Shown here: in pieces, positions 1-57,325 of the stretch
How positions within the stretch are numbered: the first letter of the stretch is position 1
Layout: each line of letters opens with the position of its first letter
DNA from: Ruminococcus sp.
GTDB taxonomy: Bacteria > Bacillota > Clostridia > Oscillospirales > Ruminococcaceae
NCBI GenBank assembly: GCA_017622925.1
Contig: JAGAQC010000006.1
Coordinates: 1-57,325 of the forward strand
Length of the DNA stretch: 57,325 nt
Reading direction: 5' to 3'
Made by a program: the position numbers and the translations under genes
The notes under the pieces: model-generated
Databases searched by the model: none
What the model was told of the DNA's origin: nothing
Seen by the model: only the letters and a program-made list of their open reading frames with translations

Positions 1-177
1 AACTCCTTGAAATAGGTCTTATAGGTCTACCTTCTTATTATATCACTTTTAAAGGCGTTTGTCAATAGAAAATTACCAATTTTACGTCGGTTTTGAAACT
101 TTTTTGCGGTTTTTTTATTGGAGAAAGTGGCAAACTCGGGAGTTCGTAAAAAATTCACAATTTTTTTGAAAAAAGGC

Positions 178-206
178 TTGATTTTTCTGAAAAAGTGTGG
201 TATAAT
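178..206 (+). promoter_or_regulatory. Sigma-A promoter of the 6S-like RNA
   Basis: TTGATT at 178-183 and a perfect TATAAT at 201-206 are 17 bp apart. Transcription would start near 213, just ahead of the structured RNA described next. No protein gene follows closely, which fits a stand-alone RNA gene. Bases 1-177 hold nothing else I can support. Confidence 0.7.
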
Positions 207-212
207 ACTTAC

Positions 213-410
213 ATAACAAAGATAAAATATCTGCCTTGTTCGATACAATATAGTTTTTTATAATCCAACACATCTTATAAGGGAATTCAGCTCCGTTTGT
301 GGACTGCAGACCTCCCGCCATGCGGACGAAGGGAGCGAGAAGCACTCGGGCGTTTACCCACCTGCTTCGTGCGGGTTTTATTCGCTATATGAACGGCAAG
401 GCGGATTTTT
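213..410 (+). ncRNA. ssrS: 6S-like structured RNA
   Basis: A transcript of about 195 nt is bounded by a good promoter and a closing helix followed by TTTTTT. The 5' end (TCTGCCTTG, then TTC, then ATATAG, about 230-253) pairs in order with the 3' end (CTATAT, GAAC, CAAGGCGGA, about 385-405), giving a long closing stem. Inside are a CTCCC/GGGAG hairpin and the block CGGGCGTTTACCCACCT. Size, promoter, rod-like closing stem and lack of coding potential fit 6S RNA, which binds sigma-A RNA polymerase and lowers transcription in stationary phase. The family assignment rests on overall resemblance only; it could be another abundant housekeeping RNA. Confidence 0.55.
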
Positions 411-452
411 TATACCTGTTCATTTAGTATCAATGAACGTTTCTGCTTGAAG

Positions 453-481
453 GACTTCTGTTTTCGGAGGTCTATTTTTTT
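453..481 (+). terminator. Intrinsic terminator
   Basis: GACTTC at 453-458 pairs with GAGGTC at 467-472 (one G-U) and is followed by a T-rich run to 481. A second inverted repeat, TGTTCATT/AATGAACG, lies just before it at about 417-439. Together they isolate the upstream RNA gene from the flavin operon. Confidence 0.55.
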
Positions 482-552
482 CAGTTCTGATAAATTGAGT
501 TATCGTAGGCTAACGAATTTTGTTGAAATGGCAGAATTTGTTTGTTAAGGGA

Positions 553-588
553 TTGACAATTCGGGAAAAATATGTTAGCATGTACTAA
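553..588 (+). promoter_or_regulatory. Promoter with overlapping TTAG-CTAA operator
   Basis: TTGACA at 553-558 and TAGCAT at 576-581 are 17 bp apart. The palindrome TTAGCATGTACTAA (575-588) covers the -10 box, so a bound protein would block the promoter. TTAG...CTAA arms resemble the core of DtxR/IdeR/MntR-family metal-regulator sites, which would suit a ferric-reductase-like operon, but this assignment is an inference. Confidence 0.5.
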
Positions 589-643
589 GATGGTTTTATA
601 TCGCTAACATAATCCCTCAGAGGATATTTTTTAGGATGTTGTG

Positions 644-655
644 TTAGCGTACTAA
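644..655 (+). promoter_or_regulatory. Second TTAG-CTAA palindrome
   Basis: TTAGCGTACTAA lies between the promoter and the ribosome binding site of the first operon gene, about 70 bp from the first palindrome. An inverted GCTAAC half (603-608) lies between the two. Repeated palindromes in a leader suggest cooperative repressor binding. Confidence 0.4.
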
Positions 656-685
656 AACTAAATATATCCGAAGGAGTGTCCTTTA

Positions 686-2176
686 ATGAGAAAAATAAAT
701 TTATGTTTGACTGCCGCAGCGGTCATGCTGGGAGCTGTTCCGTTCGCCGCAAATGCAGAAGATGAAATTGTTTACGGAACTATGAATATTCCCTACAACG
801 ATTTTTATGCCGCTGAATTTGGCGAAAGTCCGAACGCTTACGAGGTTGACGCGTTTTCATCGGCGACTACGAGCAAGTGGTCGAAAAACGGAGAGGGCGA
901 GCTGTTCGAGGGGACTTATAATCAGCCCAACGAGGACGGCACAGGTTCAATACTTGGCGTGACATATCCCGTAGCCGTTTCAAGGGCTGACCTTGACGCT
1001 ATGGGGGACGAAAATTACGGCTTTACCGCTGTTGAAGCTGTTCCCGAGGCATACAAAAAGGTGACCTTCAGCGACGGAAAGGCGAACTTCTCGGCTGTTC
1101 AGGATTCTTCTCCCGAGGTTGCAGAGGGAGCGTCGGTAAAGCTTTCCACGGAAACGCCATGGGGAGACTATCTTATCGACGTTGAAAACTCCCCCGAACT
1201 CGGAGCAATATACGGCGCATTGCTCAGGACTTCCGACGGCGGCACGTATGCTATGAGACACGAGGAAAATATATGGCGCGGAGAGCTTGCGTGGTCGTCG
1301 GGAATAAAAACCTCCGAACCTCACGGAAATGCTTTGAGCTACGAAAACTTTACAAGTCTTATGGGCGCGACTATAAGCGAGGTCGTTTTCATAACTTCAA
1401 ACGGATATACAACGATACCCACGGAGACCTATGTGCCTGTAAAATTCGCTTATGAAGCGGCGGTCGAGACAGCTTCATGCGGTTCGGGCGAAACTCCGAT
1501 GACGCTCGGCGGATTCCCCGAGGATTATGCTAAGGTATATTCTGTAAACGGCGAAGGCTTTACAGTTTCCGATACGTCTGTCGGCTATTCAAATGCGCTC
1601 CCCGGAGCATATAAGCTTTCCATTTCCGATGCTAACGGAAAGTACGCCGACGCATCAGCCGATTTTATTCTTTCGACCGACGCAGTACCTGCCGTTTACG
1701 CAGACGGAAAGCTTGTTAAGGCGGAGGGAGCTTCGGACGAGGAGCTTGCAAACTACATAAAGAATATTTCGTCTGTCTCGGTAAACGGTACGGCGTATTC
1801 CGCTTCGGGAAAAAGAGGAGTTAAAATTATCGCTCAGGACGGAACTGTTGATTTTTCGGCGGCTGTAAGAGGCGCAAACGTTTTTGACGGCAGCGGAAAT
1901 TATGAAATAAAGGTGACTGCTTCGGGTTACAGCAACGATCTGGAGTTTGCGGTAAAGAACGATGCTCCGACTACTACCGAAGTTCCCGAAACTACCCAAA
2001 CTTCCAAGGAAACAACAGTTAAAACAACTACGGTAAAAACAACAGCAAAGGGAAAGACTACAACGGGAAAACCTGACGACAGTCCGAAAACAGGCGTTGC
2101 AGGGGCGGCAATACCTATGGCTTTAATGGGTCTTGCAGCGGCAGGAGCTTTTGTTTCACGCAAGAGAAACGGCTGA
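686..2176 (+). CDS. Wall-anchored Tp47-like protein of a flavin redox operon
   Basis: 496 aa, ATG after AAGGAG. Residues 1-24 form a signal peptide ending near ANA. The N-terminal half resembles the Tp47 penicillin-binding lipoprotein domain found beside FMN-binding proteins in Clostridia. A Thr-rich linker (about 425-460) leads to SPKTG, a hydrophobic stretch and a basic tail, the layout of a sortase signal, so the protein is probably wall-linked. The motif DAFSSATTS near residues 55-63 resembles the S-G-A-T-x-S/T sequence that ApbE flavinylates. First gene of an operon with a ferric-reductase/FMN protein, ApbE and a Gx transporter. Likely an extracellular redox or binding component; substrate unknown. 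Confidence 0.65.
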   Translation: MRKINLCLTAAAVMLGAVPFAANAEDEIVYGTMNIPYNDFYAAEFGESPNAYEVDAFSSATTSKWSKNGEGELFEGTYNQPNEDGTGSILGVTYPVAVSRADLDAMGDENYGFTAVEAVPEAYKKVTFSDGKANFSAVQDSSPEVAEGASVKLSTETPWGDYLIDVENSPELGAIYGALLRTSDGGTYAMRHEENIWRGELAWSSGIKTSEPHGNALSYENFTSLMGATISEVVFITSNGYTTIPTETYVPVKFAYEAAVETASCGSGETPMTLGGFPEDYAKVYSVNGEGFTVSDTSVGYSNALPGAYKLSISDANGKYADASADFILSTDAVPAVYADGKLVKAEGASDEELANYIKNISSVSVNGTAYSASGKRGVKIIAQDGTVDFSAAVRGANVFDGSGNYEIKVTASGYSNDLEFAVKNDAPTTTEVPETTQTSKETTVKTTTVKTTAKGKTTTGKPDDSPKTGVAGAAIPMALMGLAAAGAFVSRKRNG

Positions 2177-2194
2177 TTCTGAGGTTGACTGAAA

Positions 2195-3520
2195 ATGCTG
2201 TTTCTTACTGCGCTTATACTTTCCGCTGCGTTTGTACTGCTTTGCGGCGGTCTGCTTAAAAAATATCCCGTACCGTTTTATATCGCCGCATTCGTCGTTT
2301 CGGCAGGGGCGGCGGCGGCAACATGGCTGAATATCAGGGAAATTCCAGAGAGCGTAAGATTTTTTATGGGACTGTTTACCCGAGGAGCGTTTGCAACGGC
2401 TCTTTGGTGCGCAGTCATGTGGGGCGGAGCTTTTCCAAACGGTTCACGAGCTGTAAAAAAGCTTATGCCGATACGGGGCGAATTGTCCATAACGGCGGCA
2501 TTCCTGACATTGGGGCATAATATCGGCTACGGCAAAACGTATTTCAATATGCTTTTCACCAACGCGCAGAGAATGAATTCGGGACAGCTTGCGGCAAGCA
2601 TTTTGACTATTGCGATGCTCGTTATAATGATACCCTTAACGGTAATGTCGTTCCCGAAAGTACGCCGCAGAATGAAGCCGAAGCTCTGGAAAAATATCCA
2701 AAGAACGGCGTACCTGTTCTATGCGATGCTGTATATTCATGTAATGCTGCTGACGTTCCCTCTTGCTCAGAGAGGGCGTGACGGTTATTTGTTCAGCGTT
2801 GGAGTGTATTCAGCCGTATTTATCGGTTACTCATACTTCCGCATAAGGAAAGCGGTCATAAAGAAGTTTTCGGATAAAGGCAGAATTATAATGAACGGCG
2901 CGGCAGTTCTTCCCATAGCGGCGATAGTTCTCATTATAGCTGTCGGACGACCCGAAAAAACAGACATTCCTAAAAATGACGAGGTTCGGCAGACCGTCAC
3001 CGCAACCGTTCCCGAAACAACGTCCGAAACTACCGAGGTGACCGCCGTATCTGAAAGCCGCACGGAGATAAGTTCGACCGAAGTTTCCGAAACGACCGCG
3101 ACCTCTGAGACAACGACCCAAACGGAGACAACTGCCGCCGCTGAGGAAGATGAGGAAGTTCCCGAGGACGATAATTCCGAAGAAAACGTTGAAGAATCGG
3201 AGGAAACTCCTGTTGAAGAAGAACCTCAGCCCGAACCCGAGCCGCAGTATGTGTACAATAACGGCGATTATTCCGCAAGCGCATACGGCTATGACGGCGA
3301 GGTTTTTGTGACCGTTACTATAGAAAACGACGTAATAACGTCAATAACGGGACATACCGACGAAAGCGACCCGTGGTACTACGACAGTGCGGCAGGGCAG
3401 GTGATACCCGATATTATAGCTTCTCAAAGCACGTCTGTGGACGCCTATTCGGGTGCGACATACAGTTCCGAGGCTATCAAGTCGGCTGTTCAGGCGGCGT
3501 TGGAGCTTGCAAGAAAGTAA
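2195..3520 (+). CDS. Ferric-reductase-like membrane protein fused to FMN-binding domain
   Basis: 441 aa. Residues 1-255 hold about six to eight hydrophobic segments with a ferric-reductase-like heme membrane pattern. An acidic Thr/Glu-rich linker (about 265-350) joins them to an FMN_bind domain (about 350-441) ending with DAYSGATYSS, a match to the ApbE flavinylation motif, where the Thr would carry FMN through a phosphoester bond. Electrons would pass from quinol or a cytoplasmic donor through membrane heme to extracytosolic FMN. It starts 18 bp after the previous gene and precedes apbE, so it is very likely co-transcribed. The terminal acceptor is not evident. Confidence 0.75.
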   Translation: MLFLTALILSAAFVLLCGGLLKKYPVPFYIAAFVVSAGAAAATWLNIREIPESVRFFMGLFTRGAFATALWCAVMWGGAFPNGSRAVKKLMPIRGELSITAAFLTLGHNIGYGKTYFNMLFTNAQRMNSGQLAASILTIAMLVIMIPLTVMSFPKVRRRMKPKLWKNIQRTAYLFYAMLYIHVMLLTFPLAQRGRDGYLFSVGVYSAVFIGYSYFRIRKAVIKKFSDKGRIIMNGAAVLPIAAIVLIIAVGRPEKTDIPKNDEVRQTVTATVPETTSETTEVTAVSESRTEISSTEVSETTATSETTTQTETTAAAEEDEEVPEDDNSEENVEESEETPVEEEPQPEPEPQYVYNNGDYSASAYGYDGEVFVTVTIENDVITSITGHTDESDPWYYDSAAGQVIPDIIASQSTSVDAYSGATYSSEAIKSAVQAALELARK

Positions 3521-3560
3521 AGCGGCGTTTTGGAAGTTTCCGAGGAGGTCTATTGATAAA

Positions 3561-4580
3561 ATGAAAAGAATTTCCGTTGTTTTCTGTTTAACAGCGCTAC
3601 TTGTTACGGGGTGCGGAAAAAAAGAACCCATCAAGGGCAGCCGCGATATTTTTGCAATGGATACTTACATGAATTTGCAGGCATACGGCGACGCTCCCGA
3701 AGACGCTCTTGAAAAGGCGGAGACTGAAATTCTCCGTCTTGAAAAGCTTCTTTCCGTGACCGATAATAAAAGCGAAACCTATAAGCTGAACGCTTCGGGC
3801 GGTTCTCCGACAGAGGTGGACGCCGACGTAAGCGAATTGATACGTTACGGAATCGACATGGGAAAGAAAACAAAGGGAAGTCTTGACATTACCGTTTACC
3901 CTGTTCTGCGTGAATGGGGATTTACGACAGGAGAGTATAATATCCCCACGGACGGGCGAATAGACGAGCTTCTTAAAAATGTGGACTACAGCAAAATTAT
4001 TCTTGATGAAAACACCGTGACCCTGCCTGTAGGCGCGGAGGTGGACTTCGGAGCTGTTGCAAAGGGCTTCACATCGGACAGGGTCATGGAGATTTTCAAG
4101 GAAAACGGCGTTAGCTCCGCAATTATAAGTCTCGGCGGAAACGTGCAGACAATGGGCAGAAAAACCGACGGCTCTTTGTGGAAAGTGGCAGTCGTCGATC
4201 CCTTTGACACGGATAAAACTCTCGGTATAATTGAAACTGCGGATAAAGCCGTTATAACCTCGGGCAATTATGAGCGTTATTTCACAGGAGAGGACGGCAG
4301 AAATTACTGCCATATCATCGACCCGAGTACGGGCAGACCTGCTGAAAACGGGCTTGTTTCGGTAACTATAATAGGGGAGAGCGGTCTTATGTGCGATGCT
4401 CTTTCCACGGCAATCTTTGTTATGGGACGGGACAAAGCGGTGGATTTTTGGCGTTCCTATGACGACTTTGAAATGATACTTGTGGAAAGCAATGGAAATA
4501 TTGTTATTACAGACGGTATAGAAGATTCGTTTGAAAATTTAAGCGGACTTGATTTGGAGGTGATCGCTCATGAAAGCTAA
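3561..4580 (+). CDS. apbE: FAD:protein FMN transferase (lipoprotein)
   Basis: 339 aa from ATG 3561; GAGGAGG lies 12 bp upstream and a longer reading without a signal peptide was rejected. The N-terminus has a lipobox (LVTGC), so it would be a membrane-anchored extracytosolic lipoprotein. ApbE signatures are visible: MDTYMNLQAYG near the start, GGNVQTMG mid-protein, and HIIDPSTGRPAENG followed by DALSTAIFVMG, which carry FAD and Mg2+ contacts in the family. It transfers FMN from FAD to Thr of S-G-A-T motifs, here most likely on the preceding gene's C-terminal domain. It overlaps the next gene by 11 bp. Confidence 0.9.
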   Translation: MKRISVVFCLTALLVTGCGKKEPIKGSRDIFAMDTYMNLQAYGDAPEDALEKAETEILRLEKLLSVTDNKSETYKLNASGGSPTEVDADVSELIRYGIDMGKKTKGSLDITVYPVLREWGFTTGEYNIPTDGRIDELLKNVDYSKIILDENTVTLPVGAEVDFGAVAKGFTSDRVMEIFKENGVSSAIISLGGNVQTMGRKTDGSLWKVAVVDPFDTDKTLGIIETADKAVITSGNYERYFTGEDGRNYCHIIDPSTGRPAENGLVSVTIIGESGLMCDALSTAIFVMGRDKAVDFWRSYDDFEMILVESNGNIVITDGIEDSFENLSGLDLEVIAHES

Positions 4581-5070
4581 GCGTCTGACGGAGCTTGCTC
4601 TGCTGACGGCGTTGGCTTCGATCATATTTATAGTGGAGCTTCACCTGCCGAATCTAAGCCCTGTTCCCGGAGTGAAGCTCGGACTTGCCAATATTATAAC
4701 CGTCTATGCCGTCTATCGGTTCAAGGCTTACGAAACGGCTTTGATAGTGGCGGCGAGGGTTCTTATAGGTTCGATGTTCAGCGGAAATTTTTCGGCTGTG
4801 ATATACAGTCTTTCGGGGGCGGTCATGTGTCTTATCGGTATGCTGTTTATCAGAAAGATAATTCCTGTAAAATATATATGGCTGTGCAGTATAATAGGGG
4901 CGATCTTCCATAATTTAGGGCAGATAACCGCGGCTGTGATAATTATGAAAACCACGGCGGTAATATCGTATCTGCCTATCCTGATATGCTCGGGCTGCAT
5001 TGCAGGCGCGTTTACGGGAGTTTGCGCAGGACTTGTACTTTTAAGGCAACACCGCACAAAGAGCGGCTAA
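4570..5070 (+). CDS. Gx transporter family membrane protein
   Basis: 166 aa, about five hydrophobic segments, related to the Hpre_diP_synt_I family, now called Gx transporters. These often sit beside ApbE/FMN-binding genes, and a role in supplying flavin or quinone precursors, or as an S-component-like transporter, has been suggested. The ATG overlaps the apbE end, so translation is coupled. The last nine residues (LRQHRTKSG) and the stop are encoded by a MITE-like element starting at 5041, so the original C-terminus has been replaced. Confidence 0.7.
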   Translation: MKAKRLTELALLTALASIIFIVELHLPNLSPVPGVKLGLANIITVYAVYRFKAYETALIVAARVLIGSMFSGNFSAVIYSLSGAVMCLIGMLFIRKIIPVKYIWLCSIIGAIFHNLGQITAAVIIMKTTAVISYLPILICSGCIAGAFTGVCAGLVLLRQHRTKSG

Positions 5071-5221
5071 CGCCTTTGCACGTCATCTGCCTGCATATTT
5101 TCCGTCATCTTACACAAAAACTCCTTGCCATACACAAAGTATGCCTGTGTCGTTTTTATGCAAGCTGACGAAAAATCTGACTGCGCATCTGACGCACAAT
5201 CTCTGTGCGGTATTGCCTTAA
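5041..5221. repeat. MITE-like element with 22-bp terminal inverted repeats
   Basis: The left end TTAAGGCAACACCGCACAAA and the right end (reverse complement TTAAGGCAATACCGCACAGA) match at all but two positions over 22 bp. Length is about 181 bp with no ORF. Both ends carry TTAA, so a TTAA target could be involved. It supplies the final codons and stop of the Gx transporter gene. No transposase is present, so it would be mobilised in trans. Confidence 0.6.
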
Positions 5222-5272
5222 GAAAACCGTCCGAAAAAATAAAAAATTAATAATTCAATATCTATAACTTAA

Positions 5273-5447
5273 GTGGGGGACGCCGTCCCCCACACCCCCT
5301 GCCAAAGGGGTGACCCCTTTGGAATCTCTGTTGTCGTGAATTTGACTGTGGAAATCTCCAAATCAGCACGATGCCGTTAGTCTCCATGATTCCCACAGTC
5401 CAATTCACGATAATGGACGCCAAGAGTTACCTCTTTAACAGAAAGTA
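5273..5447 (+). repeat. Structured three-hairpin repeat, copy 1
   Basis: Three hairpins in order: GTGGGGGAC/GTCCCCCAC (5273-5293), CCAAAGGGG-TGA-CCCCTTTGG (5302-5322), and a long stem (5334-5410) with a loop containing GTTAGTCTCCATGA. A conserved tail reads GTTACCTCTTTAACAGAAAG. Three more copies lie at 7788, 14030 and 21755. Stem 1 here starts GT...AC while the other copies have CA...TG, a paired change that keeps the helix. No ORF. It is a structured RNA or a REP/MITE-like DNA element; family not recognised. Sequence from 5222 to 5272 shows nothing else. Confidence 0.7.
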
Positions 5448-5622
5448 GAGGGTAACAAAATTCTCTTAAGTTGTAGACAATAATAATAATTTGCCGCTGT
5501 CACGTACAGCGGTAATTTTTATACGATTTGTAAAAACAGTGGAAATTTTTAAATATATATGTTATAATTATATAAACACAGTCTACAGCATATTAAAGAA
5601 GCGGAAAGGAAAGGTCACAAAT

Positions 5623-7188
5623 ATGAAAAAATTAATATTAATAGCAGCTGTTACAGCCGTATTGTGCAGCTTTGGAGGTTCTTTGGAAATGCGGACGAAT
5701 GCCGTTGAGACAGTTTCGGCAACGGAACACATAATGCAGAATGAAGAAACAGGTTTTCCCGACCTTGAAGCTTTACATACGGAAGTGACCGAGGGCGACT
5801 TTGTTTTTTCCGTATATGATGAATTTGCGTTCCTGACGGATTTTAAGGATACAAAAGCCGCCGAGGTAGTGATTCCCGATAATATTAACGGAGTTCCCGT
5901 TGTCGGTATAGATCAGCAGCCGTTCGGATATTGCAGAGAGCTGACGACCATAACTCTGCCCGATACTTTACAGTATTTCAGGTGGAACGACCTGAGCTGT
6001 ACAACGCTTTTAAGATTGGGCAGCGATGAAGTCGTTGTACCGTCTGTTTCAAAGATAGTCGTTTCGGAAACCAACCCGTACTACACCGTAGCGGACGGAA
6101 TTTTATACAGCAAGGATATGAAAACTCTTATCGGCTGTCCTCCTGCTATAGACATGAAAGAACTTAAAATATCCGAAGAAACAGAAACTATCGGCGATTA
6201 TGCCTTTGTGGAGTGTTTGGGTCTTGAAAAGGCGGTAATTCCGTCAAATATCAAGCATATCAATAATAATGCTTTTACAGCCTGTATAAATCTGAAAAGC
6301 GTGGCGATCCCCGAAAGCATTACTTCTATTTCGGGCGATACGTTTTACTATTGCAGTTCGCTTTCCGAAGTGACATTCATGGGAGCAGCCGAGAAAATAG
6401 GATTCGGCGCGTTTGCCGAATGTACGTCCTTAAAGAACTTTACGATACCCGAAACTGTGACCTTTGTCGGGGCGAATGCTTTTGAAAATGCAGGCTGCAT
6501 CGAGAATGAAAACGGTATACATTATGTTGGCGGCTGGGTAGTCGGAAGTGACGAAGATATTTCAGACGCGGTTATCAGGGATGGAGTTATCGGAATTGCC
6601 GAGATGTCGTTTTTTAGCAGGGAACAGCTTGAACTTCTTGATGTAACTGCTTCCGTGAAGTACATGGGCGACCTGCTTTATACGGGATTGAGCGGCGGAA
6701 AAGCGTCAAAAATTCATCACAGAAGCTCGTATATAGGCGAAAAAACATACTCGACGGCAAAAACTTCCACCGACGTTTACATCTATGACCCCGAATGCGA
6801 GATATTTGACAGCGAAAAAACTATTCCCGACAAATATAAGATAGTTAAAGAATCTGAAAATATTCTGGAAAGTGAGAACGAGGTACTTACGGGGGACGTT
6901 GTGATACACGGCTTCAAAAATTCAACAGCGCAGGCATATGCTGAAAAGTATAACAGGCAATTCGAGCCTATGGAGGAAAGCTTTGTACGAGGCGATGTAA
7001 ACGGCGACGGCTTGTTCAGCGCAGCCGACATGGTGCTGCTGCAAAAATGGCTTCTTAATGTCCCCAATGTTGAGCTTGCCGATTGGAAAGCGGCTGACCT
7101 GTTGGAGAACGGTCAACTGGACGTGTACGACCTCTGCCAAATGAGAATTGAACTTATTCAAAACGGCGAAACAAAGACAACAGTTTAA
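5623..7188 (+). CDS. Secreted BspA-type LRR protein with dockerin
   Basis: 521 aa from ATG 5623 behind GGAAAGGAAAGG; an upstream in-frame reading from 5491 lacks a ribosome site. Residues 1-25 are a signal peptide. Residues about 60-420 contain BspA/TpLRR repeats of the type L-x-x-[IV]-x-[IL]-P-x-[ST]-[IV]-x-x-I. The C-terminus (about 450-510) is a type I dockerin: GDVNGDGLFSAADMV is a full calcium loop, while the second (ADLLENGQLDVYDL) is degenerate. Such proteins are exported and docked to cohesin scaffolds in ruminococci; the LRR part may bind host or partner proteins. An inverted-repeat terminator follows. Confidence 0.8.
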   Translation: MKKLILIAAVTAVLCSFGGSLEMRTNAVETVSATEHIMQNEETGFPDLEALHTEVTEGDFVFSVYDEFAFLTDFKDTKAAEVVIPDNINGVPVVGIDQQPFGYCRELTTITLPDTLQYFRWNDLSCTTLLRLGSDEVVVPSVSKIVVSETNPYYTVADGILYSKDMKTLIGCPPAIDMKELKISEETETIGDYAFVECLGLEKAVIPSNIKHINNNAFTACINLKSVAIPESITSISGDTFYYCSSLSEVTFMGAAEKIGFGAFAECTSLKNFTIPETVTFVGANAFENAGCIENENGIHYVGGWVVGSDEDISDAVIRDGVIGIAEMSFFSREQLELLDVTASVKYMGDLLYTGLSGGKASKIHHRSSYIGEKTYSTAKTSTDVYIYDPECEIFDSEKTIPDKYKIVKESENILESENEVLTGDVVIHGFKNSTAQAYAEKYNRQFEPMEESFVRGDVNGDGLFSAADMVLLQKWLLNVPNVELADWKAADLLENGQLDVYDLCQMRIELIQNGETKTTV

Positions 7189-7200
7189 TTTTATAACGCA

Positions 7201-7229
7201 AAATATCCCGTCAAAGCTGACGGGATATT
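7201..7229. terminator. Convergent inverted-repeat terminator
   Basis: AATATCCCGTCA/TGACGGGATATT separates the LRR gene from the oppositely oriented cysteine synthase remnant. T-richness on either side is modest, so it may serve both directions weakly. Confidence 0.55.
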
Positions 7230-7241
7230 GATTTATTAGAC

Positions 7242-7727
7242 CTATTCAAACATTGGAGTTGAAAGATAGCGTTCGCCCGTATCGGGAAGAAGTGCAACAA
7301 TGGTTTTTCCCTTATTTTCGGGACGTTTTGCAAGCTGAACAGCCGCCCATATCGCCGCTCCTGACGATATGCCGACAAGTACTCCCTCGATTCTTGCTGC
7401 GGCTCTGCCTGCGGAAAAAGCGTCCTCGTCAGCCACGGTAATTATTTCGTCGTAAATTTTTGTGTTGAGAGTTTCGGGAACAAAACCTGCTCCGATACCC
7501 TGAATTTTATGAGAACCTGCTTTGCCCTCCGAAAGAACGGGGGAGCTTTTCGGCTCAACGGCAACTATCTTTATATCGGGATTTTTCGATCTCAGATATG
7601 CGCCTACTCCGCTGATAGTACCGCCTGTGCCGACGCCTGCAACGAAAATATCGACTGTTCCGTCGGTGTCGTTCCATATTTCAACGCCTGTTGTTTTTTC
7701 GTGAGCGTTGGTAAATTTGTCTTTATT
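7242..7727 (-). pseudogene. cysK: Cysteine synthase, C-terminal remnant
   Basis: Read on the minus strand, the segment gives a clear CysK C-terminal half: [13 protein letters not shown], then [19 protein letters not shown] (the PLP phosphate-binding GTGGT loop), then [12 protein letters not shown] and [12 protein letters not shown], ending STPMFE. About 150 N-terminal residues, including the PLP lysine, are missing; in-frame homology stops at about 7721 and a TAA occurs at 7728-7730. It cannot make active enzyme. The broken end lies about 60 bp from structured repeat copy 2, which suggests a repeat-associated deletion or insertion. Confidence 0.8.
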
Positions 7728-7787
7728 TTACAGAAATCAATTTTAAGATTTACAGTAAACTTATAAAGTGGAGCTTGTTACACTTTA

Positions 7788-7960
7788 CTTTCTGTTAAAG
7801 AGATAACTCTTGATGCCCGTCCTCGTGAATTGGACTGTGAAAATCACGTGGACTAACAGTATCGAACTAATCTGAGGATTTTCACAGCCCAATTCACGAC
7901 AACAGAGATTCCAAAGGGGTCACCCCTTTGGCAGGGGGTCAGGGGGACAGCGTCCCCCTG
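7788..7960 (-). repeat. Structured three-hairpin repeat, copy 2
   Basis: Reverse-oriented copy: the G-rich hairpin CAGGGGGAC/GTCCCCCTG lies at 7940-7960, then CCAAAGGGG/CCCCTTTGG, then the long stem whose arms read TCGTGAATTGGGCTGTGAAA and TTTTCACAGTCCAATTCACGA-like sequence. The loop sequence differs from copy 1 while the arms remain complementary. It lies next to the truncated end of cysK. Confidence 0.7.
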
Positions 7961-8018
7961 TGTAAGTTTCCTGTCATAACTTTTAAAATTGATCTCCGTG
8001 AAAAATTTGAATTTTCTA

Positions 8019-8047
8019 TTGACAAATCAAGAGAATTGTGGTAAAAT
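8019..8047 (+). promoter_or_regulatory. Strong promoter of the speD leader
   Basis: TTGACA at 8019-8024 and TAAAAT at 8042-8047 with a 17-bp spacer. The start would be near 8054, giving a 5' leader of about 280 nt before speD. Confidence 0.7.
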
Positions 8048-8053
8048 AACAGT

Positions 8054-8326
8054 ATTGCAATCAGAGCTTCTGCTCAGGGCAAGATTTTGACCACTCCTTG
8101 CGGAGTTAGTGCCATACGGACAGCCGGTCAAATGCCGATCTCCGAGTTTTTCGGACGGCAACTTCTGTTGCCTTATTGAAATTTTTTTATAAGTGACTCA
8201 GCTTGTGAAAGGTCAATAAGAGTGGTAAAAGAGGTATTTTTTGCTCAATATAGCTCTGAAGCCGTGAGGTTTAATAGCTGCTCTTAACACGTACAGGCTG
8301 AAAAATGTCTGTACGTTTTTATTTTT
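8054..8326 (+). ncRNA. Structured leader RNA ahead of the polyamine operon
   Basis: Nested long-range helices are visible: CAGAGCT (8062-8068) with AGCTCTG (8252-8258); GCAA (8079-8082) with TTGC (8241-8244); ACCACTC (8090-8096) with GAGTGGT (8220-8226); CTTATTG (8172-8178) with CAATAAG (8214-8220, sharing only base 8220). Local hairpins include CTCCTTGCGGAG, TCCGA/TCGGA and GGCAAC/GTTGCC. It ends in an intrinsic terminator touching the speD ribosome site. CAGCTTGT (8199-8206) could pair with ACAGGCTG (8293-8300) and break the terminator stem. This layout suits a riboswitch or attenuator for polyamine synthesis, or a separate small RNA. No known family recognised. Confidence 0.5.
8289..8326 (+). 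terminator. Terminator abutting the speD ribosome binding site
   Basis: ACGTACAG (8289-8296) and CTGTACGT (8309-8316) form an 8-bp stem with a 12-nt loop, followed by TTTTATTTTT. The speD Shine-Dalgarno GAGG begins at 8327, immediately after the T-run, so readthrough here sets speD operon expression unless another promoter exists. Confidence 0.8.
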
Positions 8327-8336
8327 GAGGTGCATT

Positions 8337-9119
8337 ATGGAAAATAAGCTAAAGCTTTACGGATTTAACAATTTAACAAAATCTCTGAGCTTCAATATAT
8401 ACGATGTCTGCTATGCGCGTATGCCCAAAGCTCAGCTGGACTATATCGCCTACGTTGACGAGGTGTACAATTCCGAGCGTATCACCGATATTATGACGCA
8501 TCTTACTGAGATGATAGGAGCGCAGGTACTTAGCGTTTCACGTCAGGATTACGATCCCCAAGGAGCGTCCGCAACGTTTCTTATTGCCGACGACACCATG
8601 ATACCCGCAGGCGGAAGCGAGACCGTGGCTCACCTTGATAAAAGCCACGTCACCGTACACACCTACCCCGAGTATCACCCCGACACGAATATTGCAACGT
8701 TTCGTGTTGACATAGACGTTGCGACCTGCGGAAAGATCACTCCTCTTACGGCTCTCGATTACCTTATCGGCAGCTTTGACAGCGACATTATAACAATGGA
8801 TTACCGCGTCAGAGGATTTACACGCAATCTCAGCGGCGAGAAAATTTTTATAGACCATGATATTACTTCTATACAAAATTACATTGACAAAGCAACACTT
8901 GACAAGTACGACGCCGTGGACGTAAACGTCTATCAGGCTAATATGTTCCACACAAAAATGCTTATTAAAGAGATCGAATTGCAGAATTACTTGTTCAACA
9001 CCGATGTGAGGGAGCTTTCTCCTCGCAGCAGGCTCGATATTACCAATTCCCTGAGAAGGGAAATGATAGAAATTTTCAGCGGAAGGAATGTGTTCGGAAA
9101 TGGCTCTTTCTCAGGTTAA
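8337..9119 (+). CDS. speD: S-adenosylmethionine decarboxylase proenzyme
   Basis: 260 aa from ATG 8337 with GAGG six bases upstream. E. coli-type (class 1A) AdoMet decarboxylase. The self-cleavage site is visible as [14 protein letters not shown]: cleavage between Lys102 and Ser103 makes the pyruvoyl cofactor from the serine. [10 protein letters not shown] and [10 protein letters not shown] are further family signatures. It makes decarboxylated AdoMet, the aminopropyl donor for SpeE, which lies two genes downstream. It overlaps the decarboxylase gene by 20 bp. Expression probably depends on the leader/terminator upstream. Confidence 0.93.
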
Positions 9120-10545
9120 CGCACCGATATACGAGGCTCTAAGGCGGTTCAGACGAATGAGGGTAGTTCCGTTCGACGTACCCGGTCATAAGCGCGGCAG
9201 GGGAAATATGGAGCTTACGGAGTTCCTCGGCGAGGACTGCATGAACGTTGACGTAAACTCAATGAAGCCGCTGGACAATCTCTGTCACCCCGTTTCCGTG
9301 ATAAAAGATGCGGAAATGCTTGCCGCCGAGGCGTTCAAAGCTGCAAACGCTTTCTTTATGGTCGGGGGAACTACTTCGGCGGTGCAGAGCATGATAATGT
9401 ACGCCTGCAAAAGCGGCGATAAAATAATCATGCCCCGAAACGTCCACAGAAGCGCAATAAACGCCCTTATCCTGACGGGAGCAGTACCTGTTTACGTCAA
9501 TCCCGAGGTAAACTCTCAGCTCGGCATAGCTCTCGGAATGTCGGTGGAACAGGTAGAAAGGGCTATCCGTGAGAATCCGCAGGCAAAGGCTGTTATGGTG
9601 AACAATCCCACATATTACGGCATATGCTCCGACCTGAAAAAAATAGTGGAGCTTGCCCATGAGCATAATATGCTCGTTCTTGTGGACGAGGCTCACGGTA
9701 CGCACTTTTACTTCGGCGATAATTTCCCAATATCCGCTATGGAGGCAGGGGCGGACATTTCCTCCGTCAGTATGCACAAATCGGGGGGAAGTCTTACGCA
9801 AAGCTCCTTCCTGCTTATGGGAAAAAATATCAATTCCGACTATATGCGGCAGGTGGTCAATCTCACGCAGACCACAAGCGCTTCGTATCTGCTTTTGTCA
9901 AGTCTCGATATATCGAGGAAAAGGCTTGCGCTCAGCGGTCGTGAGATATTTGCAAAGACCGTCGAAACGGCGGAATACGCGCGTTCCGAAATTAACGGCA
10001 TAGGCGGCTATTACGCCTATTCCAAAGAGCTGATAAACGGCGACAGCGTGTATGACTTTGACGTTTCAAAGCTCAGTATATATACTCTGCCTGTTGGTCT
10101 TGCAGGTATCGAGGTCTACGACCTGCTCCGTGACGAATACGATATTCAGATAGAGTTCGGGGACATCGGCAATATCCTTGCTTACCTTTCCGTAGGCGAC
10201 CGCGACCGTGACATCGAACGGCTCATCAGCGCATTGGCGGAGATAAAACGCCGTTTCGGAAAATCGGGGGCGGACATGCTCACTCAGGAGTACATTTCTC
10301 CCATAGTTGCCGAGCCGCCGAGAAAAGCTTTCTATTCCGATAAAATTTCCCTGCCCCTTGAAGAAAGCGCAGGCAGAGTATGCACCGAATTCGTTATGTG
10401 CTATCCCCCCGGAATACCTATCCTTGCTCCCGGCGAGCTTATAACAGAGGATATAATAAAGTATATAAAATATGCGAAAGAAAAAGGCTGTCAGATGACG
10501 GGTACTGAGGATATTAACATCGAAAGACTGAATGTTCTTGTGTGA
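9100..10545 (+). CDS. speA: Arginine decarboxylase (Orn/Lys/Arg decarboxylase, fold I)
   Basis: 481 aa from ATG 9100. PLP-dependent Orn/Lys/Arg decarboxylase of the short Bacillus SpeA type. Visible motifs: [10 protein letters not shown] near residue 27, DEAHGTH with Asp196 and His199, and [11 protein letters not shown] with the Schiff-base Lys227. The C-terminal domain ends about residue 480. Because agmatinase lies two genes later, arginine is the likely substrate, giving agmatine; lysine or ornithine cannot be excluded from sequence alone. Overlaps the end of speD, indicating a tightly coupled operon. Confidence 0.88.
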
Positions 10546-10597
10546 TCGTTATTCAGTCGATAATGAATTTTAACAACAGTTTGCATAGGAGGATTTT

Positions 10598-11449
10598 ATG
10601 GAACTATGGTTTACGGAGCGTCATACTCCGAATGTTAAGTTTTCGATAAAGGTAGACCGTCAGCTTTATACGGGAAAAAGCGAGTTTCAGCGGATAGACG
10701 TGTTCGATTCAAAGGAATTCGGGCGTTTTCTCACGCTTGACGGCTACATGATGCTAACGGAAAAGGACGAGTTTATTTACCACGAGATGATAACGCATAT
10801 ACCGATGGCAGTCCACCCGAATCCGAAAAATATTCTTGTTATAGGAGCAGGGGACGGGGGAGTTATCAGGGAGCTTACACGTTATCCGAACGTTGAGAGT
10901 ATCGACCTTGTGGAGATAGACGAGCTTGTTGTCGAGGTCAGCAAAAAATATCTTCCGACCACGGCGTGTAGGCTCGACGACGAGCGCGTTCATATTTACT
11001 ATGAGGACGGCGTGAAATTTATCCGCCGCTGTGAAAATAAATACGACGTTATTATCGTGGACTCTACAGACCCGTTCGGACCCGGAGAGGGACTGTTTAC
11101 CAAGGAATTTTACGGAAGCTGCAACAAGGCGCTCCGTGAGGACGGTATTATGGTAAATCAGCATGAAAGTCCGTTTTATGACGAGGACGCGGCGGCTATG
11201 CAGCGTTCGCACAAGCGCATAGTGGAGAGCTTTCCCGTAAGCCGAGTGTATCAGGCGCATATACCGACTTATCCGTCGGGACATTGGCTTTTCGGGTTCG
11301 CTTCAAAAAAGTATCACCCTGTCCATGACCTGAAAGCGGCGAAATGGAACATGCTTGCGATGAAAACGAAATACTACAATACAAAACTTCATGCGGGAGC
11401 GTTTGCCCTGCCAAATTATGTAGAGGAGCTGCTTAAAGATGTTGAATAA
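10598..11449 (+). CDS. speE: Spermidine synthase
   Basis: 283 aa, ATG after AGGAGG. Aminopropyltransferase: MELWFTERHTPNVKFS start, GAGDGGVIRE (decarboxylated AdoMet binding, residues 83-92), and DVIIVDSTDPFGPGEGLF, which includes the catalytic Asp region. It transfers aminopropyl from decarboxylated AdoMet to putrescine, giving spermidine and methylthioadenosine. Its last 11 bp overlap speB. Acceptor choice (putrescine, agmatine or spermidine) is not certain, and matters because a second spermidine route is encoded downstream. Confidence 0.93.
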   Translation: MELWFTERHTPNVKFSIKVDRQLYTGKSEFQRIDVFDSKEFGRFLTLDGYMMLTEKDEFIYHEMITHIPMAVHPNPKNILVIGAGDGGVIRELTRYPNVESIDLVEIDELVVEVSKKYLPTTACRLDDERVHIYYEDGVKFIRRCENKYDVIIVDSTDPFGPGEGLFTKEFYGSCNKALREDGIMVNQHESPFYDEDAAAMQRSHKRIVESFPVSRVYQAHIPTYPSGHWLFGFASKKYHPVHDLKAAKWNMLAMKTKYYNTKLHAGAFALPNYVEELLKDVE

Positions 11450-12290
11450 GAATATACAGACATTTATTGCATGCGACGGCGAATACGAGGAATCTAAAAT
11501 CGTTCTTTTCGGAGCAGGCTTTGACGGAACTACGAGCTTTCGTCCCGGCACAAGATTTGCCCCGTCAGTTATACGCAGCGAAAGCTTCGGTATCGAGACA
11601 TACAGTCCCTATCAGGATAAGGATATGACCGACTACAGCTATTTTGACAGCGGCGACCTTGAGCTTCCTTTCGGCAGCGTCCGCCGTACCATAGCCGATA
11701 TTGCCATGCGTACCGATACTATTCTCAATGACGGCAAGCTCCCCTTTATGATAGGCGGTGAACATCTTGTGACCCTCGGTTCTGTCATGGCTGTGAACGA
11801 CAAGCTTGACGACCTGTATATTGTTCATTTTGACGCTCATGCCGACCTGCGTAACGATTATCTCGGTCAGCCGCTGTCCCATGCCTGCGTTATCAGGAGA
11901 TGTCACGAGCTTGTGGGGGACGGGCATATCTTCCAGTTCGGTATACGCAGCGGCGACCGTGAGGAATTTGTATTCGCAAAAGAGCATACGGAAATGCACA
12001 AATTCGGCTTTGACGGTCTTGCGGAAACGGTCGAAAGGCTAAAGGGAAAAAACGTATATTTTACCCTCGATCTGGACGTTCTCGACCCGTCCGTATTCTG
12101 CGGAACGGGTACTCCCGAGGCGGAGGGCGTTACGTTTAAGGAGCTTCGTGAAGCCGTTACTCTTGTTTGCAGTCAGTTGAATATAGTGGGCTGCGATGTG
12201 AACGAGCTTAGTCCGCATTACGACCCCTCGGGAGCTTCGACTGCCGTTGCCTGCAAGATAATAAGGGAAATGCTTCTTGCTTTATCGTAA
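11439..12290 (+). CDS. speB: Agmatinase
   Basis: 283 aa ureohydrolase. Manganese-binding motifs are intact: GGEHLVTLG, DAHADLRNDY, SHACVIRR and LDLDVLDPSVFCGTGTPE. It hydrolyses agmatine to putrescine and urea, linking the arginine decarboxylase to the spermidine steps. Starts inside the 3' end of speE, so translation is coupled. Confidence 0.9.
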   Translation: MLNKNIQTFIACDGEYEESKIVLFGAGFDGTTSFRPGTRFAPSVIRSESFGIETYSPYQDKDMTDYSYFDSGDLELPFGSVRRTIADIAMRTDTILNDGKLPFMIGGEHLVTLGSVMAVNDKLDDLYIVHFDAHADLRNDYLGQPLSHACVIRRCHELVGDGHIFQFGIRSGDREEFVFAKEHTEMHKFGFDGLAETVERLKGKNVYFTLDLDVLDPSVFCGTGTPEAEGVTFKELREAVTLVCSQLNIVGCDVNELSPHYDPSGASTAVACKIIREMLLALS

Positions 12291-12304
12291 ATGAGGAGGG
12301 GCTA

Positions 12305-12787
12305 ATGAGGGTAACTTTACACAGAACCAACAATCTCAAGGTCGTGGGAGTATTTTTCATAATTTTTTCGGTTTTGTTTATTTTGGTCGGAATGTTTGTA
12401 TCTTTTGTTCCGAAGATAAATGCGAAGAAATGTACGGAAACAGTCATGGCTGAGGTAGTCGATAACGCAATGACAGAGATCGAGATCGGTTACAGAAACA
12501 GGAGAAGAAGTACTGTCAATTATTCGCCTGTGTTTCAATTCGAGTACAACGGCGAGGAATATACCGTCAGAAGTAATACTTCGTCAAGTTCCCCTGCGTA
12601 TCAGGTCGGCGAGAATGTCGAGCTGAAAATTGATCCTGATGACCCGAATGATTTTTATGCGCCTTCGGACAGAACTTTTAGTCTTATCGGAATTATTTTT
12701 TCGATAGTCGGCGGAATTTTTTTGATTCTCGGCATAACGGCGGTAGTTTCCTCAGCTAAGAAAAATAAAAACGGAGCTGTTGAATAG
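12305..12787 (+). CDS. DUF3592-like membrane protein
   Basis: 160 aa, ATG after GAGGAGGGG. Two transmembrane helices (about 15-38 and 125-148) enclose an extracytosolic region with an immunoglobulin-like beta pattern (SPVFQFEYNGEEYTVRS), typical of DUF3592. No enzyme motif. It sits between speB and the carboxyspermidine dehydrogenase gene with short gaps, so it is probably co-transcribed, but a role in polyamine metabolism is not shown. Confidence 0.6.
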   Translation: MRVTLHRTNNLKVVGVFFIIFSVLFILVGMFVSFVPKINAKKCTETVMAEVVDNAMTEIEIGYRNRRRSTVNYSPVFQFEYNGEEYTVRSNTSSSSPAYQVGENVELKIDPDDPNDFYAPSDRTFSLIGIIFSIVGGIFLILGITAVVSSAKKNKNGAVE

Positions 12788-12821
12788 CTCTGATAAAAAA
12801 GAAAACAGGAGTGTATCAAAA

Positions 12822-14024
12822 ATGGGAAAATGTATGATAATAGGCTGCGGCGGAGTAGCGTCCGTAGCAATTCATAAGTGCTGTCAGAACAGCGAGGTTT
12901 TCGAGGGAATAATGATAGCAAGCCGCACAAAGTCCAAGTGCGATGCGCTGAAAGAAAAGCTCCAGCCGACTACAAAAACGGTCATCGAAACAGCGCAGGT
13001 CAACGCCGATAATGTGGACGAGCTTGTTGCACTTATCGAAAGCTACAAGCCCGACGTCGTGCTGAATCTCGCCCTGCCCTATCAGGACTTGACTATCATG
13101 GACGCTTGTCTTGCAACGAAAACGCACTATGTCGATACGGCAAACTACGAACCCCTCGATACGGCTAAATTCGAGTATAAGTGGCAGTGGGCGTACCGTG
13201 AACGCTTTGAAAAAGCAGGTATAACCGCGCTTCTCGGCAGCGGCTTCGACCCGGGCGTTACGGGAGTTTTCTCGGCTTACGCCATGAAGCATGAGTTCGA
13301 CGAAATAAACTACATCGACATTCTTGACTGCAACGGCGGCGACCACGGCTATCCGTTCGCAACGAATTTCAACCCCGAAATAAATATCCGTGAAGTCTCC
13401 GCAAAGGGCAGCTACATCGAGGACGGCAAGTGGATAGAGACCGAGCCTATGGAGATAAAACGCGTCTACAACTTCAAGGGCGTTGGCGAAAAGGATATGT
13501 ACCTGCTCCACCATGAGGAGCTTGAATCGCTTGCGCTGAACATCAAGGGTATCAAGCGTATTCGGTTCTTTATGACTTTCGGTCAGAGCTATCTTACGCA
13601 TCTGAAATGCCTTGAAAACGTCGGTATGACCTCGATAGAGCCTATTATGTATGAGGGCAGGGAAATAGTTCCGCTGCAATTCTTGAAGGCGGTCCTGCCC
13701 GACCCTGCGTCGCTCGGTCCGAGAACTGTCGGAAAGACCAATATCGGCTGTATTTTCCGCGGCAAAAAGGACGGAAAGGACAAGAACTATTACCTTTACA
13801 ATATATGCGACCATCAGGAATGCTACAAAGAGGTCGGCTCTCAGGCGATCTCGTACACTACGGGCGTACCTGCCATGATAGGCGCAATGATGATAATGAC
13901 AGGCAAGTGGAACAAGGCGGGCGTGTACAACATCGAGGAGTTCGACCCCGACCCGTTCATGGACGCGCTCAATAAATGGGGACTTCCGTGGGAGGAGGAC
14001 TTTGATCCCACACTGGTGGATTGA
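12822..14024 (+). CDS. Carboxy(nor)spermidine dehydrogenase (saccharopine dehydrogenase family)
   Basis: 400 aa from ATG 12822, behind AGGAG; an in-frame start at 12780 overlaps the preceding gene and has no ribosome site. The N-terminus is a Rossmann NADP site (MIIGCGGVASVAIHKC). Motifs such as LLGSGFDPGVTGVFSAYAMK and CNGGDHGYPFATNFNPEIN are typical of carboxyspermidine synthases. It condenses putrescine (or diaminopropane) with aspartate semialdehyde and reduces the imine to carboxyspermidine. The product is the substrate of NspC at 16527. Structured repeat copy 3 follows six bases after the stop. Confidence 0.87.
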   Translation: MGKCMIIGCGGVASVAIHKCCQNSEVFEGIMIASRTKSKCDALKEKLQPTTKTVIETAQVNADNVDELVALIESYKPDVVLNLALPYQDLTIMDACLATKTHYVDTANYEPLDTAKFEYKWQWAYRERFEKAGITALLGSGFDPGVTGVFSAYAMKHEFDEINYIDILDCNGGDHGYPFATNFNPEINIREVSAKGSYIEDGKWIETEPMEIKRVYNFKGVGEKDMYLLHHEELESLALNIKGIKRIRFFMTFGQSYLTHLKCLENVGMTSIEPIMYEGREIVPLQFLKAVLPDPASLGPRTVGKTNIGCIFRGKKDGKDKNYYLYNICDHQECYKEVGSQAISYTTGVPAMIGAMMIMTGKWNKAGVYNIEEFDPDPFMDALNKWGLPWEEDFDPTLVD

Positions 14025-14029
14025 TCAAG

Positions 14030-14205
14030 CAGGGGGACGCCGTCCCCCTGACCCCCTGCCAAAGGGGTGACCCCTTTGGAATCTCTGTTGTCGTGAATCG
14101 GGCTGTGGAAATCCCAAAATCAATATGATGCTGTTAGTCTCCATGATTCCCACAGTCCGATTCACGAGAATGGACACCAAAAGTTACCTCTCTGACAAGA
14201 GAAAA
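14030..14205 (+). repeat. Structured three-hairpin repeat, copy 3
   Basis: CAGGGGGAC/GTCCCCCTG at 14030-14050, the invariant CCAAAGGGG/CCCCTTTGG hairpin, and a long stem with arms TCGTGAATCGGGCTGTGG and CCACAGTCCGATTCACGA. Compared with copy 1, TG is replaced by CG in one arm and the other arm changes to match. Starts directly after the carboxyspermidine dehydrogenase gene, so it would be transcribed as its 3' end. Confidence 0.7.
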
Positions 14206-14280
14206 GGGAAACAATATCCTCTCATGTTGATAATACTAACAGCATGAACTTTGCATCAAATCGAAATTAAGGAGAAATAT

Positions 14281-14463
14281 ATGAAATTTCAGGAAGCTGT
14301 AAAACGTTTTTTAAATAGTGATTGTCTGGTAACCACGCATGACGACGAATATACAGGCGTTTTGACGGAGGTCGGCGACGACTATATCCTGCTTGTTGAC
14401 GAAGATGAACAATGCCTTTTGAATCTTGCTTTTGTGGAATCAATTTCCCCCGAAGTGCTTTGA
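14281..14463 (+). CDS. Small Sm/SH3-fold-like protein
   Basis: 60 aa from ATG 14281 with AAGGAG upstream. Beta-rich pattern SDCLVTTHDDEYTGVLTEVG and DDYILLVDEDEQCLLNLAFV recalls a minimal Sm/LSm or SH3 barrel in which the D-x-x-x-x-G-x-L turn is typical. Function unknown. A second protein with a similar C-terminal domain lies at 16052, on the other side of the HEAT-like gene. Confidence 0.55.
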   Translation: MKFQEAVKRFLNSDCLVTTHDDEYTGVLTEVGDDYILLVDEDEQCLLNLAFVESISPEVL

Positions 14464-14475
14464 CAAGGAGCAAAA

Positions 14476-16038
14476 ATGATTTTTGACAGAATTTTAGGAG
14501 CATTAAAAAAAGCCGATAAAAACAGTCATGCAGAAGCGTCTGTCAATGAATACCACAAAACCGAAGAAATTCGCTATGCCAAGGAGTTGGCGAAAGGATA
14601 CCACGATTTTCTGTATCCTGCATTCGATTCGCTTGACAGACTTGATGAAAAAACGGCGCGGCAATTCGCAGGCGAGTGCAAAAAGATAGTTGACGGAAAA
14701 AGCTTCGACGAAATTCGCGGAGAACTGTTAAATCTGCGTAAAACGATGTATGGTTATAACTACAGTTTGCAGCACGAGACTTTGGATTTTAAGCAGATCC
14801 AGAATTACAGCGGAGAGGACTACCCTTATATTTTAGCGGTCGGGACTTTTCATTACAACGGATATTTCCGTGAGAAATGCGTTAAGGAAATTGCCGATCA
14901 TCCGCAGTTTCTGCCCTATGCGTTCAATTTGCTCAACGACTGGGTGACGCAGGTTCGCCGAGGGGCGGAAAAGTCAGTCCGTAAAATGATGACGGCGGCG
15001 GACATTTTCACCGTTGCCGTTATATATAAGGAATTTGAACTTATGGAGAAAAAGGGGAGATACGATAAGACGTTTCTTTCCGATATGCGGCGGAATGCTG
15101 CCGAGAGAATAGCTGTGTAACTTGACGTTTCAACCGCTGAAAGGCTCTGTAAAATTTCGGACGAAAGAGAACGGCGCAGAGTGTTTTCCGCTTTATTTCG
15201 TGATAAACTGCCGTCCATTGAGACTGCGAAATATATAATTTCAAATGAAAACAAAAACGTTGAGAGTATTTTGGAGCTGTACTGCATTTCGAGATACGAG
15301 CTTTCAAAGGAACAGCTTATTGATTTTACAAGAAACTGGCACCCAAAAGTAAGAGCTGCCGCCGCCGATAAGCTCTACGAACTTTTCGGTTTGTGGGAGG
15401 GCGCGGAAAATCTTCTTCTTGACAAAACAAAATCCGTTCGCCAACGTATGCAGTATTATTTTGAAAAGAACTCGACTCTTGATATTAAAAAATTTTACAG
15501 AGATAATTTCCCTGTTCCTGCGGCGATAAAGGGCTTCGGAGAATGCGGAAAATATGAAGATGAGCGGTATGTAAAGCCTTTTGCGGATTCGCCCGACGAT
15601 AAGGTCGCAGCAGCGGCGGTGTACGCTCTTGCGAATCTGACAGGCGACGGAAACGACGACCTTTATTATAATTTGCTGTCAGACCCACGTAAGCAAACAG
15701 CAAAGGCAGCGTACAGGGCGTTCCTGCTTGTGGGAAACGCTTGCCCCGAGCGTGTTTACAGCGATATTACAGCGAATTCGGGGAACGAGCTTGTTGTGCG
15801 GCGGCTGGTGAGAATTTTGTGCAGATGTTCGGTTTCGCCGTGGTATGCCATGCCGTACCTTATTCGGCTGTATAATGCCGAGGAGGAGTATATATATGCT
15901 CCGATAAGAAGAGCTATAGACGAGCGAAGCCGATTTCTGACAATATCGGGAGCTTTGGCGGACAGCATAAAAACAGCCCTCGGCGAAAGCGAATTGCCGC
16001 CCGAGCTTGCCAATGATATTATGAAACAAATAACCTAA
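14476..16038 (+). pseudogene. HEAT-repeat-like protein interrupted by a TAA codon
   Basis: A single frame runs from ATG 14476 to 16038 (520 codons) except for TAA at 15118-15120. The part after the stop continues the same frame (LDVSTAERLCKISDERERRR...) with no gap. Alpha-helical repeats resembling HEAT units are visible, for example HPKVRAAAADKLYELFG and DDKVAAAAVYALANLTG. A single base change (for example CAA to TAA) would explain it. An internal restart at GTG 15181 could make a 285-aa fragment. Role unknown; it lies between two small Sm-like genes. Confidence 0.65.
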
Positions 16039-16051
16039 AAGGAGAAAAATT

Positions 16052-16525
16052 ATGCAGATCAAACTTAACAAATCAGGAAAGCCGATAATAGCAAAGCCCG
16101 AATTACCGAAGCCTGCGGCAGTTGCTCCCGAGAATAAAACGGCGGCGGCAGTCCATATGGACGAGCTTAAACCCGAAGCGGCGAAGTTTGCGGAGTTGAA
16201 AAAGGATACGCCGCAGACACCCCAAAAGCCTGCCGAAGCCGTACCGCCGAAGTCCCCGAAGCCTATGGGAATAAAGATCGAGGATACCCTGAAAAAATTC
16301 ATCGGTCAACAGATACGTGTTTACATGGCTGACCACGAGTATGTCAGCGGCAGGCTCGAATTGGTAGAGGACGGCTGGATAAAGCTCTGTAACGCGCGTT
16401 CGGCAGGCAGCGATTATTATTTTGACGAGGACGTTATAAACACCTCGAATATCGTGCGTGTGCGTGTTTCCGTTGTCGTTGAAAAGAGCGATTACGTTGA
16501 TTTTATGAACGGAATGAACAAGTGA
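16052..16525 (+). CDS. Pro/Ala-rich protein with Sm-like C-terminal domain
   Basis: 157 aa. The first 75 residues are Pro/Ala/Lys-rich and probably disordered. The C-terminal part (about 77-157) has the strand-turn pattern LKKFIGQQIRVYMADHEYVS, then GRLELVEDGWIKLCNAR, like an Sm or SH3 barrel. It may bind RNA or a protein. Directly precedes nspC, whose ATG begins two bases after its stop. Confidence 0.5.
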   Translation: MQIKLNKSGKPIIAKPELPKPAAVAPENKTAAAVHMDELKPEAAKFAELKKDTPQTPQKPAEAVPPKSPKPMGIKIEDTLKKFIGQQIRVYMADHEYVSGRLELVEDGWIKLCNARSAGSDYYFDEDVINTSNIVRVRVSVVVEKSDYVDFMNGMNK

Positions 16526-16526
16526 T

Positions 16527-17654
16527 ATGGACGATTTGCTGAAACTTTCAACGCCGTGCTACGTGATAGACGAGGAAAAGCTGATACATAATCTTGAAAT
16601 TCTCAGCGGAGTTGAGCGGCGCACGGGAGCGAAGATACTTCTTGCGCAGAAAGCGTTTTCCTGCTATCGGCTGTATCCGCTGATACGCCGCTATGTTTCG
16701 GGAACTGCCGCAAGCGGTCTTTTTGAAGCTCGCCTCGGAGCTGAGGAAATGGGCGGAGAAAATCATGTTTTTTCCGCCGCCTACCGTGAGAGCGAATTTG
16801 AGGAAATATTGTCCTACAGCAATCACATAATTTTTAATTCGTTCGGACAGCTTGACAAATACCGCGACCGTGCGCTGAACAGGGGAAAGAAGATCGGTCT
16901 GCGAATAAATCCCGAGTGTTCCACACAGGAGGGACATGAGATATACGACCCGTGTTCGCCAAAGTCTCGGCTCGGCATTACTCGCAGGAATTTCCGCACC
17001 GACGATCTTTACGGAGTTACGGGACTGCACTTCCATACGCTTTGCGAACAGAATTCGGATGACCTGAAAAAAACGCTTGACGCCGTTGAGGAGAAATTCG
17101 GCGATATACTGCCGAAAATGGAGTGGATAAACTTCGGCGGCGGACACCATATCACCCGTGACGATTACGATATTTCGCTTCTGGAGGACTGTATAAGGCA
17201 CGTTCAGGAAAAATACGGACTTGAAGTCTTTATTGAGCCGGGAGAAGCCTTTGCGCTGAATGCAGGCTATCTGGTGACCGAAGTTCTTGATATTACCGAA
17301 AACGACATGCCTATTGCAATACTCGATACGTCTGCCGCATGCCATATGCCCGACGTGCTGGAAATGCCGTATCGTCCGCCGCTTATGAACTCGGGAGAGC
17401 CGTGTGAAAAGCCGTTTTCCTACCGTCTTGGTTCGCAGACCTGTCTTGCAGGGGACGTTATCGGGGAATACTCCTTTGACGCTCCGCTGAAAATCGGGGA
17501 CAGGCTGGTTTTCGGCGATATGGCGATATATTCAATGGTCAAGAACAACACGTTCAACGGAATGCCCCTGCCTGCAATATGGCTGAAAAAAGCCGACGGC
17601 GCATTTGAGCTGATTCGTAAATTCGGCTATGAGGACTTCCGAAACAGACTTTAA
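16527..17654 (+). CDS. nspC: Carboxy(nor)spermidine decarboxylase
   Basis: 375 aa, fold-type III PLP decarboxylase. Lys42 in ILLAQKAFSCYRLYP is the expected PLP lysine; GLHFHTLCEQNSDDL and INFGGGHHITRDDYD are family signatures, and DTSAACHMPDVLEMPYRP carries the C-terminal active-site region. It decarboxylates carboxyspermidine to spermidine, completing the route begun by the dehydrogenase at 12822. Three unrelated genes and a repeat have come between the two enzymes. Confidence 0.88.
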   Translation: MDDLLKLSTPCYVIDEEKLIHNLEILSGVERRTGAKILLAQKAFSCYRLYPLIRRYVSGTAASGLFEARLGAEEMGGENHVFSAAYRESEFEEILSYSNHIIFNSFGQLDKYRDRALNRGKKIGLRINPECSTQEGHEIYDPCSPKSRLGITRRNFRTDDLYGVTGLHFHTLCEQNSDDLKKTLDAVEEKFGDILPKMEWINFGGGHHITRDDYDISLLEDCIRHVQEKYGLEVFIEPGEAFALNAGYLVTEVLDITENDMPIAILDTSAACHMPDVLEMPYRPPLMNSGEPCEKPFSYRLGSQTCLAGDVIGEYSFDAPLKIGDRLVFGDMAIYSMVKNNTFNGMPLPAIWLKKADGAFELIRKFGYEDFRNRL

Positions 17655-17669
17655 CCAAGAAAAAAATAA

Positions 17670-17703
17670 CCCGTCAAAGCTGCGGCTTTGACGGGATTTT
17701 TTG
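17670..17703. terminator. Bidirectional terminator
   Basis: CCCGTCAAAGC/GCTTTGACGGG with a 4-base loop and ATTTTTTT on the plus side; the minus side reads GGGTTATTTTTT. It ends both the polyamine cluster and the convergent sugar transferase gene. Confidence 0.85.
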
Positions 17704-17715
17704 TTCTGAGGGAGA

Positions 17716-18414
17716 TCAGTTGTTGTCTTTTTTAAGTACATGATATAAGGTCTTGATGATTATTTTAATATCTACGCTCCACGATCTGTCCAATAAGTAT
17801 TTTCTGTCAAGATTGATCTGTTCTTCCAAAGGAAGCTTGTTTTTTCCGCCTATCTGCCAATAGCAGGAAAGTCCCGGTTTTACGAGAAGTCTGTCCGATG
17901 GAAGATTAGCCTGTTCCTGTGCAATAAACGGTCTTGGTCCAACGATCGACATTTCGCCTTTAATGATGTTGATAAGCTGCGGCAGCTCGTCCAAGGAAGA
18001 ATTTCTGAGCTTTTTGCCGATCTTAGTTACTCTCGGGTCGTTTTCCATTTTAAAGTTTGCGCCATGATCTTCGTTGCACTCCAAGAGCGTTTCCTTGATC
18101 TCATCGGCGTTCATTTTCATTGAACGGAACTTGTAGATCATAAAGGGCTTGCCGTTTTTTCCGATACGTTCCTGCTTGTAAAGCGGCGGACCGTAGTCCT
18201 CACGGACGATCGAGATCATAGTTCCGATCATAACAGGCGACAGTACCACAAGTGCGGCAGCCGAAGCAATAATGTCAAATACACGTTTTACAACGTTGTA
18301 TATAGGTTTTTTCGGAAGTTTGTCCGCTGTGATCTCTTCAAGCAGCGCTTCTTCCTGCGGTTTGATATCGACGGGTTTGTTCATTGATCTTTCCTTGTAA
18401 ACGATATTATCCAT
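17716..18414 (-). CDS. Polyprenyl-phosphate sugar-1-phosphate transferase
   Basis: 232 aa from the ATG at 18414, with GGGGAG seven bases upstream. Bacterial sugar transferase (PF02397 type): one membrane helix (about residues 34-55, KRVFDIIASAAALVVLSPVM), PPLYKQERIGKNGKPFMIYKFRSM, DELPQLINIIKGEMSIVGPRP and the C-terminal PGLSCYWQIGGKNKLPLEE. It starts exopolysaccharide or glycan synthesis by moving a sugar phosphate onto undecaprenyl phosphate. It is a small monotopic form without the extra membrane domain of WcaJ. It stands alone, downstream of a long structured leader. Confidence 0.85.
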   Translation of the reverse strand: MDNIVYKERSMNKPVDIKPQEEALLEEITADKLPKKPIYNVVKRVFDIIASAAALVVLSPVMIGTMISIVREDYGPPLYKQERIGKNGKPFMIYKFRSMKMNADEIKETLLECNEDHGANFKMENDPRVTKIGKKLRNSSLDELPQLINIIKGEMSIVGPRPFIAQEQANLPSDRLLVKPGLSCYWQIGGKNKLPLEEQINLDRKYLLDRSWSVDIKIIIKTLYHVLKKDNN

Positions 18415-18807
18415 ATTCCCACTCCCCAATGACGCTCACCGTAACTGCATTATTTCCGAAAATTCGGCAATGCAGAGATGAGCATAATTTGTTTCATTAC
18501 ATTCTGAACACTATTGCAAAACCTACTGCTTGTCTTATAGTCTCTCATTAAGCTTTTCAATAGTGTTTAGTATATACTCCCTCTATTCCAAAACGGCATG
18601 TTTTTGTATGCTGCAAATTTTCGACAAAAATCAGCCTGTCTTAACTGACAAGATCTCTGCTGAAATTCTGCCGCGCCTTTTGAAATAGAAACGGGTATAA
18701 TCACAGACGGCTTAGTGCCGTAAGCCGCCTGTATAATAAAAGCAAAGTTCTGAATTGGTTGTGTTTTTCTATATTCTTATTATATAATACCAAATTGGAT
18801 TTGTCAA
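18415..18807 (-). promoter_or_regulatory. Promoter and long structured 5' leader of the sugar transferase
   Basis: On the minus strand TTGACA (18802-18807) and TATAAT (18779-18784) are 17 bp apart, giving a leader of about 358 nt. The leader holds a 12-bp hairpin (18703-18732), an AACACTATTG/CAATAGTGTT pair enclosing 41 nt (18507-18567), and a TGCAT/ATGCA hairpin with CCGAA/TTCGG (about 18447-18475). No clear terminator and no ORF. A regulatory RNA is likely; the ligand or factor is unknown. Bases 18808-19071 are AT-rich with no supported feature. Confidence 0.5.
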
Positions 18808-19071
18808 GCGGAAACAAAAGGATAAGAATTATTTATAAAATCTCCACAAATTCGCTTTTTTTTTATTTTCTATTTTATATATTTTTTTGGTGAAAGATAC
18901 AGAATTATCCTATAAATAGGCTTTTTCTATTTCTTTGCAAATTGTTTTAACGTTTTTTAAAAATTGTTTTTTTCAATTTTTTCTCATTCTTCTATCGAAA
19001 AAAATGTCGCTCAGTACATGGATATTCGGCTGTACCGAGCGATTTTCTGTTATGATCGAGCAAAAAGGCTA

Positions 19072-19764
19072 TTAGAGTTCATTTTTATTTCCAAGGTATT
19101 TTAAGCTGTTTATAAATGCCTCGTATCTTTCTTCTGTAAAGAAATCGCCGGCTTTATACTCTCTGGGTTCATCAAAAAATTCTCCTGTATCCGTATCGAT
19201 CCAAGCGGCTTCATAAATTTGAATACGATAAAATCTGCCCGATTCTTTGCAGAGCAAATATATATTTCGATGATCTTCCAAAACCTGATGATAAATAAAG
19301 CAGTTATCATCTTCTTTGTACAGGGTCGGTTCTACCTCATCGTCTGTGAGAATATAGGGCAATGTGTACTCTATTGTATCAGCCGTGAATACAACTCCCT
19401 CTTCCTGATAGGCATCTGAACAATAAATACTGAAAATAGTATTGCCATACTCACTATCCTTACCAATGCCAAATTCGGAATAACTAACGTAATCAGAATG
19501 CAACATACGATCTTCTTCAAAATCAATTGCGTCCATTGGAGCATAAAAACCAAGCCCGTAACGATTTTCGGCTGTCCAACCTGCTTGCCTGAGTATTTCG
19601 GAACTGTTTTTTCCTTGTTCGTTTGAATTGTCGGTACTATCAGAGTTTGAGACCGCTGACGACTTTTCTTCCGTACTTTCCTTATTAGCATTGGAGCTTG
19701 TACAACCCGCAAAAACAGTTACCGACATCAGAACTGCTGTCATTAAAGAAATTAACTTCTTCAT
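19072..19764 (-). CDS. Hypothetical lipoprotein
   Basis: 230 aa from the ATG at 19764 with AAGGAG seven bases upstream. The signal ends in a lipobox (VFAGC), followed by a Ser/Asn-rich spacer to about residue 55, so it should be lipid-anchored outside the membrane. The remaining domain (GWTAENRYGLGFYAPMDAID onward) has no motif I recognise. It lies just downstream of the dockerin LRR gene on the same strand. Confidence 0.65.
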   Translation of the reverse strand: MKKLISLMTAVLMSVTVFAGCTSSNANKESTEEKSSAVSNSDSTDNSNEQGKNSSEILRQAGWTAENRYGLGFYAPMDAIDFEEDRMLHSDYVSYSEFGIGKDSEYGNTIFSIYCSDAYQEEGVVFTADTIEYTLPYILTDDEVEPTLYKEDDNCFIYHQVLEDHRNIYLLCKESGRFYRIQIYEAAWIDTDTGEFFDEPREYKAGDFFTEERYEAFINSLKYLGNKNEL

Positions 19765-19807
19765 AAACATTCTCCTTATTTAAACTCACCGCTATTGCTG
19801 ACAGGGG

Positions 19808-21241
19808 TTATTCAGCAGTTTTACCCGAACTGATAAATTCGTAGAGCGAAACGGAAGAATCTCCGCCGGTAGAAAGGTAAGCGTAATACATCAGTATAGC
19901 CGAAGCGTCGCTTGAATCAATAGTGCCGTCCCTGTTTATGTCGCCCTCTGTGAAACTTGTGGAGGTCGGGGGAACGGGTTCGTTTTCGGCTTCGATGTCA
20001 ATAAAAGTATAGCCCATTTGCGAAGCGTGTTTGTCGGCGGTTGAATTTTTGTATCCTGCGATCTCGATGTCGGGAGAAATTTCCGCCTCGATCTTGCATT
20101 CTTTATTAAGTATCATGATCTTTTTAAGCGAACTGCAATTATCAAACAATCCCTGCGGAATTACGGAAACGCTTTCGGGGAAAACGATGTAGGACAGATT
20201 TTTGCTTCCTGCAAAGGCATTTTTGTCGATGTTCGTAACAGTCGAGGGAATGACGTACTTTACAGTTTCACAGCTTACAGGGAATCTTATAAGCCTTTTC
20301 ATAGCTTTGTCAAAAAGAATGCCGTCTTTGCTGCCGTATACGGGATTTTCTTCCGATACGTTTATTTTTTTAAGGGCTGTAGACGTAAGGTCTATTGCGC
20401 CCAGCGACTCGATACCTGCGCCTATCGTTATTTCGGCAAGAGAATCGCAGCCTTTAAACGTTCTTTCGTCCATATTCTGAACAGAATCGGGGATAACGAT
20501 ATTTGTGAGGTTGGGGCATTTCTCAAAGAAGCCGATTTCTGCTCCGTAGTCAACAGAGCCGCCGTTTGAATTCGCAGTACTTATTGATTCTGATGATGAA
20601 AGCGTTTTCATATTAGTTATACCATTGGGCAGAATTATGTTTGCAAGGTTTGAACAGCCTGTGAAGCAGCCTCCGCCCATAGACGTTATTCTGTCGGGAA
20701 GATTAACTCTTGTGAGCTTTGAGCAGCCGATAAACGCGCCGTCTTCGATAGTCAGGTTATCGCCGCTTGTGGGAATTGAGATCGAAAGCATTGAAGAACA
20801 ACCCTTAAAGGCATAATCGCCGATCGATGTTACGGAACTTGGCATCTCTATGCTCACGGCATAGCGGCAGCCTGAAAAAGCGTTTTCCCCGATTGTTTTT
20901 ACTGTGTTTGGAATTTTAATTTTTTTTACATATTCAAGGCTATCATAGGAGCTATCAGATCTACGATAAAAAACCTGTCCTCCGTCTCCAATTACTTCTA
21001 CAGGCTTTCCATTGATCGTTGACGGAAATTCAATCTCTTCTGGACACTCATTATGCCAATAAGCTAAATAATTGATCTGCACATATTCATCAAACTCCGT
21101 GTAATAGATTTTATCTACGGGAATAACGGTAGTCTCTGCGTTGGCAACGATGGCTGTGGGCTGTGTGAAATAATTACAGCAGGGAATTCCCCCGCCTACG
21201 AGAAGAACGGCAAGCACTCCGGCAATGATTTTCTTGTTCAT
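19808..21241 (-). CDS. Secreted BspA-type LRR protein with dockerin
   Basis: 477 aa, ATG 21241 after AGGAGG. Signal peptide (residues 1-35), then TpLRR/BspA repeats from about 70 to 380 (for example VTSIGDYAFKGCSSMLSISI). The C-terminus has GDINRDGTIDSSDASAIL, a complete dockerin calcium loop; the second dockerin helix is short and lacks a clear loop. Similar build to the protein at 5623, so both are likely exported cohesin-binding surface proteins. Confidence 0.78.
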   Translation of the reverse strand: MNKKIIAGVLAVLLVGGGIPCCNYFTQPTAIVANAETTVIPVDKIYYTEFDEYVQINYLAYWHNECPEEIEFPSTINGKPVEVIGDGGQVFYRRSDSSYDSLEYVKKIKIPNTVKTIGENAFSGCRYAVSIEMPSSVTSIGDYAFKGCSSMLSISIPTSGDNLTIEDGAFIGCSKLTRVNLPDRITSMGGGCFTGCSNLANIILPNGITNMKTLSSSESISTANSNGGSVDYGAEIGFFEKCPNLTNIVIPDSVQNMDERTFKGCDSLAEITIGAGIESLGAIDLTSTALKKINVSEENPVYGSKDGILFDKAMKRLIRFPVSCETVKYVIPSTVTNIDKNAFAGSKNLSYIVFPESVSVIPQGLFDNCSSLKKIMILNKECKIEAEISPDIEIAGYKNSTADKHASQMGYTFIDIEAENEPVPPTSTSFTEGDINRDGTIDSSDASAILMYYAYLSTGGDSSVSLYEFISSGKTAE

Positions 21242-21369
21242 ATTGACCTCCTGAAATTTACGGTATCTCTGAAACTCCTATAAAACAGGCTTTTCAGAGA
21301 TCACCTAAAGTTTTATCTGACTTTTTTTAATCAGAACTATAAACATTATAACTCAATTGAGAAATATTG

Positions 21370-21684
21370 TCAATACTTTTTTAACACTTTTTTGAGAAAT
21401 TCACTCATATTCCGACAGGTTACGCACTCTCTTTGCTGATAAAGCCGTTTGAGATACCCTGAACTTTTGTATATCCAGTCGGTAGGGGATTCATCACGAA
21501 ACACCGACAATGCGCACTGTTCAAACGTCACTGTCTTGAACGGAACACCGCAATGCTCCACGAAAATCTCGGTCTGACCGTTCCGATCCTCCGAAACTCC
21601 GACCTTGAAATCGCCCTCAACCTCATAACAGAAATCAGAATATCTGCGGAAATAAACCAATTTGCAGTTGCTTTGAATACTCAT
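21370..21684 (-). CDS. Hypothetical protein
   Basis: 104 aa, ATG 21684 with AAGGAG upstream (minus strand AAAAGGAGTTAAAAAC). Mixed alpha/beta with a pair of cysteines (ECVTCRNMSEF) near the C-terminus; no known motif and no signal peptide. Lies between the LRR gene and structured repeat copy 4. Confidence 0.5.
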   Translation of the reverse strand: MSIQSNCKLVYFRRYSDFCYEVEGDFKVGVSEDRNGQTEIFVEHCGVPFKTVTFEQCALSVFRDESPTDWIYKSSGYLKRLYQQRECVTCRNMSEFLKKVLKKY

Positions 21685-21754
21685 GTTTTTAACTCCTTTT
21701 ATTTTTATTATGTCAAATCACTGTTTACAACTTTAGAGGAGTTCGTTTCCTGTA

Positions 21755-21927
21755 TTTTCTGTTAAAGGAATAACTCTCGGTGTCCGTTCTCGTAAATTGG
21801 ACTGTAAAAATCATGGCGACTAACAGCATTGTGATGATTATGGGATTTTACAGTCCAATTTACGACAACAGAGATTCCAAAGGGGTCACCCCTTTGGCAG
21901 GGGGTGCAGGGGGACAGAGTCCCCCTG
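21755..21927 (-). repeat. Structured three-hairpin repeat, copy 4
   Basis: Reverse-oriented. Hairpins CAGGGGGAC/GTCCCCCTG-like (21907-21927), CCAAAGGGG/CCCCTTTGG, and a long stem with arms TCGTAAATTGGACTGTAAAA and TTTTACAGTCCAATTTACGA. Where other copies have G paired with C in TCGTGAA/TTCACGA, this copy has A paired with T in both arms, a compensatory change. Confidence 0.7.
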
Positions 21928-22086
21928 CTAAAGTTGTGGATAGTGTATATTAAATCACTTCTCTTATCGTGTTTTGACCAAAACTATTATATCACAAAAA
22001 TCACCCCGTGTCTATGGAGTATATTCCGTGACTATTATCCCGATCTAATCAGTATGTGTAAAGAAAACGTAGGCGAACATAAATCC

Positions 22087-22179
22087 AAATTGTAGGGGCT
22101 GGCGCCTTCGACAGTCCGAAATGGGGTGACGTTTACAGTCAAAAAACGGGACGTCGAGGGCACCGTCCCCTACAAATTT
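22087..22179. repeat. Short MITE-like inverted repeat
   Basis: The ends AAATTGTAGGGGCTGGCGCC and, on the opposite strand, AAATTTGTAGGGGACGGTGC are near-identical over about 28 bp; total 93 bp, no ORF. TGTAGGGG ends are common in small Firmicutes MITEs. It lies about 200 bp upstream of the DUF4143 ATPase promoter. The remainder of 21928-22290 is AT-rich; the only other structure is a direct repeat AAAATGTGTAAA near 22240 and 22274. Confidence 0.55.
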
Positions 22180-22290
22180 CATCTTCCTACTAAAACTTTA
22201 CACATACCCTTTAAACGGCATCATAATTCTAAACTCAAAAAAATGTGTAAATCAGGCATATAATAATCTTATAAAATGTGTAAAAAGCTA

Positions 22291-22319
22291 TTGAAATAAT
22301 CCTTAAAAAGTGGTATAAT
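22291..22319 (+). promoter_or_regulatory. Promoter of the DUF4143 ATPase gene
   Basis: TTGAAA at 22291-22296 and TATAAT at 22314-22319 with a 17-bp spacer. The transcript would start about 17 bases before the GTG start codon. Confidence 0.7.
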
Positions 22320-22342
22320 ATTGTCAAAAGGAGCGTGATCAT

Positions 22343-23638
22343 GTGAAACGCAATGCTATTGAACAGCTTTTACAATGGAAAAACAGCAAAGACCGCAAGC
22401 CGCTTGTCCTCAAAGGAGCAAGACAGGTCGGCAAAACATGGCTTATGGAGGAATTCGGCAGACTTTGCTATGACGATACTTTCTACTTCAACTTTGACGA
22501 AGAAGATGATTTGAAATCAATATTCGAGAATAACAAAAATCCGCACCGCATTATTGAGCTTCTCGGACTTATCAAGGAGAAAAAGATTCTCCCCGAAAAA
22601 CATCTTATCATATTTGACGAGGTTCAGGAATGCTCAGAAGCTCTTAATTCGCTGAAATACTTCTGCGAAAAGGCGAATGAATATCACATCATATCAGCAG
22701 GAAGTCTGCTTGGTACGCTCCTCGCAAAGCCGAAGTCCTACCCTGTGGGAAAGGTCAATTTGCTGAATATAGCTCCCATGACCTTTGATGAATTTCTTGC
22801 CGCATCTGACGAGGGACTTTTCTCATACTACAGCAGTATCGAAAAGGGGCAGAAAATCGAGGAGATATTCCACTACCGACTCCTTGACGCTTACAATAAT
22901 TATCTGATCATCGGCGGAATGCCCGAATGTGTGAAATCGTGGATAACAAACAAAGATCCTGCCGAGATCAACAAGATCCAGCAGGAGCTTATCGAGCTTT
23001 ATGAAAACGACTTCTCAAAACACAACGGCAAAGTCAACAGCGGCAGAATATTAATGGTTTTCAGAAGTCTTGTTACTCAGCTTTCCAAAAATAACGAGAA
23101 ATTTGTTTACGGCTGTATGAGAGAGGGCGCAAGGGCAAGAGAGTTTGAAGAAGCTATAGAATGGCTTGTATCGGCAGGAATGGTTCTGCGTATTTACAAT
23201 GTAAGCAAGCCTGAACATCCGCTGAAAGCATATGAGCAGTTAAACCACTTCAAGCTGTTTATGTTCGATGTTGGATTGATGAAGCATATGGCTGCCGTAA
23301 GTAATGAAGCTGTTCTGCTTAAATCAGACTACCAGTTCAAAGGCGCATTGACGGAAAATTATGTATTGCAGCAAATAAGGTCATTGTATGATACCGAGCC
23401 GAAATATTACACTCCTACCCCCAATGATGAGATTGATTTTATTGTTCAGAACGGAATGGATATTATTCCCATTGAGGTAAAGTCAGGTGAAAGCGTATCT
23501 TCAACGAGCTTTAAAAATTATCTCAAAGCTCACAAACCCGAATATGCGGTTCGCTTTTCAAAGCTGAAATATGAAACTACCGACAGCTTTATAAATATGC
23601 CTCTTTATCTTGCAAACAAAATGAAATCGCTTTTGTAA
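22343..23638 (+). CDS. AAA ATPase with DUF4143 domain
   Basis: 431 aa from GTG 22343 with AGGAG nine bases upstream (the ATG at 22341 meets TGA at once). The N-terminal AAA_14 domain has Walker A GARQVGKTWL and Walker B HLIIFDEVQE. The C-terminal DUF4143 domain (about 215-430) carries DEIDFIVQNGMDIIPIEVKSGE, the E-x-K pattern of a PD-(D/E)XK nuclease-like fold. Widespread in bacteria and of unknown role; nucleic-acid related functions are guessed. Own promoter and terminator, no partner gene. Confidence 0.85.
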   Translation: MKRNAIEQLLQWKNSKDRKPLVLKGARQVGKTWLMEEFGRLCYDDTFYFNFDEEDDLKSIFENNKNPHRIIELLGLIKEKKILPEKHLIIFDEVQECSEALNSLKYFCEKANEYHIISAGSLLGTLLAKPKSYPVGKVNLLNIAPMTFDEFLAASDEGLFSYYSSIEKGQKIEEIFHYRLLDAYNNYLIIGGMPECVKSWITNKDPAEINKIQQELIELYENDFSKHNGKVNSGRILMVFRSLVTQLSKNNEKFVYGCMREGARAREFEEAIEWLVSAGMVLRIYNVSKPEHPLKAYEQLNHFKLFMFDVGLMKHMAAVSNEAVLLKSDYQFKGALTENYVLQQIRSLYDTEPKYYTPTPNDEIDFIVQNGMDIIPIEVKSGESVSSTSFKNYLKAHKPEYAVRFSKLKYETTDSFINMPLYLANKMKSLL

Positions 23639-23647
23639 AGCAATCAA

Positions 23648-23685
23648 ACGGTCAGAGAATACCACTCTGACCGTTATTTTTTTTG
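23648..23685 (+). terminator. Intrinsic terminator
   Basis: ACGGTCAGAG/CTCTGACCGT with a 7-base loop followed by TATTTTTTTT, ten bases after the ATPase stop codon. Confidence 0.85.
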
Positions 23686-23828
23686 ATTTATTATCATACG
23701 AATTAAACTGTGTGTAACATACTTCTAACTTTGATACCAAAAAAATACAACTCAAAATTTCATCTATATATCTTGCTCGATTTAGTATACAATTAAAGAA
23801 GATAACTCAGAAAGGAACTAAAAAGCGT

Positions 23829-24164
23829 ATGGAAAACTATGTTATAAATAGAATGAATGAACTGCTCAACGAGCGCAACTGGACAATATACAGGTTGGCT
23901 AAAGAGTCTAATATTGCCTACTCGTCACTGAATAACATCTTTGTCAGGAGAACTATACCCAGCGTTCTCACTCTTGAAAAGATATGTAACGGCTTTCAGA
24001 TAACCTTATCAGAATTTTTTGAGACAACTACCCATATTCTTCAAACCGAAGATATGCTCACATCAGACGAACGTGAGATCATCAAAATATATCGGACGCT
24101 CTGCAAGTCTGATAAGAAATTATTCCATGCGTATCTGCAAGGTCTTGCTAAACTTACACCCTGA
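23829..24164 (+). CDS. XRE-family transcriptional regulator
   Basis: 111 aa. HTH_3-type domain in residues 5-62: WTIYRLAKESNIAYSSLNNI is the helix-turn-helix, followed by TLEKICNGFQITLSEFF. The C-terminal tail (DEREIIKIYRTLCKSDKKLF) is typical of small Clostridial regulators. It lies just outside the prophage and probably belongs to the chromosome. Target unknown. Confidence 0.8.
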   Translation: MENYVINRMNELLNERNWTIYRLAKESNIAYSSLNNIFVRRTIPSVLTLEKICNGFQITLSEFFETTTHILQTEDMLTSDEREIIKIYRTLCKSDKKLFHAYLQGLAKLTP

Positions 24165-24182
24165 ACTCCTGCAATTATAGCA

Positions 24183-24232
24183 AATTAAACCAGCTCCCCG
24201 AAAATACAGGGAGCTGGTTTAATTTACCTTTT
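24183..24232. terminator. Bidirectional 16-bp stem terminator
   Basis: AATTAAACCAGCTCCC at 24183-24198 and its exact complement GGGAGCTGGTTTAATT at 24209-24224, with TTTTTTT on the plus side. It ends the XRE gene and, from the other side, cotJC transcripts. Confidence 0.85.
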
Positions 24233-24688
24233 TTTAGGACAGTTTTTGTCAAATACAGGATTGCAGGCGTAGAAATTTCTAGAGTTCAGACGGTCGGTGG
24301 TCAGCCTGAGAGCTTCGCCGAACCTCTGATAATGCACGATCTCCCTCTGTCGGAGGAACTTTATCGGGTCGCGAACGTCCGGGTCGTCCGCAAGCCGCAG
24401 AATGTTGTCGTATGTGGTGCGCGCTTTCTGCTCTGCGGCAAGGTTTTCGTGCAGGTCGGTTATAATGTCTCCTTTCGACTGGAAATATGTCGCTGTAAAA
24501 GGAGCTCCCGAGGCTGCGACAGGATAGATTCCCGTAGTATGGTCTACGAAATAAGTGTCAAAGCCGCTTTCCTTTATTTCATCTATCGTCAGATCTTTTG
24601 TCAACTGATACAGTATCGCCGAGATCATCTCAACGTGCGCCAATTCATGCGCGCCCCAATGATAGAAGTGTAAGAACGAAAAAATCAT
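24224..24688 (-). pseudogene. cotJC: CotJC-type manganese catalase, 5'-truncated by the prophage
   Basis: Minus-strand frame of 154 residues. From about residue 12 it is a clear CotJC/manganese catalase C-terminal part: ELAHVEMISAILYQLTKDL keeps the E-x-x-H metal ligands, and LRQREIVHYQRFGEALR keeps the second set. The N-terminal 60 or so residues, including the first metal-binding helix, are absent and replaced by phage-derived MIFSFLHFY. The missing part should lie beyond the far prophage end outside this window. The ATG overlaps the integrase stop (ATGA), so a truncated product could be translated from the integrase message. CotJC is a spore coat protein. Confidence 0.8.
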
Positions 24689-24690
24689 AC
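24650..24690. other. Probable prophage attachment junction
   Basis: CotJC homology ends around codon GAHELAH (about 24650-24660) and the integrase gene ends at 24685, so the host/phage junction lies in this short interval. The crossover core cannot be fixed without the other junction. Large serine recombinases typically leave only a two-base crossover within short att cores. Confidence 0.6.
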
Positions 24691-26316
24691 CTTCAATTTC
24701 ACTTCAAGATGTATTTGAGTATCAGTCCAGCGTCCGCCGGGAGTTTTAAACTGCTCGCCCTTTTTTTTGCTCGGGTCTCGTTTAACTCTTTCGGGTTTTT
24801 CTCTTGTGTAAACGATCTTGTCAATACACGCTTTTAGCAGCTTGTTTTTTTCGGCTGCATCTGCTTCGGGATTTTTCAAGGCATCGAGGGCTTTGGAGAA
24901 TCTGATAACTTTTTCCCTGTAATCAACAGGATCAGTTTTAGATTCATAGGCTTTGCATAATGCCTGTCTTACTTCCTCCTGTTGCTTTAAGACTTTTTCG
25001 TTCAGCTTATCAAAAATAGGCTTTGGCATACCTTCCTCTGAGTATTTTTCCCATTGGTTAATCTCTTTTTCTTTCAGATGTTCGAGCTTGCTTTCAAGAT
25101 TTTTAATGTGATTTGCATGCAACTTGGCTGAATCTCCATTGTCATTCTGCATGAGAATTTCAAAATCCTCAATATAGTTTTCTAACAATTTGCAAACTTT
25201 GTCGATCATTTCGCTGTAAAGACAAGAGCCGGTGTGACATTGTGTCTGTCGGCGGCAGCTTAACCGCGCCGCACTTCTTTCAGTTCCGTCTTTATTCAGG
25301 AAAAATTGCAGCGTCATAGCTCTGCCGCATTGGCATTGCAGCAGACCGGCGAAAGGATTTCTTATTTTTGTATTTGACTTTGCCCGATGATTTCTGCCAT
25401 GCTTTTCCTGTGCAGCCTGAAATAGTTTTTCATCTACTATGCCGCCATGACGTCCTTCATAGACCAAAAAATCACCGATTTTTGACTTAGGACGTGTTTT
25501 AATTATTTCAGAATCTGCAACGACAGTAACGGTTTTTCGCCAATTCCATTTCACTTTGCCTATATAATGTACGTTTGACAGCATATCTGTTACACCTTCG
25601 GGAGACCAGTAATCTCCTTTAGGCGGCTTTATACAAAGACTTTCAAGATAATTACATATCCGCTTTGCCCCGTAATCCTTATTAACGTAAAGATCAAAAA
25701 TCGTCCTTACAACGTCCGCCTGTTCTTTGTTTTCAGCAAGAGTAGGACATTTTCTTTTACCGTCCATTACCCATATCTTATCAAAGCCGTAAGGCGGAAT
25801 CGAGCCGATATAGTTCCCCTGACTTACTGAAAGAAGTCTACCGCGATTCATTATTTTTTTCTGATATTCAAGAAATTCATTTCCTCGCTTTAATTCACGT
25901 TCAAATGTATCACGGTCGTATTCGTCCCGAAGGTCGTATGTTTTAGGCGGTGTTATAACAAGGGTGTTGGTATACCTGAGAAGCTTTATAAGCCGTCCTG
26001 CGTCCTCTAAATCACCGCGGCTCAGACGCTGAATTTCAACTATCAGTATTGCCTTGACCCTCGGCGATTCTATCCGTTTCAGAAGTTTATTTATTTCAGG
26101 GCGATCATCAATTGTTTCTCCCGAAACGACTTCACGATATTTATTTTCTTCGGGTACGATCTCGCCGATATTTTTTTTCGCCCATTCATCGAGTATTGTT
26201 TCATGCTTTGATAAAACTTCCTCAACCGAAAGCGCAGGATCGTCCGTTCTGGATTTTCTGAGATAAACAAGAAGTTCTTCCGCTTTCAGCTCATCAAAGC
26301 TGAACATACTATACAT
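24685..26316 (-). CDS. Large serine recombinase (prophage integrase)
   Basis: 543 aa from the ATG at 26316, eight bases after AAAGGA (an ATG six bases earlier is too close to it). Resolvase catalytic domain at residues about 12-150, with the nucleophile Ser in VYLRKSRTDD; Recombinase domain about 165-280 (IPPYGFDKIW, GAKRICNYLES); zinc ribbon about 320-365 (LLQCQCGRAM, CRRQTQCHTG); then a coiled-coil region. It would integrate the phage into cotJC and, with a directionality factor, excise it. Its stop codon overlaps the start of the truncated cotJC frame. Confidence 0.93.
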   Translation of the reverse strand: MYSMFSFDELKAEELLVYLRKSRTDDPALSVEEVLSKHETILDEWAKKNIGEIVPEENKYREVVSGETIDDRPEINKLLKRIESPRVKAILIVEIQRLSRGDLEDAGRLIKLLRYTNTLVITPPKTYDLRDEYDRDTFERELKRGNEFLEYQKKIMNRGRLLSVSQGNYIGSIPPYGFDKIWVMDGKRKCPTLAENKEQADVVRTIFDLYVNKDYGAKRICNYLESLCIKPPKGDYWSPEGVTDMLSNVHYIGKVKWNWRKTVTVVADSEIIKTRPKSKIGDFLVYEGRHGGIVDEKLFQAAQEKHGRNHRAKSNTKIRNPFAGLLQCQCGRAMTLQFFLNKDGTERSAARLSCRRQTQCHTGSCLYSEMIDKVCKLLENYIEDFEILMQNDNGDSAKLHANHIKNLESKLEHLKEKEINQWEKYSEEGMPKPIFDKLNEKVLKQQEEVRQALCKAYESKTDPVDYREKVIRFSKALDALKNPEADAAEKNKLLKACIDKIVYTREKPERVKRDPSKKKGEQFKTPGGRWTDTQIHLEVKLKV

Positions 26317-26387
26317 ACGCATCGTCCTTTCTGTTTTCTTTCAAAAAGCGTCAGCTCATCTATGATGTGTGTTATAGCACGTTCTGT

Positions 26388-26423
26388 CCCCTGCGGTATT
26401 GTGAGTACCGTGGGGGATTTTTT
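26388..26423 (+). terminator. Plus-oriented terminator between hicB and integrase
   Basis: CCCC-TG-CGGTA (26388-26398) pairs with TACCG-T-GGGG (26406-26415), followed by ATTTTTT. Its T-run is on the plus strand although both neighbouring genes are on the minus strand, so it would stop transcription running antisense to the integrase before it reaches hicB. Confidence 0.6.
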
Positions 26424-26823
26424 AAATATTCAGACGGTTTTCGAGAGCTTCACGGAGGACAGAGGAAAAGTTAATGTGTTCCTTTTCGGCAAGCTCATTT
26501 AGCCATGCAGGAATGGTACAATTTTTTCTAACGGCTTTTTCACCGTATTTTTCAGCATAAGCATCCATATCAAGAATAAGCATACTGGTAAATCCGTTCG
26601 GATATTCATCGGCGTGTATATCCTTGATGCAGCTGGAATCAGGTGCTTTTTTTCCGTCCTCCAGTTCAGACAGGACCCAACCGGAAGCAGCATCGACAGC
26701 CATTTCAAATACGTCTTGTATATTTTCTCCACAGGTTACGCAACCGGGCAAATCCGGGACAACAGCTGTATACCCGGATTCTTTTTCATTCGGATAAATG
26801 CAAACGGGGTAAGAAAGTTTCAT
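26422..26823 (-). CDS. hicB: HicB antitoxin
   Basis: 133 aa from the ATG at 26823, preceded by GGAGG; longer readings lack a ribosome site. Residues 1-60 carry the partially degraded RNase H-like HicB fold (YPVCIYPNEKESGYTAVVPD and LPGCVTCGENIQDVFEMA). The C-terminal part (LNELAEKEHINFSSVLREAL) is a ribbon-helix-helix DNA-binding domain. It neutralises HicA and represses the pair. hicA lies 59 bp upstream on the same strand. Confidence 0.88.
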   Translation of the reverse strand: MKLSYPVCIYPNEKESGYTAVVPDLPGCVTCGENIQDVFEMAVDAASGWVLSELEDGKKAPDSSCIKDIHADEYPNGFTSMLILDMDAYAEKYGEKAVRKNCTIPAWLNELAEKEHINFSSVLREALENRLNI

Positions 26824-26882
26824 GTTGATTACCTCCATAAATATATTGATCAGGGAATGACGATGCAGAGGGGGCAAGGGCT

Positions 26883-27065
26883 TTATTTTAGCCCTGCTTG
26901 CTTCAATATAGAATTATATGTTCTTATGTCCAAATCCTTGCTGTGCATCGGTATTGTAACTTTTCCGGGCTTTGTAGGGTGAACCATTTGCAAATGCGAA
27001 CCTTTTTGCGTTTTCTTCGTCCAACCGTCTGCTTGAAGTATTCGTACTATTTGTGCTGCTGTCAT
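26883..27065 (-). CDS. hicA: HicA toxin
   Basis: 60 aa from the ATG at 27065, five bases after GGAGGTG. The dsRBD-like HicA fold is clear: IVRILQADGWTKKTQKGSHL contains the catalytic His of GSH, followed by QMVHPTKPGKVTIPMHSKDL. HicA is a ribosome-independent mRNA interferase. With HicB beside the integrase it probably stabilises the prophage or acts against other phages. Confidence 0.88.
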   Translation of the reverse strand: MTAAQIVRILQADGWTKKTQKGSHLQMVHPTKPGKVTIPMHSKDLDIRTYNSILKQAGLK

Positions 27066-27192
27066 TCCCTCACCTCCTACATATATCATAGCACGCATTA
27101 TGCGTATTTGTCAAGCCTTTTTGCAATTAAAATAAGGATTTTCTAACAATTTAGTAATTTTTCACAAAATTGTCGTAATTTTTTGTCAAAAT

Positions 27193-27214
27193 AGTAAACC
27201 CTGCATTTGCAGGG
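27193..27214 (-). terminator. Terminator of the repressor gene
   Basis: CCCTGC-ATTT-GCAGGG; on the minus strand it is followed by TTTACTATTTT. It lies about 30 bp past the repressor stop and before hicA. Confidence 0.5.
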
Positions 27215-27245
27215 CTTCTTTATCGTTTATAAAATGTTACTGTCA

Positions 27246-27707
27246 TCATCCTGCGTCTTGATTATAATCGGATTCCTTTTGAATTTCTTCAAGCTCGCCG
27301 CAAGTATATGTATCACTTCTTTGAATTTGCTCCGGCTCGCTTTGTGAAGTTGGCTGCACGGATTCTGTACCTTTAACAGCTCCGCCTAACTCCCTGAGAA
27401 GCTCCAGAGCACAGGCACGAAAGCTTTCGGGCAGGCTCATGAATTTCTGCATAACTGCCGCTTCATCGTCATTGGACAGATTCAGTTCGGCAAACGGATT
27501 CGGTAACGGTTCACGACCTAACAGATAATCCGTTGTTACGCCGTAGAAGTCGGCGAGTTTGTTAAGTGCTTTACAGCCTGGTTCACTTGTTCCACGTTCA
27601 TAGCTTTGATATGCATTTGTTGTTAATCCAAGAATCTTTGCTACATCACTTTGCGTCATGGATTTTGATGTACGTAATTCTCTTAAAATTTCAGACATTG
27701 ATTTCAT
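27246..27707 (-). CDS. Phage repressor (XRE/CI-like)
   Basis: 153 aa from the ATG at 27707, preceded by GGAGGTG. HTH_3 domain in residues 5-65: MTQSDVAKILGLTTNAYQSY is the helix-turn-helix and ALNKLADFYGVTTDYLLGR the end of the domain. The C-terminal part is Glu/Gln-rich and lacks a peptidase fold, so it is not a LexA-like self-cleaving repressor. Three 19-bp palindromes in the divergent control region are its likely operators. It should maintain lysogeny. Confidence 0.85.
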   Translation of the reverse strand: MKSMSEILRELRTSKSMTQSDVAKILGLTTNAYQSYERGTSEPGCKALNKLADFYGVTTDYLLGREPLPNPFAELNLSNDDEAAVMQKFMSLPESFRACALELLRELGGAVKGTESVQPTSQSEPEQIQRSDTYTCGELEEIQKESDYNQDAG

Positions 27708-27726
27708 TAAATCACCTCCTATATTC

Positions 27727-27755
27727 ATAATACCAAAAAAATTGGTATTTGTCAA
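27727..27755 (-). promoter_or_regulatory. Repressor promoter with operator in the spacer
   Basis: Minus strand TTGACA (27750-27755) and TATTAT (27727-27732) are 17 bp apart. The operator ATACCAAAAAAATTGGTAT (27730-27748) fills the spacer, so the repressor should limit its own synthesis. Confidence 0.75.
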
Positions 27756-27853
27756 TAGCATTTTTATAAAATAGTCTGACAACACCCATTATTTTGGTTA
27801 AAATCACGATTTAAGCCAATAAAATTTGTATAATGTCACAATCTTGCGTTGTA

Positions 27854-27907
27854 ATACCAAAAATATTGGTATTTGCTATTGACATATACCAAAATTTATG
27901 GTATAAT
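27854..27907 (+). promoter_or_regulatory. Early lytic promoter with two operators
   Basis: TTGACA (27879-27884) and TATAAT (27902-27907), 17-bp spacer. Operator ATACCAAAATTTATGGTAT (27886-27904) lies in the spacer and ATACCAAAAATATTGGTAT (27854-27872) just upstream. With the site at 27730 they share ATACCAA and TTGGTAT half-sites around an AT core. Binding would shut off the rightward early genes. Confidence 0.8.
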
Positions 27908-27940
27908 GTAATTACAGTAAAGAACGAAAGGGGTGAAACA

Positions 27941-28069
27941 ATGAGCAAGCCTAAGAAAAAGGAAAGCGGCGGTAAGAAACTCAGCAAATACGAAAAAGTT
28001 CTTCTTACCACCGCCACACTTAACTTAATAAAAGCGTTGGTCGATTTAATCAGAGACCTGCTGAAATAA
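27941..28069 (+). CDS. Small basic/amphipathic early protein
   Basis: 42 aa, ATG after AAAGGGGTG, first gene after the early promoter. The first 14 residues are Lys-rich (SKPKKKESGGKKLSKYE); the rest (VLLTTATLNLIKALVDLIRDLLK) is a hydrophobic or amphipathic helix. It resembles holin-like or Fst-type small peptides in build only. No function can be assigned. Confidence 0.5.
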   Translation: MSKPKKKESGGKKLSKYEKVLLTTATLNLIKALVDLIRDLLK

Positions 28070-28168
28070 GTTAAGAGCTTATCCGCCGAGGGTGACCGCC
28101 CTCGGCATAGGATAAGTATATCATAAAAGCTTGCTCATTGTCAATCCCCTATGAAAGGTGGCGATGAA

Positions 28169-28243
28169 ATGATTTTAGACATCATAAGCATAGTGCTGAA
28201 TTTAACAATAATTATTCTGATTCTACAGGATAAAGAAAAATGA
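28169..28243 (+). CDS. 24-aa hydrophobic peptide
   Basis: ATG preceded by AGGTGGCGATGAA. The predicted peptide is MILDIISIVLNLTIIILILQ followed by DKEK, a single membrane helix with a charged tail. Its stop TGA runs into the next gene's AAGGAGG, which supports a real compact coding unit. Function unknown. Confidence 0.4.
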   Translation: MILDIISIVLNLTIIILILQDKEK

Positions 28244-28255
28244 AGGAGGTAAATC

Positions 28256-28408
28256 ATGAAAAACACAAACGAACTGAAAGAAGCTACTCAGCTTTACAGA
28301 AATGCGCCTAAGGACGTGCAGATGTACTTTAATACGCTCATGAATCTTGCTGTGATTCTTTTCAAGACAACAAGAGAAGCACAGCCAACGGAAAAGAAAG
28401 GAGCGTGA
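28256..28408 (+). CDS. Small phage protein
   Basis: 50 aa, ATG after AAGGAGG. Sequence includes YRNAPKDVQMYFNTLMNLAV, an alpha-helical pattern; no known motif. Ends GCGTGA, overlapping the GTG of the next gene. Confidence 0.5.
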   Translation: MKNTNELKEATQLYRNAPKDVQMYFNTLMNLAVILFKTTREAQPTEKKGA

Positions 28409-28560
28409 GAGAAGTAAGCAATGAGCAAAGAGAAAAAGTCATCGAAGCACTTGTTGATTTTGTCGTAAGAGTTGCAAAAAGCGAAACAGCCACTGAATCA
28501 GAGATTGCAGCTCTGCCAGCGACTGTTAATGCACTTGTAAATCTTGAATCAAACTATTGA
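28405..28560 (+). CDS. Small phage protein
   Basis: 51 aa from GTG 28405, overlapping the previous stop (GTGA) with AAAGGAGC upstream. Helical, with VIEALVDFVVRVAKSET; no motif recognised. Co-translated with the preceding small gene. Confidence 0.45.
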   Translation: MREVSNEQREKVIEALVDFVVRVAKSETATESEIAALPATVNALVNLESNY

Positions 28561-28573
28561 GAGGAAAATTAAA

Positions 28574-28711
28574 ATGAACGAATTAACAACATGGAACTAC
28601 AACAGTTCCGAAGTGAGAACGATCGAGAAGAACGGCGAGCCTTGGTGGGTGCTTGCAAAAGCACTCGGAACTACGTGCGAAGAATTGCTCGCAGAGGAGA
28701 ATGTCCTATGA
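28574..28711 (+). pseudogene. Bro-N antirepressor remnant with chimeric tail
   Basis: 45 aa. Residues 1-28 (NSSEVRTIEKNGEPWWVL) match the start of a Bro-N domain as found in phage antirepressors. Instead of the expected LKDVCAVLGL continuation, the frame goes into AKALGTTCEELLAEE, which looks like the end of an XRE-type HTH protein. An internal deletion that fused two regulators is the simplest reading. The stop overlaps the ATG of the next gene. Confidence 0.55.
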
Positions 28712-28929
28712 CAATGAAAGAAGAAATGCTAAAGGTTCAAAGCGAGGGCAAAGTCTATATTCCACCATATAAGCTTAATGGTATGATGCAGACTGCAAGC
28801 AAGATCGTAAAGCTGCTGACAACTGAAAACGGCAATGCTATTTTGCTTAGCTATGATGATATGAAAATCATCATGAAAATGGTGGATAAGGTTCTTGAAG
28901 AACATTCGCAGCCTTCGTGTAAAGAGTGA
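28708..28929 (+). CDS. Small phage protein
   Basis: 73 aa from ATG 28708 (ATGA overlap with the Bro-N remnant). No motif recognised; predicted helical with VYIPPYKLNGMMQTASKIVK. A larger upstream start at 28591 lies in another gene's frame and is not supported. Confidence 0.45.
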   Translation: MTMKEEMLKVQSEGKVYIPPYKLNGMMQTASKIVKLLTTENGNAILLSYDDMKIIMKMVDKVLEEHSQPSCKE

Positions 28930-29042
28930 GGAACTTGTCAGCGAAGAGAAAGGAGCGTGAGAGAACCGAGTGAAAAAGGTTCTTTTCACAGGAATAGGAC
29001 AAAATCTTTTTTTCATAGATTTAACCGAAAGGAGCGGTTTGC

Positions 29043-29246
29043 ATGAGAGAAAGCAAAGACACATACAAGGAAGTAAGAACGCTTGTACTCCCGGGCTGCA
29101 TTATAACGATGCACATTCCCGATATAAGCGCAGAAGAACGCAAAAGAAGAATGGAGCAAATCGGAAAGGCGGCTGAATCGCTGCTTAAAGATGTTATGAG
29201 ACGTCAAGCACATGGAGAGGAAAAATCCGTGTTGCAGAGTACATAG
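29043..29246 (+). CDS. Conserved small mobile-element protein
   Basis: 67 aa, ATG after AAAGGAGCGG. The pattern LPGCIITMHIPDISAEERKR followed by RMEQIGKAAESLL resembles a short protein common in Clostridial phages and conjugative elements. Function unknown. Confidence 0.6.
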   Translation: MRESKDTYKEVRTLVLPGCIITMHIPDISAEERKRRMEQIGKAAESLLKDVMRRQAHGEEKSVLQST

Positions 29247-29255
29247 TCTTAAAAC

Positions 29256-29290
29256 TTACGTTGCAGCCGCCGAAAAACGGCTCAACGTAA
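29256..29290. repeat. Strong inverted repeat without T-run
   Basis: TTACGTTG (29256-29263) and CAACGTAA (29283-29290) with an inner CCG/CGG pair. There is no T-tract, so it is not a simple terminator; it may be a protein site or an RNA hairpin between early genes. Confidence 0.5.
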
Positions 29291-29350
29291 TTGAAAGCGG
29301 ACATGCTTGACGAGATGTAAAATTAAAATGGCTATATGAAAGGAATAAAA

Positions 29351-29620
29351 ATGAACTCAAACATAATACTCCCCGACAGCATAGGTTACTTGCTGATCGG
29401 GTTCGGAGTTGTTGCCGTAGCCGTGTACATAAAATCGGCGATTGACGATATAATCGCGGCACGTCATGAAAGAGCAGTCCGTGAATTTAAGGCGGCTGTC
29501 GAAGCGGACAAGGTGTCCCGAGCGTTGGCGGACTTTTACACGGCAGCCGCATACGGCGACCCCGACGACTGCGACTATTGGGAAGAAACGGCTAAGCAGT
29601 TTATGGGAGGATTACAATAA
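29351..29620 (+). CDS. Small membrane protein
   Basis: 89 aa from ATG 29351 behind GAAAGG. One membrane helix (GYLLIGFGVVAVAVYIKSAI), then a charged helical domain ending GDPDDCDYWEETAKQFMGGL. Its stop overlaps the next ATG (TAATG). No family recognised. Confidence 0.55.
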   Translation: MNSNIILPDSIGYLLIGFGVVAVAVYIKSAIDDIIAARHERAVREFKAAVEADKVSRALADFYTAAAYGDPDDCDYWEETAKQFMGGLQ

Positions 29621-30741
29621 TGGCAGAAACTTATAAAAGTCGAGTATATACCGACAGACCGCCATACGCAGACTTTGAACCGCCCGAAAAGTTTGAGGCG
29701 ATCAAGAGTATCATCGCTAAGCGATTGATAGAACATCCGAAAGCGATCTGCTCATATTCAGGCGGCGCAGACAGCGACATCATGATCGACCTGATTGAGA
29801 AAACAAGAACGCTTTTCAGCTTACCGCCTGTTAAATACGTGTTCTTTAATACGGGACTTGAAATGAAAGCAACAAAGGACCATGTTAAGGCGACTGCCGA
29901 TAAATACGGTGTTGAGATCGAGGAATGCCGTCCGAAAATCGGTATTGTTCAAGCGGCAAGGACTTACGGCATACCGTTTGTGTCGAAAATCATGTCGGGA
30001 GGTTTATCCGAATGGCAGAAAAAAGGCATACCGCTCTCAATTGCCGACGAGTACGAACAAGCAGAAGATAAAGCGGCAAAACGCAGAGAACTGAAAGAAC
30101 GTTATCCGAAATGCGAAAGTGTGATAAATTTCCTGTGCTGCTGTAATTCGGCAGGAGAACCCCGTCCGAACATTCAGCTTGTAATAAACTCCTCTAAGTA
30201 TATGAGGGATTTTATCGGAGAATATCCGCCCGATTTTAAAATTAGCGCAAACTGCTGTGATTACTGCAAAAAGCAGCCTGCACACCTTATCCAAAAAGAT
30301 TATGATATGATCATCACAGGTGAACGTCGGGCAGAAGGCGGTATGCGCTCTGTTCCTCGAAAAGATAATACTTCGCTGTGCTTCACGGAAACAAGCAGCG
30401 GACAGTATCGTTTAAGACCTCTGTACTACGTAACGGACGAGGACAAAGCGTGGTATAAAGAATACTATGGTATAAGATATTCCGACGCTTATGAGGTCTA
30501 CGGACTGACAAGAACAGGCTGCTGCGGTTGCCCCATATCGTATAAGGCTGTGGAAGATTTGGAGAAAATACGTCCCTACGAGCCGAATGTAGTCAAGGCT
30601 GCATGGAACATTTTCGGCAAAAGCTATGTGTATCGTGCAAAATACAACAAGTATAAGGAAAGTAGACGTCAAAAGGAGAAAGAAGAAAAAGCCCAAAAAC
30701 TCGGTCAATTATCATTTGAGGACTTCAACATAAAAAAATAA
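29620..30741 (+). CDS. PAPS reductase-like PP-loop protein
   Basis: 373 aa, GGGAGG upstream. PP-loop ATPase motif SYSGGADSD (residues 45-53), the signature of PAPS reductase/DndC-type enzymes, which adenylate a substrate or reduce activated sulfate. Two Cys clusters (ANCCDYCKKQPAH; RTGCCGCPIS) plus LCCCNS could bind an Fe-S cluster. Such proteins recur in Firmicutes phages; DNA sulfur modification is one idea, but no dnd partners are present. The C-terminal tail is Lys/Glu-rich. Confidence 0.75.
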   Translation: MAETYKSRVYTDRPPYADFEPPEKFEAIKSIIAKRLIEHPKAICSYSGGADSDIMIDLIEKTRTLFSLPPVKYVFFNTGLEMKATKDHVKATADKYGVEIEECRPKIGIVQAARTYGIPFVSKIMSGGLSEWQKKGIPLSIADEYEQAEDKAAKRRELKERYPKCESVINFLCCCNSAGEPRPNIQLVINSSKYMRDFIGEYPPDFKISANCCDYCKKQPAHLIQKDYDMIITGERRAEGGMRSVPRKDNTSLCFTETSSGQYRLRPLYYVTDEDKAWYKEYYGIRYSDAYEVYGLTRTGCCGCPISYKAVEDLEKIRPYEPNVVKAAWNIFGKSYVYRAKYNKYKESRRQKEKEEKAQKLGQLSFEDFNIKK

Positions 30742-30818
30742 CCGCCTGAAAGTCTCAGACGGAAGAAACAAAAAAATATTTACCACTGCTATTATAGCAG
30801 ATACGGGAGGAAAAGTCA

Positions 30819-31313
30819 ATGGGGAAATACAATTTTTCAGCAACAAGATTCGCTGAGATAGAAAAGAAACTTGCAGAACTCGAAGCGAAATGTTCAAAGC
30901 TTGAATTGGAAAATGCGGAGCTTAAAAAGAGAGAGGTCGCACCGACAGAACGAAGCCTTTTGCTTGAAATCAGCAACTATGATAAAGTCAAAGAGCTTTT
31001 TGGACTTGATGCAAGCAGCGGCGAACTAAAAGCTACAGAAAGCCGTACAAAAATAGGAGCTAATTTTCAGACGTTCTACATAAATGTGATAAGGGCTTTG
31101 AAGCCTTGTGTGCGTAAGTCCGAAAGTAAAACGTCCAAATACCGCATAGTTGGGACACCACAATCCGAAATCTGTAATGAGGATTGGAAAATCGTTGTTG
31201 AGACGATTGAAGCAGTCGTTGATACTATCTACTACGCAAAGCAGAAAATGAATAACGCATCAATTCTCAACTGCACAGAGGGAAAACGTACAGAAAGATG
31301 TGATCAGCATTGA
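30819..31313 (+). CDS. Coiled-coil phage protein
   Basis: 164 aa, ATG after GGGAGG. Residues 8-42 form a coiled coil (FAEIEKKLAELEAKCSKLE). The rest shows no known domain. Its stop overlaps the TTG start of the exonuclease, suggesting a role in the same recombination unit. Confidence 0.55.
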   Translation: MGKYNFSATRFAEIEKKLAELEAKCSKLELENAELKKREVAPTERSLLLEISNYDKVKELFGLDASSGELKATESRTKIGANFQTFYINVIRALKPCVRKSESKTSKYRIVGTPQSEICNEDWKIVVETIEAVVDTIYYAKQKMNNASILNCTEGKRTERCDQH

Positions 31314-31957
31314 TTCTTAAACCTGAAAACCGTGAAGAATGGCTGAAACTGCGTCTTAATGGAATCGGAGGAAGCGATGCAGGAACGGTTATCGGTGTGA
31401 ACAAGTACAAGACCAACGTTCAGCTTTGGGAGGAAAAGACAGGCATAACCGTCCCGGAGGACATTTCGGACAAGCCTGCGGTAAACTTCGGAAAGCATGC
31501 CGAACCGCATTTAAGAGAACTGTTTCGTCTTGATTATCAAAAAGAATACGATCTTGACTATCACGAGTTCTATATGTACGTCAACGACAGCTATCCGTTC
31601 ATTTTTGCAACGCTTGACGGAGAGTTGACAGATAAAGGCGGTAAAAAAGGTATACTGGAAATTAAAACTGTTACTATTCAAAACGCCATGCAATGGGCGG
31701 AATGGGAAGATAAGATTCCCGATACCTACTATGCACAAATTCTTCACCAGTTAGCCGCTACAGGCTGGGAATTTGCTATACTCAGGGCGTATATACGATA
31801 CTACAAAAACGGAGTTCTTAAAGTTACTATGCGAAAATATACCATTGAAAGGAACGATGTACAAGCTGATATTGACTATCTTATACAGCGTGAATCGGCA
31901 TTCTGGAAAGATGTTACAAGAAAAACAAGACCGGCTCTTATTTTGCTGGAGATTTAG
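31310..31957 (+). CDS. YqaJ-like viral recombinase exonuclease
   Basis: 215 aa from TTG 31310, overlapping the previous stop by four bases. YqaJ/lambda-exonuclease family: LRLNGIGGSDAGTVIGVNKY at the start, FGKHAEPHLRELF, then FATLDGEL and ILEIKTV, which supply the acidic D and E-x-K of a PD-(D/E)XK nuclease. It would resect DNA ends for the RecT annealase encoded two genes downstream. Confidence 0.9.
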   Translation: MILKPENREEWLKLRLNGIGGSDAGTVIGVNKYKTNVQLWEEKTGITVPEDISDKPAVNFGKHAEPHLRELFRLDYQKEYDLDYHEFYMYVNDSYPFIFATLDGELTDKGGKKGILEIKTVTIQNAMQWAEWEDKIPDTYYAQILHQLAATGWEFAILRAYIRYYKNGVLKVTMRKYTIERNDVQADIDYLIQRESAFWKDVTRKTRPALILLEI

Positions 31958-31968
31958 GAGTGATAAAA

Positions 31969-32841
31969 ATGCCAATGGAATTACAACTGCGCTATGCGGA
32001 ATTATCAATTCCGTGCGCTATAGCCAACCTTGAAGCGTTAAAGGCTGAATTACAGCCGAAGCTTGACTACTACAAAAACCTTGTTGTTACAGAGGACGGT
32101 ATCAAAGCCGCAAAAGATGATAAAGCCAAGCTTAACAAGCTGAAAAAAGCAATTGACGAGCAGAGAATAGCCGTCAAGAAAAAGTGCCTTGAACCCTACG
32201 AAACGCTTGAAAAAGAGTGTAAAGAAGTCGAATCTCCTATTCTTGATGCCGTAAAAGTTATTGACGACCAAATCAAGGCTTTTGACGAAAAGGCAAGAAA
32301 CGAAAAGCTCTTTAAGCTGAAAACAGCGTTTTACAAAATGACACATCACGAATGGTTAAGCTTTGAATCTGTTCTTCCCCCAAAATGGGAGAATAAAACA
32401 GAAAAAACCGACAAGCTCATTGAAGAAATGAGAAAGGCAGTCGATACAGTCAACGTTGAATATGCCGAGATCACTAAGATGTATCTTGAATCTCCGCTGC
32501 TGACAGCGATAGCCGATCGGTACAAAAGTACAAGAAACAAGGCTGATACTTTGGCATACGCAGTCACCCTTGAAAAGCAATATCAGGCAGAACAGGAACG
32601 AAAAAAAGAGCTTGAAGCAAAGCAGCGTGAGAGCCTTGAAAGCAATTTAAACAGCCCTGAAATTGACTGCGGCAAAAGTGATACAACTATACTTGGAACG
32701 GCACAGACGGCAGCTGAGAGTGTTTCTGAATGCTCTCAGACTATTTCAGGCACTTTCAAAGTAACCTGTACGAGACAGCAGCTTGTCTCCCTGCGTGACT
32801 TTATGAAAAATAACGGCATAAAGTTTGAGGTAGTAAAATAA
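31969..32841 (+). CDS. DUF1351 phage protein
   Basis: 290 aa from ATG 31969, eight bases after AGGAG (a GTG at 31960 is part of that site). Highly helical, with DDKAKLNKLKKAIDEQRIAV typical of DUF1351 proteins found between exonuclease and RecT/SSB genes in Firmicutes phages. C-terminal TFKVTCTRQQLVSLRDFMK looks like the terminal motif seen in that family. Likely helps recombination; the mechanism is unknown. Confidence 0.75.
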   Translation: MPMELQLRYAELSIPCAIANLEALKAELQPKLDYYKNLVVTEDGIKAAKDDKAKLNKLKKAIDEQRIAVKKKCLEPYETLEKECKEVESPILDAVKVIDDQIKAFDEKARNEKLFKLKTAFYKMTHHEWLSFESVLPPKWENKTEKTDKLIEEMRKAVDTVNVEYAEITKMYLESPLLTAIADRYKSTRNKADTLAYAVTLEKQYQAEQERKKELEAKQRESLESNLNSPEIDCGKSDTTILGTAQTAAESVSECSQTISGTFKVTCTRQQLVSLRDFMKNNGIKFEVVK

Positions 32842-32888
32842 TTAATCGCTGACCTATCGGCATAACGGGGAGAAACGGAGTAATTATC

Positions 32889-33833
32889 ATGGCGGTAAAT
32901 AACAGTCTGACAAAGGCAGAACAGAATAAAAAACCGGGATTTTCAGCAGTGATCAACAGTGTACCGTATCAGCGTATGATAAGCAACACCTTGAAAGATA
33001 AAAATACAGCGAATCGCTTCATTGCTTCGATCGTTTCGGCAGTAGCAACAACTCCTGCGCTTCAGGAATGCGAAGCAAAAACTGTTGTTTCAGCGGCATT
33101 GCTTGGCGAGGGACTAAAGCTTTCGCCGTCCCCTCAGCTCGGACAGTATTACCTTGTTCCTTTCAAGGATAAGAAAAACAAGGTAACAAATGCGCAGTTC
33201 GTACTTGGCTATAAGGGTTACATACAGCTTGCAACACGAAGCGGACAGTACAAACGTATCAACGCTATGGCTATCAAAGAGGGCGAGCTTAAAAGCTATA
33301 ATCCCTTTGACGATGAAATAGAGCTTGAATACTGCGATGATGAAGAGTTGAGAGATTCGCTTCCTACAAAAGGCTATTATGCTATGTTTGAGTATCACAA
33401 CGGATTCAAAAAGATACTTTACTGGAGCAAGGAGAAAATGCTTATCCATGCGGACAAGTATTCTGCTGCTTTCAGTTTGAACGGAACAAGCGGACAGTAC
33501 GCAAAAGTTCCTTATGCGGATTATATGGCAGGAAATTACAATAAGAAAGACGAATGGCTTTATTCAAGTTTTTGGTACAAGGACTTTGACGGAATGGCTT
33601 GCAAGACCATGTTGAGACAGCTTATCAGCAAATGGGGCATTATGTCCATAGATATGCAGAAAGCCTATGAATCAGACGGCGGCGTTATCGGTGAAAACGG
33701 TGAAGTCACGTTTTCAGATGAACCGATTCACGAAGAAGCTGCCGAAAACGACAGCAGCGTTGTTGAGATCGCGCCCGAGAAATCCGAAGAGCCTACGGTT
33801 CAGGAAAGCTTCACCGATATTATGGAGGGTTAA
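32889..33833 (+). CDS. recT: RecT single-strand annealing protein
   Basis: 314 aa. RecT family: IVSAVATTPALQECEAKTVV, GEGLKLSPSPQLGQYYLVPF and FVLGYKGYIQLATRSGQYK are diagnostic. The C-terminal 45 residues are acidic and probably disordered. It anneals single strands made by the YqaJ nuclease. Followed at once by ssb. Confidence 0.93.
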   Translation: MAVNNSLTKAEQNKKPGFSAVINSVPYQRMISNTLKDKNTANRFIASIVSAVATTPALQECEAKTVVSAALLGEGLKLSPSPQLGQYYLVPFKDKKNKVTNAQFVLGYKGYIQLATRSGQYKRINAMAIKEGELKSYNPFDDEIELEYCDDEELRDSLPTKGYYAMFEYHNGFKKILYWSKEKMLIHADKYSAAFSLNGTSGQYAKVPYADYMAGNYNKKDEWLYSSFWYKDFDGMACKTMLRQLISKWGIMSIDMQKAYESDGGVIGENGEVTFSDEPIHEEAAENDSSVVEIAPEKSEEPTVQESFTDIMEG

Positions 33834-33836
33834 GCC

Positions 33837-34295
33837 GTGAATAAAGTAATTTTAATGGGCAGACTTACTGCCGATCCCGAACTCAGACAAACGCAAAGCG
33901 GAATAGCTGCTTGCAGATTCATTATAGCGGTGAACAGAAAATATGCTGATAAGAATACAGGCGAAAGACAGGCGGATTTTATCAGCTGCATGGCGTGGAG
34001 ACAGACGGCAGGATTTATTTCAAAATATTTCAGCAAAGGCAGCATGATATGCGTTGAGGGAAGTCTCAGAACAGGCAGCTATCAGGACAGAAACCACGCT
34101 GATGTTACTCATTACACAACAGACGTGCTTGTTTAGAATGTGGAATTTTGCGGCAGTAAGAGCGATAATTCTACATCAAACACAACTGCACAGCAGACAA
34201 CAGCTCAACAACCGACAACTAACAGCGATAACACGTCCTACGGTGAACTAAGCGACTTTGAGGAAATACTTTCAGACGGCGATGTGCCGTTCTGA
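33837..34295 (+). pseudogene. ssb: Single-stranded DNA-binding protein with in-frame TAG
   Basis: GTG 33837 after GGAGGG. The OB fold is intact (NKVILMGRLTADPELRQTQS; HYTTDVLV) but TAG occurs at codon 100 (34134-34136). The same frame then continues NVEFCGSK, a Gln/Thr/Asn linker and the normal tip FEEILSDGDVPF before TGA at 34295; full length would be 152 aa. A GAG to TAG change is likely. The 99-aa product keeps the DNA-binding core but loses the acidic tip that recruits partners. Confidence 0.8.
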
Positions 34296-34382
34296 TTATG
34301 AACATTATGTAAAATTTTGCAATAATCAATGGTTTTCCGTTGAAAAAGGGCGCATTCCCGCTCTCTTATAGGAGGTGATCAA

Positions 34383-35216
34383 GTGCCGAGACCACGAAAA
34401 AAAGGACTTGATTACTTTCCTTTGGATACCGACATTTTTGAGGACGACAAACTTTTTGACGTGCAGAACGATTACGGTCCTTTGGGTGAGGTCATTTATC
34501 TCCGACTGCTTTGTCTTGTGTATAAAAACGGATATTATTATCAGTTTGAGAGCCTTGACAAGCTTGCGGCAATGATGATGAGGTCTATCGGCAATCGATG
34601 GGCGAAGGACAAAAAGACTGTTAAAGAAGTTATACTTTATCTTGCTAAGATTAATCTCTTTTCATCAGAGCTTATGCAAAGGAACGTTATAACCTCTCGA
34701 AGTATTCAGGAGCGATACCTGTTAGCGGTGGAACGTAGACAGTCAAAAATTGTTGAATACAACCTTCTTGAAAAAAATATTTTGCAAGAGGGCTTAGTAA
34801 CTGCACCCAAAAATCAAATTTCTGCAACAGAAACTCAGATTAATGTTACAGAAACTCAGGTTAATGTCGGCAATAATGCAACAAAGGAAAGTAAAGTAAA
34901 TGAAAGTAAAGTAAAGGAGAGCAGAGGAAACGAAAACAGCTTCGCTGCTTCCGCTCCTCCGACCCTCCGCAGCTATGGCGAATTCAGTCATATACAGCTC
35001 ACGGACGAGCAGTATCAGAAGCTTGTCTTGCAATACGGAGAATCCAATATCAAAAGCTATATCAGAAAAATGGACGATTGGCTTGAAGCAAATCACAAGA
35101 CGTATGATAATTGCTTTATCAAGCTTAGACAATGGCTTGATAAGGACGGGGTAAAAAAAGAATTCAGCGACGGTTTTGACCCTGATAAGTACAAAGCTCT
35201 GATAAATAACATTTGA
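34383..35216 (+). CDS. DUF4373-type phage replication protein
   Basis: 277 aa from GTG 34383 behind GGAGGTG. The N-terminal domain (KKGLDYFPLDTDIFEDDKLF to about 110) is the Lin1244/Lin1753-like DUF4373 winged-helix type. A small tandem repeat follows (ATETQINV, TETQVNV). The C-terminal region (SHIQLTDEQYQKLVLQYGES) resembles the DnaD-like end of replisome organisers. It probably opens phage DNA for the host helicase. Confidence 0.8.
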   Translation: MPRPRKKGLDYFPLDTDIFEDDKLFDVQNDYGPLGEVIYLRLLCLVYKNGYYYQFESLDKLAAMMMRSIGNRWAKDKKTVKEVILYLAKINLFSSELMQRNVITSRSIQERYLLAVERRQSKIVEYNLLEKNILQEGLVTAPKNQISATETQINVTETQVNVGNNATKESKVNESKVKESRGNENSFAASAPPTLRSYGEFSHIQLTDEQYQKLVLQYGESNIKSYIRKMDDWLEANHKTYDNCFIKLRQWLDKDGVKKEFSDGFDPDKYKALINNI

Positions 35217-35235
35217 TAAGAAACTGGAGGTAATT

Positions 35236-35664
35236 TTGAAAGTAAAATTCACCATACCCGGAGAGCCTATGGGCAAACAGCGTCCGAAGTTCTCACGCAG
35301 AGGGAGCTATGTACATACATACACGCCCGATAAGACTGTCAGCTATGAAAATCTTGTCAAATTGGAGTTTGAAAGGCAGTGTAACACTTTCCCTTTCCCA
35401 AAAGGAATAGAACTTGAAATGTATATCGAAGCATATTTCAGTATTCCGAAATCGGCAAGCAAGAAAAAATCTGCTCAAATGTTGGATAAGCATATCAGAC
35501 CTACTAAAAAGCCTGATGCGGATAATATCATCAAGATCATAGCCGACAGTCTGAACGGGATAGCCTATTATGACGATTCGCAAATAGTCAGTTGTAAGTG
35601 TGATAAGTATTATGGCTCTCAGCCGTGCGTGATCGTGCATATTTGCGATGTAAACGGTCGATAG
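35236..35664 (+). CDS. rusA: RusA-family Holliday junction resolvase
   Basis: 142 aa from TTG 35236, seven bases after GGAGG. MGKQRPKFSRRGSYVHTYTP and KKPDADNIIKIIADSLNG with YYDDSQIV contain the RusA acidic residues that bind magnesium. It resolves recombination branches before packaging. Start codon TTG is unusual but no better one exists. Confidence 0.9.
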   Translation: MKVKFTIPGEPMGKQRPKFSRRGSYVHTYTPDKTVSYENLVKLEFERQCNTFPFPKGIELEMYIEAYFSIPKSASKKKSAQMLDKHIRPTKKPDADNIIKIIADSLNGIAYYDDSQIVSCKCDKYYGSQPCVIVHICDVNGR

Positions 35665-35704
35665 GTAATTTATACTACCGAAAACAGAAACGCATACAGA
35701 ACGT

Positions 35705-35720
35705 TTTAGAACGTTCTAAA
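35705..35720. promoter_or_regulatory. 16-bp perfect palindrome, candidate operator
   Basis: TTTAGAACGTTCTAAA, with an extra AGAACGTT half just upstream. It lies between rusA and the Cys-rich gene at 35737, directly before the ribosome site. It resembles a dimeric regulator site; the regulator is unknown. Confidence 0.45.
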
Positions 35721-35736
35721 GCGAAAGGAGAAAACT

Positions 35737-35937
35737 ATGATAAAACACGAAAATGAATGCGTCGGCTGTAAGGGTAATGGACTTCCATGCTACGGCGACA
35801 GCTGCCCCAACAGGCACGTAAAACGCCTTTACTGCGATGAATGCGGCGATATTACAGACAAGCTTTATCTCTATAACGACATGGAGCTTTGCAAGCATTG
35901 TCTGCTGAATGCTATCCCCGTAATAAAAAATGACTGA
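35737..35937 (+). CDS. Small zinc-binding-type protein
   Basis: 66 aa, ATG after AAAGGAG. Cys pairs ECVGCKG, CYGDSCPN, LYCDECGD and LCKHCLLN suggest two structural zinc sites. Function unknown; first of a run of small Cys-rich accessory genes. Confidence 0.6.
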   Translation: MIKHENECVGCKGNGLPCYGDSCPNRHVKRLYCDECGDITDKLYLYNDMELCKHCLLNAIPVIKND

Positions 35938-35952
35938 GAAAGGAAATCCAAA

Positions 35953-36150
35953 ATGAAAACGATAAAAATTGTCCTTACCGACGCCGAATATGCAAGCCTT
36001 ATGCAGAAAGCCAACTATGTAAGAGCTGACTGCGAAAAGCATGTCAGAGAGGGGTGTTTCGCTCCTGCAAAGTCAGTCCTTGCAATGTGGGCGAAGCTTA
36101 ATCTGCTCCGCAACGCCGATAAATTCGTTAAGGCGGTGAAGATGAAGTGA
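35953..36150 (+). CDS. Small phage protein
   Basis: 65 aa, ATG after AAAGGAAATCC. MKTIKIVLTDAEYASLMQKA looks like a ribbon-helix type start, but the family is not certain. A short overlapping frame follows at 36147. Confidence 0.5.
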   Translation: MKTIKIVLTDAEYASLMQKANYVRADCEKHVREGCFAPAKSVLAMWAKLNLLRNADKFVKAVKMK

Positions 36151-36230
36151 AATTAGACAAGCTTTGGGTCGGTTCGGAACTTCTGAATAGCGACAAAAGA
36201 AAGAGGGAGAAAAAGAATGTGGATCAATGA
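36147..36230 (+). CDS. Possible 27-aa peptide
   Basis: GTG overlaps the previous stop (GTGA); frame MKLDKLWVGSELLNSDKRKR then EKKNVDQ and TGA, overlapping the next ATG at 36217. Coupling is the only support; it may be non-coding. Confidence 0.3.
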   Translation: MKLDKLWVGSELLNSDKRKREKKNVDQ

Positions 36231-36402
36231 TAAATGGTATTCAGACACTGAGGTTCAAGCTTACATCGAGGAACTCAAAGAGAAGATAACTCAGCAGGAA
36301 AAGTTTATCAACTGCGTGCGGAGCTACTACAGCGAAAATATAAGCTGGGACGATCTTTTCGAGGAGGACTACATGAAGCTTGCTAAAAACATCAGGGATT
36401 GA
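36217..36402 (+). CDS. Small phage protein
   Basis: 61 aa, ATG preceded by AGAGGGAG. Helical and acidic (TEVQAYIEELKEKITQQEKF). No family recognised. Confidence 0.5.
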   Translation: MWINDKWYSDTEVQAYIEELKEKITQQEKFINCVRSYYSENISWDDLFEEDYMKLAKNIRD

Positions 36403-36418
36403 TGAAAGGGGAATGGAA

Positions 36419-36778
36419 ATGAAACGTGAGATTTTATTCAGAGGAAAGAAAATAGTCAACGGCGAATGGGTCGAGGGCAATCTGTTTCATCATAGCGAGC
36501 AGAGGTTTATTGCTGGAAATAATCGTAACACAGAAGTTATCCCCGAAACCGTCGGGCAGTACACCGGCTTGACCGACAGGAACGGCGTGAAGATTTTTGA
36601 GGGGGATATTGTGAAACGCAAGGGAACATTCTATGAGGTTAAATATTCAACTGAGCTTACAAGTTTTCTTGCATTTTCGTCTAATGGATTTTTTAATCCT
36701 GTAGTTTTTCAGAATTGCGAAGTTATCGGCAACGTCCACGACAACCCCGAGTTGCTGAAAGGAGAAGAAAATGGATAA
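36419..36778 (+). CDS. YopX-family phage protein
   Basis: 119 aa from ATG 36419, seven bases after AAAGGGG. MKREILFRGKKIVNGEWVEG, GQYTGLTDRNGVKIFEGDIV and FQNCEVIGNVHDNPELL are hallmark YopX sequences. Common in Firmicutes phages, beta-rich, role unknown. Overlaps the next gene by eight bases. Confidence 0.88.
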   Translation: MKREILFRGKKIVNGEWVEGNLFHHSEQRFIAGNNRNTEVIPETVGQYTGLTDRNGVKIFEGDIVKRKGTFYEVKYSTELTSFLAFSSNGFFNPVVFQNCEVIGNVHDNPELLKGEENG

Positions 36779-36962
36779 GCCATACTGCAAGTGCTGTAAG
36801 CACTACGACAGAGACCGCAAAGAAGAAAACAAATGCTATTGCACAGAATGTGAAGCATATGTAGATGCACACCATTCCTGTGAAATGTTTACTGCACCTA
36901 ATGTGAACATAGCAAAGATTCTTGCTTCGGAGCGTTTGTATCAGGAATTGTTGACGGTTTAG
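36771..36962 (+). CDS. Small Cys-rich protein
   Basis: 63 aa. PYCKCCKHYDRDRKEENKCY and CTECEAYVDAHHSCEMF give eight Cys and two His, suggesting zinc binding. Role unknown. Confidence 0.55.
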   Translation: MDKPYCKCCKHYDRDRKEENKCYCTECEAYVDAHHSCEMFTAPNVNIAKILASERLYQELLTV

Positions 36963-36984
36963 AACAGACGAAAGGAGAAGGAAA

Positions 36985-37245
36985 ATGACAGCAAGTGAAG
37001 CCTTGAAAATCGTTGCAGAGTGCGGCTTGAATATTGAGGGAACTGCACACGACGAAGTTATGATACAGATAAAATCTGCTCTTGAAAAGCAGATACCGAA
37101 AAAGCCTGTAATCGAAAAAGGTCAAAAGATATTTTACATTCAGTGCGGCAGCTGTCCTGAGTGCAAAGGGAGAGTTTATAGTTCTGCAAATTGCTTTTGT
37201 CATAAGTGCGGACAGGCTATAGATTGGAGTGATGATAATGCCTGA
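36985..37245 (+). CDS. Zinc-ribbon protein
   Basis: 86 aa, ATG after AAAGGAGAAGG. The N-terminal helix pair is followed by a C-terminal ribbon (CGSCPECKGRV and CFCHKCGQAID). Common phage accessory type, function unknown. Confidence 0.6.
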   Translation: MTASEALKIVAECGLNIEGTAHDEVMIQIKSALEKQIPKKPVIEKGQKIFYIQCGSCPECKGRVYSSANCFCHKCGQAIDWSDDNA

Positions 37246-37489
37246 AACAAAATTAAAGCCCTGCCCGTTCTGCGGTAGTAAGGATATACGACTATCAATC
37301 AAAAGAAGTCGCTATCCTTATTGGTATACAGCAATGTATTGTTATTCTTGCAATTGTTATGGTGCAAGAACAAGGATAACCATTGAGAAAGACGGATTTA
37401 TTTCAAAGGATGAAATTGAAAAGTCTGCAAATGCAAAACAAGAAGCTGCAATAGCTTGGAACAGGAGGTCTGAAAATGAGACCGATTGA
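37238..37489 (+). CDS. Lar-like restriction alleviation protein
   Basis: 83 aa from ATG 37238, overlapping the previous gene by eight bases. LKPCPFCGSKDIRL at the start, CYSCNCYGA in the middle and AIAWNRRS at the end are the Lar-family pattern. Lar proteins counter type I restriction during phage entry, so this may be anti-restriction; many relatives are untested. Confidence 0.75.
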   Translation: MPETKLKPCPFCGSKDIRLSIKRSRYPYWYTAMYCYSCNCYGARTRITIEKDGFISKDEIEKSANAKQEAAIAWNRRSENETD

Positions 37490-37781
37490 CGCGGATAAAC
37501 TGAAAGAAGAAATCAAAGAATTTGGTTCGGATTATGAAAAACTTCTTGGTGTTATCGGCGGTTGTACTATAAACAGTATTCAATACATAATTAGTCAAGT
37601 TCCAACAGTTGAAGCCGAGCCTGTTAGACATGGTACATGGAAACATTGCCCCGGAATGAACAGCAAGTGTTTAGAATGCGGACAGTATTTCCCTGTCGAT
37701 GAATTTGATTCGAGACCCTTTGATATAAACTACTGCCCCAACTGCGGCGCGAAAATGGAAGGAGGTGAAGTCGGCACATGA
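37476..37781 (+). CDS. Zinc-ribbon phage protein
   Basis: 101 aa, ATG after GGAGG, inside the end of the Lar-like gene. MRPIDADKLKEEI start and C-terminal CLECGQYFP...YCPNCGAKM ribbon are typical of a common phage protein of unknown role. Confidence 0.65.
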   Translation: MRPIDADKLKEEIKEFGSDYEKLLGVIGGCTINSIQYIISQVPTVEAEPVRHGTWKHCPGMNSKCLECGQYFPVDEFDSRPFDINYCPNCGAKMEGGEVGT

Positions 37782-37936
37782 TAAGTGTCAGATACGTAAT
37801 TCGCAACAATTATTCGGGCGCGTATGTACATAAGACGCTGTTCCGAATAAGGGTGTTCCCGACAAAGCACGACGCGCTTCGGTATATGCGCAGGAATGGG
37901 CTGAATGAGGATTTTTACGAGGTGGTAATGATATGA
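37778..37936 (+). CDS. Small phage protein
   Basis: 52 aa from ATG 37778, ATGA overlap with the preceding gene, GGAGGTG upstream, and ATGA overlap with the following gene. Basic, with SVRYVIRNNYSGAYVHKTLF. Not recognised. Confidence 0.5.
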   Translation: MISVRYVIRNNYSGAYVHKTLFRIRVFPTKHDALRYMRRNGLNEDFYEVVMI

Positions 37937-38316
37937 GAGATTATCAGCGTAAGAAAAATAATTCGTACAAATTGCCGCACAATCTTTATATGCGTATGCT
38001 GTATCTTGTGAGGGATTATGAACGCATAAAGTCCCAACGTGCGGATATACTGCATTCTACGCCTGTTAATGACGGTCAGCCGCATACGAGTTTAAGCAAT
38101 CCTACGGAGATAAAGGGAATTAAGCTTGCCATGCTTGACAACGAGTGTTCGGCAATTGAAAAGGCTCTTGACGACATTCCACAGGAATATCGCAAAGGGA
38201 TAATTGATAATATCTGTTATGGCTCTCCTTATCCTTATACGGCACATCGGAACACCTATTCCTACTGGAGAACAAGACTGCTTAATATGGTCGCAAAAAA
38301 TCTAAATATTTTATGA
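37933..38316 (+). CDS. Putative late transcription regulator
   Basis: 127 aa. The C-terminal half (YRKGIIDNICYGSPYPYTAH followed by RNTYSYWRTRLLNMVAKN) resembles the region-4-like HTH of ArpU/RinA-type phage regulators, and it is the last gene before the packaging genes, where such activators normally lie. The following promoter has a good extended -10 but no -35, which would suit activation by this protein. The assignment is by pattern and position. Confidence 0.55.
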   Translation: MRDYQRKKNNSYKLPHNLYMRMLYLVRDYERIKSQRADILHSTPVNDGQPHTSLSNPTEIKGIKLAMLDNECSAIEKALDDIPQEYRKGIIDNICYGSPYPYTAHRNTYSYWRTRLLNMVAKNLNIL

Positions 38317-38343
38317 TGTTTGTGCGCGCGGGAAAAAAACATG

Positions 38344-38352
38344 TGCTATAAT
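38344..38352 (+). promoter_or_regulatory. Extended -10 late promoter
   Basis: TGCTATAAT with a perfect -10; the -35 position holds GCGCGC rather than TTGACA, so an activator is probably needed. It lies between the regulator gene and the small terminase gene. Confidence 0.6.
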
Positions 38353-38372
38353 AGTATCATGAAATATATGTG

Positions 38373-38406
38373 AAAAGCACTTTGCGGCGATGCGGAGTGC
38401 TTTTTT
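38373..38406 (+). terminator. Terminator just after the late promoter
   Basis: AAAGCACT (38374-38381) and AGTGCTTT (38396-38403), 14-base loop, T-run to 38406. Only about 20-45 nt from the start of the late transcript and upstream of the terminase genes, so it may need antitermination to express head and tail genes. Confidence 0.7.
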
Positions 38407-38431
38407 CGTGAAAGTGAAAGAGGGTGATCTC

Positions 38432-38872
38432 ATGACGGAAAAGCAGAAGCGGTTTGCGGACGAATATCTGATCGACTGTAACGCTACAAGGGCGTACAAA
38501 GCAGCCTATCCGCATATCAAGAATGACAATGTGGCGCATGCTTGCGGCGGTAAATTGCTACGAAATGCTACGGTCAAAGCCTATATTGACGAACGCCTTG
38601 AACAGATCAGTTCGGAAAAGATCGCCGATGCAACAGAAGTCATGGAACACCTTACTTCCGTTTTGCGAGGTGAAAGCATGTCGGAAGAAATAGTCGTTGA
38701 GGGCTGCGGAGACGGCATGTCGAAAGCAAGAACAATGAAAAAGCACCCGTCCGAAAAAGACAGGCTAAAGGCTGCCGAGCTGTTAGGCAGACGGTACGGA
38801 CTGTATACCGATAAGGTAACGGCGGAAATCATTCAGCCCGTGTTCGGCGGAGAAGATTCCCTCGAAGATTAA
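38432..38872 (+). CDS. Terminase small subunit
   Basis: 146 aa from ATG 38432 behind AGAGGGTG. TEKQKRFADEYLIDCNATRA followed by YKAAYPH is the Terminase_2 family HTH that recognises pac/cos DNA. C-terminal oligomerisation region ends GGEDSLED. Directly upstream of the large subunit. Confidence 0.92.
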   Translation: MTEKQKRFADEYLIDCNATRAYKAAYPHIKNDNVAHACGGKLLRNATVKAYIDERLEQISSEKIADATEVMEHLTSVLRGESMSEEIVVEGCGDGMSKARTMKKHPSEKDRLKAAELLGRRYGLYTDKVTAEIIQPVFGGEDSLED

Positions 38873-38888
38873 GGCGGTGGTAAGAGTA

Positions 38889-40128
38889 ATGGCAGTTAAG
38901 CGGATCAACGTGGAGCTTCCCGATTTAGTCGGTAAGGGATATAAAACGTTCTGGAACTTTAAAGGTCGTTACCGATAGTGCAGTCAAGGGTTCGAGGCGT
39001 TCAAAGAAGTCAAAGACAATGGCTTTATGGACGATCTACAACATGATGAAGTATGCAGGGTCAAATATGCTTGTCGTGCGTAAGACATACCGCACGCTGA
39101 AAGACAGCTGCTTTACGGAACTGAAATGGGCGATCAAAAGGCTGCACGTTGAACATCTATGGACGGTCAAGGAATCTCCCCTCGAAATGACGTATTTTCC
39201 AACGGGTCAGAAGATATATTTCAGAGGTCTTGACGATCCGCTGAAAATCACATCAATTGCAGTTGAAGTCGGCGCGCTGTGCTGGATGTGGATCGAAGAA
39301 GCCTACGAGATCGCTTCGGAAGATGATTTTGACACTCTTGCAGAATCAATGCTCGGCGATTGTCCGAAAGGACTGTTCAAGCAGATCACTCTTACTTTTA
39401 ATCCGTGGAATGAAAAGATATGGATAAAGAAACGATTTTTTGACGTTGACGACCCCGATGTACTGGCTCTCACGACAAATTATCTTTGCAATGAATGGCT
39501 GTCGGAAGCTGATAAAAAAGTTTTTGAACAAATGAAAGAGCGGAATCCGCGGCGTTACAACGTTGCAGGACTGGGGAACTGGGGCGTTGTTGAAGGCTTG
39601 GTATATGAGAACTGGAAGGAACAGAACTTCACGTTAAACGACATAAAGGACTGCAAGACAGCAGTAGGGCTTGACTTCGGCTATACCAACGACCCCAGCG
39701 CTCTTTTTGTCGGCTTTATAGATACGGGAAACAAGAAGCTGTACGTCTGGGACGAATTCTACGAAAAGGGATTGTCAAACCAAAAAATATACGAACTGGT
39801 TTGCAGAATGGGATATTCAAAAGAGCGTATTACAGCCGACTGCGCCGAACCAAAGTCTATAGCGCAGCTGAAAGGACTGGGACTGCGCATAGAGGGCGCA
39901 AAAAAAGGCGCGGACAGCGTAAACAACGGCATTCAATGGATCCAAGACCTCGAGATCGTCATACATCCCCGATGTGTGAACTTCCTCACAGAGATCGCCA
40001 ACTACACATGGGCTGTTGATAAATTCGGTAAAAAGTTAAACGTTCCGATCGACGACTTCAATCACCTTATGGACGCTATGAGATATGCGCTGGAAAAGTA
40101 TATCAGAAAGTCGGGATGGATATTTTAG
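38889..40128 (+). pseudogene. Terminase large subunit, TAG and frameshift near Walker A
   Basis: ATG 38889 begins AVKRINVELPDLVGKGYKTF and reaches KGRYR, then TAG at 38976-38978. The family continuation (VKGSRRSKKSKTMALWTIYN) is present but in the +1 frame from about 38982 to 40128. The rest is intact: CWMWIEEAYE (Walker B), GLDFGYTNDPSALFVG and DCAEPKS (nuclease). One to four extra bases explain it: mutation, sequencing error, or recoding at CGA-TAG. Without frame restoration only 369 residues from ATG 39019 are made, lacking the ATP-binding loop. Confidence 0.8.
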
Positions 40129-40139
40129 GCGGTGAAATA

Positions 40140-41606
40140 ATGCTAAAAACATCAGAAATAAAAAGGCTTATAGACGCCGACCTTATCAGCAGGCGAAAAA
40201 AATACGCTGCAATCGGTCAGCGATACTATGAAGCGGAGCATGACATAAAGGATTACAGGCTGTTTTACTATAATGCTGACGGCGACCTTGTGGAAGATAA
40301 ATGCAGAAGCAACGAAAGAATATCGCACCCGTTCTTCACGGAACAGGTCGATCAGCTGACGTCATATATACTTTCATGCTCCGAGAATCCTGTTCGGGCG
40401 ATCGAAACGGCAGAGGGACTTCAAGAACATCTTGACGCATATTTTGACGAAGAATTTTGGTCGGAATTCGGCGAACTTCTGACCGGCACGCAGATCAAAG
40501 GCTTTGATTATCTGTATGCTTATAAAAATGCACAGGACAGGACAGCTTTTGAATATGCTGACGGCATGGGCGTTGTTGAAGTCCGCGCGGAAGATACCGA
40601 TGATAAATGCGACTATTACATTTACTGGTACATAGACCGCATCGGGAAAAATAACACTCCCATTACACGTATACAAGTCCATAACGACAAGGAAATTTAT
40701 TATTACGTGCAGTCGGGCAGCGGCGAGATAAAGCTTGATAAAGAGAAAAAGTTCAATCCTCAGCCGAACGTTATCTACGTAGATACAAGGACCGGCGAAA
40801 AATTCGGCGCAAGTTTAGGATTCATGCCGTTTTTCAGACTTGACTACAACAGAAAACAGATAAGTCATCTTAAACCTATTAAGGCGTTGATAGATGATTA
40901 CGACCTTATGGAGTGCGGTCTTTCAAACAATCTTCAAGACCTGACCGAAGGAGTTTTTGTCGTTAAAGGATTTGCCGGTGACAACATGGACGAACTGCTT
41001 CAAAATCTCAAAACCAAAAAAGCGATAGGCGTTACAGAGGAAGGCGATGTTGATATCCGAACTGTCAATATCCCGTATGAAGCAAGAAAAACCAAAGCAG
41101 ATGAAGATGAAAAAAACATATACCGCTTTGGCATGGCTCTGAATTCACAAGGATTGAAGGACACTACGGCAACTACCAACATTGCAATAAAAATGGCATA
41201 CACGCTTCTTGACCTGAAAGCTGTAAAATTTGAAAAAAGAATCAAGAAATTCCTGCGGAAGATAATCAGGATAGTTCTTGACGAGATCAACAGCGTTAAC
41301 GGTACTGACTATCAGATGAAAGATGTCAGTATCGTTTTCAAGCATGAAATGCTGGTCAACGAGCAGGAAAACGTCCAGAACGATAAGACAAGGGCTGAAA
41401 CAAAGCAAATTGAGCTGAATAATGTGTTAAGCTCCGCACAGTTCATCGGCGATGAAGATACGTTAAAGGCGATATGCGATATTTTAGACCTTGATTTTGA
41501 TAAAATACGATCAAAAAAACAGGCTGAAACAGATATTGACACCGCTGCAAATATTCTTGACAGTTTATCGGTTGACCCTGCGGAAGGTGATATGATTGAA
41601 CAGTAA
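40140..41606 (+). CDS. Portal protein (SPP1 gp6-like)
   Basis: 488 aa from ATG 40140 after GGCGGTGAAATA. Portal motifs: AIGQRYYEAEHDI, HPFFTEQVDQLTSYILSCSE and KPIKALIDDYDLMECGLSNN, with the helical wing AMTL-type region near RFGMALNSQGLKDTTATTN. Forms the dodecameric DNA gate at one capsid vertex. It overlaps the MuF gene by 11 bp. Confidence 0.9.
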   Translation: MLKTSEIKRLIDADLISRRKKYAAIGQRYYEAEHDIKDYRLFYYNADGDLVEDKCRSNERISHPFFTEQVDQLTSYILSCSENPVRAIETAEGLQEHLDAYFDEEFWSEFGELLTGTQIKGFDYLYAYKNAQDRTAFEYADGMGVVEVRAEDTDDKCDYYIYWYIDRIGKNNTPITRIQVHNDKEIYYYVQSGSGEIKLDKEKKFNPQPNVIYVDTRTGEKFGASLGFMPFFRLDYNRKQISHLKPIKALIDDYDLMECGLSNNLQDLTEGVFVVKGFAGDNMDELLQNLKTKKAIGVTEEGDVDIRTVNIPYEARKTKADEDEKNIYRFGMALNSQGLKDTTATTNIAIKMAYTLLDLKAVKFEKRIKKFLRKIIRIVLDEINSVNGTDYQMKDVSIVFKHEMLVNEQENVQNDKTRAETKQIELNNVLSSAQFIGDEDTLKAICDILDLDFDKIRSKKQAETDIDTAANILDSLSVDPAEGDMIEQ

Positions 41607-43155
41607 TCAGAAGCAGGTACAGCAGCGCTTCCTTGATACCGAAAAGGAAGTGATGAAAAAGCTTGAAAACAGTTACGACCGATCGCTTAAAATGATCACC
41701 GACAGAATATCAAAGCTGCAATTTGACATCGGAAGACTTAAAGCGGAATACGACTGGCTGAACGACGATGACCCCGAAAAAGAAAAGGTAAGGTCGCAGA
41801 TACAGTCAAAGATATATCAGAAAGGCTTTCAGCAAGCCCTGCAAGGGCAGATAGACGATATTCTGAACAAACTGCACACACAGAATTACACCGCTGTTTC
41901 CGAGTATTTAAACGGCTGTTATGAGGACGGATATATCGGCGCAATGTACGACCTGCACGGACAGGGTATCCCGTTGATAATGCCGATAGACCAAAAGGCG
42001 GTAGTCCGCGCGGTACGGCTTGACAGTAAACTCAGCAAGCCGCTTTATACAAGGCTTGGCGAGGACATCGGTAAGTTAAAGCAGACTATTACTGCCGAAC
42101 TGTCCAGAGGTATTGCAACGGGTATGTCATACGGTCAGGTAGCGCAGCAAATAAAGCTGAAAATGACCGGCACATATAACACAAAGGGCGGCGCATACGG
42201 CAGAGCCTTGACCATTGCAAGGACAGAGGGACACAGAATACAAGTACAAGGCGGAATGGACGCCTGCAATGACGCCAAAAGCAAGGGAGCTGACGTTGTT
42301 AAGCAATGGGACAGCACCCTTGACGGTATTACACGACCTTCGCATCGGCTTGTTGACGGAGAGATCAGGGAGCTTGACGAAGCTTTTTCCAACGGACTGA
42401 TGTTCCCCGGAGACCCCTCCGGCAAGGCTGCCGAGGTAGTCAATTGTCGGTGCGCGCTGTTGCAGCGTGCAAGGTGGGCTCTTGATGAAGACGAACTGGA
42501 AGCACTGAAAGAACGAGCTGAGTTTTTCGGGTTGGATAAAACCGAAAACTTCGAGGACTTTAAGAAAAAATATCTCGTTTGTTCCGAAAGTCTTGACAAA
42601 TCCGCAAAAAGTGATATAATAGAATCAGAGGGGGATCGTAAAATGAATCTTATTATTGATAAATTTACGCCTTGTCTTGAAAATACCGAAACGGGAGAAC
42701 TCATGCCTACCGTCTATGAAAGAGCAAGCAGAAATGATCTGTTGCAGCTAAAGGGTTGGAATTTTAATTGGCTTGATAAGGAATTAGAATATACAGAAAT
42801 TTATAAGCTTTGTGTTGCAGGCGATAAAAAAATACAAGGGCTTGTAGCCGTTACTGATTTTAAGAGAGATATGGCTGTTTATGTTAATATTGCTGAAAGC
42901 GCGCCGCACAATTTGGGCAAAAACAAAAAATTCAACGGTGTAGGCGGACATCTTTTTGCAATTGCCGCTAAAATATCTCTTGAAAAGGGATATGGTGGAT
43001 TTCTGTTTATGGATGCTAAAAATACCGATCTTGTCAAGCATTACAGTAAAACGCTTAATGCAGTATTATTGGGACGACCTCACCCGTACAGAATGTTCAT
43101 AGATGAAGAAAACGCTATGAAACTTCTTGATACTTATACTTTTGAGGAGGGCTGA
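41596..43155 (+). CDS. MuF minor head protein fused to a GNAT-fold domain
   Basis: 519 aa, TTG or ATG start region at 41596. Residues 1-345 are an SPP1 gp7/Mu F head protein: KPLYTRLGEDIGKLKQTITA, ALTIARTEGHRIQVQGGMDA and GVTRPSHRL-like DGITRPSHRLVDGE, then VVNCRCALLQ. Residues 350-519 are a separate domain with GNAT features (KKFNGVGGHLFAIAAKISLE as the acetyl-CoA loop and helix, GYGGFLFMDAKNTDLVKHYS). MuF proteins with C-terminal toxins and a following immunity gene are a known class (MuF polymorphic toxins). Here the second domain also has its own promoter, ribosome site and ATG (42643). Confidence 0.8.
   Translation: MNSNQKQVQQRFLDTEKEVMKKLENSYDRSLKMITDRISKLQFDIGRLKAEYDWLNDDDPEKEKVRSQIQSKIYQKGFQQALQGQIDDILNKLHTQNYTAVSEYLNGCYEDGYIGAMYDLHGQGIPLIMPIDQKAVVRAVRLDSKLSKPLYTRLGEDIGKLKQTITAELSRGIATGMSYGQVAQQIKLKMTGTYNTKGGAYGRALTIARTEGHRIQVQGGMDACNDAKSKGADVVKQWDSTLDGITRPSHRLVDGEIRELDEAFSNGLMFPGDPSGKAAEVVNCRCALLQRARWALDEDELEALKERAEFFGLDKTENFEDFKKKYLVCSESLDKSAKSDIIESEGDRKMNLIIDKFTPCLENTETGELMPTVYERASRNDLLQLKGWNFNWLDKELEYTEIYKLCVAGDKKIQGLVAVTDFKRDMAVYVNIAESAPHNLGKNKKFNGVGGHLFAIAAKISLEKGYGGFLFMDAKNTDLVKHYSKTLNAVLLGRPHPYRMFIDEENAMKLLDTYTFEEG
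42593..42645 (+). promoter_or_regulatory. Internal promoter, SD and ATG for the GNAT domain
   Basis: Inside the MuF gene: TTGACA (42593-42598), 16-bp spacer, TATAAT (42615-42620), then GAGGGGG (42628-42634) and an in-frame ATG at 42643. A free 170-aa GNAT protein could be made from it. In the fusion this DNA is translated as the linker DKSAKSDIIESEGDRK. Confidence 0.75.
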
Positions 43156-43157
43156 TC

Positions 43158-43349
43158 ATGTCACGTGAAGATATAAAAAAAATGAAAGAACTTGATGAAG
43201 CTGCTGAAAAAGCAGGAGGTTTTACCTCTCCTGTTTCTGCTGACGATATTCATTACAATTATCGTGAAATAAGCCGATATTGTAAAGAGAAAGGAATTGA
43301 ACCCATTGATATGACAATTCGCGAACTTAACAGGTTTGTTGTAGAATAA
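43158..43349 (+). CDS. Putative immunity/antitoxin partner of the GNAT domain
   Basis: 63 aa, ATG two bases after the GNAT stop, with GGAGGG. Motif NYREISRYCKEKGIEPIDMT followed by IRELNRF is a short helical pattern. Position directly after a MuF fusion, small size and shared transcription fit an immunity or antitoxin role; no biochemical family recognised. Confidence 0.5.
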   Translation: MSREDIKKMKELDEAAEKAGGFTSPVSADDIHYNYREISRYCKEKGIEPIDMTIRELNRFVVE

Positions 43350-43360
43350 AACGAATGTAA

Positions 43361-43390
43361 TTGAAATTTACAAAATAAATATGATATAAT
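43361..43390 (+). promoter_or_regulatory. Promoter of a phage small RNA
   Basis: TTGAAA (43361-43366) and TATAAT (43385-43390), 18-bp spacer; start near 43397. Confidence 0.65.
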
Positions 43391-43396
43391 AAAGGT

Positions 43397-43551
43397 AAGA
43401 TAAGAGAGGAGCGTCAGAGGTGGAAGATTTCGTCCCCGTCCACACGCCGCCGGCTTGACAAGGTTTATACCTGAGAGATGCAGGAGAATGGGACGCCTGC
43501 CTGATATCCACTCTTTCTATAACCGCTTTGGGAAACCAAGGCGGTTTCTTT
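43397..43551 (+). ncRNA. Small RNA in the phage head module, family unknown
   Basis: About 155 nt from a promoter to a terminator (AACCGCTTT 43521-43529 / AAGGCGGTT 43538-43546, T-rich tail). Local hairpins GCAGG/CCTGC and GGTGG/CCGTCC are visible and the two ends (AGAGAGGAG and CTCTTTCT) can pair. No start codon with a usable ribosome site gives a sensible peptide. It lies between the GNAT partner gene and a fibre gene. Could regulate the island, act as antitoxin RNA, or be a leader of the fibre gene. Confidence 0.5.
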
Positions 43552-43571
43552 ATACTCAAAAAAACGAATTT

Positions 43572-43595
43572 AAACGCTCCAAAAGGGCGTTTTTA
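43572..43595 (+). terminator. Second tandem terminator
   Basis: AAACGCTC/GGGCGTTT with a 5-base loop and TTTTT. Together with the preceding hairpin it strongly separates the small RNA from the fibre gene. Confidence 0.7.
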
Positions 43596-43649
43596 TTATG
43601 CCTGAAAATACAATAAAAACGGCATAGAAGCCGGAAAGGAAAGGTAAAA

Positions 43650-45845
43650 ATGACAACGATAGAATTAACGGCGAAAGATCAGGAGATCGCAGCGAGATCA
43701 AAGCCTGTCGTTGCATCGGGGAATCAGAATACAGTCGCAATAACGGTCGATTACAGTCCCGAGTGGGACGGTTATGTTAAAACAGCCGTATTCTTTACGG
43801 AAAACGACCCGACAGCGTATGAAGTCGCTATGGTGGACGACAAGTTTATCGTTCCTCACGAAGTGCTTGAAGATGTTACGAAGCTCTATATCGGTCTGAG
43901 GGGCGTGAACGGCGATGAAGTAAAGACGTCCTCGCTTGTAAAGTACAGCATTGTAAAGGGAACTCCGATCGGCGAGGGTACAGCGGTAGACGCAACGCCT
44001 ACGCCGTATCAGCAGGTGCTTTCCAGAACCGAAAGCTTGCAGGGGCAGATCAATGAGATCGTTATCGAAGCGACCGATAGCGGCGACGCTTCGGCGGAAG
44101 TCGCACAGGCAAGGATACCCGAATACGGAGCGGAGACTTTTCCAACGCTTCAAGCAAGGCTTAACAGCTCCGACGCACAGCTTAATGCAGTACAGATAGG
44201 AAAAGCGGATCGGGAAGAACTTGAAAAGCTGACTGTCAGCGAAATGCCGTTTGTCAGCGGATATATTCCAAATCGCTGTGAAACAGGCACTATTGATGTA
44301 ACGACCGGCATAGATACAGATGACGAAACAAGAATAAGAACGATAGGGTATATCCCGAATATCGGTTCTCGCATTGTTGTTACACTTTCGGCAGACGTGA
44401 AATGCCGCGCAGTTTACTATAAGTCCGATCTTACCGTTCTCAGAGCTTCGCCGGATTGGTCAACTCATGATGTTATTAAGATAAAGATTCAGGACGATAC
44501 AGAGATAGCATACGTTCGGCTTGTCTTTGCTTTCAGCGATGACAGAAAAATAGAAAATGTTTCCGATATAGAAAGCCTGATAACAGTAAGATACGACAAT
44601 CACCCTTATACATACAACGGACGTGTTGCAGACCACGGCAGAACAAGCTTTGCCGAGTGCAGCAAGCCGGGCTGTTACGGTTTCAGCAGTACCGATCTTC
44701 CTATTCTGACCGATAAGCCCGATATTTCGGACGGCGGAATACTCAGGGTCGAAATAAACGCCGCTGCGGACGTAGTGTTCCAGACGATATGTACCAAGAA
44801 AGGCTTTATATACTTCCGATACGGCAGCAATGAATTTACAAGAATGAACGCTCTGTATACTCAGTATTTCCTTGCGAGGGGAAACGCTGTCGATCTCGGC
44901 TACAGCTCACTTGCGGAATGTACAACCGAGGGAACATATCAGATCACTTCGGCAAATATTTCGGAGCTTTCGGACTGCCCGAGTAAATACGGCGGCATAC
45001 TTAAAGTGTACAGAGGTTTTTCCGCCGTTGTGCTTTTGCAGGAATACACCGATACACGAGGAAATACGTATCAAAGATACATGAACGCCACTGAATTCAG
45101 CCAATGGATACAGACGGGGAAAAATATTACAACTACGGCAGGATCAGCGGTATGGTACGCATTGGGGGACAGCATAACTCAGGGATATTACAGCTATATT
45201 GGCGATAATGGCAAATCTGCTATAGCGGTAACTCAAAATAACTGGGTCAATACAGTAGCTAATGCTAAGGGATATACACTTACAAATCATGGTGTAGGCG
45301 GCTCGGGATATGTTCATAACGGAACTGTCCTTGATAAACTGAATGCGAGAGATCATGTGAACACTATCGACTTTTCGGGAGCGGACATTGTAACCCTTGC
45401 TTACGGTATCAACGACTGGAAAGGCAACGACCCTTTGGGAACATTCAATGATGACATTGCTACGGGCGGCACATTCTACAGTAACATGAGATATGTTATA
45501 GAAAAGATACTTGGCGATAATCCTCTGTGCAAGATATTCATTATAACCCCTATTAACGCTTCGAGATACGGAACAGAGGTCGGTAACTGGTCGCTTAGTT
45601 TCCCGAGAGGCGCTGATATGAACGGCGATAGAACAGAGGCTGACGATAAGCTCACGCTCCAAGACTTCTTCAATGCCGAAAAGGAAGTTGCTGAATATTA
45701 CGGTCTGGAACTGATAGATATGACCCACGATTCATGCGTCAACAGGCTCACCGCGCCTCACATTCTTATCGACGGCGTTCACCCGTCGCTCGACGGTCAT
45801 AAGGCAATGGGCAGGGAGCTTGCCGATAAGATAAATTACTTTTAA
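43650..45845 (+). CDS. Tail-fibre/BppU-like protein with SGNH hydrolase domain
   Basis: 731 aa, ATG after GGAAAGGAAAGG. The N-terminal 110 residues (ELTAKDQEIAARSKPVVASG, VDYSPEWDGYVKTAVFFTEN) are the BppU/upper-baseplate type. Middle regions are beta-rich fibre. The C-terminal 230 residues form an SGNH/GDSL hydrolase: YALGDSITQG (Ser nucleophile), TLAYGINDWKG and DGVHPSLDGH (Asp-His pair), so it may deacetylate or cleave cell-surface glycans. Its place between head genes, rather than after Tal, is unusual. Confidence 0.8.
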   Translation: MTTIELTAKDQEIAARSKPVVASGNQNTVAITVDYSPEWDGYVKTAVFFTENDPTAYEVAMVDDKFIVPHEVLEDVTKLYIGLRGVNGDEVKTSSLVKYSIVKGTPIGEGTAVDATPTPYQQVLSRTESLQGQINEIVIEATDSGDASAEVAQARIPEYGAETFPTLQARLNSSDAQLNAVQIGKADREELEKLTVSEMPFVSGYIPNRCETGTIDVTTGIDTDDETRIRTIGYIPNIGSRIVVTLSADVKCRAVYYKSDLTVLRASPDWSTHDVIKIKIQDDTEIAYVRLVFAFSDDRKIENVSDIESLITVRYDNHPYTYNGRVADHGRTSFAECSKPGCYGFSSTDLPILTDKPDISDGGILRVEINAAADVVFQTICTKKGFIYFRYGSNEFTRMNALYTQYFLARGNAVDLGYSSLAECTTEGTYQITSANISELSDCPSKYGGILKVYRGFSAVVLLQEYTDTRGNTYQRYMNATEFSQWIQTGKNITTTAGSAVWYALGDSITQGYYSYIGDNGKSAIAVTQNNWVNTVANAKGYTLTNHGVGGSGYVHNGTVLDKLNARDHVNTIDFSGADIVTLAYGINDWKGNDPLGTFNDDIATGGTFYSNMRYVIEKILGDNPLCKIFIITPINASRYGTEVGNWSLSFPRGADMNGDRTEADDKLTLQDFFNAEKEVAEYYGLELIDMTHDSCVNRLTAPHILIDGVHPSLDGHKAMGRELADKINYF

Positions 45846-45850
45846 AAATA

Positions 45851-45875
45851 AAAGCATCCTTTGGGGTGCTTTTTA
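45851..45875 (+). terminator. Terminator after the fibre gene
   Basis: AAAAGCATCC/GGGTGCTTTT with TTTTT. It ends the inserted island before the scaffold gene, so the distal head genes need readthrough or another promoter. The 45880-45997 stretch also has ATGCC/GGCAT and TGTGG/CCACA hairpins. Confidence 0.75.
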
Positions 45876-45997
45876 TATTGTCCAAAAGCCTGAATGACGT
45901 TTAAAAGCCGGCAATTATGCCTTGATACTGGCATTTAAAAAGTATTGTGCTTGTGGGAGAAACCACACTTAAAAACGTAAGCAGAAAGGAAAACGAT

Positions 45998-46669
45998 ATG
46001 GAGTTTTTAAGAGAAATCTTAGGTGATGAACTGTATGCACAGTTCGCTGAAAAAGTGAACGCCCACAACGGCAATGAAGCAAACAAGGATAAGCTTATTA
46101 AGCTTGCTAACCTTGCAAGCGGCGAGTATGTGGGTAAGGGCAAATATGAAGCCCTTGAAGCTGAATTAACCGGCAATAAGGCGGAACTTCTCACGGCTAA
46201 CAATCTTATTGCAGAACTGAAAAAGGGAACAGCCGGAAATGAGAATTTACAGAATAAGATCGCCGACTATGAAACACAGGTCAACGACTTACAAAAGCAG
46301 TTACAGGAAACAAAAGTCAAGGCGGCGTTAAAGGTTGCTTTGCTTTCCGAAAAAGCCGTTGATGTTGACTATCTCAGTTACAAGATCAACGAGAAAATGA
46401 ACGCACAGGGAAAAATCTTAGAGCTTGATGAAAACGAACATATCAAGGGAATTGATGAAATGCTTTCAGGCTTGAAGGTGCAGTTCCCGAACCAGTTCGC
46501 AGCCGATCAGCAGAAACAGGTAGAAGTACAGAAGCTGCCTGATAACGGCAACGATCAGAATGCAGGCATTACGGCGGAGGCGTTCAGCAAAATGGGCTAC
46601 CAGTCCAGACTAAAGCTGAAACAGGAACACCCGGAAGTATATGCGCAAATGACAGGAAGATCCGAATAA
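45998..46669 (+). CDS. Scaffold protein (GP20-like)
   Basis: 223 aa from ATG 45998 behind AGAAAGGA. Charged coiled coil (IADYETQVNDLQKQLQETKV) and C-terminal GYQSRLKLKQEHPEVYAQM are typical of Firmicutes phage scaffolds that precede the capsid gene. It guides prohead assembly and is then released. Confidence 0.8.
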   Translation: MEFLREILGDELYAQFAEKVNAHNGNEANKDKLIKLANLASGEYVGKGKYEALEAELTGNKAELLTANNLIAELKKGTAGNENLQNKIADYETQVNDLQKQLQETKVKAALKVALLSEKAVDVDYLSYKINEKMNAQGKILELDENEHIKGIDEMLSGLKVQFPNQFAADQQKQVEVQKLPDNGNDQNAGITAEAFSKMGYQSRLKLKQEHPEVYAQMTGRSE

Positions 46670-46695
46670 AACAAATTTGAAAGGAAGTATTATTT

Positions 46696-47550
46696 ATGTC
46701 TGTTACAAAAATTGCAGATCTTATTGACGCAGAGGTCATGGCTGACGCTATAAGCGGAAAAATCGCTTCGAGCATTGTTGTAACGCCTTTTGCTAAAATA
46801 GACACCAGTCTACAGGCTTCAAATGCAGGAGATACAATAACAGTTCCGCAGTTCTCATACATAGGCGACGCTGAGGACGTTGCAGAGGGCGTTGCATGCG
46901 GCACTGTAGCTCTTACGGCAACCACGACAACAGCAAAAGTCAAGAAAGCTATGAAAGCTGTAACTATTACCGATGAAGCTGTACTCTCAGGCTATGGCGA
47001 TCCCGTTGGTCAGGCTAATATGCAGCTTACAAGATCAATTGCCGCAAAGGTCGATGCTGACTGTATGGCTGCGCTTCAGACTGCGCAGCTCGAATATGAC
47101 GGCTCTGCAAAGGCGATCAGTTATTCGGGCATTGTGGAGGCTGTCGATGTTTTTCGCGAGGAATTCAATTCAAACAAGGTCATCTTCATCAATCCTGCGC
47201 AGGTCGTAGCTTTGAGAAAGGACAGCGAATTTCTTGCGGCTGATAAGCTTGCGGAAAGTGTACGTGTTACAGGAGCTATCGGCAAGATATGTAATTGCGA
47301 GGTCGTGGTCTCAAAAAAAGTTCCGCTTAATGAGGAGGGAACATGCTATGTATGTCCCATTGTCAAGCTGAATGAGGACAGCGAGACTGAGGACGAATCG
47401 CCTGCTCTTACTATCTACATGAAGCGTAATGTCAATGTCGAGACAGAGAGAGACACGCTGGCACGAAGCACTACGATCTCCGTTGATGAGATATATACGG
47501 CTGCGCTTTCCAACAGTTCAAAGGTCGTGCTTGCTACGTTCAAGAAATAA
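46696..47550 (+). CDS. Major capsid protein (N4-gp56 type)
   Basis: 284 aa. Pattern TKIADLIDAEVMADAISGKI, DTITVPQFSYIGDAEDVAEG and KKAMKAVTITDEAVLSGYGD identifies the N4-gp56 branch of HK97-fold capsids. Position after the scaffold and before connectors supports it. Confidence 0.88.
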   Translation: MSVTKIADLIDAEVMADAISGKIASSIVVTPFAKIDTSLQASNAGDTITVPQFSYIGDAEDVAEGVACGTVALTATTTTAKVKKAMKAVTITDEAVLSGYGDPVGQANMQLTRSIAAKVDADCMAALQTAQLEYDGSAKAISYSGIVEAVDVFREEFNSNKVIFINPAQVVALRKDSEFLAADKLAESVRVTGAIGKICNCEVVVSKKVPLNEEGTCYVCPIVKLNEDSETEDESPALTIYMKRNVNVETERDTLARSTTISVDEIYTAALSNSSKVVLATFKK

Positions 47551-47564
47551 GGCGGTGGACCCTG

Positions 47565-48104
47565 ATGATACTGACGGTCAAGGAGCTGAGATCACAGGTT
47601 GACTGCGGTAATATGACTGATGATGCGATCAGTTCGCATTTGACGGCAATTGAATCGATCATCAGGAAGTATACGCATAACAATTTCCAAGTGAAGCAGA
47701 TACGCTTTGAATGCGCTGTTGAAAACGGCGTTATACAAGGGTCGTCGCCGTATGTGACGATCGGCGATACCCTTGAAATTACGCGCTCATCGCTTAACAG
47801 CGGTTTATGTACAGTTATCGAAAAAAGCGATAAGACGCTGACAGTCGATACACCTGTGTTTGATTGTCCGCACAACCGATTTACACTGATAAGATACCCT
47901 GCCGATGTGAAACAGTGCGCGGTCAATATGTTCAGGTGGAAGCTTGAATTCGGCGGTAAGATAGGCATTAAAAGCGAATCGGAAACGCTGTCACGGCACA
48001 GCGAATCTGTGACCTACGAGGACAGCAGCAGCTTGTATATGGGCTATCCCAAAGGCATAATGAACGCGCTGTCGCTGCATGTAAAGGCGAGGTGCTGGAA
48101 GTGA
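47565..48104 (+). CDS. Head-tail connector (adaptor) protein
   Basis: 179 aa, ATG behind GGCGGTGG. The N-terminal helices (TVKELRSQVDCGNMTDDAIS) fit gp15/gp6-like adaptors that attach under the portal. Followed by the other connector genes in the usual order. Confidence 0.65.
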   Translation: MILTVKELRSQVDCGNMTDDAISSHLTAIESIIRKYTHNNFQVKQIRFECAVENGVIQGSSPYVTIGDTLEITRSSLNSGLCTVIEKSDKTLTVDTPVFDCPHNRFTLIRYPADVKQCAVNMFRWKLEFGGKIGIKSESETLSRHSESVTYEDSSSLYMGYPKGIMNALSLHVKARCWK

Positions 48105-48442
48105 AAAAAATCAAAAAGCGCACGCCCTGCACGGTACAGACAAAGACATCTTCCAGTAACGCCATAGGCGAAACGGTGAACGAGTGGTCGGAATTTGCGG
48201 TACTCAGCGGCGTGCTTGGTTTACAATCGGGCGACAGCAAACGCACGTACAGTACGAAACTCGAAGAATCCACACATGTTTTTATCTGCGACTACAACGA
48301 AGCGGTATATGGGTTAGCCGATCAGGATGTAAGGTGTATCATCAAAGGCAAAATGTACGATGTACTGCTGATAGATAACCCTGACGAAATGGATTATCAC
48401 CTTGAAATATATCTGAAATTGGTAGGCGGTCAGAATGGCTGA
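48101..48442 (+). CDS. Head-tail stopper / minor capsid protein
   Basis: 113 aa from GTG 48101, six bases after GAGGTG and overlapping the previous stop. Beta-rich (RTPCTVQTKTSSSNAIGETV; HVFICDYNEAVYGLADQDVR) like head closure proteins of this gene order. Confidence 0.6.
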   Translation: MKKIKKRTPCTVQTKTSSSNAIGETVNEWSEFAVLSGVLGLQSGDSKRTYSTKLEESTHVFICDYNEAVYGLADQDVRCIIKGKMYDVLLIDNPDEMDYHLEIYLKLVGGQNG

Positions 48443-48842
48443 TGTTATTTTCGAGAGTTTCGCTATCGAGGTAATGGGCGAAATAAACGATAAAATAAAC
48501 ATTGCGCTGGAAGAAAGCGCAGGGGAGCTTGAATCACGGGCAAAGCGAAATACAAGGGTCGCTTCAAGCAATACCAAAAATAGCTGGAAGCATAAAGTGG
48601 ACACCGAAAAACACGAAGCTGTCATTGGTAATCCGCTTGAAAACGCCATATGGGAGGAATTCGGCACGGGCGAATATGCTTTGCAGGGCAACGGCAGGAA
48701 AGGCGGCTGGGTTTATAAAGACGATAGCGGCGATTATCGCTTCACAAGAGGTAAAAAGCCTTCAAGGGCGTTGTTCAGAGCCTATACCGCACTCAAAAAC
48801 AAGATAGAGAAGCATTTGCAGGATTCGTTAAAGGATTTGTAA
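48435..48842 (+). CDS. HK97 gp10-like protein
   Basis: 135 aa. ELESRAKRNTRVASSNTKNS, NAIWEEFGTGEYALQGNGRK and PSRALFRAYTALKNKI match the gp10 family. Works at the head-tail joint. Confidence 0.8.
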   Translation: MADVIFESFAIEVMGEINDKINIALEESAGELESRAKRNTRVASSNTKNSWKHKVDTEKHEAVIGNPLENAIWEEFGTGEYALQGNGRKGGWVYKDDSGDYRFTRGKKPSRALFRAYTALKNKIEKHLQDSLKDL

Positions 48843-48844
48843 GC

Positions 48845-49216
48845 ATGGAGAAGTTGAAATTTATAAAACAGCAAATGGATATTCTTCATATCCCTTATGA
48901 GTTTATGGAATGGACGGCTAAAATAAAATATCCGTACTGGGTAGGGGAATTTTCCGAAACACCTCCCGAAACAGAGGACGGATGCGAGGAAAGCACGTTC
49001 ATACTGACAGGCACGAGCCGCGGTTCATGGCTTGAACTGATGAAAGCAAAGGAAAAAATAAAGCGGCACTTCCCGACAATCGGCGGATTGAGGGCGAAAA
49101 CGGACAGCGGAGCGATAGCCGTCTTTTTTTCGTCCTCTTTGCCTGTGCCGACGGGTGAAGCCGATCTGAAAAGGATTCAAGTCACACTTGATATTAAAGA
49201 ATGGAAAGGAACTTAA
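48845..49216 (+). CDS. Putative tail terminator
   Basis: 123 aa. YWVGEFSETPPETEDGCEES and the SSSLPVPTGEADLKRIQVTL end agree with tail completion proteins placed just before the tail tube gene. The assignment is by position and weak pattern. Confidence 0.6.
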   Translation: MEKLKFIKQQMDILHIPYEFMEWTAKIKYPYWVGEFSETPPETEDGCEESTFILTGTSRGSWLELMKAKEKIKRHFPTIGGLRAKTDSGAIAVFFSSSLPVPTGEADLKRIQVTLDIKEWKGT

Positions 49217-49218
49217 TT

Positions 49219-49815
49219 ATGAGCGTAATCGGAGTACACGGAATTTCTAAGAACACGCCGGAAAATATTCTTCTCGGCGCAGGCACTATCCACAAGAACC
49301 TTGTATGGGATTCAGCTTCAAGGACGTGGAAAGGCGAGATAATAGGACCTACATCGGGCGGAAACAGCATTGAGATCAAGGGCGAGATCAAGGATATTGA
49401 ACTTGACGGCGCGCTTGTAAAGGTCAAGGGGCTTGCCGTTATGCAGGGCGGAACAGCCACAATGGAAGTCAATTTCGCCGAAATTTCAACTGATACAATG
49501 AAGATCGGTATGATCGGCGAGGAAGGCGAATCCGATGCGGCAGGCTATTCGATGATACAGACAAAGGCAAACATCGAGGAGGGGGACTATGTTCCTAATT
49601 TTGCTTTTGTAGGCAAGACCGCCAACGGCGCAAAGGACATTATCGTAATAATGGAAAACGCCCTTTGCACTTCGGGTCTGAAGATAGAGGGCAAGAACAA
49701 GGATAATTCAGTTATCAAGCTTACTATGGAAGCTTATGCGGAAAATGAGGGAACTCTTGACCGTATACCCGTAAAGATATACTATCCCGATCCAACGGCG
49801 GCAAAAAACGCATAA
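49219..49815 (+). CDS. Major tail tube protein
   Basis: 198 aa from ATG 49219 behind AAAGGAAC. Beta-rich sequence (SVIGVHGISKNTPENILLGA, GKNKDNSVIKLTMEAYAENE) as expected for the phi13-type tail tube. Precedes the tail chaperone pair. Confidence 0.75.
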   Translation: MSVIGVHGISKNTPENILLGAGTIHKNLVWDSASRTWKGEIIGPTSGGNSIEIKGEIKDIELDGALVKVKGLAVMQGGTATMEVNFAEISTDTMKIGMIGEEGESDAAGYSMIQTKANIEEGDYVPNFAFVGKTANGAKDIIVIMENALCTSGLKIEGKNKDNSVIKLTMEAYAENEGTLDRIPVKIYYPDPTAAKNA

Positions 49816-49830
49816 AAGGAGTAAAGAATT

Positions 49831-50298
49831 ATGGAAGCAAACGATAAGATCACAATGGAGACTGTTCAGGCGGCGGAGCTTGAAGCGGTCGAGGAAGAAA
49901 AGCCTTATAAGTTCAGAAAATTGCTGTCAAAAGACGTTTTTCTGATGACTAAGATAATCAGCAAGATCGGCATTAACAATTTCAGCGAATGCCTTGAAAA
50001 GGATTCCGTGAAGTCTGCTATAAAGAAAATTGCCGACAAGGGAGAGGAAGAAAAAGACAATGACAATGCGTTCACATTGATCGGTATTACCGTATCAATG
50101 GAAATCGCAGACGTTGTTTTCTCCAATCTTGACAAGTGTCAGAACGACATATATAAGCTGCTTTCCCAGACGTCAAATGTAAAATTCAGCGAGTTTGAAA
50201 ACATGGACGCTGTGGTATTCCTTGAAATGGTCGTTGACTTTATCAAGAAAGAGGAATTCAAGGATTTTTTCAGGGTTGCTTCAAAGTTGCTCAAATAG
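49831..50298 (+). CDS. Tail assembly chaperone G
   Basis: 155 aa, helical, ends FRVASKLLK. A slippery T-TTT-TTC just before the stop allows a -1 shift into the next frame, giving the longer GT form. Both bind the tape measure during tail assembly. Confidence 0.75.
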   Translation: MEANDKITMETVQAAELEAVEEEKPYKFRKLLSKDVFLMTKIISKIGINNFSECLEKDSVKSAIKKIADKGEEEKDNDNAFTLIGITVSMEIADVVFSNLDKCQNDIYKLLSQTSNVKFSEFENMDAVVFLEMVVDFIKKEEFKDFFRVASKLLK

Positions 50299-50594
50299 GC
50301 GAGTTTGAATTTATGGACTTGCTGTTTACCAGATATGCAAGTCCGTTCCTTTTTATGGACGAAATGATCAGGAATTGTATGCTTTGCGAATTTATCGGCA
50401 AAGTAGTCAAGGTAAAGCATGAAGCCGATGAATGGGAAGTCTATCTGTATAAAGTATGGGATAAGTCGTTCAGCGAATTTAAGCAGGAGTTACAGCTTGA
50501 TAGACAGCATCAGCATATGTCATCGGCTTGCGCTGAGCATACAATTAAGGAATCTATGAACATTCTGAAAAATTTCGATCCTGAAAAGAGGTGA
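49831..50594 (+). CDS. Tail assembly chaperone GT (-1 frameshift product)
   Basis: About 254 aa when ribosomes slip at 50265-50271: after DFF the frame continues QGCFKVAQIGEFEFMDLLFT and on to FDPEKR. The -1 frame is open from 50238 through the G stop to 50594 without interruption. This arrangement ahead of a tape measure gene is conserved in long-tailed phages. Confidence 0.75.
50265..50271 (+). other. Programmed -1 frameshift site
   Basis: TTTTTTC read as (ga)T-TTT-TTC, the canonical X-XXY-YYZ heptamer in the zero frame of the G gene, 28 bases before its TAG. Confidence 0.8.
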
Positions 50595-50598
50595 AAAT

Positions 50599-53500
50599 AT
50601 GACAGAACTTTTCAAGTTAGTCGGCAAAATTGCCGTCAGCAGCGATGAAGCGGAAAAAAGCTTAAACGATACGGTCAAAAAAGGCGAACAGAGCAAGGAT
50701 AAACTTGAAAAAGCTTTTGAAGCGATAGGACAGTCTTTTGTCCAAATGATAGATGATTCAAAGGCAGAAGAAGGTTTAAACGATACAGTTAAAACAGGCG
50801 AGCAGACAAAAAGCAAGCTGACCAAGACCTTTGATACGATAGGACAATCGTTTGACCTGATGCTTGATGCTTCAAAGACGGAAGAAAGTTTAGACGATAC
50901 GGTCGAAACAGGCGAAAAGACCGAAAGCAAGCTCACTAAAGCCTTTGACGCTATCGGACGTTCGTTTTCAAAAATTTTCAACAATAACAAGTCGGAAGAT
51001 GTGAAAAAATCATTTGACAAACTGACATCAACGACCGACAAACAAAAAGAGAAGCTTGAAAGCCTGAAAGCCGAATACAAAAATCTGTATATCCAGCATG
51101 GCAAAAACAGCTCGGAAGCTAAAAAGGTTGCAGGGGAAATTGCCGAATTATCTGCTGAGATCGACAAAAACGAAAAAGAAATGGACGAAGCAAGCAGGGC
51201 GGCTGACGGATACGACAGATCATTGTCCGATGTCGGAGATTCTGCAAATAAAACAAAAGGTAAAATTTCGGCGGCTTTTAACACCATAGGCAAGGGCGCG
51301 GCAGTTGTCGGCAAGACTGTCGGTACTGCAATGATCGCCGGCGGCGCTGCAATGGCAGGATTAACGGTCAAAGCGTTAAATCTGTCAGGCGAGCTTGAAC
51401 AGAATATGGGCGGTTCAGAAGCTGTGTTCAAAGAATATGCCGAAAAAATGCAGGAAACGGCAAAGAACGCCTTTCAGAACATGGGATTGTCAACATCGGA
51501 TTTCCTCGGAACGGCGAACAAAATGGGATCGCTTTTTCAGGGCGCAGGGTTCAGCATAGAAGAATCTTCCGAGCTGGCGGCTTCTTCAATGCAAAGGGCG
51601 GCGGATGTTGCTTCTATCATGGGCATTGATACAGCGACCGCTATGGAGTCTATTGCAGGCGCGGCAAAGGGCAATTTTGATATGATGGACAACCTTGGCG
51701 TTGCCATGAACGACACCACGCTGCAGGCGTATGCGCTTGAAAAGGGAATAACTAAAACTACACAGGAAATGACAAATCAGGAAAAAATTTCCCTTGCAAT
51801 GGAAATGTTCATGGAAAAGACCGCATACGCTGCCGGCAACTATGCAAAGGAAAACGAGACCCTTGCCGGTTCGCTGGGTACGGCAAAGTCAGCCCTGACG
51901 AACTTCCTTGACGGTTCGGGCGATGTTGACAGCCTTGTAAATGCCTTTGAAAACGCCGCAGATGTTATAGTAAGGTCTTTGACGGAAACTGCTCCGCGGC
52001 TGATAAACGGCTTGACAGAATTGGTAAATAAGGTAATTCCCATGCTGCCGCCGCTTCTGAATCAGCTGCTTCCTGTCATAATTGACGGCGCAGTACAGCT
52101 GATAAACGGACTGGTTGCCGCATTGCCTGCAATTATCAGCGCATTAATGTCCGCTCTGCCGTTATTGATCGAAGGTGTTACGCAGATAATTAACGCCCTG
52201 ATCGCAGCATTGCCGCAGCTCATGCAGTCCTTTGTGTCAGCTCTGCCGACATTGCTACCTATGCTTATCAATGCTCTTGTGTCAATGATCGTAACATTAT
52301 GCTCAACATTTTCGCAGATAATACAGCCGATGATCGACAGCCTGCCGGAAATTATAACCTCTGTCGTAAATGCGCTTATGGAGAATCTCCCTGCTTTGAT
52401 AGAGGGCTTTATACAGTTGTTTTTAGGCGTTGTTGAGGCATTACCCACTATAATACAATCACTAATTCAGGCGTTGCCAACTATCATCACAGCTATTGTT
52501 GACGGCTTAGTGATAGCATTACCGCAATTGGTTGACGGCGTTGTTCAGCTGGTTATGGGAATCGTTCAAGCACTGCCAACAATTATTGATGCACTGGTTC
52601 AGGCGTTGCCGACCATTATCACAGCTATTGTTGACGGTCTAAAACAAGCGTTACCGCAATTGATAGAAGCAGGCGGCTATCTGCTTATGGGCTTGTTGGA
52701 AGGCATGGTTGCACTTATAGGCAGTATTCCTGAAATCCTTGCATCGATCTTCACCGCTATTGTTGACGGCATCAAGGCGTTATTCGGGATTCAGTCACCG
52801 TCAACTGTTATGGCTGAAATTGGCGGCTTCATTATGGAGGGATTGATCAACGGCGTTGAAAATCTGTTGGGTAATCTTTCTGATGTGTGGAACACCCTGA
52901 AAGAAAACGCTGTAAACGTATTTAATACAATTAAATCAACAGTAAGCGAGATTTGGGAGAACATAAAAAGCAAGATCAGCTCCGTATGGGAAGATATAAA
53001 AACAGGTATTTCAGATGCGATAAATAGCGTTCAATCGACCGTTTCAGAAATATTTAACAGTGTTAAATCAACTGTAAGTGAGATTTGGGAGAATATAAAA
53101 AGTAAAATCAGCTCCGTATGGGAAGACATAAAAACAGGCGTTTCAGATGCAATAAATAGCGTTCAAACTACAGTCTCGGAGATATTTAACAGCGTTCATA
53201 CAACGGTAAGTGAAGTTTGGAACAATATAAAATCAGCTATAACTACACCAATAGAAGAAGCTAAAGAAACAGTAAGCTCGGCAATTGATAAAATGAAAGG
53301 CTTTTTCAATTTCAGCTGGGAGCTGCCGAAGATAAAGCTGCCCCATTTCAGCATGACAGGCAAATTCAGCCTTGACCCGCCTTCGATCCCGACATTCGGC
53401 GTTGAATGGTATGCAAAAGCAATGGAAGAACCGATGGTCATGGAAAATCCGACTTTGTTCGGATTCAATCCCTCAACAGGCAATTTCATGGGCGGCGGCG

Positions 53501-53754
53501 AAGCAGGTTCGGAAGTCGTTGCCGGTTCGTCTACGCTTATGAAAATGATACAGGCGGCAGTCTCGGCGGAAAGCAGCAATATGACGTACTACTTGCAGAA
53601 GCTTATACAGATTCTTGCAGACTATTTTCCGCAGATACTTGAAGCAATGGAACAGGATATAGTTATTGACGGCGACGCGGCGTGCGCGGTACTTGCTCCG
53701 AAAATGAACAAAGCGTTAGGGAAGATAAAATCAAGGGAAGAAAGGGGAAGATAA
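50599..53754 (+). CDS. Tape measure protein
   Basis: 1051 aa, ATG after GAGGTG. Residues about 15-130 hold three tandem units of about 39 aa (LNDTVKKGEQSKDKLEKAFE, LNDTVKTGEQTKSKLTKTFD, LDDTVETGEKTESKLTKAFD). A PhageMin_Tail-type core follows, with long hydrophobic stretches (about 470-700) rich in LPxxIxxL repeats. Residues about 775-890 carry two near-identical units of STVSEIWENIKSKISSVWED. Its length sets tail length. Confidence 0.92.
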   Translation: MTELFKLVGKIAVSSDEAEKSLNDTVKKGEQSKDKLEKAFEAIGQSFVQMIDDSKAEEGLNDTVKTGEQTKSKLTKTFDTIGQSFDLMLDASKTEESLDDTVETGEKTESKLTKAFDAIGRSFSKIFNNNKSEDVKKSFDKLTSTTDKQKEKLESLKAEYKNLYIQHGKNSSEAKKVAGEIAELSAEIDKNEKEMDEASRAADGYDRSLSDVGDSANKTKGKISAAFNTIGKGAAVVGKTVGTAMIAGGAAMAGLTVKALNLSGELEQNMGGSEAVFKEYAEKMQETAKNAFQNMGLSTSDFLGTANKMGSLFQGAGFSIEESSELAASSMQRAADVASIMGIDTATAMESIAGAAKGNFDMMDNLGVAMNDTTLQAYALEKGITKTTQEMTNQEKISLAMEMFMEKTAYAAGNYAKENETLAGSLGTAKSALTNFLDGSGDVDSLVNAFENAADVIVRSLTETAPRLINGLTELVNKVIPMLPPLLNQLLPVIIDGAVQLINGLVAALPAIISALMSALPLLIEGVTQIINALIAALPQLMQSFVSALPTLLPMLINALVSMIVTLCSTFSQIIQPMIDSLPEIITSVVNALMENLPALIEGFIQLFLGVVEALPTIIQSLIQALPTIITAIVDGLVIALPQLVDGVVQLVMGIVQALPTIIDALVQALPTIITAIVDGLKQALPQLIEAGGYLLMGLLEGMVALIGSIPEILASIFTAIVDGIKALFGIQSPSTVMAEIGGFIMEGLINGVENLLGNLSDVWNTLKENAVNVFNTIKSTVSEIWENIKSKISSVWEDIKTGISDAINSVQSTVSEIFNSVKSTVSEIWENIKSKISSVWEDIKTGVSDAINSVQTTVSEIFNSVHTTVSEVWNNIKSAITTPIEEAKETVSSAIDKMKGFFNFSWELPKIKLPHFSMTGKFSLDPPSIPTFGVEWYAKAMEEPMVMENPTLFGFNPSTGNFMGGGEAGSEVVAGSSTLMKMIQAAVSAESSNMTYYLQKLIQILADYFPQILEAMEQDIVIDGDAACAVLAPKMNKALGKIKSREERGR

Positions 53755-53757
53755 TTA

Positions 53758-54411
53758 ATGATAGGATCGGGCGTAACGTTTACTTACCTTCATTCTTTCA
53801 GGGATTTAGAGCTGATACTTGCCCCTTTCACGCCAACGCCTGCGCAGCCTAAGACGACTTATATAGATATTCCCGGCAGTGACGGGCAGCTTGATCTTAC
53901 CGAAGCGCACGGAGAGGTCAGATATAAAAACAGGGATCTCACGTTTGTTTTTACGGTCGCTCCGACTTCCGAAATGACATTTGATGAAAAGGTAACTCAA
54001 ATATCCAACGCCCTGAACGGCAGAAAGAGACAGATAATTCTTGACAGAGACCCGGAATATTACTGGTGGGGGAGATTGACCGTAAATGAGTATCTACAGG
54101 ACAAAAAACTTAAACAGATAACAATTACGGCAGTTGTTGAACCGTACAAGTATCGTGTTGCCGAAACAAGCAAGACGTTCGCTCTTACGGAAACGGCAGA
54201 AAATATATATCTGAATAACGGCAGAAAATCGGTAATTCCTATTATCGACTGCACGGCGGACAATACAGTTATAGAATATGAGGGCAGAACGTTCACATTG
54301 AATGCAGGAACGCATCGGCTGTCCGATATTATGTTCCATGAGGGGGAAAACATATTGACGCTCTCGGGGAGCGGCGAAGTAACGTTCAGATACAGGGAGG
54401 GAGAGCTGTAA
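53758..54411 (+). CDS. Distal tail protein (Dit)
   Basis: 217 aa. FRDLELILAPFTPTPAQPKT, YIDIPGSDGQLDLTEAHGEV and YRNRDLTFVF-like YKNRDLTFVFTV are Dit/Sipho_tail signatures. Forms the hub that joins tail tube to baseplate. Stop and next start overlap (ATG at 54411). Confidence 0.88.
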   Translation: MIGSGVTFTYLHSFRDLELILAPFTPTPAQPKTTYIDIPGSDGQLDLTEAHGEVRYKNRDLTFVFTVAPTSEMTFDEKVTQISNALNGRKRQIILDRDPEYYWWGRLTVNEYLQDKKLKQITITAVVEPYKYRVAETSKTFALTETAENIYLNNGRKSVIPIIDCTADNTVIEYEGRTFTLNAGTHRLSDIMFHEGENILTLSGSGEVTFRYREGEL

Positions 54412-56264
54412 TGTACCGTATAAAATGCGATGGCTATACCTTGTTCGACCTCCGTCAGGAATCTTTGATACTGCATGAGCCGAAAGTAACTCTTGAAGTC
54501 AATACCGTGGGCGGCGGTTCGTTCACGATATACGATTCACACCCGTATTACCACGTTATCGGTAAAAAGCGGTCGGTTATAGAGGTCTCGGACGATTACG
54601 GAGTTATTTTTCGGGGAAGGGTCACGGACGATACAGTTGATTTTAATAACGGAAAAGCCGTTGACCTTGAAGGGGCAATGGCTTTTTTCAACGATTCCGT
54701 CGTCAGACCGTATGCTTTTCCCGATGATTTTTTGAGCGATGCTGAATATGTTACGGCGGCTGAAAGCGGAAATGTAGTTGAATTTTTCCTGAAACGGCTT
54801 ATAGATGATCACAATTCACAGGTAGAACCGTTTCAGCGGTTCAAGCTCGGCACTGTTACGGTCTCTGACCCTAACAACTATATAAGACGTTCCGACACAG
54901 GCTACAATAGTACATGGAGCGTGTTAAGCTCAAAGCTTTTCGGTTCGGAGCTTGGCGGCTATCTTTGTATCAGATATGAGGAGGACGGAAACTATATCGA
55001 CTATTTAAGCCGCTTTACTTTGATGAATACTCAGGAGATAAATTTCGGTGAAAATTTGCTTGATATTAAATCGGAAACGGACGCAGCAGCGGCGTATTCC
55101 GCTATAATCCCGATAGGCGCAGAAAACAGCGATACTAAACGAAAACTGACGATCTCGGACCTTGCGGACGGAGATATTACAAGCGACATTGTGAAAGTCG
55201 GCGATACGCTGTATTCACGGAAGGCTGTTGAAGCTTATGGGTGGATATATGCACCTGTTTCGGAAACAACGTGGGAGGACGTTACAGAAGCGGATAATTT
55301 GCTGAAAAAAGGTGTAAGTCATCTTACAAACACAGCGGTAAAGATGCCAAACACGGTTGAGGTCACGGCAGTTGACCTGCACTATACCGATCATTCTGAA
55401 TATCCTATCGAATCGTTTAGGATATACCGTAATATCAAAGTGACTTCAAAACCTCATGATCACGAAGGGATATATCCGCTTACAAAGCTTGACATTGATA
55501 TTATAAATCCTCAGAATACAAAAATAACGATCGGAAACAAGAAAATGACGTTTACGGCTGCAAGCAGTCAGCAGTTATCCGACGCAGCAGAACGCATTCG
55601 GACGGCGGAAAATGACATCAAAGAAACAAAACAGATAACAGCCGATATATCCAAAAAGGTGGACAATCTTCCTGAAAATCTGAACGCTCAGGTAACAAGC
55701 AATTCCGAAAGAATTTCCGAACATGATAAAACGCTTGAAAACATGACAGAATGCGTCACGGCAAATACTGCAGACGTTTATAACCGCTGTATCGGCGGAA
55801 AAAATTTGTTGACCGATACAATGCTCCAAACCCAAATTACGGGAAACGGGATCACTGTCACGCTTGAAAACGGTGTGTATACCCTTAACGGAACAGCGGC
55901 GGAAAGAGTTGAGCTGAAAATCACACCTGACCCAACAGAAATTCCGCAGCACTGGAAAGGCAAGCCGCTGATACTGTCAGGCTGCCCGAACGGCGGCGGA
56001 GCTGATACTTACCGAATGTTTATGCAGGACCGTACAACGGCTTATTCCGCTCTTGCAGTCAACGAGGGCGGCGATACCGCGCCGTTTACGATAGATACAG
56101 CCGCAACGCATTTCAGAATTGTTTTTCCGATCTATGCAGGGCAGACGTTGAATGATATTAAGGTCAAGCCGATGCTGCGTTTTGCATCGGTCAAGGACAG
56201 TACGTTCGTACCGTATGTACCGACCAATGGGGAATTGTACGAAATGCTGAAAAGCTTAATGTAA
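54411..56264 (+). CDS. Tail-associated protein (Tal), with extra C-terminal domain
   Basis: 617 aa. N-terminal 380 residues are the prophage tail endopeptidase/gp27-like fold (VTLEVNTVGGGSFTIYDSHP, NLLDIKSETDAAAAYSAIIP). A helical linker (AERIRTAENDIKETKQITAD) joins a beta-sandwich C-terminal domain (about 470-617, GKNLLTDTMLQTQITGNGIT) similar to carbohydrate-binding modules. Probably contacts the host surface. Confidence 0.8.
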   Translation: MYRIKCDGYTLFDLRQESLILHEPKVTLEVNTVGGGSFTIYDSHPYYHVIGKKRSVIEVSDDYGVIFRGRVTDDTVDFNNGKAVDLEGAMAFFNDSVVRPYAFPDDFLSDAEYVTAAESGNVVEFFLKRLIDDHNSQVEPFQRFKLGTVTVSDPNNYIRRSDTGYNSTWSVLSSKLFGSELGGYLCIRYEEDGNYIDYLSRFTLMNTQEINFGENLLDIKSETDAAAAYSAIIPIGAENSDTKRKLTISDLADGDITSDIVKVGDTLYSRKAVEAYGWIYAPVSETTWEDVTEADNLLKKGVSHLTNTAVKMPNTVEVTAVDLHYTDHSEYPIESFRIYRNIKVTSKPHDHEGIYPLTKLDIDIINPQNTKITIGNKKMTFTAASSQQLSDAAERIRTAENDIKETKQITADISKKVDNLPENLNAQVTSNSERISEHDKTLENMTECVTANTADVYNRCIGGKNLLTDTMLQTQITGNGITVTLENGVYTLNGTAAERVELKITPDPTEIPQHWKGKPLILSGCPNGGGADTYRMFMQDRTTAYSALAVNEGGDTAPFTIDTAATHFRIVFPIYAGQTLNDIKVKPMLRFASVKDSTFVPYVPTNGELYEMLKSLM

Positions 56265-56281
56265 TATGAAAGGAAAGTATT

Positions 56282-56557
56282 ATGGTAGAGATCGCAGTAG
56301 CAATTATCGGGGCAGGAACTTCAATTTTTGCAAGTGTAATTACTTTGATCGGCGTATTCGCAAAGCTGAAACAGAGCAACAGCGAGATAGTCAATCGTCT
56401 TGAAAAGTCTCAGGCGGTAACGGAAACAAAAATTGAGGAACTGACAAGAGAGGTTCGCGAGCATAACGGCTTTGCCCGAAGAATGCCGGTCGTTGAAGAA
56501 CAGATCAGGGTCGCCAATCACAGGCTCGATGACCTTGAAAAACAAAATCAGCATTAA
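56282..56557 (+). CDS. XhlA-like membrane protein
   Basis: 91 aa. One N-terminal membrane helix followed by a coiled coil (VTETKIEELTREVREHNGFA), the opposite order to XhlA but like several holin-associated proteins. Next to a holin-like gene; may help lysis. Confidence 0.55.
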   Translation: MVEIAVAIIGAGTSIFASVITLIGVFAKLKQSNSEIVNRLEKSQAVTETKIEELTREVREHNGFARRMPVVEEQIRVANHRLDDLEKQNQH

Positions 56558-56569
56558 AGGAGCTGTATC

Positions 56570-56752
56570 ATGATGTTAAAACAAATTGCAAAGCTTATTG
56601 ACGTTAAAAGCCTTATAACGCTTACTTTAACGGCTGTATTTGCGGTTCTGTCGGTCAGGGGGAAATTATCTCCCGAGCAGTTTCTGACCGTGTTTACGAC
56701 CGTTATAGCGTTCTATTTCGGCGTTCAACACCAAAAAAACAAGGAGGATTGA
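56570..56752 (+). CDS. Putative holin
   Basis: 60 aa, AAAGGAG seven bases upstream. Two short hydrophobic segments (LITLTLTAVFAVLSV; FLTVFTTVIAFYFGV) and a charged tail (QHQKNKED), as in small Clostridial holins. No lysin is in view; it should lie downstream. Confidence 0.65.
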   Translation: MMLKQIAKLIDVKSLITLTLTAVFAVLSVRGKLSPEQFLTVFTTVIAFYFGVQHQKNKED

Positions 56753-56753
56753 A

Positions 56754-56987
56754 ATGCTTACTATCAGAAAAGAAAAATATATCGGATTCGCAAACGGCAG
56801 CGGACAGAAAGAGCTTTCGGAGGTCATTGCTGAGATCGACGTTGATACTTCCGATGAACTCCCTGCTGTTGACGGCATCAGGGGTCGGCTGCTGCATCAG
56901 GGGTCAATTGCGTATGTAATAAAATCGGGCGAATTTTACGTACTTGCAGGAGACGGCAAATGGTACAACAGCGGGGCTGAAATATGA
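56754..56987 (+). CDS. Small phage protein
   Basis: 77 aa, ATG after GGAGG. ELSEVIAEIDVDTSDELPAV and a GxGKWYNSG end (LAGDGKWYNSGAEI) are typical of a short protein found among baseplate genes. Role unknown. Overlaps the next start (ATGA). Confidence 0.55.
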   Translation: MLTIRKEKYIGFANGSGQKELSEVIAEIDVDTSDELPAVDGIRGRLLHQGSIAYVIKSGEFYVLAGDGKWYNSGAEI

Positions 56988-57325
56988 ACTATCATGAAGT
57001 ATTGAAAGCATCAAAGGGGCTGCCTGTCACGGACTACAGAACAATGCTTTTTGCCCGAAAAATCAGGAAAAACAATGCAATGATCTCAACCGTTTCAAGC
57101 TGTCCTTGTGTGATTGAAAAATTAACAGGGAAATCAGCAGTCAGCTACGCAATTTACGGCAACATCGCCCAAAACGGAACACCCTCACCAGAATTCCCCG
57201 TCGAGGTTTTGGGGTGTGGAGACAGGACGAGGAATTTGTTTGATTTCAAAACTATATATTCAGATTCGTCAAAATTTAAAATAAACAATGATGCTGTTAC
57301 AGCCAGCGCGGCTAATTTTAATGAT
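56984..57325 (+). CDS. Baseplate/fibre protein, 3' end outside the window
   Basis: Open from ATG 56984 to the window end (114 codons). Segment SYAIYGNIAQNGTPSPEFPV followed by EVLGCGDRTRNLFD is common in Firmicutes phage fibre and receptor-binding proteins, so this probably belongs to the adsorption apparatus. Confidence 0.6.
   Translation, partial: MNYHEVLKASKGLPVTDYRTMLFARKIRKNNAMISTVSSCPCVIEKLTGKSAVSYAIYGNIAQNGTPSPEFPVEVLGCGDRTRNLFDFKTIYSDSSKFKINNDAVTASAANFND

Follow-up and report, generated by a model that had tools for sequence, protein, structure and literature searches.

A promoter-like hinge joins a MuF head protein to a predicted GNAT-fold domain in a Ruminococcus prophage and recurs before toxin-type cargos of other phage head proteins

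The locus lies in a prophage on a 57,325-nucleotide contig of Ruminococcus sp. (JAGAQC010000006.1), the whole of which we call the window. Its neighbourhood contains an integrase, a repressor, the small and large terminase subunits, portal, scaffold, major head protein and tape measure, and the genes and signals described below as parts of the locus are all on the plus strand. The portal protein gene (40116..41606; phrog_64, E 2.5e-83) directly precedes an ORF of 519 codons, which starts with TTG and runs as a single open frame from 41596 to 43155. Residues 1-336 of the 519-aa product correspond to the head family phrog_595 (E 3.9e-42, PHROGs), and residues 163-288 (42082..42459) to the Phage_Mu_F domain, identified by Pfam (PF04233, E 3.6e-16) as well as by head and packaging PHROGs. 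As a preliminary description of this DNA had stated, the head frame then continues without a stop into a domain of 170 residues, the internal ATG of which is residue 350; the stop of the fusion ORF ends at 43155. The head module also includes a 731-aa ORF (43650-45845) whose C-terminal end is tail-fibre- or esterase-like, of SGNH type by eye. Elsewhere in the window there is a 6S RNA at 225-411, and an SpF59 (ldcC) RNA at 8088-8138 upstream of the ORF 9088-10545, decarboxylase-like by eye.

The last 170 residues (350-519; 42643..43155) are modelled as a GNAT fold with a pLDDT of 90.8, in agreement with the GNAT-like nature proposed before. Foldseek placed the toxin-antitoxin (TA) toxin TacT3 first and an antibiotic (nourseothricin) acetyltransferase second, with streptothricin acetyltransferases and RimI-type enzymes also among the matches. 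Ordinary GNATs are level with TacT3, less than one Z unit apart (12.2 for PA4794), so that the fold gives neither the substrate nor toxicity. In Pfam and NCBIfam no family was found for the domain, no toxin family matched it, and no GNAT model matched it or any of 88 relatives; PHROGs and PADLOC gave nothing usable for the domain or its partner, and a PDB sequence search with profiles of both gave no credible match. The label GNAT-like is that of a predicted fold, to which curated sequence families add no support. Acylation of aminoacyl-tRNA, as by TacT/AtaT, would be the likeliest activity, a suggestion that the prediction supports weakly.

After a gap of two bases the fusion ORF is followed, as noted earlier, by a gene of 63 aa (43158..43349), the proposed immunity protein or antitoxin. 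This partner has no credible family in Pfam, NCBIfam or PHROGs, nor did 61 partners from related loci find one in Pfam, and its predicted structure found no fold match in a structure search. In particular, neither DUF1778 nor DUF4065 matched the window partner in Pfam, nor any of the 61 partners at E 0.01.

The DNA directly before the domain reads as a promoter followed by translation start signals, at the positions given in the preliminary description: a -35 hexamer TTGACA (42593..42598), a spacer of 16 nt, a -10 hexamer TATAAT (42615..42620) preceded at one base by the TG of an extended -10, a Shine-Dalgarno-like (SD) GAGGGGG (42628..42634) and, 8 nt further, the in-frame ATG at 42643. This site is the only 12/12 promoter match within 40500-44500, and one of six on both strands of the window. 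The hexamers lie in a hinge of 44 nt (42582..42625), taken up again below. The stretch that separates the partner gene from the following ORF has, at 43361-43590, a second strong promoter-like site (TTGAAA-18-TATAAT), after which come a skipping-rope RNA (RF02924) and terminator-like hairpins. Rfam at the gathering score gave no match at the locus, the skipping-rope RNA having surfaced at a lax threshold, with 36.2 bits for a gathering score of 36.7 (E 4e-7).

The preliminary description had proposed to look elsewhere for MuF-GNAT fusions and for stand-alone GNAT/partner pairs, and both kinds exist. An alignment-based scan of viral contigs gave 46 loci; a second scan, of a collection that represents 84,980 species by a single genome each, gave 361 relatives, 80 of which were kept; with the window locus and four annotated records, the tally is 131 loci. 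Some of the loci L004-L018 enter none of the counts. The N-terminal extension reaches at least 200 residues in 46 of them (45 without L154, rejected as a fused locus and left out of the statistics, its upstream frame crossing by eye a tRNA-like stretch), 40-199 residues in 11, and less in 74. In the 45 fused loci the long N-terminal part is a recognisable head or portal protein, with the single exception of L094, which is counted as fused and has no recognised head family. Pfam, run on 49 extended proteins, named Phage_Mu_F in 18, Phage_min_cap2 in 15, VG15 in 3 and Phage_portal in 1, and the sequence clusters agree. In two loci, L048 and L053, the GNAT domain is joined straight to the portal protein. 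In seven of the loci classed as stand-alone, a head-protein match immediately precedes the domain, and these look like fusions that were broken or truncated. On plasmids of Paenibacillus and Treponema the domain gene is free-standing and followed by a small gene, the product of which is dissimilar to the window's partner, and a satellite phage has the free-standing domain as a 70-residue open frame. The Fusobacterium phage phiPaco carries a MuF fusion and a 58-aa partner, annotated just as minor head protein and hypothetical protein. A sample of 394 genomes of the order gave matches in 13 (with a single-protein query, some being weak), and one of 391 genomes of the class in 6 (with a profile query), both counts including the window's own genome.

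The association of the domain with a small downstream gene, predicted from the window, is largely kept in these relatives: a partner-like ORF, detected with a model built from 61 partners, is found in 121 of the 129 loci whose sequence extends 250 nt beyond the domain gene, and in 61 of the 69 loci that lie outside the model. The C-terminal half of the partner displays nearly invariant Y, E and F residues. Eight loci have no similar partner (L020, L021, L022, L046, L056, L076, L077 and L116); all but L076 have another short ORF in its place, and among the eight are three of the four records taken from plasmids or phages.

In a quick tree built from 88 domains, 11 changes between the fused and the stand-alone state are required, four of them forced by well-supported branches (10 changes when six unclear rows are left out), so that the domain moved repeatedly, in one direction or the other. 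The nearest kin of the window domain are stand-alone, in L078 (76%) and L079 (72%). In L078 (~1150-1313) the stand-alone GNAT gene comes after a short peptide that by eye resembles the end of a MuF2 head protein and stops at the -10, and the genes that precede all this are chromosomal-looking by eye (HU-like, S4-like); L078 may represent a cassette that has come out of a head gene.

We compared the 99 nt before the PCL motif with shuffles of the same codons, for 34 non-redundant fused loci (33 without L154). The promoter score was above the shuffles at p <0.05 in 16 of 33 loci, for a combined P of 8e-14, which serves as a guide because the loci are related. A match of at least 10/12 occurs in the joint windows of 25 of 33 fusions, against 1 of 271 equal tiles of the head part and 6 of 132 of the domain; at 11/12 the figures are 15 of 33, 0 of 271 and 1 of 132. 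Eight of the 33 (L049, L057, L061, L064, L065, L074, L075 and L076) have no site of at least 10/12 at the joint. In the joint motif [GDS]II, ATA encodes the first Ile in 18 of 18 cases, whereas elsewhere it accounts for 257 of 884 Ile codons, and the -35 sequence is kept in two codon phases, with a spacer of 16 or 17 nt. Of the 28 fused loci that have a -10, 14 also have an SD with an in-frame start 25-28 nt further downstream, while synonymous shuffles gave a mean of 6.9 and none of 500 reached 14. Start signals are lacking behind the -10 of the remaining 14, so that production of a free domain is not general among the fusions. A site of at least 10/12 in the 110 nt before the domain is also found in 46 of the 82 loci whose N-terminal extension is below 200 residues. 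These comparisons support that fused copies keep the promoter, SD and start to a degree that exceeds the demands of the peptide, as the two modes of expression put forward in the preliminary description would require, and conservation of the putative promoter as DNA at the joint is supported.

The same hinge is found before cargos other than this GNAT. A search by protein similarity gave 33 relatives of the window's MuF protein. Among the 27 with extensions above 100 residues, 10 reach 10/12 near the MuF end (in one, L165, at 122 nt from it) and 17 do not; the synonymous p of these 10 lies between 0.005 and 0.09, apart from L171, their one GNAT, at 0.54. None of five relatives with extensions of at most 12 residues has a 10/12 site, and L187, with an extension of 59 residues, has one with a p of 0.27. 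With 10/12 reached in 10 of the 27 long extensions, the promoter is not a constant feature of the MuF family to which the window's protein belongs, an idea that was discarded on this count. In a protein-found set of 15 MuF2 proteins, 6 have a site of at least 11/12 near the joint, always with a synonymous p of at most 0.01, and 9 do not, and the joint peptides diverge, e.g. LDKSGKSDII versus LTETTKNVTI.

Two scans of viral contigs with a DNA pattern gave at least 116 sites, at least 49 of them embedded, i.e. with the frame open over 150 codons before and 40 after. Among the matches listed, 48 of 49 embedded sites stand behind a head- or portal-like protein (by best match MuF1 for 18, MuF2 for 20, portal for 7 and VG15-like for 3), or 45 of 46 without the three contigs used to build the pattern; 40 of the 49 are distinct, and one cargo is the window-type GNAT. 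None of the 11 sites found with a control pattern, in which the hexamers were the same and the end of the spacer differed, is embedded. The one embedded site behind no known head protein, L259, belongs to a frame of more than 2,100 codons, again among the matches listed, and seven listed sites with other cargos follow proteins most similar to the portal of the L048/L053 type. Altogether, the recurrence of the joint promoter in other GNAT fusions and in head fusions with other cargos confirms that it is more than chance.

Twenty-nine hinge cargos (21 from the pattern scans and 8 from the protein scans, a partial set with some near-duplicates) were run against Pfam. Those that received a name all belong to toxin-type families: Ntox50 and ADPrib_exo_Tox (3 each), Tox-MPTase4 (2), ATLF (2, weak), PBECR2, PBECR3, Gln_amidase and ART (1 each); the rest have no Pfam name. 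An SD with an in-frame start at most 45 nt after the -10 accompanies 9 of the 40 distinct sites listed, six at exactly 25 nt, and an out-of-frame start with SD accompanies 10 of the 40, over two frames; for the other cargos the start signal is therefore at most a minority feature.

Two mosaics bear on this joint. On the viral contig L003 (as L032), a head protein with a weak VG15 match that falls slightly short of the curated score carries the window's domain (98%) and partner, and the similarity begins at the hinge. Another viral contig, L223, in which a MuF2 head carries a cargo other than this GNAT, shares the 44 nt of the window's hinge exactly, 11 before TTGACA and 33 from TTGACA on, with dissimilar flanks on both sides in an ungapped comparison; MuF1 and MuF2 are, according to the passages seen of PMC5576092, distantly related families of one superfamily. 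The hinge is thus a place where head and cargo were joined anew. It was initially supposed that a free-standing gene with its own promoter had been joined to the head gene. The cassette does exist free-standing; on the other hand, the promoter is not the left-over of one joining, since the hinge is present in fusions of several head families and cargos.

We propose, with a probability of about 60%, that the locus encodes a polymorphic toxin of the MuF superfamily whose GNAT-fold domain is new, together with an immunity-type 63-aa partner, the promoter hinge serving expression in the lysogen and cassette exchange. The GNAT pair might instead be an enzyme of lysogen benefit or counter-defence. 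It would then acetylate a small molecule or a protein of either host or phage, and the partner, rather than being an antidote, would assist it or act as an adaptor. The stand-alone copies on the Paenibacillus and Treponema plasmids and the short open frame of the satellite phage would suit this function, as would the nourseothricin, streptothricin and RimI-type enzymes among the fold matches and the GNATs reported in passages on phage "polyvalent" proteins (PMC5512222); however, known toxin domains occupy the same joint behind the same hinge, the linkage to the downstream partner is tight and the top fold match is a TA toxin, and we regard an enzyme of this kind as rather unlikely. It could also be argued that the joint is a patch of homology for exchanging toxin cassettes, kept by recombination and not by promoter function, as the exact hinge common to the window and L223 and the cassette common to another head type from the hinge onward would allow. 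But mere homology need not equal a sigma-70 consensus with a spacing of 16-17 nt, the spacer is variable where the hexamers are constant, and the SD and start are also kept in half of the loci, all of which makes recombination as sole cause improbable. Least probable of all appears a conserved peptide linker, e.g. a protease site or hinge "DKSxxSGII", with the likeness to a promoter as by-product: a similar peptide does occur at many loci and the -10 has one codon phase in all 49 embedded matches listed (one of the three phases giving a stop), but codon choice goes beyond the demands of the peptide, the -35 is in two codon phases (L345 and L347 reading LT where others read LD), the hexamers stay constant while the spacer length varies, and over half of the loci with short extensions have the site too.

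For the MuF polymorphic toxin that we favour, computation supports the fold, the linkage, the conservation of promoter and start as DNA, and the mosaic joints; we further infer packaging and injection, toxicity, immunity and transcription in the lysogen. During lytic growth a late promoter would make the full fusion, and the head part would take it into the capsid, so that the domain might enter the next cell together with the phage DNA. In the lysogen, with the late genes silent, the promoter encoded by the linker, supported by its conservation, would start a short mRNA, from which in the window copy the SD and ATG, likewise supported by conservation, would yield the free 170-aa GNAT protein and the partner. 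The resident lysogen would thereby be immune, and the pair might act like a toxin-antitoxin. In fused relatives devoid of SD and start, the promoter would serve the immunity gene alone. Besides, the hinge would double as a joint for swapping cassettes between head genes, as the mosaics support.

MuF toxins raise the question of how a lysogen is immune to, or makes use of, a toxin encoded within a late head gene that is off; a promoter that forms part of the linker would answer it, and in a directly testable form. The GNAT domain would be a new class of virion-borne toxin and the partner a new immunity family. As a DNA signature, the hinge might help to detect phage toxins and immunity genes that have gone unrecognised, and it suggests a route by which toxin ends are swapped between head proteins. 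More broadly, we consider it evenly balanced whether many phages share a mobile toxin-cassette system in which a translated promoter forms the left end, keeping immunity on in lysogens (and, in some cassettes, the free toxin too), and the constant DNA serves as crossover into MuF1, MuF2, VG15-like and portal genes, the window being an instance with a new GNAT toxin.

The locus shares with the MuF polymorphic toxins presented in the passages seen of PMC5576092, PMC12226406 (Apk2) and PMC11699363 (Bxa) an N-terminal MuF head domain with C-terminal cargo, variable C-terminal domains on one head protein, a small ORF directly downstream and a temperate-phage packaging module around it. Unlike those described there, the window has a predicted GNAT-fold cargo outside Pfam and NCBIfam and a joint that encodes a putative promoter. 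The main text of the founding MuF survey (PMC5576092) contains none of the terms promoter, transcri*, linker or acetyltransferase, and in the passages seen of the other two papers "promoter" concerns expression plasmids. The literature searched, including PMC3482391 and covering subscription papers and preprints sparsely, mentions neither a MuF-GNAT fusion nor a promoter in a MuF linker. The supposition that the MuF-GNAT form is undescribed agrees with this search; dual expression as such has precedents in T6SS immunity genes (PMC3857813) and Rhs toxin-immunity pairs (PMC7043789), as presented in their available passages.

The GNAT TA systems TacAT, AtaRT, KacAT and GmvAT, as introduced in parts of PMC9177977, likewise combine a GNAT fold with a small partner gene. 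The known ones pair with DUF1778 or DUF4065, whereas the window partner lies downstream and matches no antitoxin family, and the window domain is fused to a head protein, the upstream part being the head. Polyvalent proteins of phages and conjugative elements also bring a GNAT domain into virion-associated or transferred proteins; the portions seen of PMC5512222 describe two RimI-like families in other architectures and name no MuF-GNAT fusion. In Rhs systems the C-terminal toxin and its immunity protein are made in the cell from internal promoters, separately from the delivery part, as type II TA modules, but the delivery system and the toxin domains are others, and the passages seen of PMC7043789 name no shared hinge. 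In the T6SS, according to the parts seen of PMC3857813, a promoter inside the toxin ORF keeps the immunity gene on while delivery is off; that is a secretion system where the window has a phage head, and in the window the promoter sits at the joint of the domains and is common to different toxins.
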